Shown: piece by piece, positions 1 to 64,000 of the stretch
How the letters are laid out: each line of letters opens with the position of its first letter
Position numbering within the stretch: position 1 is the first letter of the stretch
Assembly (NCBI RefSeq): GCF_001552675.1
Contig: NZ_BCRQ01000003.1
Coordinates: forward strand, 1-64,000
DNA: 64,000 nucleotides
DNA from: Alicyclobacillus sendaiensis NBRC 100866
GTDB taxonomy: Bacteria; Bacillota; Bacilli; Alicyclobacillales; Alicyclobacillaceae
Direction: 5' to 3'
The notes under the pieces: generated by a model
What the model saw: only the letters and a program-made list of their open reading frames with translations
Told to the model about the DNA's origin: nothing
Databases searched by the model: none
Program-made: the position numbers and the translations under genes

Positions 1-18
1 CGGGTTTTCCTTGACCAC

Positions 19-81
19 CCACACGCCGATGTGTGGGACAGTTTGGGTTCGGCTGTGTACAATTGCACATTTGGCGTGTGG
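19..81. repeat. Inverted repeat upstream of the alcohol dehydrogenase gene
   Basis: A 9-bp arm CCACACGCC (19-27) recurs as its exact complement GGCGTGTGG (73-81). The match extends loosely outward: the first arm is followed by GATGTG and the second preceded by CACATT. The centre-to-centre distance is about 54 bp, roughly five helical turns. The repeat lies about 100 bp before the dehydrogenase start, so it could be a paired operator. No promoter hexamers were placed with confidence. Confidence 0.35.
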
Positions 82-178
82 TTGACGACAAATCTCTTCG
101 CCAAACGCCGAAGCGTGTGAAACAATGATAAGTGGGCAACTGAAAACCCATCATCCTGAAACCCAAGGAGGCATGTGC

Positions 179-1201
179 ATGAAAGGCACGGTGATTCACG
201 TCCCCTATGACGTGCGGTTCGAAGAGCGGGATACGCCGCGCATCGAAGAGCCGACCGACGCCATCCTCCGCATCGTGGCGACATGCGTCTGCGGCTCCGA
301 TTTGTGGACGTATCGCGGCCTGAATCCCATCGAACGCCCCATCCCGATGGGACATGAGTACGTGGGCGTCGTGGAAGAAGTCGGCCCGGCCGTCGAACGG
401 ATTCGGCCCGGTCAATTCGTCGTTGGCTCGTTCTTCGCCACCGACGGCACCTGTCCGCTGTGCCAGGCGGGCTATCCGTCGTCGTGCGTGAATCGGCGCA
501 GCATCCCCGGCGCGCAGGCGCCATACGTGCGAATTCCGTGGGCGGACGGAACCCTGGTTCCCACGCCGGGCGTGCCGGATCGCGAGCTGATCCCAAGCCT
601 TCTCACCCTGTCGGACGTCATGGGCACGGGCTGGTTCGCTGCCGACGCGGCGGAAGTGCGGCCTGGCAAGACCGCGGTGGTGGTCGGGGATGGAGCCGTG
701 GGCCTGTGCGCCGTGATTGCGGCGAAACAGATGGGCGCCTCCCGCATCATCATCATGAGCCGGCACGAAAAGCGACAGGCCCTGGCGAAGGAGTTCGGCG
801 CAACCGACATCGTCGAAGAGCGCGGCGAGGAAGGCGCGAAGCGCGTGCTCGAGATGACGGACGGCCTCGGCGCGGAGTCGGTGCTCGAGTGCGTCGGCAC
901 GCAGGAGTCCATGTCGCAGGCGATTCAGTGCACGCGCCCGGGCGGCCACATGAGCTTCGTCGGGGTGCCTCACGGCGTATCCCTGGACGGGCGGACGCTC
1001 TTCTACAAACAGATTCACCTGCACGGCGGTCCGGCGCCCGTCCGCAAGTACCTGCCCGATCTCATCCAGTTGGTGTGGGAGAAGAAGATTCAGCCCGGGA
1101 AAGTGTTCGATCTGGAACTGCCGCTCGACCAGGTGGCGGAAGGGTACCGAGCGATGCACGAGCGCCGGGCCATTAAGGCGTTGTTGTGGCCAGAGACCTG
1201 A
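179..1201 (+). CDS. Zinc-dependent alcohol dehydrogenase family protein
   Basis: Medium-chain dehydrogenase/reductase of 340 residues, predicted to oxidise an alcohol or polyol with NAD(P). The start is the ATG at 179, because AAGGAGG lies at 165-171 with a 7-base spacer; an in-frame ATG at 125 has no such site. Catalytic zinc ligands are visible as Cys38 (CVCGSD) and the GHE at 58-60. The structural zinc loop holds Cys92, Cys95 and Cys103, but the usual first cysteine is Asp89. The nucleotide-binding loop is GDGAVG at 170-175. The cupin gene follows after 19 bases and is probably co-transcribed. The substrate cannot be read from the sequence. Confidence 0.88.
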
Positions 1202-1220
1202 GAGGAGGCGCCAGGCCAGG

Positions 1221-1622
1221 ATGAAAATCGTGCGCAATCGAGATCGCAAACCGTACGCCGGGCCGGAGGCGACGTTCACGGGGCGCGTGTCAGTCACGCC
1301 CGCCTTCAACGCCGAAGCCCCGGCGCGCGTCGGCGCGGCGGTGGTGCGCTTCGAGCCCGGCGCGCGCACGGCGTGGCACACGCATCCGCTCGGCCAGATG
1401 CTCATCATCCTGGAGGGCGTGGGCTGGGTGCAGCGAGAAGGCGAGCCCGTCCAGGAGGTGTACCCGGGCGACGTCGTCTGGTTTGAGCCTGGCGAGCGCC
1501 ACTGGCACGGCGCTTCGCCGGAACACGCCATGAGCCACGTGGCGATTCAGGAGGCGCTCGACGGATCGCCCGTTCAGTGGCTGGAGCACGTCACCGACGA
1601 GGAATATCGGCGCGGCTCGTGA
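1221..1622 (+). CDS. Small cupin-domain protein
   Basis: Single-domain cupin of 133 residues. The first motif gives metal ligands His53, His55 and Gln59 (HTHPLGQ), with Glu65 following in LEG. The second motif holds His94 and His96 (GERHWHG). The layout resembles small cupins annotated as mandelonitrile lyase-like or carboxymuconolactone decarboxylase-associated, but the activity is not known. It follows the dehydrogenase after 19 bases; AGAGGAGG at 1201-1208 overlaps the upstream stop with a rather long spacer. It may share an aldehyde or alcohol substrate with its neighbour, which is inference from position. Confidence 0.8.
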
Positions 1623-1658
1623 GTCGGTCCCTGCCCCGACGCGCATCGGCGCGAAGCA

Positions 1659-2918
1659 TCACGGGGCGTCTTCGGCCCGCGCCCTCCGCAGCTCGGGGAC
1701 GAACCAGCCGACGCAAAAGATGGCGGCCAGCGTGAAAAGCCCGCCGACGGCGATGGCCGCACCGGGCGGGAGCGCGCTCCCCACGAGCCCTGCGCGGAGA
1801 TTGCCGAGCTGCGGGCCGCCGGTCCCCACCAGGTAATCCACGCTGGAAATGCGTCCGCGCAGGCCGTCCGGTGTCCCTTGCTGGATGAGCGTCGAGCGCA
1901 TCACCACGAGGATGGAATCCGCCGCGCCCATGAGCCCCAGCAGGGCCACACAGAGCCAGACGAAGGGGGGCGAGCCCGAGTCCCACCGCGGCGATGGCCC
2001 AGGTCGCACAGGCGACCAGAATCGCTTTGCCTTCGGACCGAATGTGGCGCACAGGGCCCGACAGAGCAAGGATGACCAGGCCGCCGATGCCGGTGGCGCG
2101 CCCATCATCAGGCCGAGCGTCTCCGACCGGCCACCGAAGCGCTCGCTGACGAGCGCAGGCAGGAGCGCGGTGGGCACGCCGAGCACGGTGACACTGAGGT
2201 CAGCCAACAGGGCGCCGAGGAGGGCGCGGGATCGCCCTAAGAAGCGCAGTCCCTCCATCACGCCGTCCAACATGCCCCGCTGCTTGGCATGGCCCTCCGG
2301 CATCATGGGCGGCAGACGATAGATGGCGTAGAGCGCTGCGAGGAAGGTCGCCGCGTCGCAGGCGTAACACCACCCGAGCCCGGCGAAACTGGCGATCACG
2401 CCCGCAAGCGAAGGCCCAGCGACCTCCCCAAAGCGAATGGCCAAGGTGTTGAGCGTCTGCCCCGCTCTGACCTGCTCCTTGGGCAGAAGGCGCGGCACAA
2501 ATGTCCGGCGCGCTGGGGCGTTGATGGCTCCGAGCACCGACTGCGCGCACAAGAGTGCGTAGATGGGCCACAGCGCGGACCAGGCCATGAGCGCCTGCAC
2601 AGCGAGGAGCGCCGACACGAGCATCTGCCCGCTTGTGGCGAGAAGAGCGAGCTTGCGGCGATCGACGCGGTCGCCCACGCTTCCGCCGAGGAGCACGAAC
2701 AGCGCGCCTGGAAGCGCGCTGGTAAGGCCGGTCAACCCGACGTCGAGCGTGCTGTGCGTACCTCGATACACCTGCAGCATGACCGCGAAGGGCGTCATGG
2801 TGCCCCCGAGGGTCGAGATGCCGCTGCCCATCCAGAGCCGAAAAAACGCGGGCGACGTGCGAAGCGGCGTGATGTCCAACATGGCCGAACGGAGCGTCGC
2901 CCGAAGCATGGTTCTCAA
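1659..2918 (-). CDS. MFS permease with two compensating frameshifts
   Basis: Major facilitator protein of about 419 residues, probably a multidrug-type exporter (MFS_3-like). An early segment reads GSVGDRVDRRK, the usual loop 2-3 motif. Between about 2100 and 1970 the open frame gives a non-membrane, Ser/Arg/Trp-rich stretch of some 42 codons. The neighbouring frame over the same bases gives a normal hydrophobic helix (GIGGLVILALSGPVRHI and onward). One base is therefore missing near GGCGCGCCC (2095-2103) and one is extra in the G6 run at 1965-1970. The start is probably TTG at 2918, behind AGGGTGA. It lies 9 bases after rarD. Confidence 0.75.
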   Translation of the reverse strand: MRTMLRATLRSAMLDITPLRTSPAFFRLWMGSGISTLGGTMTPFAVMLQVYRGTHSTLDVGLTGLTSALPGALFVLLGGSVGDRVDRRKLALLATSGQMLVSALLAVQALMAWSALWPIYALLCAQSVLGAINAPARRTFVPRLLPKEQVRAGQTLNTLAIRFGEVAGPSLAGVIASFAGLGWCYACDAATFLAALYAIYRLPPMMPEGHAKQRGMLDGVMEGLRFLGRSRALLGALLADLSVTVLGVPTALLPALVSERFGGRSETLGLMMGAPPASAAWSSLLCRALCATFGPKAKRFWSPVRPGPSPRWDSGSPPFVWLCVALLGLMGAADSILVVMRSTLIQQGTPDGLRGRISSVDYLVGTGGPQLGNLRAGLVGSALPPGAAIAVGGLFTLAAIFCVGWFVPELRRARAEDAP

Positions 2919-2927
2919 GGATTCCGT

Positions 2928-3851
2928 TCACCCTTTCGCGGCCTCGCTCACCGCCCGGCCATGCGCTCGGCTATAGCGATGGCGCCGCTCGTTTCGCACC
3001 AGAGAGATGGTGTAGAGCGCGAGCGCCAGCCAGATGCACGCAAACCCGATGGCATCGGCCCGCGTGAAGGCCTCGTGATCGACCGCGAGGCCAATGACGA
3101 GTTGCAGGGTGGGCGAGATGTACTGCACCATGCCGAGGGTCGCGAGGCTCAACCGCTTGGCCGCCATCGCGAAGAGAAGCAGCGGTACGGCCGTGAACAG
3201 GCCGCTCAAGACGAGGAGCGCCATCTGCCAGCTCGCGAGCGCGGTGACCGTCACGCGATGCGTGGCGAACGTCGCGGCCAGGTACAGAGCGGCCAGCGGC
3301 AGGGCGAGCGTGGTCTCCCACGTGAGGCTTTGCACGGCGTCTGCATCCACGCGCTTTTTCACCACGCCGTACAGGCCGAACGATCCGGCGAGCGCGAGCG
3401 CCAGCCACGGCACCTGTCCGTAGGCCCCGATCATGATGCCCACGCCCGCCAACGCGACGACGAGCGCCCCCCACTGCCAGCCGTCGAGCCGCTCGCGAAA
3501 GAGGAGGAGTCCGAACACGACGTTCACAATCGGGTTGATGTAGTATCCGAGGCTCGATTCCACCACATGCCCGGTGTTCACCGCGACGATGAACGTCAGC
3601 CAGTTGACCGTGATCATGAGCGAGCCGAGCACCATGAGCCACGCCCGGCGTCCGTCGCGCATCACGCCCGCCACGCTTCGCGTGCGGCGCGCGAGCGCCA
3701 CCCAGATCCAGATGGTCAGCGCCGAAAACACCATGCGATACGACAGGAGCTCATACGGAGACATCCGCTCGAACACGTTCCAATACGCGGGGAGAAGCCC
3801 CCAGCCCGCGTAGGCCAAAAACGCGTACCACAGCCCTTTGCGATCCGTCAC
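2928..3851 (-). CDS. rarD: EamA-family transporter RarD
   Basis: Membrane protein of 307 residues with about ten hydrophobic segments, made of two EamA repeats. RarD-type features are the N-terminal GLWYAFLAYAGWGLLPAYWN, the segment ESSLGYYINP near residues 117-126, and TWETTLALPLAALYL in the second half. RarD was named for chloramphenicol sensitivity, but the transported substrate is not established. It lies directly upstream of the damaged MFS gene on the same strand, so the two may form a transport operon. Confidence 0.88.
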   Translation of the reverse strand: MTDRKGLWYAFLAYAGWGLLPAYWNVFERMSPYELLSYRMVFSALTIWIWVALARRTRSVAGVMRDGRRAWLMVLGSLMITVNWLTFIVAVNTGHVVESSLGYYINPIVNVVFGLLLFRERLDGWQWGALVVALAGVGIMIGAYGQVPWLALALAGSFGLYGVVKKRVDADAVQSLTWETTLALPLAALYLAATFATHRVTVTALASWQMALLVLSGLFTAVPLLLFAMAAKRLSLATLGMVQYISPTLQLVIGLAVDHEAFTRADAIGFACIWLALALYTISLVRNERRHRYSRAHGRAVSEAAKG

Positions 3852-4002
3852 CGCTGCGCCACTCCGTTTCTGTCTCGTTCAACGTCCTTCATCATAGCGC
3901 AGCATGGCGGTGCGCGCACCCCCCTTTGCGCGCAGCCGCGCCCGTGGGCGGCGGGCTCGGTCTCCGGGACCCGACTGGCCGTGTAACGAACCGTTCGCCT
4001 GA

Positions 4003-4770
4003 CTAGCGGCCGCGAAACGTGGGCTTTCGCCGTTCCATGAACGCGCGCATGCCTTCGCGCGCGTCTTCCGTCGCAAAGAGCAGATAAAACAGGTTCCGCT
4101 CCGCCTCGAGGCCGTCAGCAAGCGCCGTGTCCATCGCCTGATACACGGCTTCCTTGATGCACCGGAGTGCCACGGGCGGCATCTCGGCCAAGCGCTTGCC
4201 GAGATCCACCGCCGCCTGCAGGCACGCCTCGTCCGGCACGACGCGGTTCACGAGCCCAAGCGCCAACGCCTCCTTCGCCGAGATAGGCTCCCCGAGCCAA
4301 AGGAGTTCAAGGGCCCGCGCCTTGCCCAGCCTGCGCGCCAGCCACTGTGTGCCGCCCGCCCCCGGCATGAGCCCGAGCTTCACTTCAGGCTGACCGAACT
4401 TCGCGCTCTCGCCCGCGATGACGAGATCGCACGCCAGGGCGAGTTCGCACCCGCCGCCGAGCGCAAAGCCGCGGACCGCCGCAATCACGGGCTTGTGCAC
4501 GCCGCGGATGCGGTCCCAGACGCGGAACTGATCGCGCAGCTTCATCTCCACGGCGCTCGCCTCGGCCATCTCCGCGATATCCGCGCCCGCCGCAAACGCC
4601 TTGTCCCCGCCCGTCAGGACGATGGCTCGCACCTGCTCTTCCGCGTCCGCGGCCTCCAGGGCCGCGACCAATTCGTCCACGAGTTCGAGGTTGAGCGCGT
4701 TCAACCGCTCGTCGCGCGCGATGCGCACCACGCGAACCGGCCCGTCATCGCGAATGGACAGGTACGCCAC
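4003..4770 (-). CDS. paaF: Enoyl-CoA hydratase, PaaF-like
   Basis: Crotonase-fold protein of 255 residues. Oxyanion-hole segments are FAAGADIAEMAE (about 59-70) and LGGGCELALACD (about 104-115); the PGAGGTQ loop and a C-terminal ATEDAREGMRAFMERR segment follow. These resemble E. coli PaaF (2,3-dehydroadipyl-CoA hydratase) more than FadB. It starts at GTG 4770 behind GGGAGGTG, 12 bases after the E2 gene, and is the last gene of the aminotransferase/2-oxoacid dehydrogenase operon. The shared TetR site at the head of that operon supports a place in phenylacetate breakdown. A general short-chain enoyl-CoA hydratase is the alternative. Confidence 0.82.
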   Translation of the reverse strand: MAYLSIRDDGPVRVVRIARDERLNALNLELVDELVAALEAADAEEQVRAIVLTGGDKAFAAGADIAEMAEASAVEMKLRDQFRVWDRIRGVHKPVIAAVRGFALGGGCELALACDLVIAGESAKFGQPEVKLGLMPGAGGTQWLARRLGKARALELLWLGEPISAKEALALGLVNRVVPDEACLQAAVDLGKRLAEMPPVALRCIKEAVYQAMDTALADGLEAERNLFYLLFATEDAREGMRAFMERRKPTFRGR

Positions 4771-4782
4771 GCGAGCACCTCC

Positions 4783-6141
4783 CTACCGAAGCTCCGCCCA
4801 CAGCCGATCCGGCTCCTCCAACAGCTCGCGCACGCGGTTGGTGAAGCGAATCGCCATGCCGCCGTCGATGATGCGGTGATCAAACGAGAGGGACACGTGG
4901 GCGATGTTGCGAATGACAATCTCGTTGTTGCGCACGACGGGACGCGGCTCCATCTTGTGAATGCCGAGAATGGCCGACTCCGGGTAGTTGATGATGGGCG
5001 TCGCGCACAGCCCGCCGAGCGCGCCGGCGTTCGAGATGGTGAACGTGCTGCCCGTCACCTCGTCGAGCGACAAACGGTTTTCGCGCGCCCGCCGGGCGAG
5101 ATCCGACACCTCCGCTGCAATCTCGAAGACCGACTTCTGGTCCGCGTGCTTCACGACGGGCACGATGAGCCCCTGCTCCGTGTCGACCGCGATGCCGATG
5201 TGATAATACCTCTTGAGCAGCACGTGCTCCTGCGCCTCGTCGACCGACGCGTTGACGTACGGGAACTCCTTCAGCGCGATGGCCGCCGCCTTCGCGAAGA
5301 ACGCGAGCGATGTGAGCTTCACGCCCCGCGCCTCCGCGTACGGCCGCAGCCGGTCGCGGAGCGCCTCGATGCCGTCCATCTCGATCTCGTCGATGTGCGT
5401 CGCGTGTGGGATGATGCGCTTGGCCTGCACCATGTGCTCGGCGATGCGCCGCCTGAGCCCGCGCAGCGGCACCTGGTCGACGAGATCGCCCGCCGGCCCG
5501 GGCGTCGCCGCGTGGGACGTGGCTTTCGCCTGAACGCCGGCGCCCGTCTCCGCGCTCGCTTGGGCGGGCTGGGCCCCGGGCTCGCGCCCGCCCTCCGCGA
5601 AGCGGCGCACGTCCTCCTCCGTCACCCGGCCGATGGGGCCCGTCCCGTCGATCTCGTCGATGTTCACGCCAAGCTTCCGCGCCAGTGCGCGCACGTGCGG
5701 CGTGGCGAGCGCCCGCCGCCTCCCCTCTTTGGGCGCGGCTTGGCTCGCCTGAGGCGCGGCCGACGCGCGAGCCGTGTGCTCAGGCTGCGGCTCACGTTGC
5801 CCGCGAGGCGAGGCCTGCTCTGGACGGACCGTCTGCGCGACACTCGCCGCAGGCGCAGCCGCCGAACCTGCCGAAGCCGCCGCAGCTACCGAAGCCGCCT
5901 TATCGGCGCCCGCCTCGCGAATGACTGCGAGCACCGTCCCCACGGGCACCACCTGCCCTTCGCGCGCCACGATGCGCTCCACGACGCCCGCCACGGGAGA
6001 CGGCAGCTCCGCCGCCACCTTGTCCGTCTGCACCTCCACGAGCGGCGCGTCCTGATCGACGCGATCGCCCTCGTTCACCAACCAGCGCAAAATCTCGCCT
6101 TCGTGAATGCCCTCGCCGATGTCCGCCAGTTTGAATTCCAT
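4783..6141 (-). CDS. 2-oxoacid dehydrogenase E2, dihydrolipoamide acyltransferase
   Basis: E2 core of a pyruvate or branched-chain type 2-oxoacid dehydrogenase, 452 residues. In order: one lipoyl domain (1-78) with the lipoylated lysine as Lys41 in QTDKVAAE, an Ala/Pro/Gln-rich linker, a peripheral-subunit-binding domain (about 130-165, with ATPHVRALARKLGV), a second linker, and the acyltransferase domain ending in DHRIIDGG with His422 and Asp426. The start at 6141 has GGGAG with a 5-base spacer and lies 13 bases after the E1beta stop. No E3 gene is present here. Substrate specificity cannot be read; context suggests aryl or branched 2-oxoacids. Confidence 0.9.
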   Translation of the reverse strand: MEFKLADIGEGIHEGEILRWLVNEGDRVDQDAPLVEVQTDKVAAELPSPVAGVVERIVAREGQVVPVGTVLAVIREAGADKAASVAAAASAGSAAAPAASVAQTVRPEQASPRGQREPQPEHTARASAAPQASQAAPKEGRRRALATPHVRALARKLGVNIDEIDGTGPIGRVTEEDVRRFAEGGREPGAQPAQASAETGAGVQAKATSHAATPGPAGDLVDQVPLRGLRRRIAEHMVQAKRIIPHATHIDEIEMDGIEALRDRLRPYAEARGVKLTSLAFFAKAAAIALKEFPYVNASVDEAQEHVLLKRYYHIGIAVDTEQGLIVPVVKHADQKSVFEIAAEVSDLARRARENRLSLDEVTGSTFTISNAGALGGLCATPIINYPESAILGIHKMEPRPVVRNNEIVIRNIAHVSLSFDHRIIDGGMAIRFTNRVRELLEEPDRLWAELR

Positions 6142-6154
6142 ATCGTCTCCCGCC

Positions 6155-7138
6155 TCAGAACATGATGGTCTCTTCGATCCCGGCGCGAATCCGCGCTTCG
6201 GTCGGCATGTATTCGTCCTCCAGCGCGAAGAACGGGACCGGCACATCAAACCCGGCAATCCGCTTGATGGGCGCCCGAAGGTAGAGAAGCGCCTCCTCGT
6301 TGATGAGCGACACAATCTCGGCCCCAAGCCCCGCCGTCTTGTGCGCCTCGTGCACCACCACCGCGCGCCCCGTTTTCTGGACCGACTCGACAATGGCGTC
6401 GCGATCGAGCGGATACAGCGTGCGCAGGTCGATCACGTCGCAGGTGAAGCCGCGCTCGCGCTCGAGGGCGTCTGCCACCTTGAGTGCCGTGCGCAGCATC
6501 GAGCCCCACGCGAACACCGACACGTCTTCGCCCTCGCGCACCCGCTTCGCTTTGCCGATGGGCACGCGGTACAGCCCTTCGGGCACCTCCTCGCGGAAGG
6601 CGCGGTACAGCTTGGTGGGCTCCAGGAACACCACGGGGTCCGGATCTTCGATGGCGGAGATGAGGAGCCCCTTCGCGTCATACGGGCCGCTCGGCACCAC
6701 CACCTTCAGCCCCGGCGTGTGCGCGAAGAAGCTCTCCACGCTCTCGGCGTGGAGCTCCGGGCCATGGATGCCCGCGCCGTACGGCGTGCGGATAGTCATC
6801 GGCACGGGGAACTGGCCCTGCGACCGGTACCTCATCCGGGCGACGTGCGAAAACAGCTGATCCAGCGCAGGGAAGATGAACGCCAAGAACTGAATCTCCG
6901 GCACGGGAATGAGGCCGTTCACCGCCATACCGACGGAGGTGCCGATGATGGCCGATTCGGCAAGCGGCGTGTCGATCACGCGCTCCTCGCCGTACTTCTC
7001 GAGAAGACCGTCGGTCGCGCGAAACACGCCCCCGTTTTTGCCGATGTCCTCCCCGAGGAGCACGACGCGCGGATCGTCCGCGAGCTTGAGGTCCAGCGCC
7101 TCGTTGATGGCCTGGACCAGATTCAACATCCTGCTCAT
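6155..7138 (-). CDS. 2-oxoacid dehydrogenase E1 beta subunit
   Basis: Transketolase-like beta subunit, 327 residues, starting with LNLVQAINEALDLKL. It shows GEDIGKNGGVFRATDGL (29-45), DTPLAESAIIGTSVGMA (56-72) and the C-terminal transketolase domain with VVHEAHKTAGLGAEI. It pairs with E1alpha to decarboxylate a 2-oxoacid on thiamine diphosphate and reductively acylate the E2 lipoyl group. Its ATG overlaps the E1alpha stop by 4 bases (ATGA at 7135-7138), implying translational coupling. PdhB and BkdB/BfmBAB-type subunits look alike at this level, so the substrate is open. Confidence 0.9.
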   Translation of the reverse strand: MSRMLNLVQAINEALDLKLADDPRVVLLGEDIGKNGGVFRATDGLLEKYGEERVIDTPLAESAIIGTSVGMAVNGLIPVPEIQFLAFIFPALDQLFSHVARMRYRSQGQFPVPMTIRTPYGAGIHGPELHAESVESFFAHTPGLKVVVPSGPYDAKGLLISAIEDPDPVVFLEPTKLYRAFREEVPEGLYRVPIGKAKRVREGEDVSVFAWGSMLRTALKVADALERERGFTCDVIDLRTLYPLDRDAIVESVQKTGRAVVVHEAHKTAGLGAEIVSLINEEALLYLRAPIKRIAGFDVPVPFFALEDEYMPTEARIRAGIEETIMF

Positions 7139-8247
7139 ACGGACACCCCCTCACGAGACCGGCGGTACTCCTCGCGCTCGGCGGCGAGGTGCCAGGGCGC
7201 TTCTGCGTAGACGTGATCGAACATCATCTCCATGTCGGGCGGCGCAATGGAGAGCGCTTCGTCCACAGCCGCCTCTACCCGCGCCCTGACCTCCTCCTGG
7301 AGCTTCGCCTCGTCGGCATCCGACCAAAGCCTTTGCGACTCGAGGTACAGGCGCAGGCGCGCGATGGGATCTCGCTTCTGCCACGCTTCTACGACCGCCT
7401 TTTGATCGCGGTAGCGCGTCGGATCGTCCGCCGTCGTGTGCGCGCCCATGCGGAAGGTCACCGCCTCGATGAGCGTCGGCCCGAGACCGTGTAGCGCACG
7501 CGCCCTCGCCTCCTTCACCGCGCGGTACACCGCGAACGCGTCGTTGCCGTCGACGCGCACGCCGACGATGTCGTAGGCGATGGCCCGCTGCGCAATGGTG
7601 CGCGAGGCCGACTGGCGCGAGAACGGCACGCTGATGGCATAACCGTTGTTTTGGCAGAAGAAGATGACCGGCAGGTGGAAGACGCCCGCGAAATTGAGCG
7701 CCTCGTGAAAGTCGCCCTCGCTCGTCGCGCCGTCGCCGAAGTACGCGATGCTGACGGCCGCCTCCTTCCGGTGCCGGCTGGCCCAGGCGGCGCCGACGGC
7801 GTGCAACACGTGCGTCGCAATCGGCACGCTGGGCGGAAGGATGTGTCGGCCCTCCGGGCTGCGGATGCCTTCGACCCGCCCCGACCAGTACAGCAGCACG
7901 TTCGCGGGCGACTGCCCGAGCACCATGGTCGCGGCGTGATCGCGATAGGACGGGAAGACGAAGTCCTCGGGCGCGAGCGCCATGGCGCTCGCCACCTGCG
8001 CGGCCTCCTGGCCCTCGAACGGCGCGTACGTGCCGATCCGGCCCTGGCGCTGGAGCGCGATGGCCTTCCGGTCAAACGCGCGGGCGAACACCATGTGTCG
8101 GTACATCGCCACCATGACCTCAGGCGAGATGTCGTCCACGGATCCGGCGAGCGTGCCGTCCTCCTTCAGGAGGTGAATCTCCTCGTACAGCCCTTCCGCC
8201 TTGGCGATAGCCATGAGCCGCTCGGCCCGATCATGTTCCGCCAACAT
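7135..8247 (-). CDS. 2-oxoacid dehydrogenase E1 alpha subunit
   Basis: Alpha subunit of 370 residues. The thiamine diphosphate motif begins GDGATSEGDFHEALNFAG and ends in CQNNGYAIS (about 170-205). The phosphorylation-loop-like segment GAHTTADDPTRYR lies near residue 275. The start at 8247 has GAGGAGG with a 7-base spacer, 12 bases after the aminotransferase stop. It is the first of three intact dehydrogenase genes. A pyruvate, branched-chain 2-oxoacid or phenylpyruvate substrate is possible; position in a putative phenylacetate regulon makes aromatic or branched substrates attractive, which is inference. Confidence 0.9.
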   Translation of the reverse strand: MLAEHDRAERLMAIAKAEGLYEEIHLLKEDGTLAGSVDDISPEVMVAMYRHMVFARAFDRKAIALQRQGRIGTYAPFEGQEAAQVASAMALAPEDFVFPSYRDHAATMVLGQSPANVLLYWSGRVEGIRSPEGRHILPPSVPIATHVLHAVGAAWASRHRKEAAVSIAYFGDGATSEGDFHEALNFAGVFHLPVIFFCQNNGYAISVPFSRQSASRTIAQRAIAYDIVGVRVDGNDAFAVYRAVKEARARALHGLGPTLIEAVTFRMGAHTTADDPTRYRDQKAVVEAWQKRDPIARLRLYLESQRLWSDADEAKLQEEVRARVEAAVDEALSIAPPDMEMMFDHVYAEAPWHLAAEREEYRRSREGVSV

Positions 8248-8259
8248 GCGAAGCCCTCC

Positions 8260-9114
8260 TCATTCCATGGAATGTGTCAGTGCGCGAAGAAATGCGTCGT
8301 TTTCCTCGGGCGTGCCCAGCGAGACCCGCACGGTCCCGGGGGCACCGAGGCCTTCCCCGGCTCGGACGATGACACCATGGCGAAGCAGACGATGGGCCAC
8401 CTCTTCGCCTGATCCCGGCACTTCGAACAGGAGAAAATGGGTTTCGGACAGGTAGACGCGTAGGCCCATCTCGGCAAGCGATCGCGCGACGCGATCCCGT
8501 TCCTGGGCGTTTTGCTCGCGGCACATCGCGGCGAAATCCGCATCGTCAAGGGACGCGAGCGCGGCCGCCTGTGCCAACCGGCTCGTGTTGAAAGGCCCTC
8601 TCACCTTGTGTAGTACGGAGGCCACGTCCGGGTGCATCGCGCCGTAGCCGATGCGAAGCCCGGCGAGCCCGTAGATCTTGCTGAACGTGCGCAGGACGAC
8701 AAGGTTCGGATGAGCGCCAAGGAGTGGGATGGTCTGAAGGTAGTCGGCAGAGGTGACGTATTCGTAATACGCCTCGTCGACGACCACGAGGACGCGAGCG
8801 GGCACGCACTCGATGAAGCGCCTGAGCGCGTCAGCGCCGACGATGGTGCCCGTGGGATTGTTGGGGTTGCACACGAACACGAGCTTCTCCGCAAGGCGAG
8901 GCGAGACGGATTCAGGATACAGCGCGGCTTTCGCCATCTCCTCCGCAACCGCCTTCGCTGCCTTCGGCGAACATCCGTAAGCGTTTTCATTGGAAGCCAA
9001 CTTGACCACGTGCGTCAAACCCAACTCGCGCTGGACCTCTTCAATCGGCTTGCCGGGCGCGTAGCGGGCGACATGGCCGAGCGAACCCCGTGCGGAAATC
9101 AACCCCGTCCCCAC
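8260..9114 (-). CDS. HisC-like aminotransferase with an internal deletion
   Basis: Fold-type I PLP aminotransferase related to histidinol-phosphate aminotransferase, but only 284 residues against a usual 355-365. Present are the N-terminal YAPGKPIEEV and NENAYG, the NPNNPTGT loop, VVDEAYYEY, the PLP lysine in RTFSKIYGLAGLR, and the C-terminal arginine segment GTVRVSLGT. Missing, without loss of frame, are about 70 residues between YPESVSPRLAEK and LVFVCNPNNP, the part that normally contains GNGSDE and helps hold the cofactor phosphate. GTG 9114 is preferred (GGAGG, 8-base spacer). It is probably inactive, or an assembly collapse. It heads the 2-oxoacid dehydrogenase operon. Confidence 0.78.
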   Translation of the reverse strand: MGTGLISARGSLGHVARYAPGKPIEEVQRELGLTHVVKLASNENAYGCSPKAAKAVAEEMAKAALYPESVSPRLAEKLVFVCNPNNPTGTIVGADALRRFIECVPARVLVVVDEAYYEYVTSADYLQTIPLLGAHPNLVVLRTFSKIYGLAGLRIGYGAMHPDVASVLHKVRGPFNTSRLAQAAALASLDDADFAAMCREQNAQERDRVARSLAEMGLRVYLSETHFLLFEVPGSGEEVAHRLLRHGVIVRAGEGLGAPGTVRVSLGTPEENDAFLRALTHSME

Positions 9115-9137
9115 GGAAGACACCTCCGGTTACAAAA

Positions 9138-9152
9138 CAAGCGCTTGCTTGA
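9138..9152. promoter_or_regulatory. Putative TetR operator before the aminotransferase operon
   Basis: The 15 bases CAAGCGCTTGCTTGA are identical to 21989-22003 in front of the TetR gene. The palindromic core is CAAGCGCTTG. It lies just downstream of the predicted transcription start, a usual place for a repressor. Confidence 0.7.
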
Positions 9153-9160
9153 CTATCGTA

Positions 9161-9188
9161 AGCATACCAGACCATGCGAGAATGTCAA
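9161..9188 (-). promoter_or_regulatory. Sigma-A promoter of the aminotransferase/2-oxoacid dehydrogenase operon
   Basis: Read on the minus strand, a perfect -35 TTGACA lies at 9183-9188, followed by a 16-base spacer and -10 TATGCT at 9161-9166, which has an extended TGG in front. The TetR-type site lies immediately downstream, as in the promoter at 22012-22040. Confidence 0.65.
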
Positions 9189-9278
9189 GAGAGGTCGCAG
9201 GCGGATCTTCCATTCCGTGTTATTCTGAAGATCGCAGGGCGCTCGAGCAGAGCCTGAGTGTCCGCGCGGAGGTGGCCC

Positions 9279-9932
9279 ATGTACATCCCAAAATTCTTTC
9301 AGCTTCAGGACGCGCAGCTCATTGAAACCGTTCTTCGCGAGCACAGCTTTGCGCTGCTCGTCACGTCGGTCGGCGAGGACATCATGGCGTCCCACGCCCC
9401 CCTTGTGTACGATCCCGCCGAGGCGGCGCTCTTCGGACACCTCGCGCGGGCCAATCCGCAGGCGAAGTGTCTTCACGAGGCGCAGTGCCTCGCCGTCTTT
9501 CAGGGGCCGCACGCCTACATCTCACCCGCCTGGTACGGCCTCGCTGAACAGGTGCCGACCTGGAACTACGTCGCCGTGCACGTGTACGGCCGCGCAAAGG
9601 TGATGGAAGACGAGGAAGCCGCGGCGGACCTTCTGGATCGCCTTCTCCTCGCGTACGATCCCCAGTCCCCGCTGCCGGCCGAACGCGATCGCCCGTACTA
9701 TCGAAACCTGATGCGCGGTATCGTCCCGTTTCGCATCGATATCGAACGCATCGAGGCCGCGGCGAAGCTCAGCCAGAACAAGCCGCTCGACGTGCGTAGG
9801 CGCGTGGTGGAAGCGCTTGAGTCGCTGGACGACGCCGATGCTCGCGCCTTGGCCGCTTGGATGCGCCGGCTCGTCCTCGCCAGGCCCGCCGACGCTGCGG
9901 AGCGCGATTCCAAACCGAAAGGAGCCTCCTGA
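9279..9932 (+). CDS. PaiB-like FMN-binding protein
   Basis: Protein of 217 residues resembling PaiB/negative transcriptional regulator family members with a split-barrel FMN-binding fold. Family-like segments are MYIPKFFQ at the N-terminus, SHAPLVYD near residues 37-44, FQGPHAYISPAWY (about 75-87) and PTWNYVAVHVYGRA (about 95-108). GGAGGTG at 9268-9274 fixes the ATG at 9279. B. subtilis PaiB is linked to repression of sporulation and protease genes, but the molecular role in this family is unsettled. It is transcribed away from the aminotransferase operon and is followed after one base by a hotdog-fold gene. Confidence 0.82.
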   Translation: MYIPKFFQLQDAQLIETVLREHSFALLVTSVGEDIMASHAPLVYDPAEAALFGHLARANPQAKCLHEAQCLAVFQGPHAYISPAWYGLAEQVPTWNYVAVHVYGRAKVMEDEEAAADLLDRLLLAYDPQSPLPAERDRPYYRNLMRGIVPFRIDIERIEAAAKLSQNKPLDVRRRVVEALESLDDADARALAAWMRRLVLARPADAAERDSKPKGAS

Positions 9933-9933
9933 G

Positions 9934-10410
9934 ATGAACCATTCTCCTTACGTTCAGGACCATTATGCCGACGACTTTGCCTGGTGCTACGGATGCGGAC
10001 GGCTCAATGCGCACGGCCATCACTTCCGCACGCGCTGGGATGGCGATGTCACGGTGACCGAAGCGCAGCCAGAACCCATCCACACGGCCGTGCCAGGGTT
10101 TGTGTACGGAGGGTATCTCGCTTGCCTTGTCGACTGTCACAGCACGGGCTCTGGGGCGCTCGCCCTTCTTCGTGCTCGAGGCGGCCAACTGGGCGACGGG
10201 ACCCCCGTGCCGCGCTGCGTGACGGCATCCCTGCACGTGGAATACCGCAGGCCCACCCCCATGGGCTTGCCCCTGCGCGCAGTGGGGCGCGTCGTCGAGA
10301 CCACGGAGCGGAAGGCCGTGATCGAGACCCAGGTGTGGGCCCACGATGTCTTGTGCGTCGAGGCGCGGGCGGTCGTCGTGACGGTCCCGGATGCGATGCG
10401 CCGCTCGTGA
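9934..10410 (+). CDS. Hotdog-fold thioesterase, PaaI-like
   Basis: Protein of 158 residues with the arrangement of small acyl-CoA thioesterases: an N-terminal CYGCGRLNAHG motif (20-30), a central helix region FVYGGYLACLVDCHSTGS and a strand TASLHVEYRRPTPMG. AAAGGAG at 9918-9924 sits inside the end of paiB and supports the ATG at 9934, which follows the upstream stop by one base, so the two genes are coupled. It may release CoA from a dead-end acyl-CoA; the substrate is not visible. It converges on the LysR gene 12 bases downstream. Confidence 0.78.
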   Translation: MNHSPYVQDHYADDFAWCYGCGRLNAHGHHFRTRWDGDVTVTEAQPEPIHTAVPGFVYGGYLACLVDCHSTGSGALALLRARGGQLGDGTPVPRCVTASLHVEYRRPTPMGLPLRAVGRVVETTERKAVIETQVWAHDVLCVEARAVVVTVPDAMRRS

Positions 10411-10422
10411 ACTGCGCAATCC

Positions 10423-11319
10423 CTACAGGCGCTGACCATGGGCCGACTCGGCCAGGGCCAAAAACGCGGCCACGAGCGGAGACGTGTCCCGGCGGCGCCA
10501 CGCCACGCCGAGCTCCACGGTGGGCGCTTGGCCGTCGATGCGCAGATAGCGGACATCCGGCCGATGCACGCGCTCTGCGGCGCTCGGCACAATGCCGACG
10601 CCGAGTCCCGCCGCCACCAGTCCGACAGCCGTCTGCACCTCGGTCACCTCAAGCCGCACGCGCGGTTCAAACCCCAGCGCGCGTGCGAGCGTGATGAACC
10701 CGTCGTAGAGGCCCGGCCAGATGCCTCGGGACACCAGCACAAACGGCTCCTCCGCGAGTTCCACCAGAAACAAGGAGCCTCGCGTCGCGAGCGGGTGCTC
10801 GCTCGGGACCACGGCGACGCAGTCGTCTCGCTCGACGAGGCGGACGTGAAGATCGGGGTGCTGCGCAGGCAAGCGAAGCACACCGACGTCCGCCTCGCCG
10901 GCGGTGAGCGCTTCGATCTGCGCCGGCGTGGGCATCTCCCTGAGGACGAGTTCGACGTCCGGATGCTGTTCCTGGTAGGCGCGTACGACGGCCGGCAACC
11001 AACCGTACGTCGCCGATCCCACGAAGGCGATGGAGAGCCTCCCCACCCGGCCCGCGGCCGCGTCCCTGGCCGCTTTCACCGCCGTCTCCACGTGCGCCAA
11101 CACCTTCCGAGCTTCGGTGAGCAGCGCGCGGCCCGCGTGTGTCAGCTGCACCCGCCGGTTCGTCCTGTCGAACAACGTGACGCCGATCTCGTCCTCGAGC
11201 TTCTGAATCTGCTGACTCAGCGGGGGCTGCGTCAGGCCGAGGCGCCTAGCCGCCCTGCCAAAGTGAAGCTCTTCGGCCACAGCCACGAAGTATTCGAGCT
11301 GGCGCAGTTCCGTAGGCAT
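10423..11319 (-). CDS. LysR-family regulator, CidR-like
   Basis: LysR regulator of about 298 residues with an N-terminal winged helix-turn-helix (LRQLEYFVAVAEELHFGRAA, then LTQPPLSQQIQKLEDEIGV) and a C-terminal effector-binding domain. It is divergent from a cidA/cidB pair, the arrangement known for B. subtilis YwbI and staphylococcal CidR, which suggests it senses a small carboxylate and controls the pair. The ATG at 11319 has AAGGAG at a short spacing; an ATG at 11355 is an in-frame alternative that would add 12 residues unlike the family. Confidence 0.85.
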   Translation of the reverse strand: MPTELRQLEYFVAVAEELHFGRAARRLGLTQPPLSQQIQKLEDEIGVTLFDRTNRRVQLTHAGRALLTEARKVLAHVETAVKAARDAAAGRVGRLSIAFVGSATYGWLPAVVRAYQEQHPDVELVLREMPTPAQIEALTAGEADVGVLRLPAQHPDLHVRLVERDDCVAVVPSEHPLATRGSLFLVELAEEPFVLVSRGIWPGLYDGFITLARALGFEPRVRLEVTEVQTAVGLVAAGLGVGIVPSAAERVHRPDVRYLRIDGQAPTVELGVAWRRRDTSPLVAAFLALAESAHGQRL

Positions 11320-11350
11320 CCGCTCCTTCGGATTTTCATTCGTTACACAT

Positions 11351-11362
11351 ATCATTAACGAT
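11351..11362. promoter_or_regulatory. Candidate LysR binding site between lysR and cidA
   Basis: The AT-rich gap between the divergent genes contains the near-palindrome ATCATTAACGAT, set in a run of A/T bases unlike the surrounding DNA. LysR proteins usually bind such T-N11-A dyads in the shared promoter region. Confidence 0.35.
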
Positions 11363-11442
11363 AAAATTATATATTAGACGTCTTATTTTGCGCAGCGTAT
11401 CCTGAGATCAGCGAAGACATGCGCCAGATGGGAGGGATCCTT

Positions 11443-11883
11443 GTGCGGTCCTTCGCGCAATCGTTATCCGCTCGTCTCAGGGCCACCGCCGTCGCGCTCG
11501 TGCAAATAGCAGGGCTCTACGCCGTCACACTGGCTTGCAACGCCGTGGCGCGATGGTTGCACCTGCCCGTCCCGGGCAGCATCCTGGGTGTGGCCCTTGT
11601 ATTTGCGCTGCTTCAATTGGGCGTCGTGAAATTGCGCTGGATCGAACGCGGCGCGGATCTGCTCATTCGAGAGCTCCTTCTGTTTTTCATTCCTTCGTCG
11701 GTCGGCGTGATGACCTACGCACCGCTCATGCGTCAGGACGGTTGGAAGATCGTCGCCGTCGTGGTGGTCGGAACCCTGCTTGTCATGACCGTCACAGGAG
11801 GCGTGGCCGAAGCCGTCTGGCGTGCGCGCAACCGGAGGCCGCGGCTCGAGCAAGACCCGTCGCGGGAGGCGAGTGCATCATGA
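11443..11883 (+). CDS. cidA: CidA/LrgA family holin-like protein
   Basis: Small membrane protein of about 146 residues with four predicted transmembrane segments. The family core PVPGSILGVALVFALLQ is present, followed by ELLLFFIPSSVGVM. CidA/LrgA proteins form membrane oligomers linked to autolysis control and, in B. subtilis, pyruvate transport. GGAGG at 11431-11435 with a 7-base spacer favours GTG at 11443; an ATG at 11419 lacks a ribosome site. Its stop overlaps the start of the cidB-like gene by 4 bases. B. subtilis ywbH is the likely counterpart, given the divergent LysR gene. Confidence 0.85.
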   Translation: MRSFAQSLSARLRATAVALVQIAGLYAVTLACNAVARWLHLPVPGSILGVALVFALLQLGVVKLRWIERGADLLIRELLLFFIPSSVGVMTYAPLMRQDGWKIVAVVVVGTLLVMTVTGGVAEAVWRARNRRPRLEQDPSREASAS

Positions 11884-12554
11884 CGTGGCTTGGCCTCGTG
11901 TCCACGCTGGTGTGTTACGCCGCCTGCAAGGCGCTGTACCGGCGTTTTCACGTCGTGTTCCTCAATCCCATGATCACGTCGCTCATCGCGCTCGTCTTAT
12001 TCCTGCACTTCACCCATACCTCGTACGCGGCGTACGACGCCTCCGCCCGATGGCTGACGGCGCTCCTCGGGCCGGCCACCGTGGCCTTCGCCGTGCCTTT
12101 GCACCGCCACTTTCACGTCCTCAAGGCCCACTGGCCGGAGTTTTTGGTGAGCTTGACGTTTGGTTCCGCCACAGGCATCACGGGTTCGGTCCTGTTGGCC
12201 AGGCTCCTGCGCCTGAATCACGTCGTCGTGACGAGCATCGCGCCGCGATCCGTCACCACGCCCATCGCGATGGACATCGCGCAGGCCATCGGCGGCATCC
12301 CCACGCTGACGGCCGTGTTCGTCATCTTGACCGGCATCACGGGCGTCATCGTGGGGCCGTGGCTCCTGCGGCTGTTGCGGCTCCAATCGCCCGTCGCGCG
12401 CGGCGCGCTGTTCGGCATGGGGTCGCACGGCATTGGCACGGCGCGCGCCTTTGAATATGGCGCCATGGAAGGCACGTGTTCGAGCCTCGCCATGATTGTC
12501 GCGGCCTTTATCACGCTCGGCCTCGCGCCGCCGCTTGTCCATGCACTCGGATGA
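11880..12554 (+). CDS. cidB: CidB/LrgB family membrane protein
   Basis: Integral membrane protein of 224 residues with about six hydrophobic segments, matching LrgB/CidB length. Family segments are LGPATVAFAVPLHRH (about 59-73), SIAPRSVTTPIAMDIA (about 117-132) and the C-terminal GMGSHGIGTARA. It works with the CidA-like partner encoded by the overlapping upstream gene (ATGA at 11880-11883). The pair may export or import a small carboxylate or regulate murein hydrolases; the sequence does not decide between these. Confidence 0.87.
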   Translation: MTWLGLVSTLVCYAACKALYRRFHVVFLNPMITSLIALVLFLHFTHTSYAAYDASARWLTALLGPATVAFAVPLHRHFHVLKAHWPEFLVSLTFGSATGITGSVLLARLLRLNHVVVTSIAPRSVTTPIAMDIAQAIGGIPTLTAVFVILTGITGVIVGPWLLRLLRLQSPVARGALFGMGSHGIGTARAFEYGAMEGTCSSLAMIVAAFITLGLAPPLVHALG

Positions 12555-12623
12555 CACTTCAGGAAACAAGCCCCGGGCATCGACCGGCGCATCCTCGAAC
12601 ATGCTACGCCTGAGGTGATGGCC

Positions 12624-12818
12624 GTGGGCGAGCGATCCGAATTCACGCCGGGGTACAAGGCGCCGAACAACGGCGTCTACATCGAAGTCGGCGCGCACCC
12701 GGACAGCGAAGACCTGCATCATCCGAAGCGCGTGTACCTTCACAAGGGCGAGCGATTCCCCGAGACCACCAATGACGACCGCAAATGGCGCCGCATCAAG
12801 ACGAGCCACAAGCACTGA
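12624..12818 (+). CDS. yjzC: YjzC family protein
   Basis: Soluble protein of 64 residues. It carries the YjzC pattern GERSEFTPGYKAPNNGVYIE at the N-terminus and KGERFPETTNDDRKW near the C-terminus. The start is GTG at 12624, since GAGGTGA at 12612-12618 gives a 5-base spacer and the protein then begins like other YjzC members; ATG 12618 lies inside that ribosome site. The function is unknown; the family occurs in endospore-forming Bacillota. A stem-loop terminator follows. Confidence 0.75.
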   Translation: MGERSEFTPGYKAPNNGVYIEVGAHPDSEDLHHPKRVYLHKGERFPETTNDDRKWRRIKTSHKH

Positions 12819-12823
12819 CGCGC

Positions 12824-12855
12824 AGCGCGGGCATATCGCCCGTGCTGTCCTTTCG
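12824..12855 (+). terminator. Terminator after yjzC
   Basis: AGCGCGGGC (12824-12832) pairs with GCCCGTGCT (12838-12846), with one G-T pair and a 5-base loop. The tail GTCCTTTCGTTT is T-rich. It lies 5 bases after the yjzC stop and also overlaps the end of the convergent rmuC gene region. Confidence 0.55.
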
Positions 12856-12856
12856 T

Positions 12857-14158
12857 TTATGCCTCTTCCTCCCAGGACGCGTCGGGGAGTTCCGGCTGCG
12901 CCTCCACCGCGACGAGTTTGCGTTCGATTTGGCGCGATCGCGTCGCGGCGCGATCGATGGCGTTGGACGCCTCCTCCAGTTTTTTGCGCGTGCGCGCGAG
13001 CAGATCGCCAAACTTGCCGAATTCCGTTCGGATGGCGCCGAGCAACTGCCAGACCTCGCTCGAGCGCTTCTGAATCGCGAGCGTGCGAAAGCCCATCTGC
13101 AGGCTGTTCAAAAGCGCCGCGAGCGTCGTCGGGCCCGTCACCATGACGCGGTATTCGCGCGACAAAGACTCCCACAGACCGCTTCGGCGCAGAACCTCGG
13201 CGAAGAGGCCTTCCATCGGGAGGAAGAGGAGCGCGAACTCGGTGGTGTGGGGCGGCGCGATGTACTTTTGGCGGATGGACTTGGCCTCATCGCGGATCCG
13301 CGCCTCAAGCGCCTTCGCCGCTTCGAGAAACGCAGCCTGATCGCCCGCTTCCTGAGCTTCCACGAGCCGCTGGTAATCCTCGAGCGGAAACTTTGCGTCG
13401 ATGGGCAACCAGACGGGATCGTCCCCCTCGCGCCCGGGAAGGCGGATGGCGAAGTCGACGCGCTCGTCCGATCCCGGCTTGACCGCGACGTTGCGCGCAT
13501 ACTGCTCGGGGCTCATGAGCTGTTCCAGGAGATTTTCCAACTGAACCTCCCCGAGGATGCCGCGCGCCTTGACGTTGGAGAGCACGCGCTTCAAGTCCCC
13601 CACACCTGCCGCGAGCGACTGCATCTCGCCGAGCCCTTGATGCACCTGCTCGAGGCGCTGACTTACGAGCTGGAACGACTCGCCCAGGCGGCGCTCGAGC
13701 GTCTGGTGCAGCTTTTCATCGACCGTCGTGCGCATGCGCTCGAGCTCCTTGCGATTCTCCTCCTGAAGATACTGGAGCCTGCGTTCCACGGTGTCGCGCA
13801 CGGCCTCGAGTTGCCGTGCCGTGTGCTGCGCCCACTCGCTGAACCGCTGGCTGAACGACTCGAGCTGTGCCCAGTCCTTCTCGTTCCACTCGCCGAGCGC
13901 GTGCAGCAGATTCTGGTGCTGCAGCGAGAGCGCCTGCGCCAGGCTGCGCGACGCTTCCGCGTGCGCGCTCATCTGCGCCTGGCTCTGAGCCTGAATCGCC
14001 TGCGTCATGTCCATGCGCAGGTCTCTCAGCGCCCGTTCGAAGCCCTCGAGCTCCGCGAGCAGCCGCTGTTGGCTGCGCTGCGTTCCCTCCACTCGCCAAA
14101 TCGTCCATGCGGCAAACCCCAACAGCACGAAAAGCAACACCAACTCGACCGTTTGCAA
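12857..14158 (-). CDS. rmuC: DNA recombination protein RmuC
   Basis: RmuC-family protein of 433 residues. An N-terminal membrane anchor (about 4-23) precedes a long Gln/Glu/Arg-rich coiled coil (about 25-190). The nuclease-like RmuC domain includes ARGILGEVQLENLLEQL, VDFAIRLPGRE, WLPIDAKFPLEDYQRL and TTEFALLFLPMEGLFAEV. RmuC limits recombination at inverted repeats in E. coli; the biochemical activity is unproven. It stands alone between convergent yjzC and the phenylacetate operon. Confidence 0.92.
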   Translation of the reverse strand: MQTVELVLLFVLLGFAAWTIWRVEGTQRSQQRLLAELEGFERALRDLRMDMTQAIQAQSQAQMSAHAEASRSLAQALSLQHQNLLHALGEWNEKDWAQLESFSQRFSEWAQHTARQLEAVRDTVERRLQYLQEENRKELERMRTTVDEKLHQTLERRLGESFQLVSQRLEQVHQGLGEMQSLAAGVGDLKRVLSNVKARGILGEVQLENLLEQLMSPEQYARNVAVKPGSDERVDFAIRLPGREGDDPVWLPIDAKFPLEDYQRLVEAQEAGDQAAFLEAAKALEARIRDEAKSIRQKYIAPPHTTEFALLFLPMEGLFAEVLRRSGLWESLSREYRVMVTGPTTLAALLNSLQMGFRTLAIQKRSSEVWQLLGAIRTEFGKFGDLLARTRKKLEEASNAIDRAATRSRQIERKLVAVEAQPELPDASWEEEA

Positions 14159-14318
14159 TGCGAGCCCTCCTAGCCTCCAAGGTCAAAACGGCCTCTCGGC
14201 CCGCGGAACGCCTGTCCCGCCCGGCCGGAGGCCGTTCTCGCTGCCTCGATTGTACCTCGTTCGACGCTGCGGCGCACGACCGTGCGGCGCGCAGCGCGCG
14301 AACGCCGCGCGGGTTACC

Positions 14319-15515
14319 TCACGCCTCCACCCGTTCGAGGAGCGTCGCCACGCCCTGCCCCACGCCGACGCACAGGGTGGCAATCCCGTAACGCGCGCCC
14401 GTCCGCGCCATCTGCTTCGCGAGCGTTCCCGCGAGGCGCGCCCCCGAGCAGCCGAGCGGATGCCCCAGCGCAATGGCGCCGCCATTCGGATTCACCTTGG
14501 CGGGATCGAATCCCAGCTCGCGGATGCACGCCACCGACTGCGCGGCAAACGCCTCGTTCAGCTCCACCCAGTCGATCTCGTCCACCCGAACGCCCATCCT
14601 CGCGAGGAGCTTGCGCACAGCGTACACGGGGCCAATGCCCATCACGCGCGGGCTGACTCCCGCCGTGGCGCTCGCCACCCAGCGCGCGAGCGGCTTCAGG
14701 CCGAGTTCTCGCCCCTTCTCCTCCGACACCAGCACGAGTGCCGCCGCGCCGTCGTTGATGCCCGAGGAGTTGCCCGCCGTCACCGTGCCGCCCTCGCGGA
14801 AGGCCGGCTTGAGCTTCGCGAGCCCCTCCAGGGTGGTGTCCGGCCGAAGGTGCTCGTCGCGATCGACCACTGTCTCCTGCTTCTTCTCCTTCACGACGAC
14901 AGGCACAATCTCCTCCGCGAAGATGCCCTCCGCCTGCGCCCTCGCCGCTTTTCGCTGGCTCGCGAGCGCAAACGCGTCCTGGTCCTCACGCGAGATACCG
15001 AACTGCTCCGCCACGTTTTCCGCCGTCTCGCCCATGCTCTCGAGCGGATACGGAAAGCGCGGGTTCGGCATGCGCCAGCCGAGCGTCGTATCCCACATCA
15101 GCTGGTTGCCGCGCACGTACTCCATCTCCGGCTTCGGAAACACGAGCGGCGCGCGCGTCATGCTCTCCACGCCCCCGGCGATGGCGATGTCGATCTCGCC
15201 AAGCGCAATCGCCTTCGCCGCCTGATTCACGGCCTCCAGCCCCGAGGCGCACAGGCGGTTGACGGTGACGCCCGGCACGTGCTCGGGAAAGCCCGCGAGG
15301 AGCACCGCCATGCGCGCCACGTTCCGGTTGTCCTCCCCCGCCTGGTTGGCGCATCCCATATAGACTTCCTCCACCTGCCCCGGATCGATCCCGGCCCGTT
15401 CACAGACGTGCTTCAACACGTGCGCAGCGAGATCGTCCGGGCGAACGCGCTTGAGCGCCCCGCCCTGTCGGCCGATGGGCGTGCGCACATATTCGGCGAT
15501 CCACACGTTTCGCAT
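14319..15515 (-). CDS. paaJ: 3-oxoadipyl-CoA thiolase-like acyltransferase
   Basis: Thiolase of 398 residues. The nucleophilic cysteine lies in [12 protein letters not shown] (Cys about 90), the active-site His in [14 protein letters not shown], and the second Cys near the C-terminus in [25 protein letters not shown] (about 55-70) and [11 protein letters not shown] are characteristic of 3-oxoadipyl-CoA thiolases (PcaF/PaaJ), which release acetyl-CoA and succinyl-CoA at the end of phenylacetate breakdown. The start has AAAGGAG upstream, and it follows paaG by 42 bases as the last gene of the paa operon. Confidence 0.88.
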
Positions 15516-15557
15516 GTGAAATCTCCTTTCACCGAAGAAATACAGCGAAATCAGAGC

Positions 15558-16331
15558 CTAGCGGCCCTGAAATCGCGGCGGCCTCTTTTCCAAAAACGCC
15601 CGCACGCCTTCCTGGTGATCCTCCGTTTGGCCCGCCTCCTTCTGCAGGACGGCCTCGAGCTCGAGCGACTGCGCCAGCGTCTGCTCCATGCCCTCGTAGT
15701 GCGCCCGCTTGATGAGGCCGATGGCGCGCGTCGGCATCGACGCGAGCCGGTCCGCGAGCGCCATGGCCTCCGCCATCAGCTGATCCGCGGGCACCACGCG
15801 GTTGACGAGGCCGATCTCGTAGGCGCGCGCGGCATCGACGCGATCGCCCAGCATCGCTAGTTCCATGGCGCGCCCGAGCCCGACAATGCGCGGCAAGAAC
15901 CAGGTTCCCCCGGAGTCGGGAATGAGTCCAATATTCACAAAAGCCTGAATGAAGACGGCCGATTCGGAGGCGACGCGGAGATCACAGGCGAGCGCAAGGC
16001 TGACGCCGGCACCTGCCGCGACACCGTTGACGGCGCAGACGATGGGTTTCTCCAGATGCGTCATGGCGGTGATGAGAGGATTGTACGTCTCTCGGATGAC
16101 CTTGGCGTAGTCGGGGTCACCGCCGCCGAGATCCAAATCCTGTCCCGCGCAGAAGCCGCGGCCCGCGCCCGTCAAGAGCACGGACCGAACGCCATCGTCG
16201 TCTCCCGCCGCCTGAAACGCCTCCCGCAGGGCGAACAGCGTGTCTCGGGTCAAGGCGTTCACCTTTTCCGGCCGGTTGAGAGTGACGACCATCACAGCCC
16301 CCTGGTGTTCCACGCGAACGCTTTCATGCAT
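15558..16331 (-). CDS. paaG: PaaG-like 1,2-epoxyphenylacetyl-CoA isomerase
   Basis: Crotonase-superfamily protein of 257 residues. PaaG-like features are GRGFCAGQDLDLGG (about 57-70), YNPLITAMTHLEKPIVCAVNG and GAGVSLALACDLRVAS, plus the conserved aspartate in LIPDSGGTW. PaaG converts ring-1,2-epoxyphenylacetyl-CoA to the oxepin form. AAAGGAG with a 9-base spacer supports the ATG at 16331. It lies in the paa operon between the thioesterase and thiolase genes, but 180 bases separate it from the thioesterase, an interval that holds a gene fragment and a strong hairpin. Confidence 0.85.
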   Translation of the reverse strand: MHESVRVEHQGAVMVVTLNRPEKVNALTRDTLFALREAFQAAGDDDGVRSVLLTGAGRGFCAGQDLDLGGGDPDYAKVIRETYNPLITAMTHLEKPIVCAVNGVAAGAGVSLALACDLRVASESAVFIQAFVNIGLIPDSGGTWFLPRIVGLGRAMELAMLGDRVDAARAYEIGLVNRVVPADQLMAEAMALADRLASMPTRAIGLIKRAHYEGMEQTLAQSLELEAVLQKEAGQTEDHQEGVRAFLEKRPPRFQGR

Positions 16332-16390
16332 GCGCCGATGCTCCTTTCTGCGTACCCTATCTCATCATAGCGCAACGCCGCGAGAGCGGC

Positions 16391-16423
16391 CAGAAGCTGC
16401 GCGCAGATGGAGCGCAGCTTCTG
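16391..16423 (-). repeat. 12-bp perfect hairpin upstream of paaG
   Basis: CAGAAGCTGCGC (16391-16402) and GCGCAGCTTCTG (16412-16423) are perfect complements around a 9-base loop. No T-run follows on the minus strand, so it looks less like a terminator than an RNA-processing or stabilising hairpin, or a scar of rearrangement. It lies 60 bases before the paaG start. Confidence 0.55.
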
Positions 16424-16436
16424 CCATCCTGGGACA

Positions 16437-16517
16437 TCACCAGACGACCGGTGCGCCTTGGGCGCGCGCCTCTTCGATGTGGCCAAGCACCTTCTCGAAT
16501 CCTCGCTCGTTGATCAC
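16437..16517 (-). pseudogene. Possible aldehyde dehydrogenase remnant
   Basis: A 26-codon frame reads INERGFEKVLGHIEEARAQG followed by APVVW and a stop. This resembles an internal ALDH segment, where GPxINxxxFxKVLxxIEEAxxxGA is usual, and has no neighbours that would complete a protein. Its GTG overlaps the thioesterase stop (GTGA), mimicking translational coupling. It may be the scar of a lost ALDH gene such as paaZ or paaN. The fragment is short, so chance resemblance or a tiny gene is possible. Confidence 0.4.
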
Positions 16518-16906
16518 GCCATGGCCCGAATGCGCGCCTCGATCTTCTCCTTCGGCAAAATGTACTGCACGACTTCACCTTCGCCGATCCGGGCCTTGTC
16601 GTGTTCCGCCCAGACGCGGCAATCCACCCGCGGCCCCTCCACGCGCGTCACCTCGGCGTAAAACGACACGCGTTTGCCGAGGGGCGCAGGCGCCAGGTGG
16701 CGAACCGACACGCTGTGGCCGATGCCCTCCTCGCCGTCTTCGAGGTAGTCGAGGATGGTTCGCCGAGCCACCCATTCCATGTACGAAATCATGGTCGCCG
16801 TCGACAGCACGGGATGAACGCGCTTTCCGAGGAACGAAGGACACATGTCCTCGGTCACGGTGATCTCCCATGACTTCCGCTGGCCTGGCAACAGCCCTTC
16901 GCGCAT
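16514..16906 (-). CDS. Thioesterase of the fluoroacetyl-CoA thioesterase-like group
   Basis: Hotdog-fold protein of 130 residues. The beginning, EITVTEDMCPSF, and the following VHPVLSTATMISYMEWVARRTI match FlK-like/thioesterase superfamily proteins, in which this Thr/Glu/His-containing region forms the active site; HSVSVRHLAPAP and GEGEVVQYIL complete the fold. The start at 16906 is chosen because GGAGGTGA precedes it by 5 bases; an ATG at 16930 overlaps the EthD stop but has no clear site. It probably hydrolyses dead-end CoA thioesters made by the Paa epoxidase, the job of PaaI elsewhere. Confidence 0.75.
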   Translation of the reverse strand: MREGLLPGQRKSWEITVTEDMCPSFLGKRVHPVLSTATMISYMEWVARRTILDYLEDGEEGIGHSVSVRHLAPAPLGKRVSFYAEVTRVEGPRVDCRVWAEHDKARIGEGEVVQYILPKEKIEARIRAMA

Positions 16907-16929
16907 CGCCCTCACCTCCGCCTCGAGCA

Positions 16930-17238
16930 TCACCCCTCGTCGATCCGGCCCACCATCATCGTGACGATGTCGCCCGCAAAGCTCATGACGTCCTTCGCCG
17001 CAGCCTTGTTCTCCGGCGACTTCATGGCCTGCTTGAACGTCTCTTCGTTTTCGAAATACATTTCTGCCATGAGATAGTAGGGCGCCTCCCCGCCCATGGC
17101 GTCCGACTGAATGCGGGTCACCTCGGCGCGCACGAGCCCAGGCACCTTTTGCACCAGCGGCAGATGCACCTCGCGATAATGCGCTTCGAACGCCTCCACG
17201 TCCGCGGGCTTTTTGTACAGCGCAATCAGCTTGATCAT
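16930..17238 (-). CDS. EthD-domain protein
   Basis: Protein of 102 residues with the EthD/dimeric alpha-beta barrel layout: MIKLIALYKKPADVEAFEAH at the start, then HLPLVQKVPGL, and a C-terminal amphipathic helix. EthD-family proteins often occur in oxygenase gene clusters, but their role is not defined. AAAGGGAG precedes the ATG at 17238. It lies between paaK and the thioesterase on the same strand, so it is presumably translated from the phenylacetate transcript. Confidence 0.8.
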   Translation of the reverse strand: MIKLIALYKKPADVEAFEAHYREVHLPLVQKVPGLVRAEVTRIQSDAMGGEAPYYLMAEMYFENEETFKQAMKSPENKAAAKDVMSFAGDIVTMMVGRIDEG

Positions 17239-17292
17239 ACCTCAACGCTCCCTTTCTCACGTAGGAATGCGGCACCTGGGATGTCACACGTG

Positions 17293-18635
17293 TCACGCGT
17301 AGACGTGTCGGCGATCGACCACCCGCACCGCCTTGCCCTCGCTGCGCGGCAAGCTCCCCGCCGGGACGGCGCGCACCTCCGTGCTGAGCCCCAGGACGTC
17401 CCGCAACCGCGAAGCGGCGCGGGCGCACAGAGCCTGCTCGACGCCGGACGCGTCCGGATGGCTCGCCTGACGAGCAAAGACCAAGTCCAGCTCCACGAGC
17501 ACCGTCAGCCGGTCCAATCCACCCTCGCGCTCCACGACAATTTGATAGTGTGGAGACAGCCCCTCCATCGCAAGGAGGACCGCCTCAATTTCTCAATTTC
17601 CGACGGAAACACGTTCACGCCCCGCACAATGAGCATATCGTCGATCCGCCCTTTGATGCGCGTCATGCGCGCGTGCGTGCGGCCACACCGGCACGGCTCG
17701 GGGATGAGCGCCGCGATGTCGCCCGTGCGGTACCGGATGACCGGCATCGCCTCTTTGGTGAGCGTGGTGAACACCAGCTCGCCATACGTGCCCGGCGGCA
17801 GGGGTTCGAGCGTGTCGGGGTGGATGACCTCGACGAGGAAGTGATCCTCGGCGATATGCAGCCCTTCCTGCGCCTCGATGCACTCGATCCCGACGCCAGG
17901 CCCGATGACCTCCGACAGCCCGTACACGTCCATCGCCTTGAGCCCGTAGGCGTCCTCGAGTTTCTGCCGCATCTCCTCCGTCCAGGGCTCGGCGCCGAAG
18001 ATCCCGTACTGGATCCCGACCTTGCGCGGATCTTTGCCCTCCGCGCGCATGTGCTCCGCGATGGTCAGGCAATACGACGGCGTGCCGGCGATCCCGCGCG
18101 GGCGCAAGTCCTCCATCAGGGTGGCCTGACGAGCCGTCTGACCGCCCGAGACGGGCACCACGGTCATCCCGAGGCGCTCCGCGCCGTAGTGGAAACCGAG
18201 CCCGCCCGTGAACAGGCCGTAGCCGTAAATGACGTGAAAGACGTCCCCCGGCTTGCCGCCCGCCGTGACGATGGCCCGCGCGACCACTTCGCTCCAGCGG
18301 TCGAGATCGCCCTTGGTATAGGCGACGAGCGTCGGCTTGCCCTTCGTGCCCGACGATCCGTGGATGCGCGCCACCTCCCGTGGGTCCACGGCCAAAAGGC
18401 CCAGCGGATAGTGATCGCGCAGATCCTGCTTGCGCGTGAACGGAAAGCGCGCCAAATCGGCGAGGGTGCGCAGGTCGGATGGCTTGACGCCCGCCTCGTC
18501 GAAACGAGCGCGGTAAAACGGCACCTTGGCGTAGACGCGATCCAACACGGCGCGCAGCCGCTCGAGTTGGAGCGCCTCGAGCGCGGCGCGAGACATGGTC
18601 TCCACTTCGGGCTGATACATGCTAGCCACCTGCAT
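17293..18635 (-). pseudogene. paaK: Phenylacetate-CoA ligase PaaK, frameshifted by an 8-bp duplication
   Basis: Adenylate-forming ligase that would turn phenylacetate into phenylacetyl-CoA. The first frame carries ATP-binding [23 protein letters not shown] and [17 protein letters not shown], then breaks after NVFPSEIE. The remaining C-terminal domain ([20 protein letters not shown] onward to 17293) is open in another frame. The cause is a tandem copy of CTCAATTT (17584-17591 and 17592-17599); removing one copy restores a normal protein of 444 residues. The frame as read stops at 17505 and lacks the lid domain that ends the family. ATG 18635 or 18620 are possible starts. Confidence 0.85.
17584..17599. 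repeat. 8-bp tandem duplication inside paaK
   Basis: Two exact adjacent copies of CTCAATTT. The extra 8 bases shift the paaK frame by +2. Deleting either copy gives an uninterrupted reading frame across the join, so the duplication accounts fully for the break. Confidence 0.9.
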
Positions 18636-18710
18636 TCGCCTCCTATCCCCGTCGGCGCATGCGGCCGACACCATGCAAGCGCTTCCATCCGTTGCGCTCG
18701 CCCGCCGGGC

Positions 18711-19175
18711 CTACGGCTTCATCGCCTCGAACGGCTGGCGGCATGCGCGGCAGTAGTACACCGCGCGACACGGCGTCGGGCCGAACAAGCTCTCGATGTC
18801 CGTGTCGCGCGCCCCGCAGTACGGGCACACGACAGGCGCGGCATCGCCCTTTGCCGGCACGGCGACCCCCATCGCGCGCAGCTTCTCAATCCCGTCTGGT
18901 GCAATGCGGCTCGGATCCCACACGACGTCGAGCGCGAACGCCACATCAGCCGCGACCCCGCGCTCCGCCAGGGCCGCCCGCACCTTCTCCGCAATCCAGC
19001 CCAGCGCTGGGCAGCCGAGGAACGTGGGAATGAGTTCCACTCGCGCGCCGCGATCGTCCACGGACACGGATTTGACCATGCCGAGATCCACAACGCTCAC
19101 GACGAGCAGCTCGGGATCCGGCACGCCGGCGAGCACTTGCCAGATATCCTCCTCGGACAACGAGCGAGTGGTCAC
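18711..19175 (-). CDS. paaD: Phenylacetyl-CoA epoxidase maturation protein PaaD
   Basis: PaaD-family protein of 154 residues. The N-terminal half is a DUF59/MIP18-like domain (DPELLVVSVVDLGMV, then TFLGCPAL). The C-terminal half has a zinc-ribbon pattern: CPYCG (about 117-121), FGPTPCRAVYYCRACRQPFE with three more cysteines, and a terminal KP. PaaD is thought to help assemble metal centres for the PaaABCE oxygenase. GTG 19175 is the start, 12 bases after paaC. Confidence 0.9.
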   Translation of the reverse strand: MTTRSLSEEDIWQVLAGVPDPELLVVSVVDLGMVKSVSVDDRGARVELIPTFLGCPALGWIAEKVRAALAERGVAADVAFALDVVWDPSRIAPDGIEKLRAMGVAVPAKGDAAPVVCPYCGARDTDIESLFGPTPCRAVYYCRACRQPFEAMKP

Positions 19176-19187
19176 GCGAATCCCCCC

Positions 19188-19976
19188 TCACCAGACGGCC
19201 GCGCCGAGGCTGCGCACGCCGTTCATGGTCTCGAGCAGCGCCGCCGCGTCGTGGTCAGGAGCCGTTTGGCGCGCGCCTTCCCGCGGATGCGCGGCGAGCC
19301 TGGCCGCGATCTCCTCCGCGGGCAACCCTGCCCTCGAGAGCGTCGCTTCGACGCGCGCCACGAACGCGCGGCGCAAGTCCGCGAGGGGCCGCGACAGGAT
19401 GCCGAGATCGACGAGCGCCTGCGGATCTACGGCAAAGGCCACGAGATCCGGTAGATCGGGGAGCAGCGCCGCAAACGCGCCGCGAAGCCTCGCCGCCGCC
19501 TCGCCGCCGGCGCGGCCGAGATCGACGACCCATCTTTCCATGTGCAGATGATGGTAGTGTTCCTCGCGCAGCATCCGCCGGGCTCCGCTGGCCCAGACCT
19601 CGTCGCCCGACTCCGCCAGGGCCGCGAGGCGAACGGCATCCCACGCGTCGTACAGGTAGTGGCGGAGCACCGTGTACGCCCAATCGCCGTTCGGCCGCGC
19701 ACACAGGGCCGCGTGCCTCCTCTCGGACGGGGCGCGATCGAACGCGAGCGCATCAGCCTGACCGAAACCGCACGCCTCGGCCAACTCGTACCAGAACGAA
19801 GCATGGCGCACCTCGTCCTGCGCGATGGAGGCAAACGCCACGTCCTCCTCCACCTCGGGCGCGAGGCCCAGCCATTCCGAGTCCCGGTGGCCGAGGAACA
19901 GCTCTTCATCCGCGAGTTGCAGCGCGAGGCCGCCGAGGATGGCATCTCGCACTCGCGCGTCAGCCTCTATCGCCAC
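19188..19976 (-). CDS. paaC: Phenylacetyl-CoA epoxidase subunit PaaC
   Basis: Ferritin-like structural subunit of 262 residues that pairs with PaaA. Typical are LQLADEELFLGHRDSEWLG near the N-terminus, EEDVAFASIAQDEVRHASFWYEL (about 44-66), YDAWDAVRLAAL, and EEHYHHLHMERWV. GTG at 19976 is the chosen start: AAAGGAG overlaps the end of paaB with an 8-base spacer, leaving 5 bases between the genes. It is intact, close to the usual 250-260 residues. Confidence 0.9.
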   Translation of the reverse strand: MAIEADARVRDAILGGLALQLADEELFLGHRDSEWLGLAPEVEEDVAFASIAQDEVRHASFWYELAEACGFGQADALAFDRAPSERRHAALCARPNGDWAYTVLRHYLYDAWDAVRLAALAESGDEVWASGARRMLREEHYHHLHMERWVVDLGRAGGEAAARLRGAFAALLPDLPDLVAFAVDPQALVDLGILSRPLADLRRAFVARVEATLSRAGLPAEEIAARLAAHPREGARQTAPDHDAAALLETMNGVRSLGAAVW

Positions 19977-19981
19977 AAGGC

Positions 19982-20353
19982 TCACTCCTTTCGCACGTCC
20001 GCGATCACGTCGTCGATGTTCATGGCCTGCGCCTTGAAGCGCTTCCATCGCCGCGCGTTGTCGGCGTATCCGGACACATCCCGATACTTCCGGTCAAACT
20101 CGCGGGCGAACCAGTCGGGATCGTCCGGCGTGGCGTGCACGTCGGACCGACGCACGGCCCAAATGTTGATGGCGTCCGCGCGCCGCAGGAAGTTCTCGCG
20201 GGCGAGCTGGAGCGCCCATTCGGGCGACGGCGCGAGGAGGCTCCCGACGTGGACGTGCGGGTCGAGATCGGAGGCCTGGACAAAGATCTCGTAGACGTCG
20301 TAGGACGTGTGTCGCGCGCGCTCGTACACTTGGTCTTTCTCCACCTGGGTCAT
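19982..20353 (-). CDS. paaB: Phenylacetyl-CoA epoxidase subunit PaaB
   Basis: Small subunit of the PaaABCE oxygenase, 123 residues. Recognisable segments are YDVYEIFVQASDLDPHVHVG (about 19-38), EWALQLARENFLRR and DAINIWAVRRSDV. The start could be any of three in-frame ATGs at 20365, 20359 or 20353; the last is used because GGAG lies 6 bases upstream of it. It follows paaA closely and ends 5 bases before paaC. Confidence 0.88.
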   Translation of the reverse strand: MTQVEKDQVYERARHTSYDVYEIFVQASDLDPHVHVGSLLAPSPEWALQLARENFLRRADAINIWAVRRSDVHATPDDPDWFAREFDRKYRDVSGYADNARRWKRFKAQAMNIDDVIADVRKE

Positions 20354-20370
20354 CGCCATCTCCATCCCCC

Positions 20371-21306
20371 CTACACCACAGCCGCCGTGCGCGCCCGGAC
20401 AAGCGCCTCGCGGACCCATGCCTGATCTTGGTGCGCCATGCGGCGCAGCGCGATACGCTCCTGCGACTTCGGCCCGATGTTCTCGCGCACAACCCGCGAC
20501 CAACGCTCCCAGTCGGGCTCCGTGTATCGCCACAGCCCCGCCTCTTCGTCAAACCGAAGCGCCGAGTCCGGAATCTCGAGTCCCACCGCCCGAATGCGCG
20601 GCACGTAGCGCGTGAGGAACTTTTGACGCAGTTCTTCGTTCGTGCGCGAACGGATGCGATATTCCATCATGCGGCGGGCTGCATCGGTGACCACGGGCGG
20701 GCCGAAGAAGAACAGGATGGCCTCCCACCAGCGGTTGAGGGCTTCCTGCAACATCTCCCGCTGCCATGGCTCGCCCTCCGCCAGCGATAGGATGATGGAC
20801 TCTCCGTGCTGCATATGGAAGCTCTCTTCCGCGCAGATGCGCTTCAAGACCCGTGCGTAGGGCGCGTACGAGCAATCGAGCAGCGCCGTCTGCGTGATGA
20901 TGGCCGCGCCATCCACCAGCCACCCAATGATGCCAGCGTCGGCCCACGTCGGCGCCTCCATGTGGAATACGTTGTGAAACTTGACGCGGCCCGTAATGAC
21001 ATCGTCCATGAGCTCCATCCGATCCCGCCCGAGCGGCGCCGCGAGGTCCTCAGCCACCCGCAACAGCAATTGCCCATGCCCGATCTCGTCTTGGACCTTG
21101 GCCATGAGCGACATCTTCCGGCGCAACGTCGGCGCCTTGGGAACCCACTCCTTCTCCGGATACGCGCCCATGATCTCGCTCACAGCGTGCATGTGAATGA
21201 GGCGCAGCAACAACAGCCGATAATCGTCGGGCATCCAGTCGTGTGCCTCGATCTTCTCTCCGCGCCGAATTCGCGCCATAAACGCTTCCCTGCGAGCCTC
21301 CGGCAT
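20371..21306 (-). CDS. paaA: Phenylacetyl-CoA epoxidase catalytic subunit PaaA
   Basis: Di-iron oxygenase subunit of 311 residues that epoxidises the ring of phenylacetyl-CoA. The second iron-ligand pair appears in KVQDEIGHGQLLL (about 80) and the later one in CAEESFHMQHGES (about 160), both ExxH motifs. The substrate-binding region and C-terminal half resemble E. coli PaaA (309 residues). GGAGG with an 8-base spacer supports the ATG at 21306. It follows the TetR gene by 43 bases. No PaaE reductase gene is in the window. Confidence 0.92.
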   Translation of the reverse strand: MPEARREAFMARIRRGEKIEAHDWMPDDYRLLLLRLIHMHAVSEIMGAYPEKEWVPKAPTLRRKMSLMAKVQDEIGHGQLLLRVAEDLAAPLGRDRMELMDDVITGRVKFHNVFHMEAPTWADAGIIGWLVDGAAIITQTALLDCSYAPYARVLKRICAEESFHMQHGESIILSLAEGEPWQREMLQEALNRWWEAILFFFGPPVVTDAARRMMEYRIRSRTNEELRQKFLTRYVPRIRAVGLEIPDSALRFDEEAGLWRYTEPDWERWSRVVRENIGPKSQERIALRRMAHQDQAWVREALVRARTAAVV

Positions 21307-21349
21307 CTCGTCCGCCTCCCTTGTGTTGAATGCGGCCGTGTTTCTCGCG

Positions 21350-21958
21350 TCACGCCTCGCCCAGCAGCTCGCACGCGGCGGGCCGATCGACGCCAATTCC
21401 ATTGAACAAAAGCGTCCAGAAGTGCTCGGCGATGTCCTCCGGCGTGAACTCCCCACCGGGCCGATACCATTGATACACCCAGTTGGCGACCGAAAGCAGG
21501 CACAATCGCACGAACTTCGGGTCTGCCTCCCGCACGGCGCCCTGTGCCATGCCCTCTTCAATCCATCGGCGCCAATGCACTTCGTAACGATCCCGCTTGG
21601 ATTGAATGACCTTGCGCCGATCATCGGAGAGCGCGCGCCATTCGTGAAAGAACACCTTAGCCGACTCCTGTTGATCCGCCACCACGCGGATGTGTGCCCG
21701 GAGTCCCTCCCGCAGGCGATCCACGGGATGCTGCCATTTGGACTCTACGGCGCGAGCGGCCAACAAAAACGCTTCAGCGCCTTCGTCGGCGATTTCGAAT
21801 AGTAAGTCTTCTTTGGATTCAATGTGTGCGTACAGGCTGCCCGAGAGTACCCCTGCCTCGACCGCGATCTCGCGAATGGTGGTGCCGTGGTACCCCTTTT
21901 CGCTGAACAGCCTCCTCGCCGCGGCGAGAATTTGATCTTTCTGACTCGGCCTCGGCAT
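21350..21958 (-). CDS. TetR-family regulator of the phenylacetate genes
   Basis: TetR/AcrR repressor of 202 residues. The DNA-binding domain runs from KDQILAAARRLFSEKGYHGT through TIREIAVEAGVLSGSLYAHIESKEDLL (about 9-53). The C-terminal domain with AKVFFHEWRAL resembles acyl-CoA-responsive regulators such as FadR/YsiA and PaaR. It is the first gene of the paa operon, and a 16-bp palindrome lies between its promoter and its start, implying autoregulation. An identical 15-bp stretch lies at the aminotransferase operon promoter. Phenylacetyl-CoA is the likely inducer by analogy with PaaR. The ATG at 21958 has GGAGG upstream. Confidence 0.85.
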   Translation of the reverse strand: MPRPSQKDQILAAARRLFSEKGYHGTTIREIAVEAGVLSGSLYAHIESKEDLLFEIADEGAEAFLLAARAVESKWQHPVDRLREGLRAHIRVVADQQESAKVFFHEWRALSDDRRKVIQSKRDRYEVHWRRWIEEGMAQGAVREADPKFVRLCLLSVANWVYQWYRPGGEFTPEDIAEHFWTLLFNGIGVDRPAACELLGEA

Positions 21959-21985
21959 GCTCGTCTCCCCTCCTGCAGAACTATA

Positions 21986-22003
21986 AAGCAAGCGCTTGCT
22001 TGA
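21986..22003. promoter_or_regulatory. TetR operator of the phenylacetate operon
   Basis: AAGCAAGCGCTTGCTT (21986-22001) is a perfect 16-bp palindrome. Bases 21989-22003 are identical to 9138-9152. It starts about 9 bases downstream of the -10 element, covering the transcription start region. Confidence 0.75.
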
Positions 22004-22011
22004 TTAACGTC

Positions 22012-22040
22012 ATTATACGGCGCATCGAGTCGCTTCGCAA
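22012..22040 (-). promoter_or_regulatory. Sigma-A promoter of the phenylacetate operon
   Basis: On the minus strand, -35 TTGCGA (22035-22040) and -10 TATAAT (22012-22017) are 17 bases apart. The promoter is embedded in a long inverted repeat and followed directly by the TetR operator. Confidence 0.65.
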
Positions 22041-22054
22041 GCGACCGATGCGCC
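22019..22054. terminator. Long hairpin between the TPR gene and the TetR promoter
   Basis: GGCGCATCG-A-GTCGCTT pairs with AAGCGAC-CGATGCGCC around a CGC loop, a 16-bp stem with one unpaired A. On the minus strand it lies downstream of the TPR gene, so it can end that transcript, though without an adjacent T-run. It overlaps the paa promoter -35 region. Confidence 0.5.
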
Positions 22055-22136
22055 TCGGAATCTATTTTTGATCGAATCGGCGGGCAGGGCATGTAAAGGA
22101 TTTCTGAAATATTTGATATCCATTCGAATCCCCTCG

Positions 22137-22694
22137 TCACGAGTCGATGACGGACTGAAATGCTGAGCTATCGCGAATCGGCGCAAAATCCTCTTCACTG
22201 CGCGCAGCGCTCAGGATGGCCTTAGGATCGTACTTCAAGGCATCCTTTAAGTATTTCACCGCCAAATTTGCATTGCCCTCGCGTCCGTAGATGCAAGCAA
22301 TTCCATAATAAGCCCACGGCAACCACCACGCGCGTTGATGCAGGCCGATTGCATGATCATAGGCGGCCACACCTTCGCTGTAAAAGCCGTACCGTTCATT
22401 GCACAGACCCATGTTGAACCAGCCATAGCCATCACGAGGATTCATTTGCACCGCTTTGCGCAAGATTCGCATCGCCGCATCGTAAGTGTCATCGTAAGCA
22501 TACGCCAGCGCGATTCCCTTCACGACGTACGCCGGTTCGAATGTCGGGTCCGCCGAGATCGCCTTGTCTTCATCGTCAAGGGCCACGAGGTAGCGGTGTT
22601 GTGAAAAGGCGAGAGCGCCCTGATGATACCAGTACCTCACCTCGGCAGAGGGCTCCGGAGTCCGATGTGCAACATGTTCCATTGCCGCAAACAC
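22137..22694 (-). CDS. TPR-repeat protein
   Basis: Soluble protein of 185 residues made largely of tetratricopeptide-like helices, seen in ALDDEDKAISADPTFEPAYV, LRKAVQMNPRDGYGWFNMGL and GVAAYDHAIGLHQRAW. GTG at 22694 is well supported, with GAGGAGG and a 6-base spacer. No enzymatic motif is visible; a scaffold role is likely. Base composition is more AT-rich than the flanking genes. It follows the polysaccharide deacetylase gene by 36 bases on the same strand, suggesting a two-gene operon. Confidence 0.75.
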   Translation of the reverse strand: MFAAMEHVAHRTPEPSAEVRYWYHQGALAFSQHRYLVALDDEDKAISADPTFEPAYVVKGIALAYAYDDTYDAAMRILRKAVQMNPRDGYGWFNMGLCNERYGFYSEGVAAYDHAIGLHQRAWWLPWAYYGIACIYGREGNANLAVKYLKDALKYDPKAILSAARSEEDFAPIRDSSAFQSVIDS

Positions 22695-22730
22695 AGCAAG
22701 CCTCCTCTCACACCAACGCGTCGCCTCTCC

Positions 22731-23603
22731 TCAGTTTTGCAAAGACGGCGCCAACAGAGATTGAAACTCTGCAAACGACGTATCACGCAAGATCGGTATG
22801 CGATCCAGCGTGAATGGACCTTGCGAAAGTCTTGCGTAGCCCTCGTTCTGCGTTGTGGCTAAAGCATAACCGCTCTCCTGGACTGCGTGAATTACGGCTG
22901 CGTTGTAGGCTCCGTACGGGTAGCAAAACACCCATATCGGATGCCCCACCATCTTCGACAGGATGTCCGCCGACTCGCGCACTTCCTGTTCCATCCGACT
23001 CGGCGACACGGAGGTCAGATAGGGATGCGAATAGCTATGACCCTCGATATCGACCAAGCCACTGGCTTGCAATTGCTTCAACTGAGCCTCGGTCATGGTG
23101 GGAAACTCCGCCTTCGTGTTCATCCACGTATGCACATAACCGGCGATGATGAAACATGTCGCTTGAAAATGATACCTTTCAAGCAGTGGAAAGACATCTG
23201 TGTAGAAACTCTCGTAACCGTCGTCGAATGTCAGCAAAATTGGGCGATAAGGCAGCTTGTATCCATAATAAAACGCAGCATACAGTTGCCCAAAATTGAT
23301 GGTGTGAAAGTCGTGCGTTTTCAGCCAGTATAGTTCCTGCTGCAACTGGCCCCTTCGAAGGGTGGCTTCGTCTCCAGGAACATCATTCGCCGCATGATAT
23401 TCGAGAATCGGCACGAGAACACCTAAATTTCCCACCTTACGATTCGATACCTCGTAATTTCTCGGATCCTCAGGCCACTTGGTGTCGACGATGTGTCCAC
23501 CTGTAAAAGAGTCCGATGCCAAGACATCACTGGACCTCGTCCACGCCAAACTAGCCACCAGCACCCATCCAATGACCCGTCGCAGCCGGCCCTTCTTGCG
23601 CAT
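22731..23603 (-). CDS. Exported polysaccharide deacetylase
   Basis: NodB-homology protein of 290 residues. A signal peptide spans about residues 1-30 (charged MRKKGRLRR, hydrophobic core, cleavage near LAS). The metal-binding motifs are TFDDGYES (Asp-Asp, about 124-131) and HSYSHPYL (His-x3-His, about 192-199), with FCYPYGAYN later. VLVPILEYHA precedes them, as in family members acting on chitin or N-acetylglucosamine polymers. It probably de-N-acetylates a surface polysaccharide or peptidoglycan. AGGAGGAG lies before the ATG. Confidence 0.88.
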   Translation of the reverse strand: MRKKGRLRRVIGWVLVASLAWTRSSDVLASDSFTGGHIVDTKWPEDPRNYEVSNRKVGNLGVLVPILEYHAANDVPGDEATLRRGQLQQELYWLKTHDFHTINFGQLYAAFYYGYKLPYRPILLTFDDGYESFYTDVFPLLERYHFQATCFIIAGYVHTWMNTKAEFPTMTEAQLKQLQASGLVDIEGHSYSHPYLTSVSPSRMEQEVRESADILSKMVGHPIWVFCYPYGAYNAAVIHAVQESGYALATTQNEGYARLSQGPFTLDRIPILRDTSFAEFQSLLAPSLQN

Positions 23604-23746
23604 CCTTAGACTCCTCCTGGTCCTGCTCGCTCCGTCTCAAGCATATTCGACACTACAGTAGATCGGCATGCCCCTTTCTATCTGTGATCGACCCCACACC
23701 GTCTTCCATAAGTTTTCACTCCCACGTCCATTCGTGACGTTCAACT

Positions 23747-23774
23747 TTGACAAAAGGAATGGATTTCCTAAAAT
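23747..23774 (+). promoter_or_regulatory. Sigma-A promoter of the Crp/Fnr gene
   Basis: A perfect -35 TTGACA at 23747-23752 and -10 TAAAAT at 23769-23774, separated by 16 bases. The ATG of the regulator is 52 bases downstream. Confidence 0.7.
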
Positions 23775-23825
23775 GAGATCGAAGTTTGTCATACCAAGCC
23801 GATCATGGGCGAGGAAGGATAGTTC

Positions 23826-24599
23826 ATGGTGGATCTGGCTGAAACGCCGCTCTTTCGCGACATTCAATTCCACGATCGAGACCGAAAGCGCCTAGAGCAA
23901 TGCTTTTGCAAGTATTTTCCTCGAGGCAAGGTGTTGTATCACGAAGGGGAAGACCAGCATGAAATGTATGTCGTGAAGCACGGGACGCTTCGCATCTTTA
24001 CGCAACGAGATGACCGTATTTTCACATTAGGTTATCAATATCCAGGACAATGCGTAGGAGAAGCGGAGGCCGTCTATCAAGAAATGAAACGAACGGCAAG
24101 TGTGATGGCCGCCACCGATGCCGTCTTATGGGTGATACAGCCCAACCTGTTAGAGCAACTACTGTTTGCATACCCCAAGTTGTGGCGCCGTTTGTTCGCC
24201 GTGGTGGTCGAACGTTTAACCCAGGCGGATCGCAAGATTCGGTATCTTGCCTTTTGCACCTCGACGGAAAAAATCTCAAACTACCTAGTAGACTTGTATA
24301 TGAATGCACTCTACTCGGAAGGTCAAACTCAACATTTGAAAGTGACCCAACAAGAAATCGCTGAAGCGCTCGGTGTACATCGTGAATCCGTATCACGAGC
24401 GCTTCAGGAACTGGAGCAGATGAACCTGATTCGTTTGGGACGCAATCAGATATCGCTACTCGATATCGAGCGACTCAGCCGATTGGCCGACCACGCGTAC
24501 AGCGCAAGCGTTGATCGGACGTGGCACCCTAGTTATTTCAGCATGAAGCAGACTCCGTCGGGCATTGACGATCGCGGTCAATGGGACCCAACCGCATAA
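23826..24599 (+). CDS. Crp/Fnr-family transcriptional regulator
   Basis: Regulator of 257 residues with an N-terminal cyclic nucleotide-binding-like beta roll (FPRGKVLYHEGEDQHEMYVVKHGTLRIF split over about 31-60) and a C-terminal winged helix-turn-helix (VTQQEIAEALGVHRESVSRAL, about 180-200). The N-terminus has two cysteines (QCFCKYF) but not the full Fnr iron-sulfur pattern. It is divergent from the deacetylase and converges on the next gene, overlapping its end by 22 bases. The ligand is unknown; regulation of the adjacent exported proteins is plausible. Confidence 0.87.
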   Translation: MVDLAETPLFRDIQFHDRDRKRLEQCFCKYFPRGKVLYHEGEDQHEMYVVKHGTLRIFTQRDDRIFTLGYQYPGQCVGEAEAVYQEMKRTASVMAATDAVLWVIQPNLLEQLLFAYPKLWRRLFAVVVERLTQADRKIRYLAFCTSTEKISNYLVDLYMNALYSEGQTQHLKVTQQEIAEALGVHRESVSRALQELEQMNLIRLGRNQISLLDIERLSRLADHAYSASVDRTWHPSYFSMKQTPSGIDDRGQWDPTA

Positions 24600-25909
24600 T
24601 TCGTCGTATCCACCGACCACCACTTGATCTCGATGCTTGGCGCATGCCCATCCGTCGGGTTGTCTTGAACGAGGTCATTCGGGACAGGTTGGTTCCCGAT
24701 CTCAAGGACGGTTCGTTGCGGGTCGGTCGTGTAGAACGTTAATCCGCGAACTTCATCCAGCGAAGGAACATGAGTTCCAAAAACAGGATCACGAATGGTT
24801 AGGATGTCTATATAAGCTTTTTGCGAATCGTATGTCACGCGATACGACACGTACTGTTGGGAAACATTATAAATAAGCAATCTGCTCGTTCTCGTGACCA
24901 AAATCTCTCCGTTTCGATAGTAGCCGGCAAGACGCGTCAATGCTTGTACCGCGTTCTTAGGAAGAACCCCGGGATACGTCGTGCCACACAGGTGCTGTGC
25001 AATAATGGAATACTCGTGATTGCGAACGAGCTCATCCAGATGAGACTGGGAGAGCTGTTCATCCAAGTGGTAAGGCGTCCAATTCCATTTTTGCGCACCT
25101 GAGGAGGTCTCTCCTTCGCTTGTGTATCTCCAAAAGCCCCACACACGGCGACCATCGGGCAACTTGATGGGGTAAATCATCGAGCTCATTCCGAATTGGT
25201 CGCTAGACGTATCTGGCCAAACAAATCGTATGCCATATGGGATGGTCAGGTCCGTGTGATAGTAAGGCGACCAAGGATTCGCTCCTTGCTGATACGAGTA
25301 AAAGGCGCCGTCGCCGTAGCTCCCAAAATTATCCACGTTGGACTGATTTCCATGATCGGTCCATACCATCAATCGGTCCCCATTGGAGATCAGTTCCGAT
25401 AGCGCTCGACGAGCCAAGGCTCTCGAGAAGCGGGTATTGTGCGGATTCTTCATCGAAAAATCTCCAAACGTGTGCATCGTGTCGATCCAGCCAACGTGAA
25501 TGTAGTGATTGATCGCCGCGGCATCATACAGCTCATCACTTGTGCCGCGATACCAGGACATTTCGTCTGACATTGGCTCATGCCCAATGTCGACATCTCC
25601 CGGCATATCGGTTCCGTTGTACATGAAAAATGAGTCTGCGAAATCCAAGCCGAGACCTTTCCCAAGAGGGGTGTCTGCCGTTGTGTTGATGAATTCATGC
25701 ACCAGGTTGAATTTTCGCAGGGTTTCACTGTCCGCATCAGACGAGATGGCCAACATGGCCTGATAAGGATACGGAAATTTGCGCTCCCCCAACACAATGG
25801 GATGACCAGGCGCTCGGGCCGTCGCGTCAGCGAACGAACATGGCATGACCGCACTCATTGAGGCGACGAGCGTCGAAGCCACGACAGTCGTGAAGCGTCC
25901 GGGTTTCAT
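24578..25909 (-). CDS. Exported protein resembling WbmS-like carbohydrate enzymes
   Basis: Secreted protein of 443 residues. A signal peptide occupies about 1-28, ending near FADA. The mature start FPYPYQAMLAISSDADSETL, followed by LVHEFINTT and GLGLDFADSFFMYN, resembles proteins of bacterial polysaccharide loci grouped with deacetylase-like TIM barrels (WbmS-like). DHGNQSNVDNFGSYGDGAFY supplies polar residues that could be catalytic. I do not recognise a characterised enzyme. It may act on the same surface polysaccharide as the nearby deacetylase. AGAGGTG lies before the ATG. Confidence 0.6.
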   Translation of the reverse strand: MKPGRFTTVVASTLVASMSAVMPCSFADATARAPGHPIVLGERKFPYPYQAMLAISSDADSETLRKFNLVHEFINTTADTPLGKGLGLDFADSFFMYNGTDMPGDVDIGHEPMSDEMSWYRGTSDELYDAAAINHYIHVGWIDTMHTFGDFSMKNPHNTRFSRALARRALSELISNGDRLMVWTDHGNQSNVDNFGSYGDGAFYSYQQGANPWSPYYHTDLTIPYGIRFVWPDTSSDQFGMSSMIYPIKLPDGRRVWGFWRYTSEGETSSGAQKWNWTPYHLDEQLSQSHLDELVRNHEYSIIAQHLCGTTYPGVLPKNAVQALTRLAGYYRNGEILVTRTSRLLIYNVSQQYVSYRVTYDSQKAYIDILTIRDPVFGTHVPSLDEVRGLTFYTTDPQRTVLEIGNQPVPNDLVQDNPTDGHAPSIEIKWWSVDTTNYAVGSH

Positions 25910-26237
25910 ATCGCACCTCTCAGCTGGAAAATGAGTGATCTGCTATCACGATGGCACATAATCCAGTCGGAGTCCGTGATCCACCCGGCACGATCATCCT
26001 TTTATTGTCTTTTCGGCCCTATCACCTTTGGCTCCGCGCGCACCTCGCGACGATCCAAAGTCATGCTCCGCAACGCCAAGAACCCAACACAGCACGAGCC
26101 ACGTCGAGGGCTGAGAAGAAATAGAGTGCCGAGGCCATTCTTCGGACGTTTCACGCCCGCTGTCGTATCCCCGTACATCCACCGCGACACCCCAGCGCTT
26201 CCCATCATAACGTACGACTAGGTTGGGGGGTGAAACG
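25910..26237. other. 328-bp intergenic stretch without a convincing gene
   Basis: This is the right edge of the AT-richer insert. Frames on either strand are short, Arg/Ser-rich and without ribosome sites, and I recognise no insertion sequence end or repeat. It separates the divergent exported-protein gene and the glycine-rich membrane-protein gene, so it should contain both promoters; none was placed with confidence. Confidence 0.5.
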
Positions 26238-26588
26238 ATGTGCACAAGAGCTGAATGCGAGCGCCTCGTCGGGCGCTGGGTGACGTTTCGCACCCCGTAC
26301 GGGCAGCACCAAGGTCTGATCGAGCAGGTAACGGCGGACGGCCGTGTGATTGTGTTGTCGCCCCGCTCCCAGGCCGTGCCGTCCCTCATTCTCGCCGAGG
26401 GCGATCCGGCCGACCTCGATCCCGCCCTCGCATACGGAGGTTTCCGCCCAGGCCCCGTGGGTGGACCGGGATTCGGCGTCTCTCCCTATGGCGCGCTTGG
26501 CCCGGGATACGGGTACGGGGGCGCGTGGGTGCGGTGGGCCGTGCCCTTTCTCATCATCTACGCGCTGTTCGGGCTCTTCTTCTGGTAG
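26238..26588 (+). CDS. Small glycine-rich membrane-tail protein
   Basis: Protein of 116 residues, not recognised. The first half (CERLVGRWVTFRTPYGQHQG and a following LIEQVTADGRVIVLS) looks like a small beta-barrel domain. The second half is Gly/Pro/Tyr-rich, then ends in a hydrophobic helix (WVRWAVPFLIIYALFGLFFW) that could insert in a membrane. GGGGGGTGA at 26225-26233 favours the ATG at 26238. The composition recalls spore-coat or envelope proteins of Bacillota, which is inference only. Confidence 0.6.
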   Translation: MCTRAECERLVGRWVTFRTPYGQHQGLIEQVTADGRVIVLSPRSQAVPSLILAEGDPADLDPALAYGGFRPGPVGGPGFGVSPYGALGPGYGYGGAWVRWAVPFLIIYALFGLFFW

Positions 26589-26597
26589 TCAGAATGA

Positions 26598-26635
26598 AAG
26601 GGCGCGGGAACCCAGCACTTAGGTCCCGCGCCCTT
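26598..26635. terminator. Convergent terminator between the membrane protein and clp genes
   Basis: AAGGGCGCGGGA (26598-26609) and TCCCGCGCCCTT (26624-26635) form a perfect 12-bp stem with a 14-base loop. The two flanking genes converge here, and the minus-strand flank TTTCATTCT gives the better U-rich tail. Confidence 0.75.
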
Positions 26636-26661
26636 CGTTCACCTGCGTTGAACCGCCCGCC

Positions 26662-28692
26662 TCATGCGGCAGACACGACGTCTTGCGTCCGCACGACCAG
26701 CGCGTCTCCCTCGACGTCCAGCCGCACTTCGCGCACCTCTTCCTCCATCAGCCGGTCCGCAATCGCATCTTCCACGTGCGTCTGGATGGTGCGGCGGAGA
26801 GGCCGCGCGCCGAAAGCGGGGTGATAGCCGCGCTTCGCGAGCCAATTCACCGCCTCCTCGCTCCACGACAACCCCACGCCTCGCTCCGCAAGCAGCTCGC
26901 GCACCTCGCCGAGCATCAACTCGACAATGCGCTGCATCTCGGCCTGCCCCAGCGGGCGGAACCGGACAATCGCGTCGAATCGATTCAGAAACTCCGGCTT
27001 GAAGTACGCCGAGAGATCGCCGAGATCGGCCTGTGCGGTCGACTCCTCGTCGGGCTTGGTCGTGAAGCCGACGTGGCTCTTCCGCTCGATCTCGCCCGCG
27101 TTTGAGGTCATGATGATGAGCGTGTCTTTGAAGCTCACCGTTCTTCCCTGGCTGTCGGTCAGCCGCCCATCCTCCATGATCTGGAGGAAGATGTGCTGCA
27201 CGTCCGGGTGCGCCTTTTCGATCTCGTCCACCAGAATCAGGCTATACGGGTGGCGGCGAACCTGCTCCGTCAACTGGCCCGCCTGCTCGTAGCCGACGTA
27301 CCCCGGCGGCGCACCGATGAGCTTCGACACCGAGTGCTTCTCCATGTACTCGCTCATGTCAAGCCGGATCATCGCGTCCTTCGACCCGAAGAGCAACTCG
27401 GCGAGCCTCCGGGCCATCTCCGTCTTCCCCACGCCCGTCGGTCCGACGAAGAGGAAGCTGCCGATGGGCCGGTCGCCCCTGCGCAGCCCCAGGCGGCTGC
27501 GGCGAATGGCCCGCGCCACCTGGCGCACGGCCTCGTCCTGGCCGATCACGACGGCGGCGAGATCGGCCTCCAGATTCTTGAGCTTGGCCTGCTCGTCGGC
27601 CTGCATCCGCGTGACCGGGATGCCCGTCTTGGCTTCGACAATCGCCGCAATCTGCTCCTCATCGACCACGGGGACCTCGGACGCGCTCGGCGCATGAGCG
27701 AGTTCCGCGCGAAGCTTCTCCTCTTCCGCTTTCAACGCGGCCGCGCGCTCGTAGGCCTCCTGCCGAATCGCTGTCTCCTTTTCTTTTGCGAGAGCGGCGA
27801 GGCGCTGCTCAATGCTCGCCCGGTCTCCTCCGGCCTGCAGGTTGGCCTTCGATCCGGCCTCGTCCATCAGGTCGATGGCCTTGTCGGGCAGGAAGCGATC
27901 GCCAATGTACCGGTGAGACAGCGCCACGCAGGCCCGGATGGCCCCGTCCGTGTAGCGCACGCCGTGGTACGCCTCGTACCGCGGCTTGAGCCCCTCGAGG
28001 ATGCGCACCGCCTCTTCGACGGACGGCTCCTCGACCATCACAGGCTGGAATCGCCGCTCCAGGGCCGGATCTTTCTCGATTTGCCGGTACTCATCGAGCG
28101 TCGTGGCCCCAATGACCTGAATGTCGCCGCGCGCCAACGCGGGTTTCAGGATATTCCCGGCGTCGAGCCCGCCCTGCGAGGCGCCGGCCCCGACCAACAG
28201 GTGGATCTCGTCGATGAACGCGATGACATCAGGGCGACCCTCCAGCTCGGCAATGAGTTGCTTCATGCGGCTTTCGAATTGGCCTCGGATGCCGGTATCC
28301 GCCACCAGCGAGGCGACGTCGAGCGCGTAGATGGTCTTGCCCAAAAGCTTCTTTGGCACGCGTCCTTCGGCGATGCGCAGGGCGATGCCTTCGACGATGG
28401 CCGTCTTCCCGACGCCCGGCTCACCGATGAGGACGGGGTTATTTTTGTTGCGCCGATTCAGGATTTCGAGCGTGCGCTCGATCTCGTCCTCCCGGCCGAT
28501 GAGCGGATCGATCTTCCCGGCCCTCGCGAGCTCGGTCAGATTTCGGCCAAACTGCTCGAGCACGCCGCCGCTTTTGCCCCCACCGGGCAGCGTCTGCACG
28601 GGCTGTCCCAGGGACCCTCCGCTCATCGGGCGGAACAAATCGTCAAACGGGAAGTTCCCTCCCAGAATGAAGTCCGGATGAATGAATGGCAT
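26662..28692 (-). CDS. ClpC/ClpE-type AAA+ unfoldase without N-terminal domain
   Basis: HSP100 ATPase of 676 residues with two AAA+ modules. Walker A motifs are GEPGVGKT (90-97) and GPTGVGKT (about 418-425); D2 has IGAPPGYVGYEQAGQLTEQ, the pore loop. A UVR-like segment (EAYERAAALKAEEEKLR) lies between the modules, as in ClpC and ClpE. The N-terminus is a 50-residue Gly/Phe/Pro-rich segment with neither Clp_N repeats nor the ClpE zinc finger. GGAGGTGG with a 5-base spacer sets the ATG at 28692. A CtsR box precedes it, so it belongs to the class III heat-shock regulon. Confidence 0.85.
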   Translation of the reverse strand: MPFIHPDFILGGNFPFDDLFRPMSGGSLGQPVQTLPGGGKSGGVLEQFGRNLTELARAGKIDPLIGREDEIERTLEILNRRNKNNPVLIGEPGVGKTAIVEGIALRIAEGRVPKKLLGKTIYALDVASLVADTGIRGQFESRMKQLIAELEGRPDVIAFIDEIHLLVGAGASQGGLDAGNILKPALARGDIQVIGATTLDEYRQIEKDPALERRFQPVMVEEPSVEEAVRILEGLKPRYEAYHGVRYTDGAIRACVALSHRYIGDRFLPDKAIDLMDEAGSKANLQAGGDRASIEQRLAALAKEKETAIRQEAYERAAALKAEEEKLRAELAHAPSASEVPVVDEEQIAAIVEAKTGIPVTRMQADEQAKLKNLEADLAAVVIGQDEAVRQVARAIRRSRLGLRRGDRPIGSFLFVGPTGVGKTEMARRLAELLFGSKDAMIRLDMSEYMEKHSVSKLIGAPPGYVGYEQAGQLTEQVRRHPYSLILVDEIEKAHPDVQHIFLQIMEDGRLTDSQGRTVSFKDTLIIMTSNAGEIERKSHVGFTTKPDEESTAQADLGDLSAYFKPEFLNRFDAIVRFRPLGQAEMQRIVELMLGEVRELLAERGVGLSWSEEAVNWLAKRGYHPAFGARPLRRTIQTHVEDAIADRLMEEEVREVRLDVEGDALVVRTQDVVSAA

Positions 28693-28762
28693 GATGGCCA
28701 CCTCCACGTCGGCGACACGGACCGCCGCAGCGCGAAACTGCGGGCGGGTCGCCTTCGATGAC

Positions 28763-28779
28763 TTTGACTAACTTTGACC
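28763..28779 (-). promoter_or_regulatory. CtsR operator of the clp gene
   Basis: On the minus strand the site reads GGTCAAA-GTT-AGTCAAA, a direct heptad repeat matching the CtsR consensus. It lies between the predicted transcription start (about 28813) and the clp start codon. A weaker copy (GGTCAAG followed by GGACAAA) overlaps 28797-28818. Confidence 0.85.
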
Positions 28780-28819
28780 TTAAGGCAACGCAAAGCTTGA
28801 CTTTGTCCTTCCTTGACCA

Positions 28820-28847
28820 ATTATAGCACGTCGCTCGCCAATTGCAA
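28820..28847 (-). promoter_or_regulatory. Sigma-A promoter of the clp gene
   Basis: On the minus strand, -35 TTGCAA (28842-28847), a 16-base spacer and a perfect -10 TATAAT (28820-28825). CtsR heptads lie downstream. Confidence 0.75.
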
Positions 28848-28926
28848 CACTTTTTTCGCATGCGCGGTGGTTTGAAGCGAGAAAATCGCGCTATGATAAG
28901 GGTACCACTCAGGCGAGGTGAGCCGA

Positions 28927-29514
28927 TTGTTGGTCATCCTTCTGCTCGTCGTGATTGTCATCCTGTTGGTGCTCCTGTTTGCGCGCCGCTCGCAGAGCGG
29001 TCCCGTGTACCGCCGCGGCCCGTTCCAGTCGTATCAGAGCGGCCCGTACAACCAAGGTCCGTTTCAGTCCGGTTACGGCCCGAACTATGGTCCGACGTAC
29101 GACGTCACACCGCCCTACGCCGGCTATCGCCCGGGGTTTGGCGGCGCCGGGTCGTTCTTGGGCGGCATGGCCGCGGGTGCGCTCTTGTCGTGGCTCTTCG
29201 AACAGGGCCGAATTGACGCCATGCAGTACGAGATGTTTCGCCAGATGGAAGATCAGCAGATGATCGACGCGCTCCTGCAGCAAAACATCATTCAGCAGGA
29301 CGAGATCGAACAGTTGCAGCAGCAGATGATGATGGATCACGGCGGCGTTTACGATCCAAACGGCAATCCGGTGGATCCGGGAGCGATGCAGGACTGGAAC
29401 GCCGCGCAGCCCTGGGACAACCAGGTGGATTTCCGCGACGACGGCTTTCAGAATGAGCCGTACGACAACGGGCCGTTTGACGACTCCAACAACAATGGTG
29501 GGGGCTGGGTGTAA
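28927..29514 (+). CDS. Membrane-anchored Gln/Gly/Tyr-rich protein
   Basis: Protein of 195 residues, not recognised. A single strong transmembrane helix begins at residue 1-2 (LVILLLVVIVILLVLLFARR). Then come a Tyr/Gly/Pro/Gln-rich repeat-like stretch (several QSGP and GPxQSGY units), a short helix GSFLGGMAAGALLSWLF, a Gln/Met-rich helical region, and an acidic Asn/Gly-rich tail. GAGGTGA at 28915-28921 favours TTG at 28927; GTG 28918 is the alternative. It is divergent from the clp gene, and an RNA terminator overlaps its stop. An envelope or sporulation role is a guess. Confidence 0.65.
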   Translation: MLVILLLVVIVILLVLLFARRSQSGPVYRRGPFQSYQSGPYNQGPFQSGYGPNYGPTYDVTPPYAGYRPGFGGAGSFLGGMAAGALLSWLFEQGRIDAMQYEMFRQMEDQQMIDALLQQNIIQQDEIEQLQQQMMMDHGGVYDPNGNPVDPGAMQDWNAAQPWDNQVDFRDDGFQNEPYDNGPFDDSNNNGGGWV

Positions 29515-29529
29515 ACCCGGCCCTCTTTT
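29502..29529 (+). terminator. Terminator overlapping the stop of the Gln/Gly-rich gene
   Basis: GGGCTGGGT (29502-29510) pairs with ACCCGGCCC (29515-29523) with one G-U pair. The GTAA loop contains the TAA stop codon, and TCTTTT follows directly. This is a canonical intrinsic terminator. Confidence 0.8.
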
Positions 29530-29919
29530 GATGCGCATCGCCACCTTCTCATGAGGTCATGAACCGAAAAGGACGCCGACCGCGATGGCGAGATCGGGAA
29601 AGACTTGGGGAGAGAGACGGTCGCCTGCGCGTTTCGACATCTGCCAACGCAATGCCCCATGGTTCGCGTGGTACACGTGCACGGGGCTCTTCTGGCTCCA
29701 CAATCCAGTATTACGCCACGCCTTCAATGAGTTCCCAGTGCTCCGGCCCACCCCCACATATTCCCTGTAAGTGTGGCGAACGTCGCTTGTGCGCTCGGGC
29801 TTGGACACGCCTGCACCCCTTCAGTTGTGAACACTCTACCGCAACAAGGATGCCGATGGGTCATGGCGCCGCCAAGGGACCGCGCGTTTCGCCACCCCGC
29901 CCTCGGGTCGAGCCGGCCC
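29530..29919. other. 390-bp stretch without a recognisable gene
   Basis: Several frames are open, the longest being 29559-29933 (+) and 29557-29808 (-), but their proteins are Arg/Ser/Pro-rich or patchy and lack clear ribosome sites. A 61-codon frame at 29585 contains WFAWYTCTGLFWLHNP, which I cannot assign. The left border is a terminator and the right border is the end of the threonine dehydratase gene. It may hold gene debris. Confidence 0.5.
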
Positions 29920-31143
29920 TCAATCCCGGATGACCGGCTCGTACCCCGCCTGGCGCAGTGTGTCGCAGATGAGCTGGATATGGGCGTGATCGCGCGTCTC
30001 GAGGTCGATCTCGACCTCCGTCTGCCCGAGGTGGATGTGGGAGCCGACGCGCTGATGGTGCACCGTGAGCACGTTCGCGCGCAGCCGCGCGACGATGTCG
30101 AGCAGATCCCTCAGCGCGCCCACGCGGTCCTGAATGGTCACGGCGAGGCGCAGGTACCGGCCCGATTCCACGAGCCCGTGTTCGATGATCCGGGACAACA
30201 CGACCACGTCCACGTTGCCGCCGGACAGCACCGCCACCACCTTGCCAAGCCCAGATGGGACCTTTTTCCCCAGAATCGCCGCAATGGTCGTCGCGGCCGC
30301 ACCTTCCACCACGAGCTTCGACCGCTCCATGAGCAGGATCATCGCGCGGGCGATCTCGTCCTCCTCCACCACGACGATGTCGTCGATGTACCGCTTCGCG
30401 GCTTCAAACGTCAGCACGCCGGGACGCCGGACCGCGATGCCGTCTGCGATGGTCGGCTCGCCCGGCACCGTCTCGATGGCGCCGAGATCGAGCGCGCGGC
30501 GAAACGCGGGCACCGCCTTGGCCTGGACGCCGTAGATTTTGACATCCGGCCGCAGGGACTTGAGCGCAATCGCAATGCCCGCCGCGAGTCCCCCGCCGCC
30601 CATCGGCACCATCACGGCGCGCACATCCGGCAGCTGTTCCGCGATCTCAAGCCCAATGGTGCCCTGGCCGGCAATGATGTCGGGATCGTCAAACGCGTGG
30701 ATGTAGGTCAGCCCCTCGCGCATGGCGATCTCGCTCGCGTGACCGTACGCGGCGTCGTAGTCGTCGCCATACAGCACCACGCGCGCCCCGTATCGCTGCG
30801 TGGCCATGATTTTGGCAAGGCTCGCGCCTTCGGGCATGACGATGGTGCACGGGACGCCGCGCCCTCGCGCCGCGTAGGCGACGCCCTGGGCGTGATTGCC
30901 CGCGGACGCCGCGACGACGCCGGTCAGCACGCCCGACTCCGCAAGCGCCGTGATCTTGTTCAGCGCACCGCGCAACTTGAACGATCCCGTCTTCTGGAGG
31001 TTCTCCAGTTTGAGGTAGACCTCGTTATCGGAGAGGCGCGAAAACGTCTCCGAGTAGTCGAGTGGCGTGTACAGCACGCTCCCTCGTATTCTCTCTCTCG
31101 CCCGCTCGATGTCCTGCAAGGTGGGTAGCGACCGATCCTGCAA
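29920..31143 (-). CDS. ilvA: Threonine dehydratase (ammonia-lyase) with ACT-like domain
   Basis: PLP enzyme of 407 residues that deaminates threonine to 2-oxobutyrate. The cofactor lysine is Lys56 in KTGSFKLRGA; the phosphate-binding loop is MGGGGLAAG (about 179-187), and SAGNHAQGVA is the substrate loop. A C-terminal ACT-like domain (about 325-405, RLAVTIQDRVGALRDLLD) suggests allosteric control. It starts with TTG 31143 behind GGGGAGG. Last in the methylcitrate operon, it more likely feeds propionyl-CoA metabolism than isoleucine synthesis. A hairpin with a T-run lies just before it. Confidence 0.88.
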   Translation of the reverse strand: MQDRSLPTLQDIERARERIRGSVLYTPLDYSETFSRLSDNEVYLKLENLQKTGSFKLRGALNKITALAESGVLTGVVAASAGNHAQGVAYAARGRGVPCTIVMPEGASLAKIMATQRYGARVVLYGDDYDAAYGHASEIAMREGLTYIHAFDDPDIIAGQGTIGLEIAEQLPDVRAVMVPMGGGGLAAGIAIALKSLRPDVKIYGVQAKAVPAFRRALDLGAIETVPGEPTIADGIAVRRPGVLTFEAAKRYIDDIVVVEEDEIARAMILLMERSKLVVEGAAATTIAAILGKKVPSGLGKVVAVLSGGNVDVVVLSRIIEHGLVESGRYLRLAVTIQDRVGALRDLLDIVARLRANVLTVHHQRVGSHIHLGQTEVEIDLETRDHAHIQLICDTLRQAGYEPVIRD

Positions 31144-31158
31144 CCGCGTTTCCTCCCC

Positions 31159-31185
31159 AAAAAGGGCGGGCCACGACGGCCCGCC
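31159..31185 (-). terminator. Intrinsic terminator-like hairpin between prpB and ilvA
   Basis: On the minus strand GGCGGGCC, a 5-base loop and GGCCCGCC form an 8-bp perfect stem, followed by CTTTTT (A-run at 31159-31163). The ilvA ribosome site starts only a few bases further. It would reduce ilvA expression relative to prpCDB, or act as an attenuator. Confidence 0.65.
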
Positions 31186-31194
31186 TCGTCGTAT

Positions 31195-32115
31195 CTAGTC
31201 CGCGCGCTTCATCGAATCCTCGAGCACCGTCTTGGCGATGTGCTCGTCGAGCGCTTCGTAGTCGAAGTAGCGGATGGTCTGATACAGCTCCTCGCGCGAC
31301 TGCATCTCCGACAGGAACGACTTCTGTGTGCCCTCGCGTTGGATGGCCTCGAACACGCGCTCGATGGCCTTTGCCGCGACGCGGACGCTCGTCACGGGGT
31401 AGATGACCATGCGGTAACCCCACGACTCGAACTGGTCCGCCGTGTAGTACGGCGTCCTGCCAAATTCCGTCATGTTCGCGAGCAGGGGAACCGGAACCCG
31501 CTCCGCAACATAACGAAACTCCTCTTCGGTCGTCAAGGCCTCCGGGAACAAGGCGTCCGCGCCCGCCGCGACGTACCGGTTGGCCCTCTCCACGAGCGCC
31601 TCCAGGCCCTCCACGCTTTTGGCGTCGGATCGCGCCACCACGACGAGCGTCGGCGCCACCGTTTTCAGCATGCGGATCTTCTCCACCATCTCCGAGGGCT
31701 CCACGAGCTTCTTGCCGTTCAAATGCCCGCACTTCTTCGGCATCACCTGATCTTCAATCTGCACGGCCGCCACGCGCGCCTCGACCATCTCCTTCGCGGT
31801 GCGCGCAACGTTGAGCACGCCGCCGTACCCGGTGTCGATGTCGACGAGCACGGGCAGGCCGGACGCCCGGACGAGATCGGCCGCGCGCTCGGCCACTTCG
31901 TTCGAGTAGACGATGCCGAGATCGGGCAGGCCGCGGCTCGCCGTGTACGCCGCGCCGGACAGATAGATGGCCTCAAACCCGGCCTGCTTCGCGATGCGCG
32001 CCGTCAGCCCGTCGTGCGCGCCGGGGATTTTGAGAATCTGCGGCTGCTGGATGCGCTCGAGAAACCGGCGGGCCAACGCCTCCTGACTTGGTTGCTCTTC
32101 CACGAGCCACGCCAA
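31195..32115 (-). CDS. prpB: Methylisocitrate lyase PrpB
   Basis: Isocitrate lyase-superfamily protein of 306 residues that splits 2-methylisocitrate into pyruvate and succinate. The signature KKCGH is at 127-131, with the catalytic Cys129. Metal and substrate residues lie in VLVDIDTGYGG (about 89-99) and VQIEDQV (about 118-124); NMTEFGRTP appears later. It is 15 bases downstream of prpD and precedes the threonine dehydratase gene. The length and all key motifs are intact. Phosphonomutase-type relatives are a less likely alternative because of KKCGH and context. Confidence 0.93.
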   Translation of the reverse strand: MAWLVEEQPSQEALARRFLERIQQPQILKIPGAHDGLTARIAKQAGFEAIYLSGAAYTASRGLPDLGIVYSNEVAERAADLVRASGLPVLVDIDTGYGGVLNVARTAKEMVEARVAAVQIEDQVMPKKCGHLNGKKLVEPSEMVEKIRMLKTVAPTLVVVARSDAKSVEGLEALVERANRYVAAGADALFPEALTTEEEFRYVAERVPVPLLANMTEFGRTPYYTADQFESWGYRMVIYPVTSVRVAAKAIERVFEAIQREGTQKSFLSEMQSREELYQTIRYFDYEALDEHIAKTVLEDSMKRAD

Positions 32116-32130
32116 CGTGCACGCCCCCCT

Positions 32131-33576
32131 TCAGATGACGAACAGATCCATGAACTCGTCGACCGGCGTCTCATGCAGGCGCTTTTCGTCGAGGCACAGA
32201 TCGAGAATGCGCTCCGCGCGCTTCTCCGGGAAGCGCGTCAACAGGTTCGCGCGGAACTTTTCAATGACCTTCGGCAGCCCTTCCGCACGGCGGCGGCGGT
32301 GGCCGATGGGATACTCCACCTCGACCTTGTCGGTGTGCGATCCGTCCCGGAAGAAGATCTGAACGGCGTTCGCAATGGAGCGCTTGTCGGGATCCAGATA
32401 GTCCTTGCTGTATCGCGGATCCTCCACGACCTCCATCTTCTCCCGCAACGCGTCGATGCGCGGGTCGCTCGCCGTCTCGTCCTCGTAGTGCTCCGCCCGC
32501 AGATCGCCGTAGATGAGCCCCACGGCGACCATGTATTGGATACAGTGGTCCCGATCCGCCGGATTGTGAAGCGGCCCCTTCTTGTCGATGATCCGGATGG
32601 CGGACTCGTGCGTGGTGATGACGATGCGCTCAATCTCGTCCAGCCGATCTTTCACGAGCGGATGCAACTGGAACGCGCATTCCACCGCCGTCTGCGCGTG
32701 GAATTCTGCGGGGAAGGAAATCTTCAGGAGCACGTTCTCCATCACGTACGAGCCGAGCGGCCGCGCGAGCACGATGGGCTTGCCGCCCATGACGACGTCG
32801 TTGAAGCCCCACTGCGGCGCGGTCAGCGCGCTCGGGTAGCCCATCTCGTCGCGCAGCGCCATGAACGCGAGCCACACGGCGCGGCTCGTCGCGTCGCCCG
32901 CCGCCCACGACTTGCGCGACCCCGTGTTCGGCGCGTGGCGATACGTGCGGAGCGGCGCGTTGTCGATCCAGGCGTTCGAGATGGCGTTCAGAATTTGTTC
33001 GCGCGATCCGCCGAGCATGGCGGTGGTGACCGCCGTCGACGCCACTTTGACAAACAGGACGTGATCGAGCCCGCGGCGATTCAGGCTGTTTTCAAGCGCC
33101 AGCACGCCTTGAATCTCGTGCCCCTGCACCATCCGCTCGAGGAGCTCGCGCACCGTCAAGGGCTTCTGTCCCTTCCTGCGCGCCTCCCGGCTCACGTAGT
33201 CCGCGACGGCCAAAATGCCGCCCAGGTTGTCCGACGGATGCCCCCACTCCATGGCGAGCCAGGTGTCGTTGTAATCGAGCCAACGGATCATCGCGCCGAT
33301 GTTGAACGCGGCCTGGACGGGATCGAGCTCGTACTTCGTGCCCGGCACGCGCACGCCCCCTGGCATGGAGGCCCCGGGCACGTACGGCCCGATGTGCTTC
33401 GCGCACTCCGGAAACGACAGCGCAAGCAGCCCCACGCCGAGCGTGTCCATGAGCACATGGCGCGCGATGTGAAGCGCCTCGTCACTCGCGACCTCCGGCT
33501 TCATCACGTAATCCGTCATCTGGACCATCACGTCGTCAAACGGGCGTCCGCCCTGGCGATCCACGGTTGCACTCAT
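32131..33576 (-). CDS. prpD: 2-methylcitrate dehydratase PrpD
   Basis: MmgE/PrpD-family protein of 481 residues that dehydrates 2-methylcitrate to 2-methylaconitate or methylisocitrate. Family segments are [35 protein letters not shown] (about 94-113), [14 protein letters not shown] and [20 protein letters not shown], the last near residue 200. AGGGGGA supports the ATG at 33576, 89 bases after prpC; a GC-rich hairpin lies in the gap. It is intact, of normal length. Confidence 0.93.
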
Positions 33577-33605
33577 CGTCTTTCCCCCTGCACACAGCAA
33601 AGTAC

Positions 33606-33624
33606 CGGGCGGCAGCGCCGCCCG
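33606..33624 (-). terminator. GC-rich hairpin between prpC and prpD
   Basis: CGGGCGGC (33606-33613) and GCCGCCCG (33617-33624) make an 8-bp stem with a 3-base loop. No T-run follows, so processing, pausing or mRNA stabilisation is more likely than full termination. Confidence 0.5.
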
Positions 33625-33665
33625 CTCACACGTTCGAGGATGCAGGCGCCAGTTGCTGCGCCGAC

Positions 33666-34778
33666 TTACGCCTTCAGGCCGCGCGGCCCTGTGTACAGCA
33701 CGCGCGGGCGGAAAATGCGGTTATTTGCCAACTGCTCCATGACGTGCGCCGAAAGCCCCACGACGCGCGCCGCGAAAAACACCGGCGTGAAGAGCGGGAC
33801 CGGAATGCCGAGCATGTACATGACCGGCGCCGCGTAGTAGTCGAGGTTCGGGTAGAGCCCCTTCTCCTCCCGCATGATGGTCTCGCCTGCCACGCACATG
33901 GCAAGCCACTTCTTGGCTTCGGGATTCGATCCGGCCATCTCCTGCAGCGCTTCCTTCATCATCTGCGCGCGAGGATCCATCTTACGCATGTACACGCGAT
34001 GGCCGAATCCCATGATCTTCTCCTTGTTCGCAAGCTTCTCCCGGATCAGCCGCTCAAAGCCCTCCACGGTCTCGGCTTCGAGGAGCATCTCCATGACCGC
34101 CTCGTTTGCGCCGCCGTGCAGCGGCCCCTTCAGCGACGCCACCGCACCTGTGAGCGCGCCGTACATGTCCGACAGCGTCGACGTGATGACGCGCGCCGCG
34201 AAGGTGGAGTTCGGCAGTTCGTGCTCGCAGTAGACCATGAGCACCTGGTCAAAGTACTTGACCTCATCGGCGTTTGGCTCGCGGCCGGTGATCATATAGA
34301 GGCCATTCGCGACATACGACAGCTCCTCCTTGGGCGGAATCGGGTCCGCGCCGTGCGCGATGTGATGGCTTGCCGCGACAATCTGCGGCACCTGGGCCAA
34401 AAGGCGCATCGCGCGCTCCCGATTCGCGGCGGGAGACTGATCATCCAGATTGGGATCAAATCCCGACAGGGCCGACACGCCCGTGCGCAACATGTCCATG
34501 GGATGCGTGGTCGGCGGCAACTGCTTGAGGATGGCCCAGATGTTCAGCGGCACCTGGCGGTACGACCTCAGCGCGCGCTCAATCGCCTGCCGCTCCTCGT
34601 CGTTAGGCAAGCGCTTGTCAATCAGCAGGCCAATGAGATCAATATACGACACTTTCTTGGCGAGATCGATGAGGTCGTATCCGCGCAGGACAATCTCTTC
34701 GTGATCGACGTCCAGGAATGAGATCTCGGTCTCACACGCGATCACGTTTTCCAAACCGGGTCTGTACGCTTCGGACAT
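33666..34778 (-). CDS. prpC: 2-methylcitrate synthase
   Basis: Citrate synthase-family protein of 370 residues. Catalytic histidines appear in GPLHGGANE (about 218-226) and [15 protein letters not shown] (about 256-270); the aspartate is in [18 protein letters not shown] (about 310). The N-terminus [17 protein letters not shown] is that of short Gram-positive citrate synthases. Position ahead of prpD and prpB points to propionyl-CoA as a substrate, giving 2-methylcitrate, as in B. subtilis MmgD. A citrate synthase with dual specificity is possible. Confidence 0.9.
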
Positions 34779-34845
34779 GGGCGAGCCTCCTCGTCAGGCG
34801 CGAAGCTGCTGCCGCGCCTCATTTCGATAGCGGTTACATAACCTC

Positions 34846-34851
34846 ATTATA
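34846..34851 (-). promoter_or_regulatory. -10 element of the prp operon
   Basis: On the minus strand a perfect TATAAT lies 68 bases upstream of the prpC start. No convincing -35 is present at 16-18 bases, so activation by a regulator is possible. Confidence 0.4.
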
Positions 34852-34884
34852 CAGGAACTAGGCCAGCAAGGCGGCTTGGCAGTG

Positions 34885-34913
34885 TGTTCAGAGAAATTCG
34901 ACGGTTGTATAAT
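34885..34913 (+). promoter_or_regulatory. Promoter of the first MFS gene
   Basis: TGTTCA (34885-34890) and TATAAT (34908-34913) are separated by 17 bases. The MFS start codon is 76 bases downstream. The -35 match is weak. Confidence 0.45.
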
Positions 34914-34988
34914 GAAAGCATGTAAGCGCCCGCAAGACCTGCCCAGGGAGGTGATGCACGCGGGCGGGCAATCGTCAGAAAGCGAGGG

Positions 34989-36371
34989 ATGGTCTTGTCC
35001 ACACCCATGGTGGCCGCGCGCCTCAACCAGATGCCCCTCACGAGGTGGCACAAGCGCATCGCCGTGATCGTCGGCATCAGCTTGTTCTTCGACCTGTTCG
35101 ACATTTACCTCTCGGGCGTGCTCGGAACCGTCCTCACCAGCGCGTTCCACATTCCCAAGTCCGAGCAGGCGCTTCTGCTCTCATCCGCATTTCTCGGCAT
35201 GTTCATCGGCAGTATCGGCTTCAACGCGCTGGCGGATCGCGTCGGACGCAAGGCGGCATTTCTGGGCATTTTGTCGACTTATTCCGTCTTCACCTTCATC
35301 GCGGCCTTTAGCCCCAACGTCTCCTTCCTGATTGTCTTCCGGTTTCTCGCCGGACTTGGCATCGGGGCGCTGCTGCCGCTTTGCGACGTGTACCTGAGCG
35401 AGATCTTCCCGGCGCACAATCGCGGGCGGATCATGGCGTGGACCTACACGCTGGAATTCTGTGCGACGCCGGTGGAAGGGTTTTTGGCGCGTGCCCTCGT
35501 GACCACGCACTTCCTCATGGCGGGCTGGCGCTGGCTGTTTGTGATTGGCTCCCTCGGCGCCATCATCGTGTGGTCGCTTCAGCAAATCCTTCCAGAATCG
35601 CCCCGCTGGCTGGAATCGGTGGGCCGCCATCAAGAAGCCGAGCGGATTCTCGCGCGCTTCCTGGCCGAGGCGCCACACGAACCCGCGAACCAAGCGCCTG
35701 TCAGGGACGCGGTAGAGCCGCGGCGCGTGCCGCTCTCCACGCTGTTCACGCCGACGTACGCTAAGCGAACCGTCATGCTGTGGATTTTTCAAATCCTCCA
35801 AACCTTCGGCTACTACGGCTTCGGCACGTTGGTTCCGCTGGTCTTGGCGAGCAAGGGTTTGACCATCACCACATCGCTCACCTACGCGGCGGTGAGTTTC
35901 ATCGGCTATCCGATTGGCTCGCTGCTGTCGGTGCCCATTGTGGAGCGGATGGAACGTAAGTGGATTGTGGTGGGCTCCGCGTTTTGCATGGCCGTGTTCG
36001 GCATCCTCTTTGGCATGACCACGCAGCCGGCGCTGATCATGCTGTTTGGCTTTTTGTACACGTTATCGAGCAACATTTTCTCGAACGGCTATCACATCTT
36101 TCAGGCCGAAATTTACCCCACCTCCGTGCGCGCCACGGCTGTCGGCACGGCGTACAGCCTGAGCCGCCTGATGAGCGGCCTGATGCCGTTCATCCTGTTG
36201 CCCGTCTTGCACGCGCATGGGGCCACGGCCATGTTCTCGGTGGTAGCTGGCGCCATGGTGCTCCTCATGATTGACGTGGGGGTCCTTGGCCCCAAGACGA
36301 CGGGACGCGCACTGGAGGATGTCAACGAGCGCGTCATTGTGCAGAACGAAGGGCCGAATGTCGGCATGTAA
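34989..36371 (+). CDS. MFS transporter, sugar-porter-like
   Basis: Permease of 460 residues with 12 predicted membrane helices. The first helix carries the acidic FFDLFDIYLSGVLG; the loop 2-3 motif is ADRVGRKAAF (about 86-95), and ESPRWL follows helix 6, typical of sugar-porter/aromatic acid or niacin-type MFS members. The C-terminal half has FQAEIYPTSVRATAVGTAYSLSR split near residue 375. The substrate is not evident. It is divergent from the methylcitrate operon. A convergent terminator lies 40 bases after its stop. Confidence 0.85.
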   Translation: MVLSTPMVAARLNQMPLTRWHKRIAVIVGISLFFDLFDIYLSGVLGTVLTSAFHIPKSEQALLLSSAFLGMFIGSIGFNALADRVGRKAAFLGILSTYSVFTFIAAFSPNVSFLIVFRFLAGLGIGALLPLCDVYLSEIFPAHNRGRIMAWTYTLEFCATPVEGFLARALVTTHFLMAGWRWLFVIGSLGAIIVWSLQQILPESPRWLESVGRHQEAERILARFLAEAPHEPANQAPVRDAVEPRRVPLSTLFTPTYAKRTVMLWIFQILQTFGYYGFGTLVPLVLASKGLTITTSLTYAAVSFIGYPIGSLLSVPIVERMERKWIVVGSAFCMAVFGILFGMTTQPALIMLFGFLYTLSSNIFSNGYHIFQAEIYPTSVRATAVGTAYSLSRLMSGLMPFILLPVLHAHGATAMFSVVAGAMVLLMIDVGVLGPKTTGRALEDVNERVIVQNEGPNVGM

Positions 36372-36411
36372 ATGGCTGTGAACGCGAATGGATGGAAAGG
36401 CTGGAAGCGCA

Positions 36412-36446
36412 AAGATGGCAAGGGCATCGGCCGCCCTTGCCATCTT
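36412..36446. terminator. Convergent terminator between the two MFS genes
   Basis: AAGATGGCAAGGGC (36412-36425) and GCCCTTGCCATCTT (36433-36446) form a perfect 14-bp stem with a 7-base loop, between genes that face each other. A-rich and T-rich flanks (CAAAG, TTCATT) allow function in both directions. Confidence 0.8.
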
Positions 36447-36468
36447 CATTGCGATGCAAGCCGTTTCG

Positions 36469-37839
36469 TTACGCGACGGACTCCTCCGCGGCTTCTTCCA
36501 GAGGAAGCGCCTTGGTTTCAGGGAGCAGGACCCAAGTGCAGATGGACGCGATGGCACACAACGCGCCCAAGAGGAGGATGGCGGTTCCTTCACCCACCCT
36601 GGCGAAGAGCGGCGGGAAGACGAAGGCCGTGATGGCCGCGCCCACGCGCCCAGACGCCACCGTCCATCCTTGAACGGTGCCGCGAATTTTCGTCGGCACC
36701 AGTTCCACGCCGAGCATGCCAGAGGCGGACACGGAACCGGGCCCCATCTGCGACATGAAATTCTGCGCGCCATACAGCATGAGGCCAACCCACGGACCGA
36801 CAAAATGCCCTCGCAGCAAGCTGAACAGGACGAGGCTCGCGCCCATACCGAGAAACCCGATGATCTGCATAGGCTTGCGCCCAGCGCGATCGATGAGCGC
36901 CAAGCCCACCAAGGCGCCGGGGACGGTGAACGCGAGCTCCATGACCACCTGGAACAACCCCGAGGAAACGCCCAAGCTCTTGGCGATTAAATTCGGACCG
37001 AATAGAATGCTGGAGTATGCGACGAGATCGAACAAAAACCAGAGCAGGCACGCCGTAACGATGCGCTTCGCGTGCGTCTTGAAATAGACGGCCGCGGACG
37101 TGTCGTCTCGCTTCACGGGCGCGATGGCAGCAGGCTGTCCCACCACAGCCTCGACCACGCGTTCATACGCCGCGCTGCTCCCCTCCACGCGCGCCAGGTA
37201 GCGAGGTGTCTCCGGCAAGCGGCGCCGCAGGTAGATCACCGATGCGGAAGGAATCGCGCCAAGCCCGAGGACGATGCGCCACACCCAATCGGCGGGAACG
37301 CCGCACGCATTCAACACCATGGTCGCGAGGCCCGCAACCGCCGCACCGATGCCCCAGGTCAACCCAAAGCCGAGCGCCAGGCTCTTGCCGCGATCGCGCG
37401 CATTCGCGTTTTCGCCCATGATCACCGGCGACAGCACGTAGTCGGCCCCGACGCCAAACCCGAGGAGAAAGCGAATCGCGATGAGCTGATCGATGTTCTG
37501 CGCAAACGCCTGAGCCAACGCGGCGATGGTGAGCACCAGGACGTCCAACCCGTAGAACCGCTTGCGCCCTCGGTTGGCGAGCGGCCCGAACACAAGCGCG
37601 CCGATGGCCGCGCCCACCAGTGCGCTCCCTGTCAACAGCGAGCTCTGCCAACTGGTCAAACTTTTCTGGCCGAACGAGGCGAGAATGAAAGGCAGGACGA
37701 TACCGATGGACGAGAGGTCATAGCCGTCCGTGAAGACACCCATGCCGGTCGTCACAACCGATTTCCAGTGGAACGCGTTCCACCGCGATCGGTCGAGGGG
37801 TGCAAACATGGAAGTGCGGTCTGCGCCGACGGTGGCCAT
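36469..37839 (-). CDS. MFS transporter resembling phosphate/sugar porters
   Basis: Permease of 456 residues with 12 predicted helices. The first helix has GMGVFTDGYDLSSIGIVLP (about 32-50), close to the signature of phosphate:H+ symporter-type MFS proteins; FGPLANRGRKRFYG is the loop 2-3 motif and RRRLPETPRYLAR follows helix 6. The C-terminal tail LPETKALPLEEA is also typical of the sugar-porter superfamily. GGGAGG precedes the ATG. It has no co-directional partner here, and its substrate is uncertain. Confidence 0.83.
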   Translation of the reverse strand: MATVGADRTSMFAPLDRSRWNAFHWKSVVTTGMGVFTDGYDLSSIGIVLPFILASFGQKSLTSWQSSLLTGSALVGAAIGALVFGPLANRGRKRFYGLDVLVLTIAALAQAFAQNIDQLIAIRFLLGFGVGADYVLSPVIMGENANARDRGKSLALGFGLTWGIGAAVAGLATMVLNACGVPADWVWRIVLGLGAIPSASVIYLRRRLPETPRYLARVEGSSAAYERVVEAVVGQPAAIAPVKRDDTSAAVYFKTHAKRIVTACLLWFLFDLVAYSSILFGPNLIAKSLGVSSGLFQVVMELAFTVPGALVGLALIDRAGRKPMQIIGFLGMGASLVLFSLLRGHFVGPWVGLMLYGAQNFMSQMGPGSVSASGMLGVELVPTKIRGTVQGWTVASGRVGAAITAFVFPPLFARVGEGTAILLLGALCAIASICTWVLLPETKALPLEEAAEESVA

Positions 37840-37981
37840 AGGAAACGCCTCCCTGTACTCGTGTCACCTCCATGGTAGAACCGGTTTGTAAATGGCGCGT
37901 GAACGACCTCTTGCCACCATGTAAAGAAACGGCAAAGACACACCATCAGGCGCGGCAGGAGGTCCATGGCCTCCTGCGCGA

Positions 37982-40900
37982 TCAAACATCCGATGGCCCG
38001 TTTCGAAACGTCGCGGTGGCGGGCAGCGCATGCGTAGTGCTCGACGCGCGCAGCTGCCGAACCCACTCGCGAATCTCGACGGGTTCCTTGTCGGCCGCCG
38101 TGCCGCGGTCTTGGGCCTTCCCGCCGCTCCATCGCACGAGGACGTCGTGTTCCCGCCCGTCGTCGACGAGGTCGATCTCGGCCACACCCACCCCGTCGAC
38201 CGTGAGCTCTTGCGCGCGCGTGCCCTCACCCTGTGCCACCCGTTCGACGCGAATCCGGTACAGCGTCGAACCGTGGCGATACCGCACCTCAAAGCCAGGC
38301 CAGTGCTTGGGAATGCACGGTTCCACGATGAGCTTGCTCCCCCGCCGCCGCACGCCGAGGATGGCCTCCAGTCCCGCCTGGTACATCCACGAGGCCGCGC
38401 CTGTGTACCACGACCAGCCGCCCTGCCCCACGTTCGGCTCGGCCGTGTAGATGTCCGCCGACATGACGTACGGTTCGTTTCCATACCGTTCCACTTCGCG
38501 CGGGGTGTCGGCGTGATGAATCGGGTTCAGCATGGAGAAGAGCTCATACGCCTCCTCTCCCCGCCCAAGCTTCGTCCACGCGATGACGCTCCAGATGACC
38601 CCGTGCGTGTACTGCCCGCCGTTTTCGCGAATGCCCGGCGGATAGCCCTGGATGTAGCCAGGGCTCGGGCGCAGGTCTCGAAACGCCGGCTGCAGCAGAT
38701 GTGCCACGCCCAGGCGTCGATCCACGAGTTCCCTGTCGAACGACTCCATGGCGCGCACGGCCCGATCCGGCGGGGCGCCGCCCGAGATGACCGCCCAGGA
38801 CTGCGCGATGGCGTCGATCCGGCACGCGGGCGAGGCGGCCGAGCCCAGCCACAGCCCGTCGTCCGTGATGGCGCGCCGATACCACTGTCCGTCCCATGCC
38901 GACTCATTGGCCGCTTCGAACAGCTTCTCGCGCATCGCGAGCCAGCGGCCGCGGTAGGAAGCGAGCGACGGGTGGTCGATCTCGGCCACGCGCCGCAGCA
39001 CATCGGCCAAAAACCACGCCAGCCACACGCTCTCCCCCCGGCCCTTGGCGCCGACTCGGCTCAGGCCGTCGTTCCAGTCGCCGATGCCGATGAGCGGCAG
39101 GCCGTGATCGCCGAAGTGAAGCGCGCGTTCGACGGCCCGCGCCACGTGCTCCGCCAGCGTGCCTTCCGTCTGACTCCAGACGCAGTCCTCGTATCGCTCC
39201 AGTTCCCCGCCTGCAAGGGGCGCGCTCACGAGATACGGAACGCGCTCGTCGAGGATGGCCCTATCGCCCGTCGCCTCGATGTAGCGCGAGACCGCGTACG
39301 GCAGCCAGAGCAAGTCGTCCGAGAAGCGGGTGCGAATGCCTTTTCCAAGCTCCTCATGCCACCAGTGCTGCACGTCGCCTTCGAGGTACTGGTGGCGCGC
39401 CGCACGCAGGATCTGATGGCGCAGGGCGTCGGGACAGGCGTGAAGCAGCGCCAGGGCGTCCTGCAGCTGATCGCGGAAGCCAAACGCGCCGCCGGCCTGG
39501 TAGAACGCCGTGCGGGCCCAGAGGCGGCAGGCGAGGGCCTGGTACACGAGCCAGCCGTTCATCAGGATGTCGAAGGCGCGGTCCGGCGTGCGCACCTGGA
39601 CGCGCGTGACAAGGTCTGACCAGAACTCGGTCACCTCGCGCAGCGCGCGGTCCGCCGCGGCTTGATGGGCTAGGCGCGCGAGGCGCGCCGCCTCGCGCTC
39701 GCCCTGCGCTGCGCCGAGGAGGATGATGACCTCCGCCTGCTCGTGCGGCCCGAGGTCGAGATCGCGCGCGAGGGCGGCACAGGGCGCCTGGGTGGGACCG
39801 TCTTCCCCGCGCCACCCGTCCCCGGCGAGCAGCGCGTCGGGCCGAGCGTACGATCCGCCGCCGAGGAAGCGCGTCTTGTCGCCGAGCCAGCCGGTGGTCT
39901 GGCCGTCGCCGCCCACGGCCAGAAAGCCCACCGCGCCGCGAAACGCCTCCTGATACCGGTTTTCCGCCGCGACGGCGTCCACACCGCGGATCTTTCGCAC
40001 CACGACGAGGGGCGCCGTCGCAAACGGCTCCACGCCGAGCACCCATTCGGCGTAAGGCGCCACCCGCATGCGTCGCCGCACATCGCTTGGATTGCGAAGG
40101 CGCACCCGCATCCACTTGACGGGCTCCGCGCGATCCACGAACACCTCGAGGGCGACGAGGACGCCCCCAAAATCGCTCTCAAAGGACGTGACGCCCGGCC
40201 GGTGCGTCACCTCGTACGCACCCTCATCGCCGGCGGGCGACGGCGTGGCGCTCGCGACGATGCCGCGGTCGAGATCGGCGAGATACACAGCCTCGCCGGG
40301 TGGATCAAAGGCGGCATCGTTGTGCCAGGGCGTGAGCTTCCATTCGCGGCTGTTGCGCCACCAGGTGTAGCCGGTGCCAAGTTCCGTCACGAGCGCGCCA
40401 AAATGGGGATTGGCAAGCACGTTGGCCCACGGGCGCGGGGGCCGCAGGGAGCGCGTCACGCGCATGCGGTACGCGCGGCCGCTATCGACAAACGCCCCGT
40501 AGCCGTTCGCAAACTCTCCCTCCACCGGCCCGGCGTCGCGTGGCTCGCGCTCTGGCTCCGGCTCCAGGCGATCCGACGCCATTCTCACCGGCTCTTCGCG
40601 CCGCGTCCTCCCGCCCGTCAGTTGCGCGCCGACGCTTGGCCCACCGGCGCGCAGCGTAGCCACGGCGACGGCCTCGACGAGCGTGCGCTCGGCGCTCGAC
40701 AGCTGATCCGCCTTCACCACCGCGAGCGCCGCGTCGTGCACACCTCGGCGAGCCATCTCGCTCCGGATCCGCTCGCGCATCTCGTCTCGATAGCTGGATA
40801 GGGTCTCGTCGATCACGACGAGATCGCTCGCGAAGCCCATGTGACCGAGGTACTGGGTGAGCCGGGCGAGCTTCGCGACAAACGGGACTTCGGCCGGGGA

Positions 40901-43900
40901 GGCGAGCCGCACGGCGACAATCGGCCTGTCGCCCGAGATCCCGTGCGCCCAGAGCCCGGACTGGCCGAGCTCGTTCTGCAGGATGGCCGCCCTGCGCTCG
41001 GGCGAAAGCGCGTGACGGGACAGAAACCGCGACAGGAGTTCCATGGCGTCCTCGACGTCGTCGGGCGAAAGGTGTAACTGGCGGAGATCGATCTGCGCGC
41101 GCATCCAGGCGAGCTGCGCCGCGCGCGATCGGGCCGCGGGGTGGCGCATTTCGAACGCGCGCTCCACGACCTCGTCTTGCGCCTCGCCGAGCGCGGTGAT
41201 GACATAGAGCGCGCGCTTTTGCCCGAGCGCGAGGACCACGGTCGTGCGCAGGATGGCGGCCGGATCGGCCACCGAGCCGGCTTCACCGCGCAGGCGGTGC
41301 CAGAGCCCCCGCGGCGCGGCCAGGCTGCCGCCCCGCCCGACAAACCGCGCGCGGTGGGAGTCCCACTCGATGGGCGCCCCCTCGTCGTCCGCCACCAGGT
41401 GAAACGCCGCGTACACGCCCGGCTCGTCGTCCGATTCGGGCCTGCGCCGGGCCCAGAGCACCTGGCGCGCCTCGTCCCACCCGGTCTCGACGAACAGGCG
41501 CTGGAACGACGGGTGCGCGATGTCCGCGGAAGGCTTCGCGAGCGCGAGTTCGGCGAAGTACGTCACCTCGAGCCGGCGGACGTCTTCCCCGAGGTTCTGG
41601 AGCACGAGCCGCCGGATCTCCACGTCTCGATCCGGCGCCACGAGCACGGACCACTCGCTCTCGATACCGTCGACCACGCGCCGAAACGTCGACTTGTCCG
41701 GCCGAAACTCCGCCTCGATGTGCCCCGCGCCGCCGTGCAGAGTGGTGCGGAACATGCCGCCGCGATCGACGTCTCGCACGTACATGACCGGTCCCCGATA
41801 CGGCAGGTGTGGATCCGGCCGAAAGCGCGTGACGGCGATGCCGCGCCAGGCGATCCCGCCCTCCCCGCGCGTGTCGGCGAAACTCGTCAGGCTCCCGTTG
41901 GAGATGGCGTTCCAGGCCAGCTCGTCGCCGCTTCGCCTGCGCGCGTAGACCGGTTGGTCAAAGCTCGGCGCGTGCGCGGCGTGGACGGGTTTCAGGAGCA
42001 GCGCCGGGCGCTTCGGCATGCGCTCGTACAGCATGTATTCGGCCGCCCGCACGAGCGGCAGCCGGTGAAACCGCTCCACCCACAGGTTGTGGTGCAGGTA
42101 GTTGGCGATGGCGATGAACGCCATGCCCTGGTGGTGCGCCATGAAGCTCTGCACCACCCTGTGGCGTTCGCCTGGCGGAAGCCGGCTCGCCGTGAAGTCG
42201 ACGGCCTCGTAATAGCCGTACGGGCCCAAAGCCCCGAGTGTCCGCAATTGCCGGAGCGCCTCGGCCACCTGTCCCGGGGCGAAGGGGAGCGCGAGCATCG
42301 TCGCGTACGGCGCCACGACGAGGTTGCGCTCGAGGCCGCGGTCAAGCCCGAGCCCCGGCACGCCAAACGCCCGGTACTGATAGTTGAAGTCGCGATCGAA
42401 CGCGTAGAACCCGCTCTCGGAAATCCCGAACGGGACGCCGCGCTCTTGCGCGTAGGCGATTTGTCTCGAGACGACGCCGCGATACGTCTCCTCCCACAGC
42501 GTCCCGGGCAGGTGGCGCATCAGAAGCGCGGGCATCAGGTACTCGAACATCGTTCCGGACCAGGACAGGAGCGGCTGATGGCGGCCCACGCGCGTCATGG
42601 TGCGGGACAGCGCAAACCAGTGAGACGCGGGCACCTGGCCGGTCGCCACGGCAAAGAAGCTCGCCTGGCGCGCCTCGGACGCGAGGAGATCGTACACGAT
42701 GTTCTCGAGCTCGTTCCGATCCGCGTGAAAACCGAGCGAAAACAGCCGGAGTTCCGGGCGGTACAGCGGCTGGAAGTCCGTCTCTCGCGCGAACGCCTCC
42801 AACTCGTCCGCGAGGCGATGCGCGCGCGGCGCGACGTCCGCGCCGGCAGAAGCCCATTCGCGAAGCGCCTGGCTCAGGGCGAGCATCGCGCAGACCAGGT
42901 TGCCAGAGTCCACGGTGGAGACGTACCTCGGCGGAAGGGGCCGGAGCGTGCGCGTGTCGTACCAGTTGAACAGGTGGCCGTGCCACCGATCCAGGGACCT
43001 GAGCGTCGCCATGGTTTGCTCCAGGCGGTGCACGGCGGATTCCTTCGAGATGATTTCCAGATCTGCAGCCGCGGCGACGCACAGGAGGTAGAGCCCGATG
43101 TTGGTCGGCGACGTGCGGTGCGCAACGCGCTCCACCGGCTCAAGCTGCACGTTGTCCGGCGGCAGGTGGTGATCCTCCTCGCCGACGTACCGCTCGTAAA
43201 ACTGCCACATGGCCGCGGCCACTTCGCGAAGGTGCGCGGCAAGCTCGGGGTGCGGTTCCACGCGCGTCGGATCTAGAGGCTGGGCGAGAAATCGCGCCAC
43301 ACCATGCGCGGGCAACCACACCAGGAGCGCGAGGGCGCTCGTCAGGACCTGTGCCCATGTGCCGAAGAGACCCGGCACCGAACACGCCAACGCAACCGCG
43401 TAACCGGCCGGCTCGTAGAGAAGAGGAGCGGGCGATCCGTCCGCGCGATCCGCGTGAGCGGACGGGATCCACTCGAGGAGCCGTCGCCTCGTGACGAGCA
43501 TCCGATAGAGCGCGCGCAGGCTGGCGTCCACCTCGACCACGGCCATGAACGGCAGCGTCACGAGCATGACGAGGCTCTGCCCGAGGGCCGTCGCGGCGGA
43601 CCTCCACGACCATTCGCCGGGCCGAATGGCGTCCAGTTGGCGAAGAAAGGGCAAAAAAACGGTGATGAGCACCACCGCCCCATACGCGTAGGCAGAACCG
43701 GGCAACAGTCCCGCGCTGCCGACGCCCACGAGCAGCACGAGCGCCGGATGGACCAGGCTGTGCCGGACGTGATCGACGATGTTCCAGCGGGTGAAGCCGC
43801 ACAGATCGATGGGCCGCGGTTGGCCGTGCCGATCTCGACACACCCGGCGCAGCCAATACGTCAGCTGCCAGTCTCCGCGCACCCACCGGTGGGCGCGGCG

Positions 43901-46135
43901 CATGTAGGCGCGAAGCGTCGCAGGCTGGCTTTCCACCACCTCCACGTCCGCGACGAGCCCCGCGCGCAAAAACCCGCCTTCGAGGATGTCGTGGCTCAGA
44001 ACGCGGTTGTCCGGGATGCGATGGCACAGCACGGCGTGAAACGTATCGACGTCGATGAGCCCCTTGCCGACGAACAGGCCGCGCCCGAACCAGTCCTGGT
44101 ACGGGTTGGAGATGGCAAACGCGTAAGGATCCACGCCCGTCTCGCCCGACCACAGGCGCGCGAAGCGGGAGACAAGTGTGGAGCGCGGGCTCACGGCCAC
44201 GGCCGGCTGGAGCACGCCGTAGCCTTGCTCGACCCGCGTCCCGCGGGCGTTGAGGCGCGGCCGGTTGTAGCGCAGGTGCATCGTGCCGACGAGGCGCTGC
44301 ACGGTGCCGATGGGAAGCTCGGTGTCGAGATCGGCGGTAAACAGGTAGCGAACGGTCGACAGCGCGTCGAGCGGGCCATCTTCGACAAAGAAGGTGGTGT
44401 TCCGCGCGCCGCGCATGAGTTCGACCAGTTCGACGAGCTTCCCCCGCTTCCGCTCCCAGCCCATGTAGACCCCGTCGGCGGGGTTCAGGACGCGCCTTCG
44501 GTGGAACCAAAAGAAGCGCGCCGCTCCATACCTGCGCCGAAGCGCCTCGAGGCGCTCGCGCGCCCGGGCGAGGAGCGCCTCGTCCTCCGGCAGATGTGGC
44601 GCATCGGCGTCCCGGAAGTCCGAGAGGACCGCGAAGTACACGTTGTCGCCTCGCTGCGTCAGATAGTGAAGCTCGATTTTGTCAAACGCCTCGTCGACGT
44701 CGGACTCGCTCGCCCAGATGACGGGGAGCGCGATTAAGGTGCGCGCGTCCCCTGGGATCCCCTCGCTGAAGTCGAGGCGCAGGAGAGGCACGGGCCGAAC
44801 GGCGCGGCGGATCCCCTCGTGCACGAGCGAAAGGACCCACTCGCTGACGGGAAGGGCGAGCAGGACGGCAAGGGCGAGAGTCGCCCCCAGAGGCGCGCGA
44901 AACCCGCCCGTCATCCCCTCGAGCACCGCCCACAGGATGACCGCGAACAACAGCGCGGCCGCAAGGAGATACGTGCGCAGGGGACGGCGGCGGAGCGCAA
45001 TCTGTGGCACAGGCCTCGGCTTCGCGCGCTCCTTGAGCGACTGATGAAGGGCGTGCATCCCGTCGGGATCGCACAGATAATACGCGACAAACGCCTCGCG
45101 CGGCAGGTCGCTCGCGAATGTGGGCGATCCGGCCTTTTCCCAGGCCTCGCGCGCGAGCGACACGGCGGTCTCCGCGATCATCGCCTCGGGCAGGCGGAAG
45201 GCCTCGCTGAGCCAGCTGACCTGATGCGTGAGCACCTGTTGGCTCGTCGGATCGAGCCGCAGATAGTCGCCCGTAGGCTCTTCCCGCAGGCAGGACTCGA
45301 CGCGGGAGATGCGGGTGGAAACGGGCTGCCAGGACATGCGCTCCAAGGCGTGCAGGCTCTGCACCAGATTGCCGATGAGCACCTGGATTTCGGCGTGCCA
45401 CTCGGCTTCGTACGTCGTCAATCGCTCGATGCTGTCGGAGGAATGGGCGACGTGCGCCGCGAGCCATTCGCGCAGTTCGTGGCTGTCCGGCTCCCACTCG
45501 GACAGGTGATGCACGAGGTGCACCACTTCCACCGCGCCAAGCGCGCGCCCCTTGGCAAAGCGGTCGATGGCGCGTCGCACGGCTTCGGGCCCATCCCCCC
45601 GCTCGATCTCGTCGAGCAGTTGTGCCACGGCGCGGCACGCCTCGTACCGGTGGGCGATTTCATCGCTCGCTTCGGCGAGCCGCGTGAGCATGGCCACGCG
45701 CAAGGCGTTCGCCAACTGATGGCACTCGAGGGTCGTGAGCACCTGCACGTCTTGGTAAGCTTCCACAAAGCGGATGAGCGTGTCGGGTTCCACGCGTCCG
45801 CGCGTCACATCGAGATAGGCCGCGGCGAGGGCCACCACGCGCGGCTCTCCGTTCTCGGCCATCCTGGGTAACTTCCGCAGCACGGCGTTCGGCCACAGTC
45901 GCTCCGCCAACATCGCCTGCAGTTCGAGATAGGCGGCGTGATCGATCAACCACTCGTGCGCAGGTTCCGAACACGCCGCAGGCTCTCGCTCGAGCCTCGC
46001 GGCGAGATTCCGCACCTCGGCCACCTTTCGGCGCAGGACGGGCCAGAGATCGGCCCCCCCGCCGCGCGTCGAACTGATGTCTTGCGTCAGCGCGAATGCA
46101 CGCGCGCGCCTCTCGAGCTCGGTGTCGAACGCCAT
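37982..46135 (-). CDS. Giant cyclic beta-1,2-glucan synthase-like protein (GT84-GH94)
   Basis: Single frame of 2717 residues resembling NdvB/ChvB. In order: an alpha-helical N-terminal region (1-450), a few membrane helices, a processive glycosyltransferase module with YLFTADLDTELP (about residue 600) and AHRWVRGDWQLTYWL (about 750), more membrane helices, a glycoamylase-like segment, beta-sandwich domains, and a C-terminal GH94 phosphorylase-like module with GIGDWNDGLSRVG (about 2350). Such proteins polymerise glucose from UDP-glucose on a protein primer and close the ring. GAGGAGG precedes the ATG at 46135. Cyclic beta-1,2-glucan is mainly known from Rhizobiales; the product here needs proof. 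Confidence 0.85.
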   Translation of the reverse strand: MAFDTELERRARAFALTQDISSTRGGGADLWPVLRRKVAEVRNLAARLEREPAACSEPAHEWLIDHAAYLELQAMLAERLWPNAVLRKLPRMAENGEPRVVALAAAYLDVTRGRVEPDTLIRFVEAYQDVQVLTTLECHQLANALRVAMLTRLAEASDEIAHRYEACRAVAQLLDEIERGDGPEAVRRAIDRFAKGRALGAVEVVHLVHHLSEWEPDSHELREWLAAHVAHSSDSIERLTTYEAEWHAEIQVLIGNLVQSLHALERMSWQPVSTRISRVESCLREEPTGDYLRLDPTSQQVLTHQVSWLSEAFRLPEAMIAETAVSLAREAWEKAGSPTFASDLPREAFVAYYLCDPDGMHALHQSLKERAKPRPVPQIALRRRPLRTYLLAAALLFAVILWAVLEGMTGGFRAPLGATLALAVLLALPVSEWVLSLVHEGIRRAVRPVPLLRLDFSEGIPGDARTLIALPVIWASESDVDEAFDKIELHYLTQRGDNVYFAVLSDFRDADAPHLPEDEALLARARERLEALRRRYGAARFFWFHRRRVLNPADGVYMGWERKRGKLVELVELMRGARNTTFFVEDGPLDALSTVRYLFTADLDTELPIGTVQRLVGTMHLRYNRPRLNARGTRVEQGYGVLQPAVAVSPRSTLVSRFARLWSGETGVDPYAFAISNPYQDWFGRGLFVGKGLIDVDTFHAVLCHRIPDNRVLSHDILEGGFLRAGLVADVEVVESQPATLRAYMRRAHRWVRGDWQLTYWLRRVCRDRHGQPRPIDLCGFTRWNIVDHVRHSLVHPALVLLVGVGSAGLLPGSAYAYGAVVLITVFLPFLRQLDAIRPGEWSWRSAATALGQSLVMLVTLPFMAVVEVDASLRALYRMLVTRRRLLEWIPSAHADRADGSPAPLLYEPAGYAVALACSVPGLFGTWAQVLTSALALLVWLPAHGVARFLAQPLDPTRVEPHPELAAHLREVAAAMWQFYERYVGEEDHHLPPDNVQLEPVERVAHRTSPTNIGLYLLCVAAAADLEIISKESAVHRLEQTMATLRSLDRWHGHLFNWYDTRTLRPLPPRYVSTVDSGNLVCAMLALSQALREWASAGADVAPRAHRLADELEAFARETDFQPLYRPELRLFSLGFHADRNELENIVYDLLASEARQASFFAVATGQVPASHWFALSRTMTRVGRHQPLLSWSGTMFEYLMPALLMRHLPGTLWEETYRGVVSRQIAYAQERGVPFGISESGFYAFDRDFNYQYRAFGVPGLGLDRGLERNLVVAPYATMLALPFAPGQVAEALRQLRTLGALGPYGYYEAVDFTASRLPPGERHRVVQSFMAHHQGMAFIAIANYLHHNLWVERFHRLPLVRAAEYMLYERMPKRPALLLKPVHAAHAPSFDQPVYARRRSGDELAWNAISNGSLTSFADTRGEGGIAWRGIAVTRFRPDPHLPYRGPVMYVRDVDRGGMFRTTLHGGAGHIEAEFRPDKSTFRRVVDGIESEWSVLVAPDRDVEIRRLVLQNLGEDVRRLEVTYFAELALAKPSADIAHPSFQRLFVETGWDEARQVLWARRRPESDDEPGVYAAFHLVADDEGAPIEWDSHRARFVGRGGSLAAPRGLWHRLRGEAGSVADPAAILRTTVVLALGQKRALYVITALGEAQDEVVERAFEMRHPAARSRAAQLAWMRAQIDLRQLHLSPDDVEDAMELLSRFLSRHALSPERRAAILQNELGQSGLWAHGISGDRPIVAVRLASPAEVPFVAKLARLTQYLGHMGFASDLVVIDETLSSYRDEMRERIRSEMARRGVHDAALAVVKADQLSSAERTLVEAVAVATLRAGGPSVGAQLTGGRTRREEPVRMASDRLEPEPEREPRDAGPVEGEFANGYGAFVDSGRAYRMRVTRSLRPPRPWANVLANPHFGALVTELGTGYTWWRNSREWKLTPWHNDAAFDPPGEAVYLADLDRGIVASATPSPAGDEGAYEVTHRPGVTSFESDFGGVLVALEVFVDRAEPVKWMRVRLRNPSDVRRRMRVAPYAEWVLGVEPFATAPLVVVRKIRGVDAVAAENRYQEAFRGAVGFLAVGGDGQTTGWLGDKTRFLGGGSYARPDALLAGDGWRGEDGPTQAPCAALARDLDLGPHEQAEVIILLGAAQGEREAARLARLAHQAAADRALREVTEFWSDLVTRVQVRTPDRAFDILMNGWLVYQALACRLWARTAFYQAGGAFGFRDQLQDALALLHACPDALRHQILRAARHQYLEGDVQHWWHEELGKGIRTRFSDDLLWLPYAVSRYIEATGDRAILDERVPYLVSAPLAGGELERYEDCVWSQTEGTLAEHVARAVERALHFGDHGLPLIGIGDWNDGLSRVGAKGRGESVWLAWFLADVLRRVAEIDHPSLASYRGRWLAMREKLFEAANESAWDGQWYRRAITDDGLWLGSAASPACRIDAIAQSWAVISGGAPPDRAVRAMESFDRELVDRRLGVAHLLQPAFRDLRPSPGYIQGYPPGIRENGGQYTHGVIWSVIAWTKLGRGEEAYELFSMLNPIHHADTPREVERYGNEPYVMSADIYTAEPNVGQGGWSWYTGAASWMYQAGLEAILGVRRRGSKLIVEPCIPKHWPGFEVRYRHGSTLYRIRVERVAQGEGTRAQELTVDGVGVAEIDLVDDGREHDVLVRWSGGKAQDRGTAADKEPVEIREWVRQLRASSTTHALPATATFRNGPSDV

Positions 46136-46283
46136 AGGTCCTCCTCGTGCCGCCGTGAGTCTCGGATCGGCCATCCGCCCGAACAGATAAAACGGCAGCA
46201 TATGTAACCATTCCCGTTTGAAGTCTGGATTATAAATCGGTTCGCCGCGACACAGACGGCGATGGACGTGGTAAGATGGTGTC

Positions 46284-46293
46284 AAAACGTTTT
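46284..46293. promoter_or_regulatory. Palindrome before the VOC/mannanase genes
   Basis: AAAACGTTTT is a perfect 10-bp palindrome, 13 bases before the VOC start codon and touching its ribosome site. LacI-family operators often have an AANCGNTT core, so it may be an operator for the mannanase unit. Confidence 0.35.
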
Positions 46294-46306
46294 GGGAGGA
46301 AGGCGT

Positions 46307-46765
46307 ATGGAAGCGTATCCACTGGGGACGCGGCGCGTCGCACAAATTGGCATCGTCGTGCGCGACATTGAAGCGGCGAGCGCCGCCTGGGCGAGACTCC
46401 TCGGCTGCGAGGTGCCGAAGTGGCACTGGACCGAGGCGTACGAGGAAGCGCGGACCGAATACGAGGGACAGCCGACCCCGGCGAGGGCCAAGCTCGCGTT
46501 TTTCCGCCTCGAGAACCTCGACATCGAGCTCATCGAGCCCGACGACCAACCGAGCACCTGGCGCGCTTGGCTCGATGAACACGGCGAGGGCGTGCATCAC
46601 GTCGCATTTGAAGTCAACGACATGGCCGCGCACACCGAGGCACTGACCCAAGCGGGACTGCGGCTCATCCAGCGCGGCGAATACACCGGAGGCCGGTACG
46701 CCTATTTCGACGGCGCATCGTCCGCGCGAGCCGTGATCGAACTGTTGGAAAACGACCGCCGGTGA
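46307..46765 (+). CDS. VOC-family (glyoxalase/epimerase-like) protein
   Basis: Protein of 152 residues with two betaalphabetabetabeta halves: QIGIVVRDIEAASAAWARLL at the start and VHHVAFEVNDM after the middle. It resembles methylmalonyl-CoA epimerase, but the usual first metal-ligand histidine is Gln13. The second-half His (HHVAF) and terminal Glu (AVIELLE) are kept. GGGAGG with a 7-8-base spacer supports the ATG at 46307. It overlaps or abuts the mannanase gene, a link suggesting a carbohydrate role rather than propionate metabolism. Substrate unknown. Confidence 0.72.
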   Translation: MEAYPLGTRRVAQIGIVVRDIEAASAAWARLLGCEVPKWHWTEAYEEARTEYEGQPTPARAKLAFFRLENLDIELIEPDDQPSTWRAWLDEHGEGVHHVAFEVNDMAAHTEALTQAGLRLIQRGEYTGGRYAYFDGASSARAVIELLENDRR

Positions 46766-46788
46766 GGCACCTCGGGGGTGAGCTTCGC

Positions 46789-47745
46789 GTGGAACGGATC
46801 GAAAGCGCATTCGACATCGACTTCATCCGCGGCATGACGTTTGGCTTTGTCGGCGAGCACGGGACGTGGGGCACCGATGAGGCGCGCGCGTCGATGCGGG
46901 CGCTCGCCGACGAGCCCTTCAACTGGGTGACGCTCGCCTTCGCAGGCCTCATGGAGCACCCGGGTCATCCGGCCATTGACTTTGGGCCGCCTGCCACGGT
47001 GAGCGACGACGAAATTGCGGCGATGGCCGATCTCGCCCACCAACTCGGGCTCAAGGTATGCCTGAAGCCCACGGTTAACTGCCGAGACGGGACCTGGCGG
47101 GGCGAAATCGCCTTCGGGGACGCGCGCCAACCGGATCTCGCGTCCTGGCGTGCGTGGTTTGAGTCCTACGCCGACATGATGGCCCACTACGCGCGCCTCG
47201 CCACGCGCACGGGTTGCGAGATGTTCTGCGTCGGCTGCGAGATGACCACCGCCGAGCCGCACGAGGCCATGTGGCGCGACGTGATTGCCTGCGTGCGGAG
47301 CGAGTACGGCGGCCTCGTGACGTACAACTGCAATCATGGGCGCGAGGAGCACGTGCGGTTTTGGGACGCCGTGGACCTCATCTCCTCGAGCGCGTACTAC
47401 CCCATCGACCGCTGGCGCGAACGCGTGCCGGTGCTCCGCGAGGTGGCCGAGGCGCACGGGAAGCCGCTCTTCTTCATGGAGGTGGGTTGCCCGAGCCGCG
47501 CGGGTTCCGGGGCGTGCCCGTGGGACTACCGGCATCCGGGCGCGGTCGATCTCGACGAGCAGGCGCGGTTTTACGAAGCCATGTTCTCCGCCATGCCCGA
47601 CGAGCCGTGGTTCAAGGGCTACATGTTGTGGGAATGGCCGTGGAAGCTGTACCCGCGCGACAAAGCCGGCGAGGATGGAAGCTACTGCATCTACGGCAAG
47701 CCGGCCGAGGCTGTCGTCTGGCGGGCCTTCGCCGCGCGCGCATGA
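46789..47745 (+). CDS. manA: GH113 endo-beta-1,4-mannanase
   Basis: Glycoside hydrolase of 318 residues, TIM barrel. GTG 46789 is chosen because GGGGGTGA precedes it by about 7 bases. With this start the two catalytic carboxylates are Glu151 (CVGCEM) and Glu231 (FFMEVGCP), the positions I recall for A. acidocaldarius ManA, founder of GH113. Other barrel segments are LKVCLKPTVNCRDGTWRGEI and YMLWEWPWK. No signal peptide is visible, so it probably acts in the cytoplasm on imported manno-oligosaccharides. The VOC gene lies just upstream. Confidence 0.9.
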   Translation: MERIESAFDIDFIRGMTFGFVGEHGTWGTDEARASMRALADEPFNWVTLAFAGLMEHPGHPAIDFGPPATVSDDEIAAMADLAHQLGLKVCLKPTVNCRDGTWRGEIAFGDARQPDLASWRAWFESYADMMAHYARLATRTGCEMFCVGCEMTTAEPHEAMWRDVIACVRSEYGGLVTYNCNHGREEHVRFWDAVDLISSSAYYPIDRWRERVPVLREVAEAHGKPLFFMEVGCPSRAGSGACPWDYRHPGAVDLDEQARFYEAMFSAMPDEPWFKGYMLWEWPWKLYPRDKAGEDGSYCIYGKPAEAVVWRAFAARA

Positions 47746-47769
47746 GGCAGCGGTGCCCTGAAAAGCCAA

Positions 47770-47794
47770 GGATGGGCGCATTTGCCGCCCATCC
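47770..47794. terminator. Convergent terminator after manA
   Basis: GGATGGGCG (47770-47778) and CGCCCATCC (47786-47794) form a 9-bp stem with loop CATTTGC, between the convergent mannanase and kinase genes. On the minus strand CTTGGCTTTT follows. Confidence 0.75.
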
Positions 47795-47812
47795 CACTGG
47801 GAGCGCGTTGCG

Positions 47813-49135
47813 TCACGCCGTCACGGCCATCGCCGCCCAGCGCGCCGCCCCCTGCGCCGCCTCCTCCGGGTGAGGTGCGAGCCGCACAGGGTGCCCAAAC
47901 ACCGCTTCCACCGCGTCGCGCAGGTGCCGGTTGACGCGAAGCGCGTTGCCCGCCCCCGCGAGCGCGCCGGCACCCTCAGACGCGCGCGGCGCGAGGCGGC
48001 CATAGCCCTCGTGGAGCTCTTCCGCCACGCCGCGCAGCACGCCCCAGGCGAAGGCCTCAGGCGTCATGCCCGAGGCGGTCCACCCTTCGACCCGCGCGCC
48101 GCCGTCGCCCCACCGCGAGCCAAAAAACGTCGGGCGCACGCGGGGAAACGGCCCGCCGCCCGATTGGCGCCACGCCGCGATGGCCTCGTCGAGCACCTCG
48201 TACGCCGAGCGCGGGGACTCGATGCCATACAGCCGGACGACGCGATCGAAAAACGCGGCCACAAGGGCGTACGCCGCGCCGCCCGCCAGCGTCGCGACAG
48301 TCGCGAGGTACAGATCCCCCAAAAACGGCCGCAGTTCGGCGCCAGGCGGCAGCTCGGGCCGTCCCCGCACGCAGACGGACACCTGAGCGCCCGTGCCGAT
48401 GTTCACGAGCACGCCCCCCTCTGCCGCGCCCACCGCGCCGAGGAAGCTCGCCTGATGATCCCCCAGCGCCACGGCGACGGGAATGCCGCGGTGCTCGCCC
48501 AGCACGGCCAGATCCGGAGCCACTTCGGGCAGAAGGCCGAGATCGATCCCTGACGCCTGCAGGCCCTCCGCAGCAAACGCCCCGTTCGCGAGGTCAAAGC
48601 CGCCCATGCTGTGCGCGAGGGACGCGTGCGCGCGAGGGCGCGAACATCCTGCGAGTCGGGCGGCAAACGCGTCCGGCAGCGTGGCAAGCCTGCGCGCGCC
48701 TTGCGGCACGAGGCCGTGGTGCAGGAGCCAGGCGTGCGTCGCAAGGCCGTAGCCGGGATGCACAGGTGTGCCCGTCAGGCGAGACAGGCGCGCCGCGAAC
48801 GTCTCGCCGGCCTCTGCCGCTTCACCTGCGCGCCCATCCTGCCACGTGAAGAGCGGGCTCACGGGATCAAGCTTCGCGTCCAGATACACCACGCCGTGCA
48901 TCTGGCCCGTGACCCCGATGGCGGCCACGTCGGGATGCTCGGCAAGCCCCGCTTCCACCATGCGCTCGGCCAGGGCGAACATGCGCACCGCGTCCTGCAG
49001 CGACGCGAGCGGGTGATCCGCCGGCAATTGGGCGCCGTGCGGCTGAGACTGCCACCACAGGACGCGGCTCGCCGCGGCGTCGTACACCACCGCGGCGATG
49101 GAGGTCGTGCCGAGATCGATGCCAAGCGCCTTCAT
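47813..49135 (-). CDS. FGGY-family carbohydrate kinase, sedoheptulokinase-like
   Basis: Sugar kinase of 440 residues with the FGGY ATPase fold: GIDLGTTSIAAVVYD (5-19), IGVTGQMHGVVYLD (about 73-86), then SPLFTWQDGRAGE, a pattern I associate with sedoheptulokinases. The phosphate loop NIGTGAQ and C-terminal GAGNALRVN complete the fold. Its ATG overlaps the stop of the oxidoreductase gene by 4 bases, so it is the last gene of the alpha-galactosidase operon. The sugar is not decided; xylulose or an oxidised galactose derivative would fit the neighbourhood. Confidence 0.82.
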   Translation of the reverse strand: MKALGIDLGTTSIAAVVYDAAASRVLWWQSQPHGAQLPADHPLASLQDAVRMFALAERMVEAGLAEHPDVAAIGVTGQMHGVVYLDAKLDPVSPLFTWQDGRAGEAAEAGETFAARLSRLTGTPVHPGYGLATHAWLLHHGLVPQGARRLATLPDAFAARLAGCSRPRAHASLAHSMGGFDLANGAFAAEGLQASGIDLGLLPEVAPDLAVLGEHRGIPVAVALGDHQASFLGAVGAAEGGVLVNIGTGAQVSVCVRGRPELPPGAELRPFLGDLYLATVATLAGGAAYALVAAFFDRVVRLYGIESPRSAYEVLDEAIAAWRQSGGGPFPRVRPTFFGSRWGDGGARVEGWTASGMTPEAFAWGVLRGVAEELHEGYGRLAPRASEGAGALAGAGNALRVNRHLRDAVEAVFGHPVRLAPHPEEAAQGAARWAAMAVTA

Positions 49136-50256
49136 GACTTATCCCGCTCGCACTGGGAGCAGAGGTCGAGCTGAAGCGCAGTCTCGTCGTAGCCGATGGG
49201 CCACGGCTCTGGCCGATCCGGCCGCGAGGCGATTTCGACGTGACGCCCCTCGCGCGCCGAAAGGTGGACGGCCTCCATGATCTCGACGACGTGCAGGGCG
49301 AGATCCCCCGACGCGCGGTGCGGCCGATGGTCGCGGATGGCGAGCGCCATGTCGGCCACCGCGAGGCCGCGCCGGTTCTCCGCGAAGCCGAAGAGCGCCG
49401 GCGCGGGCGACCACGCCTCGGCGCCGCGGCGGCGCACGCGCACCGTGCCCTCAAAGTAGTTGGGATCTGGCACGGCGAGCGTCCCTTCCGTGCCGTAAAT
49501 CTCGATGCGTGGCAGCTCGGAGTGCCACACGTCGAACGTGGTGACAAGCAAGCCCGTGGCCCCGCGCTCGAACTCGAGCAGGGCCTGCACGTGCGTCGGG
49601 ATCTCCACCGGGATGCGTTCCCCAAATCGATTTGGGGAACCGATCACGCGCGTGGAGAAGGTGGTTTGGGCGGTCCCGGCGACGCGGCGGACGGGGCCCA
49701 TCAGGTGCACGAGCGCCGTGAGGTAGTACGGGCCCATATCGAACATCGGGCCGCCCCCCGCCTGGTAGAAGAAGTCCGGATTTGGGTGCCAGCGCTCCGG
49801 CCCGTGGCTCATCATGAAAGCCGTCGCGCCGATGGGCTCGCCAATCCAGCCGTCGTCCAGGAGTTTCCGCGCGGTCTGGAGGTGGCTGCCGAGGAACGTG
49901 TCAGGCGCGGATCCAAGGCGGAGCCCGCGAGCGCGGGCGAGATCGACAAGCGCCTTGGCGTCCTCAGCGCGAAGCGCGAGAGGTTTCTCCGTGTGCACGT
50001 GCTTGCCGTGCTCCAAGGCCTGGCGCGCAAGGTCGGCGTGCGCCTTCGGGACCGTGAGGTTCAGGACGAGATCCACCTCAGGATGCGCGAGGAGTTCGTC
50101 GGGCGCGACCGCCGGGACCTGAAACTGCTCGGCCCGGGCGGCGGCCCGCGCCTGATCGAGATCCGCCACGGCCGCCACCGGAATGCCGAAGAGTTGAAGG
50201 TTCTTGAGATACACCTCGCTGATGACGCCACAGCCCATCACACCAACTCGAATCAT
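49132..50256 (-). CDS. Gfo/Idh/MocA-family oxidoreductase
   Basis: NAD(P)-dependent oxidoreductase of 374 residues. The Rossmann start is VGVMGCGVISEVYLKNL, and the catalytic EKPLA motif (residues about 94-98) follows VHT. FDMGPYYLTALVHLMGPV in the C-terminal domain is typical. Relatives oxidise inositols or hexoses or their derivatives. It overlaps the alpha-galactosidase gene (ATGA at 50253-50256) and the kinase gene, giving tight translational coupling. It probably processes galactose or a galactoside aglycone. Confidence 0.88.
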   Translation of the reverse strand: MIRVGVMGCGVISEVYLKNLQLFGIPVAAVADLDQARAAARAEQFQVPAVAPDELLAHPEVDLVLNLTVPKAHADLARQALEHGKHVHTEKPLALRAEDAKALVDLARARGLRLGSAPDTFLGSHLQTARKLLDDGWIGEPIGATAFMMSHGPERWHPNPDFFYQAGGGPMFDMGPYYLTALVHLMGPVRRVAGTAQTTFSTRVIGSPNRFGERIPVEIPTHVQALLEFERGATGLLVTTFDVWHSELPRIEIYGTEGTLAVPDPNYFEGTVRVRRRGAEAWSPAPALFGFAENRRGLAVADMALAIRDHRPHRASGDLALHVVEIMEAVHLSAREGRHVEIASRPDRPEPWPIGYDETALQLDLCSQCERDKS

Positions 50257-52457
50257 GCCCCGTCACCCTCCCCGATTTGCTTGAGATGAAGCCAGACCGC
50301 TTGCCCGTCGCCCACCTGGCGCGGGACGATGAGGCCGTGGTGCATCAGCGCGTCGCCGCGGAAGCTTTCGCCAAGCGCCTCGCAGACATAGCGCGCCTCA
50401 GGCCGCAACCCGCGCAGGACGAGGCGCGCAGCCGGCTCCATGGGATCCGGATACGTGCAGAAGTAGGCGACGAGGGCCTCGCTGCCGTCCTCGGCCGCAA
50501 ACATCCAGGCCGCCTCCGGCCCGTCAAACGGCGAGAGCAGCCGGTGAAAGTCGCCGAACTGCACAAGCTTCCGAACCTCCTTGTACCGCTCCACCGCCTG
50601 ACGCGCCTCGCGCCGCTCGTCGTCCGAGAGCCGGCGCGGATCAAGCTCAAAGCCGAAATTGCCACACATCGCGACGCCCGCGCGCAGGGCGAACGGCGTG
50701 ACGCGGCCCATCTGGTGATTCGGCACGGCGGACACGTGCGCGCCCATCGCGATGGGCGGATAGACGAGACTGGTGCCGTGCTGGATCTTGAGGCGGGAGA
50801 CAGCATCCGTGTTGTCGCTCGTCCAGGTCTGCGGCATGTAGTGGAGCATGCCGAGATCGAACCGGCCCCCGCCCGAGGCGCAGTTTTCGAAGAGCACGTG
50901 CGGGAACCGGCGGGTGAGCGCCTCGAGGACCTCGTACAGCCCGAGCACGTAGCGGTGCGCGACCTCGCGCTGGCGCTCGGGCGGAAGCGCGGCCGATCCG
51001 ACCTCTGTCATCGGCCGGTTCATGTCCCACTTGACGTAATCGACGGCCCCTTCTTGAATCACGCGGGACACGGCGTCCACCACGAAGGCGCGCACGTCCT
51101 CGCGCGTGAGATCGAGCATCAGCTGATGCCTTCGCTCCGATCTCGGCCGATCCGCCACGTGCAGACACCAGTCCGGGTGCTCGCGGTACAGCTCGCTCTT
51201 CGGCGACACCATCTCCGGCTCCATCCAGATGCCGAAGCGAAGCCCAAGCGCGTGAATGCGATCCGCCAGCCGACGAAGACCGCCCGGCAGCTTGCGCGGG
51301 TGCGGCCACCAGTCGCCGAGCGACGTGGTGTCATCGTCGCGCTGGCCGAACCAGCCGTCGTCGAGCACGAACAGCTCCACGCCGAGATCGCGCGCCTGCT
51401 CTGCGATCTCGACGAGATCGCCCTCGTCAAACTGGAAATACGTCGCTTCCCAGCTGTTGAGGAGCACGGGGCGAACGGCGTCGCGATGCGTCCCTCGGCA
51501 CAACCGCTTTCGTATGGCGCGGTGAAACGTGCGCGACATGGCGCCGAAACCCTCGTCCGAGTAGACGAGCGCGGCCTCGGGCGCGACGAACCGCTCGCCG
51601 GGCTCGAGGCGCCAGGAGAAGTCGGCGGGATGAATGCCGATTTGCGCCCGCACGCTCTGCCGCATCGGCTCCATCTCGCACGCGCCGAGAAAATTGCCGC
51701 TGTACACGAGGGCGAACGCGCGAACCTCGCCGCTCGATTCGCTCGCACCGGGCGCCGCCAGGGCGAAGAAGGGATTGTGCTTGTGCCCGCTTAAGCCGGC
51801 GCGGCTCATGATCTCGTGCCGCCCGGGTGACACCGGCGTCCGCTCGATGAACCGCTCCCGGATCCAGGCGCCGGACAGTTGGACGAAATCCGCGTGCTTG
51901 AGGTCGAGATCGACCGACGCGGAAAGCGCCCGGCGCAGGACGAGCACCTCTGCCCCGGCGTTCTCGAAGCGCGCGTGCCGGCAGAGGAGATCGAAGTCGC
52001 GGTAGACGGTGTAGGAGAGGATGACGCGCAGCGAGATGGCGGGATCGACCAAGGAAATCTCGAGCGTGTCGGCTTCGAAATCGGATTCGACGTAAAACGA
52101 GGGCAGGCCCGGAAGGGGCGGCTTGCCAGGCAGGATCCGGTGCGACTCGTACACGAGCTGGGACGCATGGCTGCCCGAAGGCTGCAGGACCTCGTAGGCG
52201 GGATCGCGGTGATCACCCGTCCCATACGCGGGGTACTCGAGCCGAAGCGAGCCGACGTCGGCGGCGCGCATGTGCGCCGGACGCGCGTCGAGCCGCTCGC
52301 TCGCGCGGGCGAGGCGGAGCAGATCCAAGGCGTCGTTGAGCCTTGCGCCCCAGTAGAGGTGTTCCAGGAGTCCGTCCTGACGGACGCGCATGGCGTAGCT
52401 CGATCTCGGCGTCGTCAGGTGAAACAGGCGCTCATTCGCGTCAAAGAGGATGGGCAT
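50253..52457 (-). CDS. GH36 alpha-galactosidase
   Basis: Alpha-galactosidase of 734 residues, the normal size for tetrameric GH36 enzymes. An N-terminal beta-supersandwich precedes a TIM barrel. The nucleophile is the Asp of VKWDMNRP (about residue 475) and the acid/base is in WTSDNTDA (about 547); FENCASGGGRFDLGM lies between. No signal peptide is seen, so it should cleave raffinose-type sugars, melibiose or galactosyl-manno-oligosaccharides inside the cell. It heads a three-gene overlapping set 85 bases after the epimerase gene, and could work with the nearby mannanase on galactomannan fragments. Confidence 0.92.
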   Translation of the reverse strand: MPILFDANERLFHLTTPRSSYAMRVRQDGLLEHLYWGARLNDALDLLRLARASERLDARPAHMRAADVGSLRLEYPAYGTGDHRDPAYEVLQPSGSHASQLVYESHRILPGKPPLPGLPSFYVESDFEADTLEISLVDPAISLRVILSYTVYRDFDLLCRHARFENAGAEVLVLRRALSASVDLDLKHADFVQLSGAWIRERFIERTPVSPGRHEIMSRAGLSGHKHNPFFALAAPGASESSGEVRAFALVYSGNFLGACEMEPMRQSVRAQIGIHPADFSWRLEPGERFVAPEAALVYSDEGFGAMSRTFHRAIRKRLCRGTHRDAVRPVLLNSWEATYFQFDEGDLVEIAEQARDLGVELFVLDDGWFGQRDDDTTSLGDWWPHPRKLPGGLRRLADRIHALGLRFGIWMEPEMVSPKSELYREHPDWCLHVADRPRSERRHQLMLDLTREDVRAFVVDAVSRVIQEGAVDYVKWDMNRPMTEVGSAALPPERQREVAHRYVLGLYEVLEALTRRFPHVLFENCASGGGRFDLGMLHYMPQTWTSDNTDAVSRLKIQHGTSLVYPPIAMGAHVSAVPNHQMGRVTPFALRAGVAMCGNFGFELDPRRLSDDERREARQAVERYKEVRKLVQFGDFHRLLSPFDGPEAAWMFAAEDGSEALVAYFCTYPDPMEPAARLVLRGLRPEARYVCEALGESFRGDALMHHGLIVPRQVGDGQAVWLHLKQIGEGDGA

Positions 52458-52541
52458 CGAAGGTCTTCCTTTCCACGTCGAAACAGCCTAGCCCTGTGGG
52501 CATGCCGTGGGGCGCATGCTTGCGGTGGGCGGGATGGCCCC

Positions 52542-53390
52542 TCACAGCTTTGCGACCTCATCCCGCCAGTGGTAGATGGGTTGCCAGCCAAGCATCTCCT
52601 TCGCCTTGCGGTTGGCGAGGAGGGTCTCGTAGCCGTTTGGATTTACGCGAATGTCGGTGACCTCGGGGTAGCACGCCGCGAGCAGTTCGCCGTTCGTCAA
52701 ATCCATGCTGGTCCAATCGGCGGCGATGTTGAGCTTGACGCATCCGAGGCCGTCCTTCTCCACGGCCAGCCGGTACGCCACCGCCGCGTCGCGCGCATCG
52801 ATGTACGACCAGAGGATATTCTTGCGCACCTCCGGCTTTTTGATGAAGTCAGGAAAGTTTCTGTACATCTCTGGCGCAATGACGTTGCCGAGCCGGAACG
52901 ACACAATCTGCATGCCGTAGCGCCGGTGGAGCGTCTCCGCGGTCAGCTCGTTGACCACCTTCGACAGGCCATAGGCGTCCTGTGGGAGCTGAGGATGCTC
53001 CTCGTCGACAGGCACGTACTTCGGCGCAAACGGATGTTTGGCGAACACGAGTCCATACGAAGATTCACTGGACGTGATGACGGCCTTCCGAATGCCGAGC
53101 GATCCCGCCGCCTCGAGCACGTTGTACGTCGACACGGTGTTGAGGGCGAACGTGGCCGCATCCGTGCGGATGCCGACGCGCGGCAGTGCGGCGAGGTGGA
53201 CCAAGGCGTCGGCGCCCTGAAGGACCTGATAACAATCGCCAAGGTCCGTGAGGTCGGCGAGGAGCGTGGGGCACAGCTCCTCTGCGGGCGGGCGCGTATC
53301 GACGTTCAACACGTCGTAGCCCGCGCTCAAAAACTCGCGAATGACCCATGGGCCGAGCAGGCCGCTTCCTCCGGTGATGACCACGCGCAT
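52542..53390 (-). CDS. NAD-dependent epimerase/dehydratase
   Basis: Extended short-chain dehydrogenase of 282 residues. The Rossmann motif GGSGLLG is at 7-13 and the catalytic YxxxK appears as DAYGLSKVVNEL (about 146). Serine residues in ITSSESSYG complete the triad. GGAGGT with an 8-base spacer fixes the ATG at 53390. It resembles UDP-glucose 4-epimerase relatives but is shorter than GalE (about 330), so a different sugar or uronate dehydrogenase activity is possible. It is first in the alpha-galactosidase operon. Confidence 0.85.
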   Translation of the reverse strand: MRVVITGGSGLLGPWVIREFLSAGYDVLNVDTRPPAEELCPTLLADLTDLGDCYQVLQGADALVHLAALPRVGIRTDAATFALNTVSTYNVLEAAGSLGIRKAVITSSESSYGLVFAKHPFAPKYVPVDEEHPQLPQDAYGLSKVVNELTAETLHRRYGMQIVSFRLGNVIAPEMYRNFPDFIKKPEVRKNILWSYIDARDAAVAYRLAVEKDGLGCVKLNIAADWTSMDLTNGELLAACYPEVTDIRVNPNGYETLLANRKAKEMLGWQPIYHWRDEVAKL

Positions 53391-53546
53391 GGGGACATAC
53401 CTCCTGTTCACGACTGAAATGCCATCATGTCTGCAAAGCGAATGACAACGCCTTCATTGTACACCAAGTGTGGACGCGCGGACGCGCATGAAACGCCCAA
53501 TCGAGGAGAGGATGTGTTCAAGAGCGTGCGGAAGGAGTGCGATGGG

Positions 53547-54011
53547 ATGGACGCGTTTCACCGTGAGATGACGCGCATCCGCGAGCGCGGGGACGAGACA
53601 AACGTCAAGACGCACGTCGTGATGAGCGACACCGAATGCAAAGAAGAGGCCGTTCGGCTGTTCAACGACATCGCCAAGGCCATTCACGAAGGCGATTCCG
53701 CCCTCGAGGCGAAGGTCGTGACCACCGAGTCTGTCGAGCTCGTGGTGGCCTTTCTCAACTCGCACTTCTACAGCCCGCGCTTCAAAGTGGTGGCGAAATA
53801 CAAGAACGGGGTGTTCGACGTTCGAGCGAAGGACGACTTTTGGACGCAGGCCCCAGATGAAAACGGCCTCTGGGCCGATTGGCGGGACGAGGAGAAGCTC
53901 TACCACGGCGAGTTTTCCGAGCCCAAGATGCGAACCGCCGTCGAGAACGCTTTTCTGGGCTGGTATCAGCGCATGAAGGATAATGGAAACGCCGGCCTCG
54001 CTCCGCTGTGA
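53547..54011 (+). CDS. Conserved-looking hypothetical protein
   Basis: Soluble protein of 154 residues, not recognised. It contains EEAVRLFNDIAKAIHEGDSA, LVVAFLNSHFYSPRFKVVAKY and a tail rich in Trp, Glu and Lys (DFWTQAPDENGLWADWRDEE). No membrane segment or catalytic motif stands out. AAGGAG with a 9-base spacer favours the ATG at 53547; upstream in-frame starts at 53427 and after would add Arg/Thr-rich residues that look non-coding. A hairpin overlaps its stop. It is divergent from the epimerase gene. Confidence 0.6.
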   Translation: MDAFHREMTRIRERGDETNVKTHVVMSDTECKEEAVRLFNDIAKAIHEGDSALEAKVVTTESVELVVAFLNSHFYSPRFKVVAKYKNGVFDVRAKDDFWTQAPDENGLWADWRDEEKLYHGEFSEPKMRTAVENAFLGWYQRMKDNGNAGLAPL

Positions 54012-54018
54012 GGCCGGC
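53991..54018. terminator. Hairpin overlapping the stop of the hypothetical gene
   Basis: GCCGGCCTC (53991-53999) and GAGGCCGGC (54010-54018) form a perfect 9-bp stem with a 10-base loop between convergent genes. The TGA stop lies in the right arm. No T-run follows. Confidence 0.55.
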
Positions 54019-54030
54019 CGGCGCGCCATG

Positions 54031-55242
54031 TCACCGGTGACCGCCAAACGCCCGTCTGTCCCGCGCGGAGGCGAGGGCGTGGCGCGGAACGCCCACCCAC
54101 GCGCCAAACGCGCGTGCGGCGTCGAGATCCCCGGCAAATGTCCGCTCGACGTGAATCTCGGTGATCAGGTACGACCACGTGGACTCCGCACCGCGGTTCA
54201 GGTTGGGCCCCTGCGGCGTCAGGCCGTCGCAGCAACTGCCGTCGGCCGGATCGGCCATGGGCACCCCTTTGTCGTTCTCACCGTAAAACCAGCGCTGGCA
54301 CTCGGCCACAAGCCGCCGATAAGCCGCGTCGCCCGTCGCCCGCCAGGCCGACTCGCACGCCACGGCGAGCCCCGCGATCTCGAGCGGCTGCTGGTCCCAC
54401 ACGGCTGTGAACCCGGGCGCCGCGAAGCCGCGGTTGCCGATGGGCCGAAGCCACCCCTCGGGCGCGCGCATGCGGGCGAGGAGTCCGTGCAGCGAGGTTT
54501 CCGCGACGTCTCTCCATCGGGCCTCGCCGGTGATCGCATAGGCCTCGAAGAGCGCCCACGGCATGACTGCGTTGTCGTACGTCATGCGCTCCTCAAACCA
54601 AGGCCAATCGGCGCGGGCGTGCACTTCGAACCTCGACACGAGATCGCGCGCACCGCGTTCCATGACGCCCGGCAGGCGCTGACGCACAAAGGCCCAGAAC
54701 TCGGGCGCCGCGCCTTCGGAAAGCTCCGCGGCCTCGGCGTGGCGCAACAGCCTTGCAGCTGCTGCCACCACGTGGGCGACGCCGCGCGTGTGCGTCAGGC
54801 CGAAAGCCGCCTCGAGTCCCCTGCGAAGCACTTGCGCGTAGGCCGTCAGGCGCGCCGGATCTCGCTCCTCGCACATCCCTGCCGCGAGCGCGTATACGGA
54901 GCGCCCCTGACAGTCGTCCGACGGCAACTCCAGCTCAAAGCGGCGATCATACGACACATTGTTGTGGAACCAGCCGTCTGGCTTCTGAACCCAGGCCAAG
55001 AACGCGAAGTAGATGTCGATGAGCCGCGCGAGATCGGCCGCCTCCGCCTCCAGGCCCCGCTCGCGGGCGTAGTGGAGCCACTCGTACGCGAGCCAGAGAG
55101 CCCGCGCGTTGTCGTCCGTGGAGTATCCTTCCTGGCGGCGAGGAATGCGGCCAATCGCGTGCTCAATGAGCCCTGTGTCGTCGGTCATCCTGCGCAGGTG
55201 ATCCAGGGAAACCGGCAGCCCATCAGTGTGCGATGACCGCAA
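54031..55242 (-). CDS. (alpha/alpha)6-barrel glycosidase-like protein
   Basis: Protein of about 403 residues with six-hairpin glycosidase character: DDTGLIEHAIGRIPRRQEG, then YSTDDNARALWLAYEW (about 40-55), NNVSYDRRFELELPSDDCQGR and YDNAVMPWALFEAY, with many acidic and aromatic residues facing a cleft. Proteins of this type are often paired or fused with a GT4 glycosyltransferase. It overlaps the GT4 gene end by 20 bases and starts at TTG 55242 (weak ribosome site); ATG 55188 is an alternative. It may trim or hold the glycan made by its partner. Activity is unknown. Confidence 0.68.
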   Translation of the reverse strand: MRSSHTDGLPVSLDHLRRMTDDTGLIEHAIGRIPRRQEGYSTDDNARALWLAYEWLHYARERGLEAEAADLARLIDIYFAFLAWVQKPDGWFHNNVSYDRRFELELPSDDCQGRSVYALAAGMCEERDPARLTAYAQVLRRGLEAAFGLTHTRGVAHVVAAAARLLRHAEAAELSEGAAPEFWAFVRQRLPGVMERGARDLVSRFEVHARADWPWFEERMTYDNAVMPWALFEAYAITGEARWRDVAETSLHGLLARMRAPEGWLRPIGNRGFAAPGFTAVWDQQPLEIAGLAVACESAWRATGDAAYRRLVAECQRWFYGENDKGVPMADPADGSCCDGLTPQGPNLNRGAESTWSYLITEIHVERTFAGDLDAARAFGAWVGVPRHALASARDRRAFGGHR

Positions 55243-56416
55243 ATCCCTTCACCCCCGATGCGCGACGGCGAGCCTGCAGGGCGACATCGTGGAACAACTG
55301 CCAATGGCGCTCGCCCACGCGCGGCCACGTCATGTCTGCGCCAATGGCCGAGATCCGCTCGGCGTACTTCGCGCGCTTCTCGGGATTCGTCAGGACCTCC
55401 ACGGCCCGCTCCGCCCACGCGCGCGTGTCCCCATACGGCACGAGCAGCTCCGGCACGTCCTTGAGCAGGTCGCGCGCGTACGCGTACGGCGTCGTCAGCA
55501 CGACCTGCCCCATGCCGACCGCGTAGGCCAACGTCCCGCTCGTGATCTGCTCCATATTCGGATACGGCGTCACGTAGAGATCCGCCGCCGTGATGAGATC
55601 CACGATGTCCGCCTCGGACATGTATCGGTTCAGCATGACGACGTGATCGTCGATGCCGAGCGCGTGAATCCGCCGAACCAGCGATTCGCGGTACGCCTCA
55701 CCTTCGCGCTTGACAATTTCTGGGTGAGTTTGGCCGGCAATGACATAGAGCGCGTTCGGAACCTCGCGCACGATGTCCGGCATCGCATCCAACATGAACT
55801 CAATGCCCTTGCTCGGACCCAAGAGCCCAAATGTGACGATCACGGCCCGGTCCTGCCAACCAAACCGCTTGCGCAACTCGGCGCGCGGCGTCACGGACCG
55901 CACCGGGGTCCCGTGAGGGAGATAATGGATTTTCGACGGCGAGATGCCGAATGCTTCGACGAGATACTCGATGGCCTGGCGATTCATCACGACGATGCGG
56001 TCGCTTCGCTCGGCAATTTCCTTCTGCACTTCTCGATACGGCGACATGGGCTTTCGAAATACGGTGTGAAATGTCGTCACGAGCGGTTTGTGAAGCGCGT
56101 CGATGAAGTCGAGGATGTACGCCCCTGCTTCGCCGCCAAAGATGCCGAACTCGTGCTGCAGCGAGACGACACCGATTCGGCTTTCGTTCACCCGCCGAGC
56201 GATGCGCGCGTAATCCCGGCGCTCGTCGCGGCGCAAAAACCAGTACGAGCGGTTGTAGTTCTTCACGTCCTCATCCGGGCCCAACATGGCGATGACCTGG
56301 TCGGCCGCGGACGATCCCGCCGCACGGCGAACGCTCTGGCGCAAATGGTGGGTGTATGTGGCAAGTCCGCATTTGCGGGGGACATAGGTGCTGACATATC
56401 CGATTTCCAACGTCAT
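55223..56416 (-). CDS. GT4-family glycosyltransferase
   Basis: GT-B glycosyltransferase of 397 residues. The N-terminal domain begins IGYVSTYVPRKCGLATYTHHL and has LQHEFGIFGGEAG (about 110-122); the C-terminal GT1 domain has TFGLLGPSKGIEFMLDA and the nucleotide-sugar motif region YPNMEQITSGTLAYAVGMG (about 295-313). It resembles mannosyl- or glucosyltransferases of the GT4 type, with donor unknown. GGAGGTGG lies before the ATG at 56416. It is first in a two-gene unit with the barrel protein and is preceded by a promoter carrying a CIRCE-like site, suggesting heat or stress control. Confidence 0.85.
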   Translation of the reverse strand: MTLEIGYVSTYVPRKCGLATYTHHLRQSVRRAAGSSAADQVIAMLGPDEDVKNYNRSYWFLRRDERRDYARIARRVNESRIGVVSLQHEFGIFGGEAGAYILDFIDALHKPLVTTFHTVFRKPMSPYREVQKEIAERSDRIVVMNRQAIEYLVEAFGISPSKIHYLPHGTPVRSVTPRAELRKRFGWQDRAVIVTFGLLGPSKGIEFMLDAMPDIVREVPNALYVIAGQTHPEIVKREGEAYRESLVRRIHALGIDDHVVMLNRYMSEADIVDLITAADLYVTPYPNMEQITSGTLAYAVGMGQVVLTTPYAYARDLLKDVPELLVPYGDTRAWAERAVEVLTNPEKRAKYAERISAIGADMTWPRVGERHWQLFHDVALQARRRASGVKGFAVIAH

Positions 56417-56581
56417 GCACGCGCCACCTCCTGTGTGCTGTCTGGCTCCAATTCGCGACGAATTCCGACAAGTGACTGTGCGCGAGTACCTGCGACTAGG
56501 ATGTGTAAAAGAAGCGCAGGGAGAGCAGATCACGGACACACCGCGGTGGAACGTCATGGAGTACGAGAGGGCAACACCCTG

Positions 56582-56608
56582 TTAGCACTCGTTGAAGTCG
56601 GCTGCTAA
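56582..56608 (-). promoter_or_regulatory. CIRCE-like operator before the GT4 gene
   Basis: TTAGCACTC-N9-GGCTGCTAA: the first arm is the perfect CIRCE arm and the second matches its complement at 7 of 9 bases. It begins 2 bases downstream of the -10 element, so it covers the transcription start. HrcA would be the cognate repressor. Confidence 0.6.
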
Positions 56609-56609
56609 T

Positions 56610-56638
56610 ATTGTAATCCCACTGACCACTTGTCGCAA
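56610..56638 (-). promoter_or_regulatory. Sigma-A promoter of the GT4 gene
   Basis: On the minus strand, -35 TTGCGA (56633-56638) and -10 TACAAT (56610-56615), 17 bases apart. The CIRCE-like element follows immediately. Confidence 0.6.
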
Positions 56639-56903
56639 CGCCGCTCCCACCCCCCACGTTTGCCGCATCATCGAGCCAGCCCGTACGCGGCTCGCCGCAC
56701 GGCGCATTCTGGCATACCCACTCCACGTTTTCAGCAGGGCCCAACCGCACATCGGTTTTCTCCCTACCTCTTCCTTCATTTTATCAGAATCCATAGGAAA
56801 TATCCACTAGAATTGCAGAACGGAGCGGCTCGCCGGCGCAAACCGCTCCATTCCGCGCCAAGAGAAGCATATAGATTCCATTCGACATCGCGCGGCTCAC
56901 CCG

Positions 56904-58586
56904 TCACGGCAGCGCGGCGCTCGCCGCCGCGCGCCCGGCGCGCGGAGCGTGGAACTGGACCTCGACGAGATCGCCAGGCGCGCCACGAATCACCCACTCC
57001 ACGTGCGCGCGCTGATGAACGGGAAGCCGCCACGCGCCGTGAAACCCATAGCCATCCAGGTGACAGAGCTCACACGGCGACGTGCCAGCCAGGACCTCCG
57101 ATGCCCCGTGCAGTTCGGCCCGGATGCCGCCGAGCGCGAGATCGCGCCCCTTCTTCGTGCTCGTCGTCGGCAAAAAGCCCGCGTTCGCCACCTCCGCGAC
57201 GACGCGGTACACGCCTTCCGCCACCGGTTCGACGGACAGGCCCGCCACCACCAGGCGCGCCGTCGAAAGCCCCAGCCTCGTGAGGAACCTGGCGACGCGA
57301 TCGCACTCTTCCTCAAGCAGAGCGGGCGGCGGATTCTGAACCACAAACTTCGGATCCATCCCGCCGATCTCGACGCGCCCGAAGTCGGGGTGGTCAAACG
57401 GCGTCCACGGCGTGTACGCCTCCGGAAACTCGCGAGCCACGTAGTCAATGACCTTGCGCTCGTCCTCCAGCCGCTCCTCCGCGGTGAGCGCAAGCATTTT
57501 GCGCATGCCGATCTCGCCATATCCTCGCGCTCCCGCCCGGCGGCGCAGATCCCAGAGCTCCACCGTGAAGCTCAGCACGCCCAGGTGGTCGTACATCCAG
57601 TCGTCCGCTGCACCGGGCATCAAAACCGTCTCGTGGCCGGTCGCGAACTTCTCGTAGTTGGAGCCCGAGAAGTATCCCGTCTCGCGCTCGCCCATCCGCG
57701 CGACCTCCGTGAAGAGCGCGCGATCGAGCGGAGACAAGACCGTGTCGTCGCCGGTCGACGGCTGGCGCAGGATGACGCCGCCCGACGTGTGCAGGGCCGC
57801 ATACGCCGCGATGTTCGGGTGCGCCTGGATAAAATCGGCGAGCGCGCGCAGCTCCGGCTCCGACAGCGGAAACGGCCCGGCCCCCGGCTGGCCGCTCTCC
57901 CCAGCCCAGCGGATGGGAAAGTTTCGGTTGAAATCCATGCCGTGCAGGCGCACCTCGTGCGCGGAGGACACCGCTGGCCGCGTTCCGCCCTGCGCTCGAC
58001 GCGCGATCCGGCCCTCCGGAAAGAGGTGGTAATACGCGCCCCCCACTTCACCCGGCTGCCGCGGCCGCATGAGGCGCGGGTCGATCTCGTCGACGGCGTA
58101 CGCCCCGTCCTCCGCAGGCACGCGCATCCACAGAATCCGCCCGTCCCCGTTGACATCATCTTCGACAAAGCCGTCTGGCGGCGATGTGTGCGGGTACAGG
58201 TGCGGGCTCGAGCGCAGCCTGACGGGTGTAGTGAGATACAGCTCCGCGCCGTCGACCGCGATGCGCGGGATGGCGTAGACGGTGCGCGTCCGCAGCAGCT
58301 CGCGCACGGCCGGATCGCTATCGCGGGCTTCCACCAAGCACTCAAGCCAATACACGACGGCGCTCGACGCACAGACCTCGCCGGCGTGAATGTTGCCGTC
58401 GACCAGGAGGGCCGGCTTGTCGAGGGGCGATCCCGTCGCCAGATCCGTCACCGTGACCGCGAGCAAATCTCGCCCCTCGCGGCTCTTCCCCATGATCTCC
58501 ACCCGCACGAGGTCCGGCGCCCGATCAGCGAGTTGGTGCAAGCGATGCACAAGTTGTGCGTAGGTCATGTAGGCCGCCGTCGGCAT
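56904..58586 (-). CDS. M14-family zinc carboxypeptidase
   Basis: Metallocarboxypeptidase of 560 residues. Zinc ligands are His67 and Glu70 in NIHAGE and a later His in AALHTSGG (about 260); the catalytic Glu is in FTVELWD (about 340). Large insertions (PDGFVEDDVNGDGRILWMRV) and a C-terminal beta-sandwich (about 450-560) are seen in D-type or long bacterial M14 members. No signal peptide is evident. AGGGGGTGA with a 5-base spacer sets the ATG at 58586, 5 bases downstream of prfC, so the pair may be co-transcribed. The substrate is unknown. Confidence 0.85.
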   Translation of the reverse strand: MPTAAYMTYAQLVHRLHQLADRAPDLVRVEIMGKSREGRDLLAVTVTDLATGSPLDKPALLVDGNIHAGEVCASSAVVYWLECLVEARDSDPAVRELLRTRTVYAIPRIAVDGAELYLTTPVRLRSSPHLYPHTSPPDGFVEDDVNGDGRILWMRVPAEDGAYAVDEIDPRLMRPRQPGEVGGAYYHLFPEGRIARRAQGGTRPAVSSAHEVRLHGMDFNRNFPIRWAGESGQPGAGPFPLSEPELRALADFIQAHPNIAAYAALHTSGGVILRQPSTGDDTVLSPLDRALFTEVARMGERETGYFSGSNYEKFATGHETVLMPGAADDWMYDHLGVLSFTVELWDLRRRAGARGYGEIGMRKMLALTAEERLEDERKVIDYVAREFPEAYTPWTPFDHPDFGRVEIGGMDPKFVVQNPPPALLEEECDRVARFLTRLGLSTARLVVAGLSVEPVAEGVYRVVAEVANAGFLPTTSTKKGRDLALGGIRAELHGASEVLAGTSPCELCHLDGYGFHGAWRLPVHQRAHVEWVIRGAPGDLVEVQFHAPRAGRAAASAALP

Positions 58587-58591
58587 GCGCC

Positions 58592-60229
58592 TCACCCCCT
58601 CGGCCGCCCTCGGGACGCGTCCAACTCGAACGACGTCTTGTGCAGGCGGACGTTCGGATTTTTGTCCAAGAGCCACTGCATCGCGAACTCAGTCTGGAAC
58701 AAGAGCACCGTGCGCCCGTCGCGATCACGCACCACAAGCGTCGCGTATCGGTCGAACTGAAGGTGCTCGACGGGCTCGTCGGACTCGAGCCAGCGGGCGA
58801 ACTGGTACGGCAGGCGGATCATCTCCACGTCGACGCCGTACTCGTGTTTCATGCGATAGACGAACACGTCGAACTGGAGCTGGCCCACGGCGCCGAGGAT
58901 CAGATCCTCCGTGCGGTTGGCCTGGCGAAAGACCTGCACAGCGCCCTCTTCCGACAGTTCGGCGATTCCTTTGTGAAATTGCTTGTACTTCATCGCGTTG
59001 GGCACCGAGACCCGCGCGAAGTGCTCCGGCGAAAACGAGGGCAGCGGCGGAAATTCCACGCTGCCTCGTTCAGCGAGCGTGTCGCCGATGCGGAACAGCC
59101 CAGGGTCGTGGATGCCGATGATGTCGCCGGCGTAGGCCTCGTCGACGGTCTCGCGCTCCTGCCCAAAAAACTGCTGCGGCTGCGTGAGGGCGAGGCGCTT
59201 GCCGGTGCGCACGTGCGTCACCGTCATGCCGCGCGCGAACTTGCCCGAGCAGATGCGGACAAAGGCGACGCGGTCGCGGTGCGCAGGATTCATGTTGGCC
59301 TGAATTTTGAAGACGAAACCGGTGAAGACGGGATCGTCCGGGCGCACCACGCCGTCGAGGGTTTCGCGCGGGCCGGGCGCGGGCGCGAGTCGGATGAACG
59401 ATTCAAGAAACGACGCGACGCCGAAGTTGGCAATCGCGCTGCCGAAGTACATCGGCGTCAGCTTCCCTTGCCGGACGAGATCCGCATCGAAGGGGTCTCC
59501 CGCGACATCGAGCAGTTCGATGTCGTCCTTGAGCTTTCGCCAGAGGGTTTCGCCGAGCGCCTCCGCGAGGGCCGGATCGTTCACGTCCGGCACCTCGAGA
59601 GACGTCATGTCCTCTCCCCGCGTCGTGAAGCGCTCGAACCGGCCCTCCATGCGGTGATAGATGCCCTGAAAGTCGGGACCCATGCCGATGGGCCAGGTGA
59701 CCGGGCAGGAGCGGATCCCGAGCACGCGCTCAATTTCTTCCATGAGCTCGAATGGATCTTTGCCGTGGCGGTCGAGCTTGTTGATAAACGTGAAAATGGG
59801 GATGCCGCGCATCCGGCAGACCTCGAACAGCTTGATGGTCTGCGGCTCCACGCCCTTCGCCGCGTCGATGAGCATGACCGCGCTGTCGGCCGCCGCGAGC
59901 GTGCGGTACGTGTCCTCGCTAAAATCTTCGTGGCCCGGCGTGTCGAGCAGGTTCAGCCGACACCCCATGTAGTCGAACTGCAGCACGGTCGAGGTGACCG
60001 AAATGCCGCGCTGCTTCTCAATCTCCATCCAGTCGCTCGTCGCATGCCGCCGCGCCTTGCGCCCCTTGACGGCGCCCGCCTCGCGGATGGCGCCGCCGAA
60101 CAGGAGCAACTTCTCGGTCAGCGTCGTCTTGCCCGCGTCCGGGTGCGAGATGATGGCAAACGTTCGCCGATTCGCGTAGCGCGAGCCCTCGTCGAGGAGC
60201 GCCTCCTGACTTCGCAGTTCCACGGACAT
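58592..60229 (-). CDS. prfC: Peptide chain release factor 3
   Basis: Translational GTPase of 545 residues that recycles RF1 and RF2 after termination. G1 is SHPDAGKTTLTEK (about 29-41), G2/G3 include RGISVTST and DTPGHEDFSEDTYRTL, and G4 is NKLDRHGKDP. The N-terminal segment RRTFAIISHPDAGK and the domain II/III segments (FVFKIQANMNP, GAVGQLQFDV) identify RF3 rather than EF-G. It is intact. The ATG at 60229 has only a weak AAGG close by. It precedes the carboxypeptidase gene. Confidence 0.94.
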   Translation of the reverse strand: MSVELRSQEALLDEGSRYANRRTFAIISHPDAGKTTLTEKLLLFGGAIREAGAVKGRKARRHATSDWMEIEKQRGISVTSTVLQFDYMGCRLNLLDTPGHEDFSEDTYRTLAAADSAVMLIDAAKGVEPQTIKLFEVCRMRGIPIFTFINKLDRHGKDPFELMEEIERVLGIRSCPVTWPIGMGPDFQGIYHRMEGRFERFTTRGEDMTSLEVPDVNDPALAEALGETLWRKLKDDIELLDVAGDPFDADLVRQGKLTPMYFGSAIANFGVASFLESFIRLAPAPGPRETLDGVVRPDDPVFTGFVFKIQANMNPAHRDRVAFVRICSGKFARGMTVTHVRTGKRLALTQPQQFFGQERETVDEAYAGDIIGIHDPGLFRIGDTLAERGSVEFPPLPSFSPEHFARVSVPNAMKYKQFHKGIAELSEEGAVQVFRQANRTEDLILGAVGQLQFDVFVYRMKHEYGVDVEMIRLPYQFARWLESDEPVEHLQFDRYATLVVRDRDGRTVLLFQTEFAMQWLLDKNPNVRLHKTSFELDASRGRPRG

Positions 60230-60273
60230 CCTTCACCGCGCCCCTTTCATCCGATGTGATGAACCGGTCTGCG

Positions 60274-61254
60274 TCACTGATGGCCCAGGACCGGGTGCGG
60301 CACGTAGTTTTCCTCGAGCAGGGCGATCTCGTCGGGCGTCAGCTGCAACTCCAGCGCCGCCACGGCGTCCTCCAGGTGGTGGAGCTTAGTCGCCCCGATG
60401 ATGGGCGCCGTCACGAACGGCTTCGACAGCACCCACGAAAGCGCCACCTGCGCCATGGGCACGCCGCGGCGCGTGGCCACCTCCTTCACCCGTTCGACAA
60501 TGCGCCTGTCGCTCTCCTCCGTCAGCGCGTACAGCTTCCTCCCGAACTCGTCTGTCTCCGATCTCGCCGTGCGCGTATCCCAGTCCCGCGTCAGCCGGCC
60601 GCGCGCGAGCGGACTCCACGGGATGACGCCAATGCCATCCGCCTGACAGAGCGGCATCATCTCCCGCTCTTCCTCTCGATACAGGAGATTGTAGTAGTTC
60701 TGCATCGAGACGAACTTCGTCCACCCGTGCAATTCGGCGGCGTGCTGCAGCTTCAAAAACTGCCACGCGTACATTGACGAAGCGCCGATGTACCGCGCCT
60801 TGCCCGCCTTGACCACGTCGTGCAAGGCCTCCATCGTCTCCTCAACCGGCGTGTTCGGATCAAACCGATGGATCTGGTACAAGTCCACGTAATCCGTGCC
60901 CAAGCGCCGCAGGCTGGCGTCAATGGCTTCCATGATGTGTTTGCGCGACAGACCACCGCCGTTCGGCCCCGGGCGCATGCGCCCGTGCACCTTGGTGGCG
61001 ATCACGACCTCGTCCCGCCGGACGAAGTCCCGCAGCGCGCGGCCCAAGATCTCCTCGCTGGCGCCGAGCGAGTACACGTTCGCCGTGTCGAAGAAGTTGA
61101 TGCCGAGATCGAGCGCCCTGCGGATAAAGGGGCGCGCCTCCTCCTCCCGCAGCACCCACGGGTGCGTACCGCGCTCCGGATCCCCATAGCTCATGCAGCC
61201 GAGGCAAATGCGAGAAACCTCAAGCCCCGTCTTGCCGAGGCGCACGTACTGCAT
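60274..61254 (-). CDS. Aldo/keto reductase
   Basis: NADPH-dependent oxidoreductase of 326 residues in the YajO/YghZ-like group. The catalytic residues appear in FFDTANVYSLGASEE (Asp and Tyr, about 55-63), VIATKV (Lys, about 83) and LYQIHRFD (His, about 125). VSMQNYYNLLYREEEREM is the typical mid-barrel segment, and IIGATKLHHLEDAV binds cofactor near the C-terminus. The substrate is not known. It lies 15 bases downstream of the signal peptidase gene on the same strand. Confidence 0.88.
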   Translation of the reverse strand: MQYVRLGKTGLEVSRICLGCMSYGDPERGTHPWVLREEEARPFIRRALDLGINFFDTANVYSLGASEEILGRALRDFVRRDEVVIATKVHGRMRPGPNGGGLSRKHIMEAIDASLRRLGTDYVDLYQIHRFDPNTPVEETMEALHDVVKAGKARYIGASSMYAWQFLKLQHAAELHGWTKFVSMQNYYNLLYREEEREMMPLCQADGIGVIPWSPLARGRLTRDWDTRTARSETDEFGRKLYALTEESDRRIVERVKEVATRRGVPMAQVALSWVLSKPFVTAPIIGATKLHHLEDAVAALELQLTPDEIALLEENYVPHPVLGHQ

Positions 61255-61269
61255 CTGCGCTCACTCCTC

Positions 61270-61869
61270 TCAGACGTGTTGAGAGATGACGCTCATTTTG
61301 TTGAACGGATAGACCACGAATTCCGCCTCACCGACGATCATGGAGCGCGGCACGAACTTGTGCACCCAGAGCCTGCTGTCGTCGGAGATGGGCCGGTTGT
61401 CGCCCAGCATGAAGTAGCACCCCGGCGGCACCTTCCACGTCCCGACGACGGTGCCGTTGTACTTCGAAATGTCCGGATTGTTCTCAACCAACTTCTTGCC
61501 GTTGATGTACACAGCGTTGGACGTCACCGTCACCGTGTCCCCAGGCAAGCCGATCACGCGCTTCACGAAGAGCTCGCTCGGATCGTCCGGCCAGTGAAAC
61601 ACGACCACCTCCCCGCGGTGGATGGGCCAAAGCTCCGTCGCCAGCTTGTTGACAATCACGTACGCGAAATTCCGGGAGCTCGTCGCAGGGATGGTGGGGT
61701 ACATTGAAGCGGACGGCACTCGCGCGGGGCTCACGACCCACATCCGAAGCGCCATGGCGATGCCCACACCAATCAGGATGGGCAACAAGAGCCCAGAGAA
61801 CCAGTTGCGCTTCGGCCTCTCTTCCATCGGTTGTTGCTGTTCCACGTTGCCACTTCCCTGCTCTGTCAT
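61270..61869 (-). CDS. lepB: Signal peptidase I
   Basis: Type I signal peptidase of 199 residues that cleaves Sec and Tat signal peptides at the outer membrane face. One N-terminal transmembrane helix (about 24-46). The catalytic Ser55 is in PSASMYPT and Lys103 is in FVKRVIGLPGD; the box MLGDNRPISDDSR (about 155-167) completes the family signature. A short Gln/Glu/Pro-rich cytoplasmic N-terminus precedes the helix. It is intact, of Gram-positive SipS size. Confidence 0.93.
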   Translation of the reverse strand: MTEQGSGNVEQQQPMEERPKRNWFSGLLLPILIGVGIAMALRMWVVSPARVPSASMYPTIPATSSRNFAYVIVNKLATELWPIHRGEVVVFHWPDDPSELFVKRVIGLPGDTVTVTSNAVYINGKKLVENNPDISKYNGTVVGTWKVPPGCYFMLGDNRPISDDSRLWVHKFVPRSMIVGEAEFVVYPFNKMSVISQHV

Positions 61870-61967
61870 GTCCGAAGCTACGCGGAAGGCCGCCTCGGCA
61901 GTCGCCCAACATTATACGACATCCACCTCGGCTTCACATCGCGAACTTCGCCCGACGCAGGCCAACC

Positions 61968-62957
61968 TCAATCGATCACGACCCCGTACGCGCTTTTGCG
62001 GACGGCCACCACCGCGTCTTGGCTCTGCGAAGCGAGAAGAACCGCTCCTTCGGGCGCCCGCGCCACCCGATCCGAGGTGTCCTCGATGAAGCCTCGGCTC
62101 ACGATGTACGTGTGGCCGGCGTGATCGACCACCAGGCTCGAGGGAGATACAGGGGAAGGCAAGCGGCACAAGGTCGTCCACGCGCGGCCGTCGTACGCGC
62201 GGACGGCGACGGCCTTTCCCTGCGCGTCGAGGTCTGCGCAATAGACGGTATTTCCGGCGCCGCGAATGAGCGCCACGTGAGAGGCCACGAGGCGAAGGAG
62301 GCCGTTCTGGTCCGCCCACAGGCGATGGCGCGCGTCGACCAGGTACAGCGTGACATCCGTGGCCCCGTCGTAGGCCTGGCGGACGGACAGGTCGCCGATG
62401 GACTCGGCGTACATGTGCTCGTTCGTGTCAAAGTAGTAGACCTCGTTGCCCCAGGAGCCGGCGTAGATGACGTACAAGTCGTTCGTGTAACCGCTCCAGG
62501 CCACGGCGCGCCAGACCATGCCCGCGGGCGCATGAAGCGCAGCAATCCATCTCAGTTGGCGATTCCACACGTCGTACGTCTCCAGTTGCCCGTCACCGGT
62601 GAGAAGGAGGATGAGCCTGTCGCTCACCCACACCGCGCTCTTGAGGCCCGAAGAGAAGCGAAGGCTCGCCAGGCTGTCTCCCGTCCGCAGGTCGAACACC
62701 CCAAGCTCGCCCTTCGGCTCGACGGCGAACGCCGCCAGCCGGGAAGGGCTCGGATCCCACGACATCGCCCGCTCGAGCGCGGCGTTTTGCGCCCGAAGCG
62801 GCGTCTCGAGCACGGGGGCTTTGGGCGCCTCGTGGACCAGAACCGTGTGCCAACGGATGGGCGCCGGACGAGATCGGGCAATCACCTCGGCTCCCCACAG
62901 GGCCAGTGCAGCCCCCGCCAACATCGTCAGATACATGCCCAGCGACTTCAGCTTCAC
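61968..62957 (-). CDS. Membrane-anchored beta-propeller-like protein
   Basis: Protein of 329 residues with an N-terminal membrane segment (about 6-26) and an extracellular part showing repeated strand patterns such as LGVFDLRTGDSL, QLETYDVWNRQL, EVYYFDTNEH and YLVDARHRLWAD, which look like propeller blades. No catalytic motif is seen and it is not assigned to a characterised family. GTG 62957 is the start, with GAGGTAGG upstream. It is 18 bases after the phosphodiester glycosidase-family gene, so the two are probably co-expressed on the cell surface. Confidence 0.65.
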   Translation of the reverse strand: MKLKSLGMYLTMLAGAALALWGAEVIARSRPAPIRWHTVLVHEAPKAPVLETPLRAQNAALERAMSWDPSPSRLAAFAVEPKGELGVFDLRTGDSLASLRFSSGLKSAVWVSDRLILLLTGDGQLETYDVWNRQLRWIAALHAPAGMVWRAVAWSGYTNDLYVIYAGSWGNEVYYFDTNEHMYAESIGDLSVRQAYDGATDVTLYLVDARHRLWADQNGLLRLVASHVALIRGAGNTVYCADLDAQGKAVAVRAYDGRAWTTLCRLPSPVSPSSLVVDHAGHTYIVSRGFIEDTSDRVARAPEGAVLLASQSQDAVVAVRKSAYGVVID

Positions 62958-62975
62958 ACGCCTACCTCTTTCAGT

Positions 62976-63866
62976 CTACTTGACGATCACGGCCGTGCCG
63001 ATGTATCGCTCGCCCAGGATGTCTGTGGGCTGGTTGATCAGGCGGCCGTCGTAGACGAGGGTCGCCGACGAGCCGCCGTCCAGATTCGCCGCCGTCACGG
63101 CGCCGAGCGAGATCATGAGCCGCGCGATGTCACCGAGGCTCGCGCCGATGTCCGCGGGCCCATGCAGCTCGCGGCCGTCGGTGACCATCAGAATCACGGT
63201 CCCATCCGCCGTCTGACCTATCGCGGTCCGCGGCGCATAGCCCCAGTCGCCTGCGCCCTGGATCTGGTTCACGCCCCCTTGCACGAGCGTGGGCCCGAAC
63301 ATGAGCGCCTGCGTGACGCCCATCGCCTGCAATTCCGCGAGGGTGTAGGTGCCGGAGAGGAGACGCCCCTCCGCCGTGAAGCCCACGATGGGCTCCGAAC
63401 CGCTCGCGCGCTGGAGAACGCGCCCGTTGCTGATGACAATCCCCTGCACGAGCCCTCCGGTCCCGCGCCAGTTGGTATCCGTGAACGATCCGCCATTGAT
63501 CCCCGCGACGGCGTGCCAGTCGTTCACGAACTGTTCGACCGTTTCCCCCACGACCCCCGGATAGCGCGTCTCCACGATTTCCACCCGCCGCGGGTCCCGC
63601 ACCCAGAGCACGTACGCCGTGAACGTCGGCTCGTGAATCACGGACAGGCGCATGCCGGACGGCGCTTCGGCCGGCTTGTACGTCGGCGCGCCGAAGACCG
63701 GCAGGTCCAGCTGGGGGCTTGGGGGCGCCGGACTCGCCACGCGGACCACGCGGTTTTGCACCCTCGGCTGCGGCTCATTCCACCGGTACACGTATGACGC
63801 GATACAGCCGACGAGCGCCAGATAGAGGGCCAAAGCGAGAGCCGCCACACGCTTCCTTGCGATCAC
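62976..63866 (-). CDS. Phosphodiester glycosidase-family (NAGPA) protein
   Basis: Exported or membrane-anchored protein of 296 residues. The first 22 residues form a hydrophobic helix with a Cys (VGCIAS). The NAGPA-type domain shows AVAGINGGSFTDTN (about 145-158), PRTAIGQTADGTVILMVTDGR (about 215-235) and AANLDGGSSATLVYDG (about 260-275). Family members include GlcNAc-1-phosphodiester glycosidases and exopolysaccharide-related proteins. GTG 63866 is chosen (AAGGTGA, 5-base spacer); GTG 63890 is an alternative. It may act on wall teichoic acid or capsule. Confidence 0.82.
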   Translation of the reverse strand: MIARKRVAALALALYLALVGCIASYVYRWNEPQPRVQNRVVRVASPAPPSPQLDLPVFGAPTYKPAEAPSGMRLSVIHEPTFTAYVLWVRDPRRVEIVETRYPGVVGETVEQFVNDWHAVAGINGGSFTDTNWRGTGGLVQGIVISNGRVLQRASGSEPIVGFTAEGRLLSGTYTLAELQAMGVTQALMFGPTLVQGGVNQIQGAGDWGYAPRTAIGQTADGTVILMVTDGRELHGPADIGASLGDIARLMISLGAVTAANLDGGSSATLVYDGRLINQPTDILGERYIGTAVIVK

Positions 63867-63902
63867 GCCGCTCACCTTCACATCGCCCACAGCCGATGGG
63901 CG

Positions 63903-64000
63903 TCAAATCCCCATCCATCCATTCGCCAGGAGGGTGGCCAATCCCTGCCCAACGGCCGAGCCGAACCCGCCCATGACAAAGCGCGTGGAGGAAGCCCCCC
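63903..64000 (-). CDS. Partial gene, C-terminal end only
   Basis: The last 32 codons of a gene running in from beyond the window edge read RFVMGGFGSAVGQGLATLL then ANGWMGI and a stop. The segment is hydrophobic and Gly-rich, so it is probably a membrane helix. It ends 36 bases before the phosphodiester glycosidase start, suggesting one operon. The family cannot be told from this fragment. Confidence 0.55.
   Translation of the reverse strand, partial: GASSTRFVMGGFGSAVGQGLATLLANGWMGI

Follow-up and report, generated by a model that had tools for sequence, protein, structure and literature searches.

The genes of phenylacetate catabolism (paa) are repressed through a palindrome by PaaR, a TetR-family protein described in Thermus thermophilus, Burkholderia cenocepacia and Corynebacterium glutamicum. 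In T. thermophilus HB8, PaaR (TTHA0973) heads paaABCD and is autoregulated, and phenylacetyl-CoA is the effector of PaaR in both Thermus and Burkholderia (PMC9493321, PMC6651687). A 2026 survey of the pathway places PaaR in some Bacilli, and searching its main text turned up neither operators nor Alicyclobacillus (PMC13186573). KstR2, a TetR-family repressor of mycobacteria and rhodococci, recognizes the operator AnCAAGnnCTTGnT; the proof came from electrophoretic mobility shift assays in which one of the probes contained CCAAGCAAGTGCTTGCTTAGG (PMC3068626). It controls cholesterol catabolism in these actinomycetes.

The locus analysed here resembles PaaR systems in its genes and KstR2 in its operator. 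In the window, which is the whole 64,000-nucleotide stretch of Alicyclobacillus sendaiensis DNA under study, tetR lies directly before paaA and is thus encoded together with paa genes. Two copies of a palindrome stand at the promoters of two operons on the minus strand (Table 1), one at the promoter of tetR itself and the other ahead of an aminotransferase/2-oxoacid dehydrogenase operon that includes paaF, so that at the level of sequence the palindrome is present at the repressor's own and at another paa promoter.

A sequence-only reading of this DNA had pointed to identical 15-bp elements at 9138–9152 and 21989–22003. Both are exact copies of CAAGCGCTTGCTTGA, and the gene sets they head are separated by 13 kb. 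The 15-mer is a portion of the palindrome AAGCAAGCGCTTGCTT, which is perfect at one site and carries one mismatch at the other; the perfect site precedes tetR, as had been claimed for one of the copies. Read on the minus strand, which is the gene strand, either copy is TCAAGCAAGCGCTTG and stands 8 nt past a −10 hexamer. The claim that the elements lie downstream of minus-strand −10 elements therefore holds, although the distance is slightly shorter than the roughly 10–20 bp that had been given. Both promoters are of the sigma-A type and have the top two promoter-like scores in the 18.4 kb scanned against the consensus, with 10 of 12 matches each. The window holds 11 matches to the palindrome at up to three mismatches compared with 2.2 expected, a count reached in none of 100 shuffles but inflated because a palindrome matches on both strands.

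Table 1 Features of the two operons in the window, with candidate operators and promoters
Feature	Position	Strand	Remarks
Candidate operator 1, imperfect 16-bp palindrome AAGCAAGCGCTTGTTT	9135–9150	−	Upstream of aminotransferase/2-oxoacid dehydrogenase/paaF operon; kept in relatives
Candidate operator 2, perfect 16-bp palindrome AAGCAAGCGCTTGCTT	21986–22001	−	Upstream of tetR-paaABCD...; kept in relatives
Predicted promoter of aminotransferase/dehydrogenase operon, TTGACA-16-TATGCT, TG preceding −10	9161–9188	−	Consensus scan
Predicted promoter of tetR-paa operon, TTGCGA-17-TATAAT	22012–22040	−	Consensus scan
Enoyl-CoA hydratase, PaaF-like	4003–4770	−	
2-oxoacid dehydrogenase E2, lipoyl acyltransferase	4783–6393	−	
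2-oxoacid dehydrogenase E1 beta	6155–7138	−	
2-oxoacid dehydrogenase E1 alpha	7135–8247	−	
HisC-like aminotransferase, operon's first gene	8260–9123	−	
3-oxoadipyl-CoA/acyl-CoA thiolase (paaJ/pcaF type)	14319–15515	−	
paaG-like isomerase	15558–16331	−	
ORF, C-terminal half FlK-type thioesterase	16514–17428	−	First half overlaps displaced paaK 3' end
paaK, phenylacetate-CoA ligase	17297–18674	−	Frame change near 17586–17610
paaD	18711–19175	−	PF23451, PF01883
paaC	19188–20048	−	TIGR02158
paaB	19982–20340	−	PF06243; start approximate
paaA, phenylacetyl-CoA epoxidase subunit A	20371–21345	−	ORF open from 21624; start approximate, probably just past tetR
tetR, predicted PaaR-type repressor	21350–21958	−	ATG at 21958, stop at 21350; recognition helix LSGSLYAH

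The palindrome is strongly conserved at orthologous promoters. We searched a footprint set of 39 promoter regions of tetR and of the aminotransferase/E1 genes from 30 genomes for the KstR2-type consensus ANCAAGNNCTTGNT and derived expectations from shuffles. Allowing up to one mismatch, this consensus is present in 35 of the 39 promoters compared with 0.38 expected (shuffle maximum 3), and it is present without mismatch in 27 of the 39 compared with 0.017 expected. Orthologues of the TetR protein, 46–97% identical, occur in 29 relatives. Relatives with paaA near the tetR gene are the majority and come from several phyla; those named in GTDB genomes include Alicyclobacillus mali, A. fructus, A. 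contaminans and A. fastidiosus as well as members of the Thermoactinomycetaceae and Planctomycetota. Five close relatives, with TetR proteins 85–97% identical, each retain the pair of sites at a spacing of around 14 kb. In eight other relatives (G001, G004, G008, G025, G027, G028, G034 and G035) the dehydrogenase genes directly precede tetR-paaA, and each of the two promoters in these adjacent arrangements has an operator of its own; six of these genomes also have a detected aminotransferase gene, the exceptions being G001 and G034. The operator thus stays with its promoter across changes in gene order, and nothing else argues as strongly for co-regulation of the two operons.

The protein encoded by tetR has the features of a PaaR-type regulator with a KstR2-like DNA-binding element. 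Its N-terminal helix-turn-helix matches PF00440, and among the five TetR_N proteins of its own genome it is the only one with the helix LSGSLYAH. The core of this helix, LSGSLY-H, is invariant in 30 of 30 aligned sequences and matches LSGSLYHH of KstR2, whose operator is nearly identical to the one found here. Beyond these two elements the proteins diverge, being 25–26% identical overall in a structural alignment, and the neighbours of tetR are paa genes rather than genes of cholesterol catabolism. Among distant homologues, no clear rule emerged that relates the residue before GSLY to the type of operator. What the protein would share with PaaR is the repression of paa genes by a TetR-family member that binds a palindrome, the comparison with TTHA0973 drawing on its published description. 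There are two differences. The operator here contains CAAGCGCTTG, whereas that of Thermus is CNAACGNNCGTTNG and that of Burkholderia ACCGACCGGTCGGTT; because the latter two also differ from each other, we regard the published PaaR operator sequences as species-specific and not as defining. In addition, the predicted regulon extends to the aminotransferase/2-oxoacid dehydrogenase operon.

An AlphaFold2 model of the repressor (pLDDT 88) has TetR structures as its best matches, consistent with a TetR fold around the helix-turn-helix. PfmR, KstR2 and AibR in complex with isovaleryl-CoA come closest, and FadR ranks below them; PfmR and AibR share the fold at a TM-score of about 0.8. We take these neighbours to be acyl-CoA-responsive, in part from the titles of the structure entries. 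The targets of AibR, PfmR and Bacillus FadR are unlike those at this locus, and the NCBIfam equivalog for Bacillus FadR (NF053878) gives 58.3 bits against a cut-off of 200.

The second operon would feed the first if its dehydrogenase acts on phenylpyruvate, and gene linkage points in this direction. All 14 genomes with a linked E1 alpha gene have paaA, compared with 31 of 61 overall (P = 1.2e-5, kinship ignored). In a tree of E1 alpha proteins a branch (97/94) separates the 14 linked genes from the rest, and in their sister group of 13 relatives the E1/E2 genes lie downstream of paaG-like genes, mostly with paaK and/or thiolase genes nearby as well. Across both lineages, 27 genomes thus link this E1/E2 complex with paa genes, through two distinct arrangements. 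In the paaG/paaK region of the sister group no clear operator copy was found ahead of the E1/E2 genes, so the claim of co-regulation is limited to the first group and co-control is not universal. A precedent for the substrate comes from Streptomyces pristinaespiralis, whose pyruvate-dehydrogenase-like E1 PglB/PglC has been proposed to form phenylacetyl-CoA from phenylpyruvate (PMC7089894); the likeness lies in the proposed reaction, which in Streptomyces serves the biosynthesis of an antibiotic precursor rather than catabolism. The operon's annotated genes include none for E3, and contig C43 of the same genome encodes a complete E1–E2–E3 pyruvate dehydrogenase. A third E1 pair, on contig C29, adjoins a fatty-acid-CoA ligase gene.

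The same neighbourhood bears on the nature of the ligand. One TetR might serve both operons while sensing another acyl-CoA, of the branched-chain, fatty or 3-oxoadipyl type, with the dehydrogenase operon degrading branched-chain or other 2-oxoacids. The structures nearest to the model do include AibR, which binds isovaleryl-CoA, and FadR, a sensor of fatty acyl-CoA, and E1 alpha passes the threshold of a family model that bears the name pyruvate dehydrogenase, such models being unable to reveal the substrate of an E1. We nevertheless consider this alternative improbable, as both dehydrogenase lineages neighbour paa genes, the genome has a complete pyruvate dehydrogenase at another locus, and phenylacetyl-CoA is what PaaR responds to in Thermus and Burkholderia (PMC9493321).

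Two genes of the predicted route are damaged in the assembly. Compared with the orthologues of close and family relatives, the aminotransferase lacks around 79 internal residues in frame, and judged by this gap it is probably non-functional in this strain, or else the assembly is in error; A. mali has an intact aminotransferase. In addition, comparison with A. mali shows paaK divided between two reading frames, through either a frameshift or a sequencing error. These two defects may reflect either decay of the route in this strain or faults in the draft assembly.

The two promoters are also set apart by the rarity of the palindrome. In a search of the strain's own genome (2.79 Mb in 153 contigs) many unrelated copies were not found; the two promoters are the only places with zero or one mismatch to the 16-mer. 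At up to three mismatches the 16-mer occurs at 21 places, compared with 19 for a reversed control. The core AVCAAGCGCTTGBT has four occurrences. Two are at the two promoters, another lies within the ORF of an acyl-CoA dehydrogenase, and the last apparently lies within a spore-protein ORF. Several copies were considered and set aside as members of the regulon: one on contig C21 that appears to be located in the spore-protein ORF, one at 34606 of the window within a citrate synthase gene, one at 4187 within paaF, and one at position 28258 of contig C17 of this genome (G000), a cre-like site that overlaps an acyl-CoA dehydrogenase promoter. Several relatives used as outgroups have more typical cre-like sequences at the position of the C17 site.

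A rival reading would make the palindromes catabolite-responsive elements (cre) recognized by CcpA and not operators of a TetR protein. The 14-mer AGCAAGCGCTTGCT differs from the cre sequence TGNAANCGNTTNCA at the two end positions only, and the C17 site combines the same core with a cre-like form. The conserved promoters make this reading very unlikely: all 35 have A at one outer position and 33 have T at the other, the opposite of the T and A of cre; position 2 is variable (G, T, C or A); and just 2 of the 35 come within one mismatch of cre. Moreover, the sites accompany tetR-paaA, and do so in some relatives of other phyla too. That the identity of the two sites reflects chance or an inherited duplication devoid of regulatory role has a negligible probability, for although short sequences recur and CAAGCGCTTG is found in coding regions too, the remaining promoter sequence differs between the two sites, the site moves with its promoter when gene order changes, and conservation at 35 of 39 orthologous promoters where 0.38 are expected excludes chance.

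Further copies of the palindrome were seen in other contexts. A fadE-like acyl-CoA dehydrogenase gene (G000, contig C10, 15924–15937) contains an internal CAAGCGCTTG palindrome at synonymous positions that is kept in six of seven genomes; because it is also kept in G011, which is without this TetR, it is not assignable to the repressor and is possibly an intragenic operator of another regulator. In relatives, a sigma-54 activator gene ends ahead of a further copy, and an amino-acid permease gene follows it; this copy is nested in a larger outer palindrome (TTTGCAT...ATGCAAA in G002). It was set aside as a regulon member, as the extra outer palindrome may belong to the activator and the whole is possibly that activator's binding site. 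In G017 (contig C3, 190701) an operator copy precedes an aldehyde dehydrogenase gene by around 100 bp, which makes this gene a possible extra member of the regulon. A search of five loci of relatives against Rfam gave no match.

Taken together, the small number of copies, the conserved operators, the adjacency of the two gene sets in other Alicyclobacillaceae, the single TetR with a matching helix and its likeness in fold to acyl-CoA-responsive TetR proteins argue for one repressor. The single acyl-CoA-sensing repressor that had been proposed for both operons thus gains comparative support, and we infer from these comparisons its binding and repression, its ligand phenylacetyl-CoA and the substrate of the dehydrogenase. 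It is highly likely that one PaaR-type, phenylacetyl-CoA-responsive and autoregulated TetR co-controls the paa operon and a probable phenylalanine-to-phenylacetyl-CoA operon. The palindrome would be the operator of the TetR protein encoded in the window; a repressor dimer, or a pair of dimers, would sit over the transcription start at the tetR-paaABCD-paaK-paaG-thiolase promoter and would also bind the aminotransferase–E1 alpha–E1 beta–E2–paaF promoter 13 kb away. With both transcription starts occupied, neither operon would be expressed as long as the pathway is not in use. Release of the repressor from DNA would come from an aromatic acyl-CoA, phenylacetyl-CoA being the most likely one. The aminotransferase would probably convert phenylalanine to phenylpyruvate, and the 2-oxoacid dehydrogenase, with E3 supplied by the general pyruvate dehydrogenase, would probably convert phenylpyruvate to phenylacetyl-CoA, with PaaF working in the lower pathway.

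By sequence comparison, we see this system as a well-supported variant of known PaaR regulons, one in which the operator is of the KstR2 type and the regulon is wider. On balance, we slightly favour the broader proposal that in Alicyclobacillaceae and their relatives a dedicated phenylpyruvate dehydrogenase, composed of E1 and E2 with a borrowed E3, makes phenylacetyl-CoA from phenylalanine and bypasses free phenylacetate, under the same phenylacetyl-CoA-sensing repressor that controls paa through a KstR2-type operator. A partial literature search found no earlier description of a phenylacetate regulon in Alicyclobacillaceae or Thermoactinomycetaceae. For phenylacetate catabolism in Alicyclobacillaceae, our analysis offers concrete candidates for the operator, the repressor and the regulon, which conservation extends to Thermoactinomycetaceae. 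It also suggests a probable substrate for a third 2-oxoacid dehydrogenase that is automatically named pyruvate dehydrogenase, and indicates that repressors of aromatic-acid and sterol pathways have a recognition helix and an operator in common.
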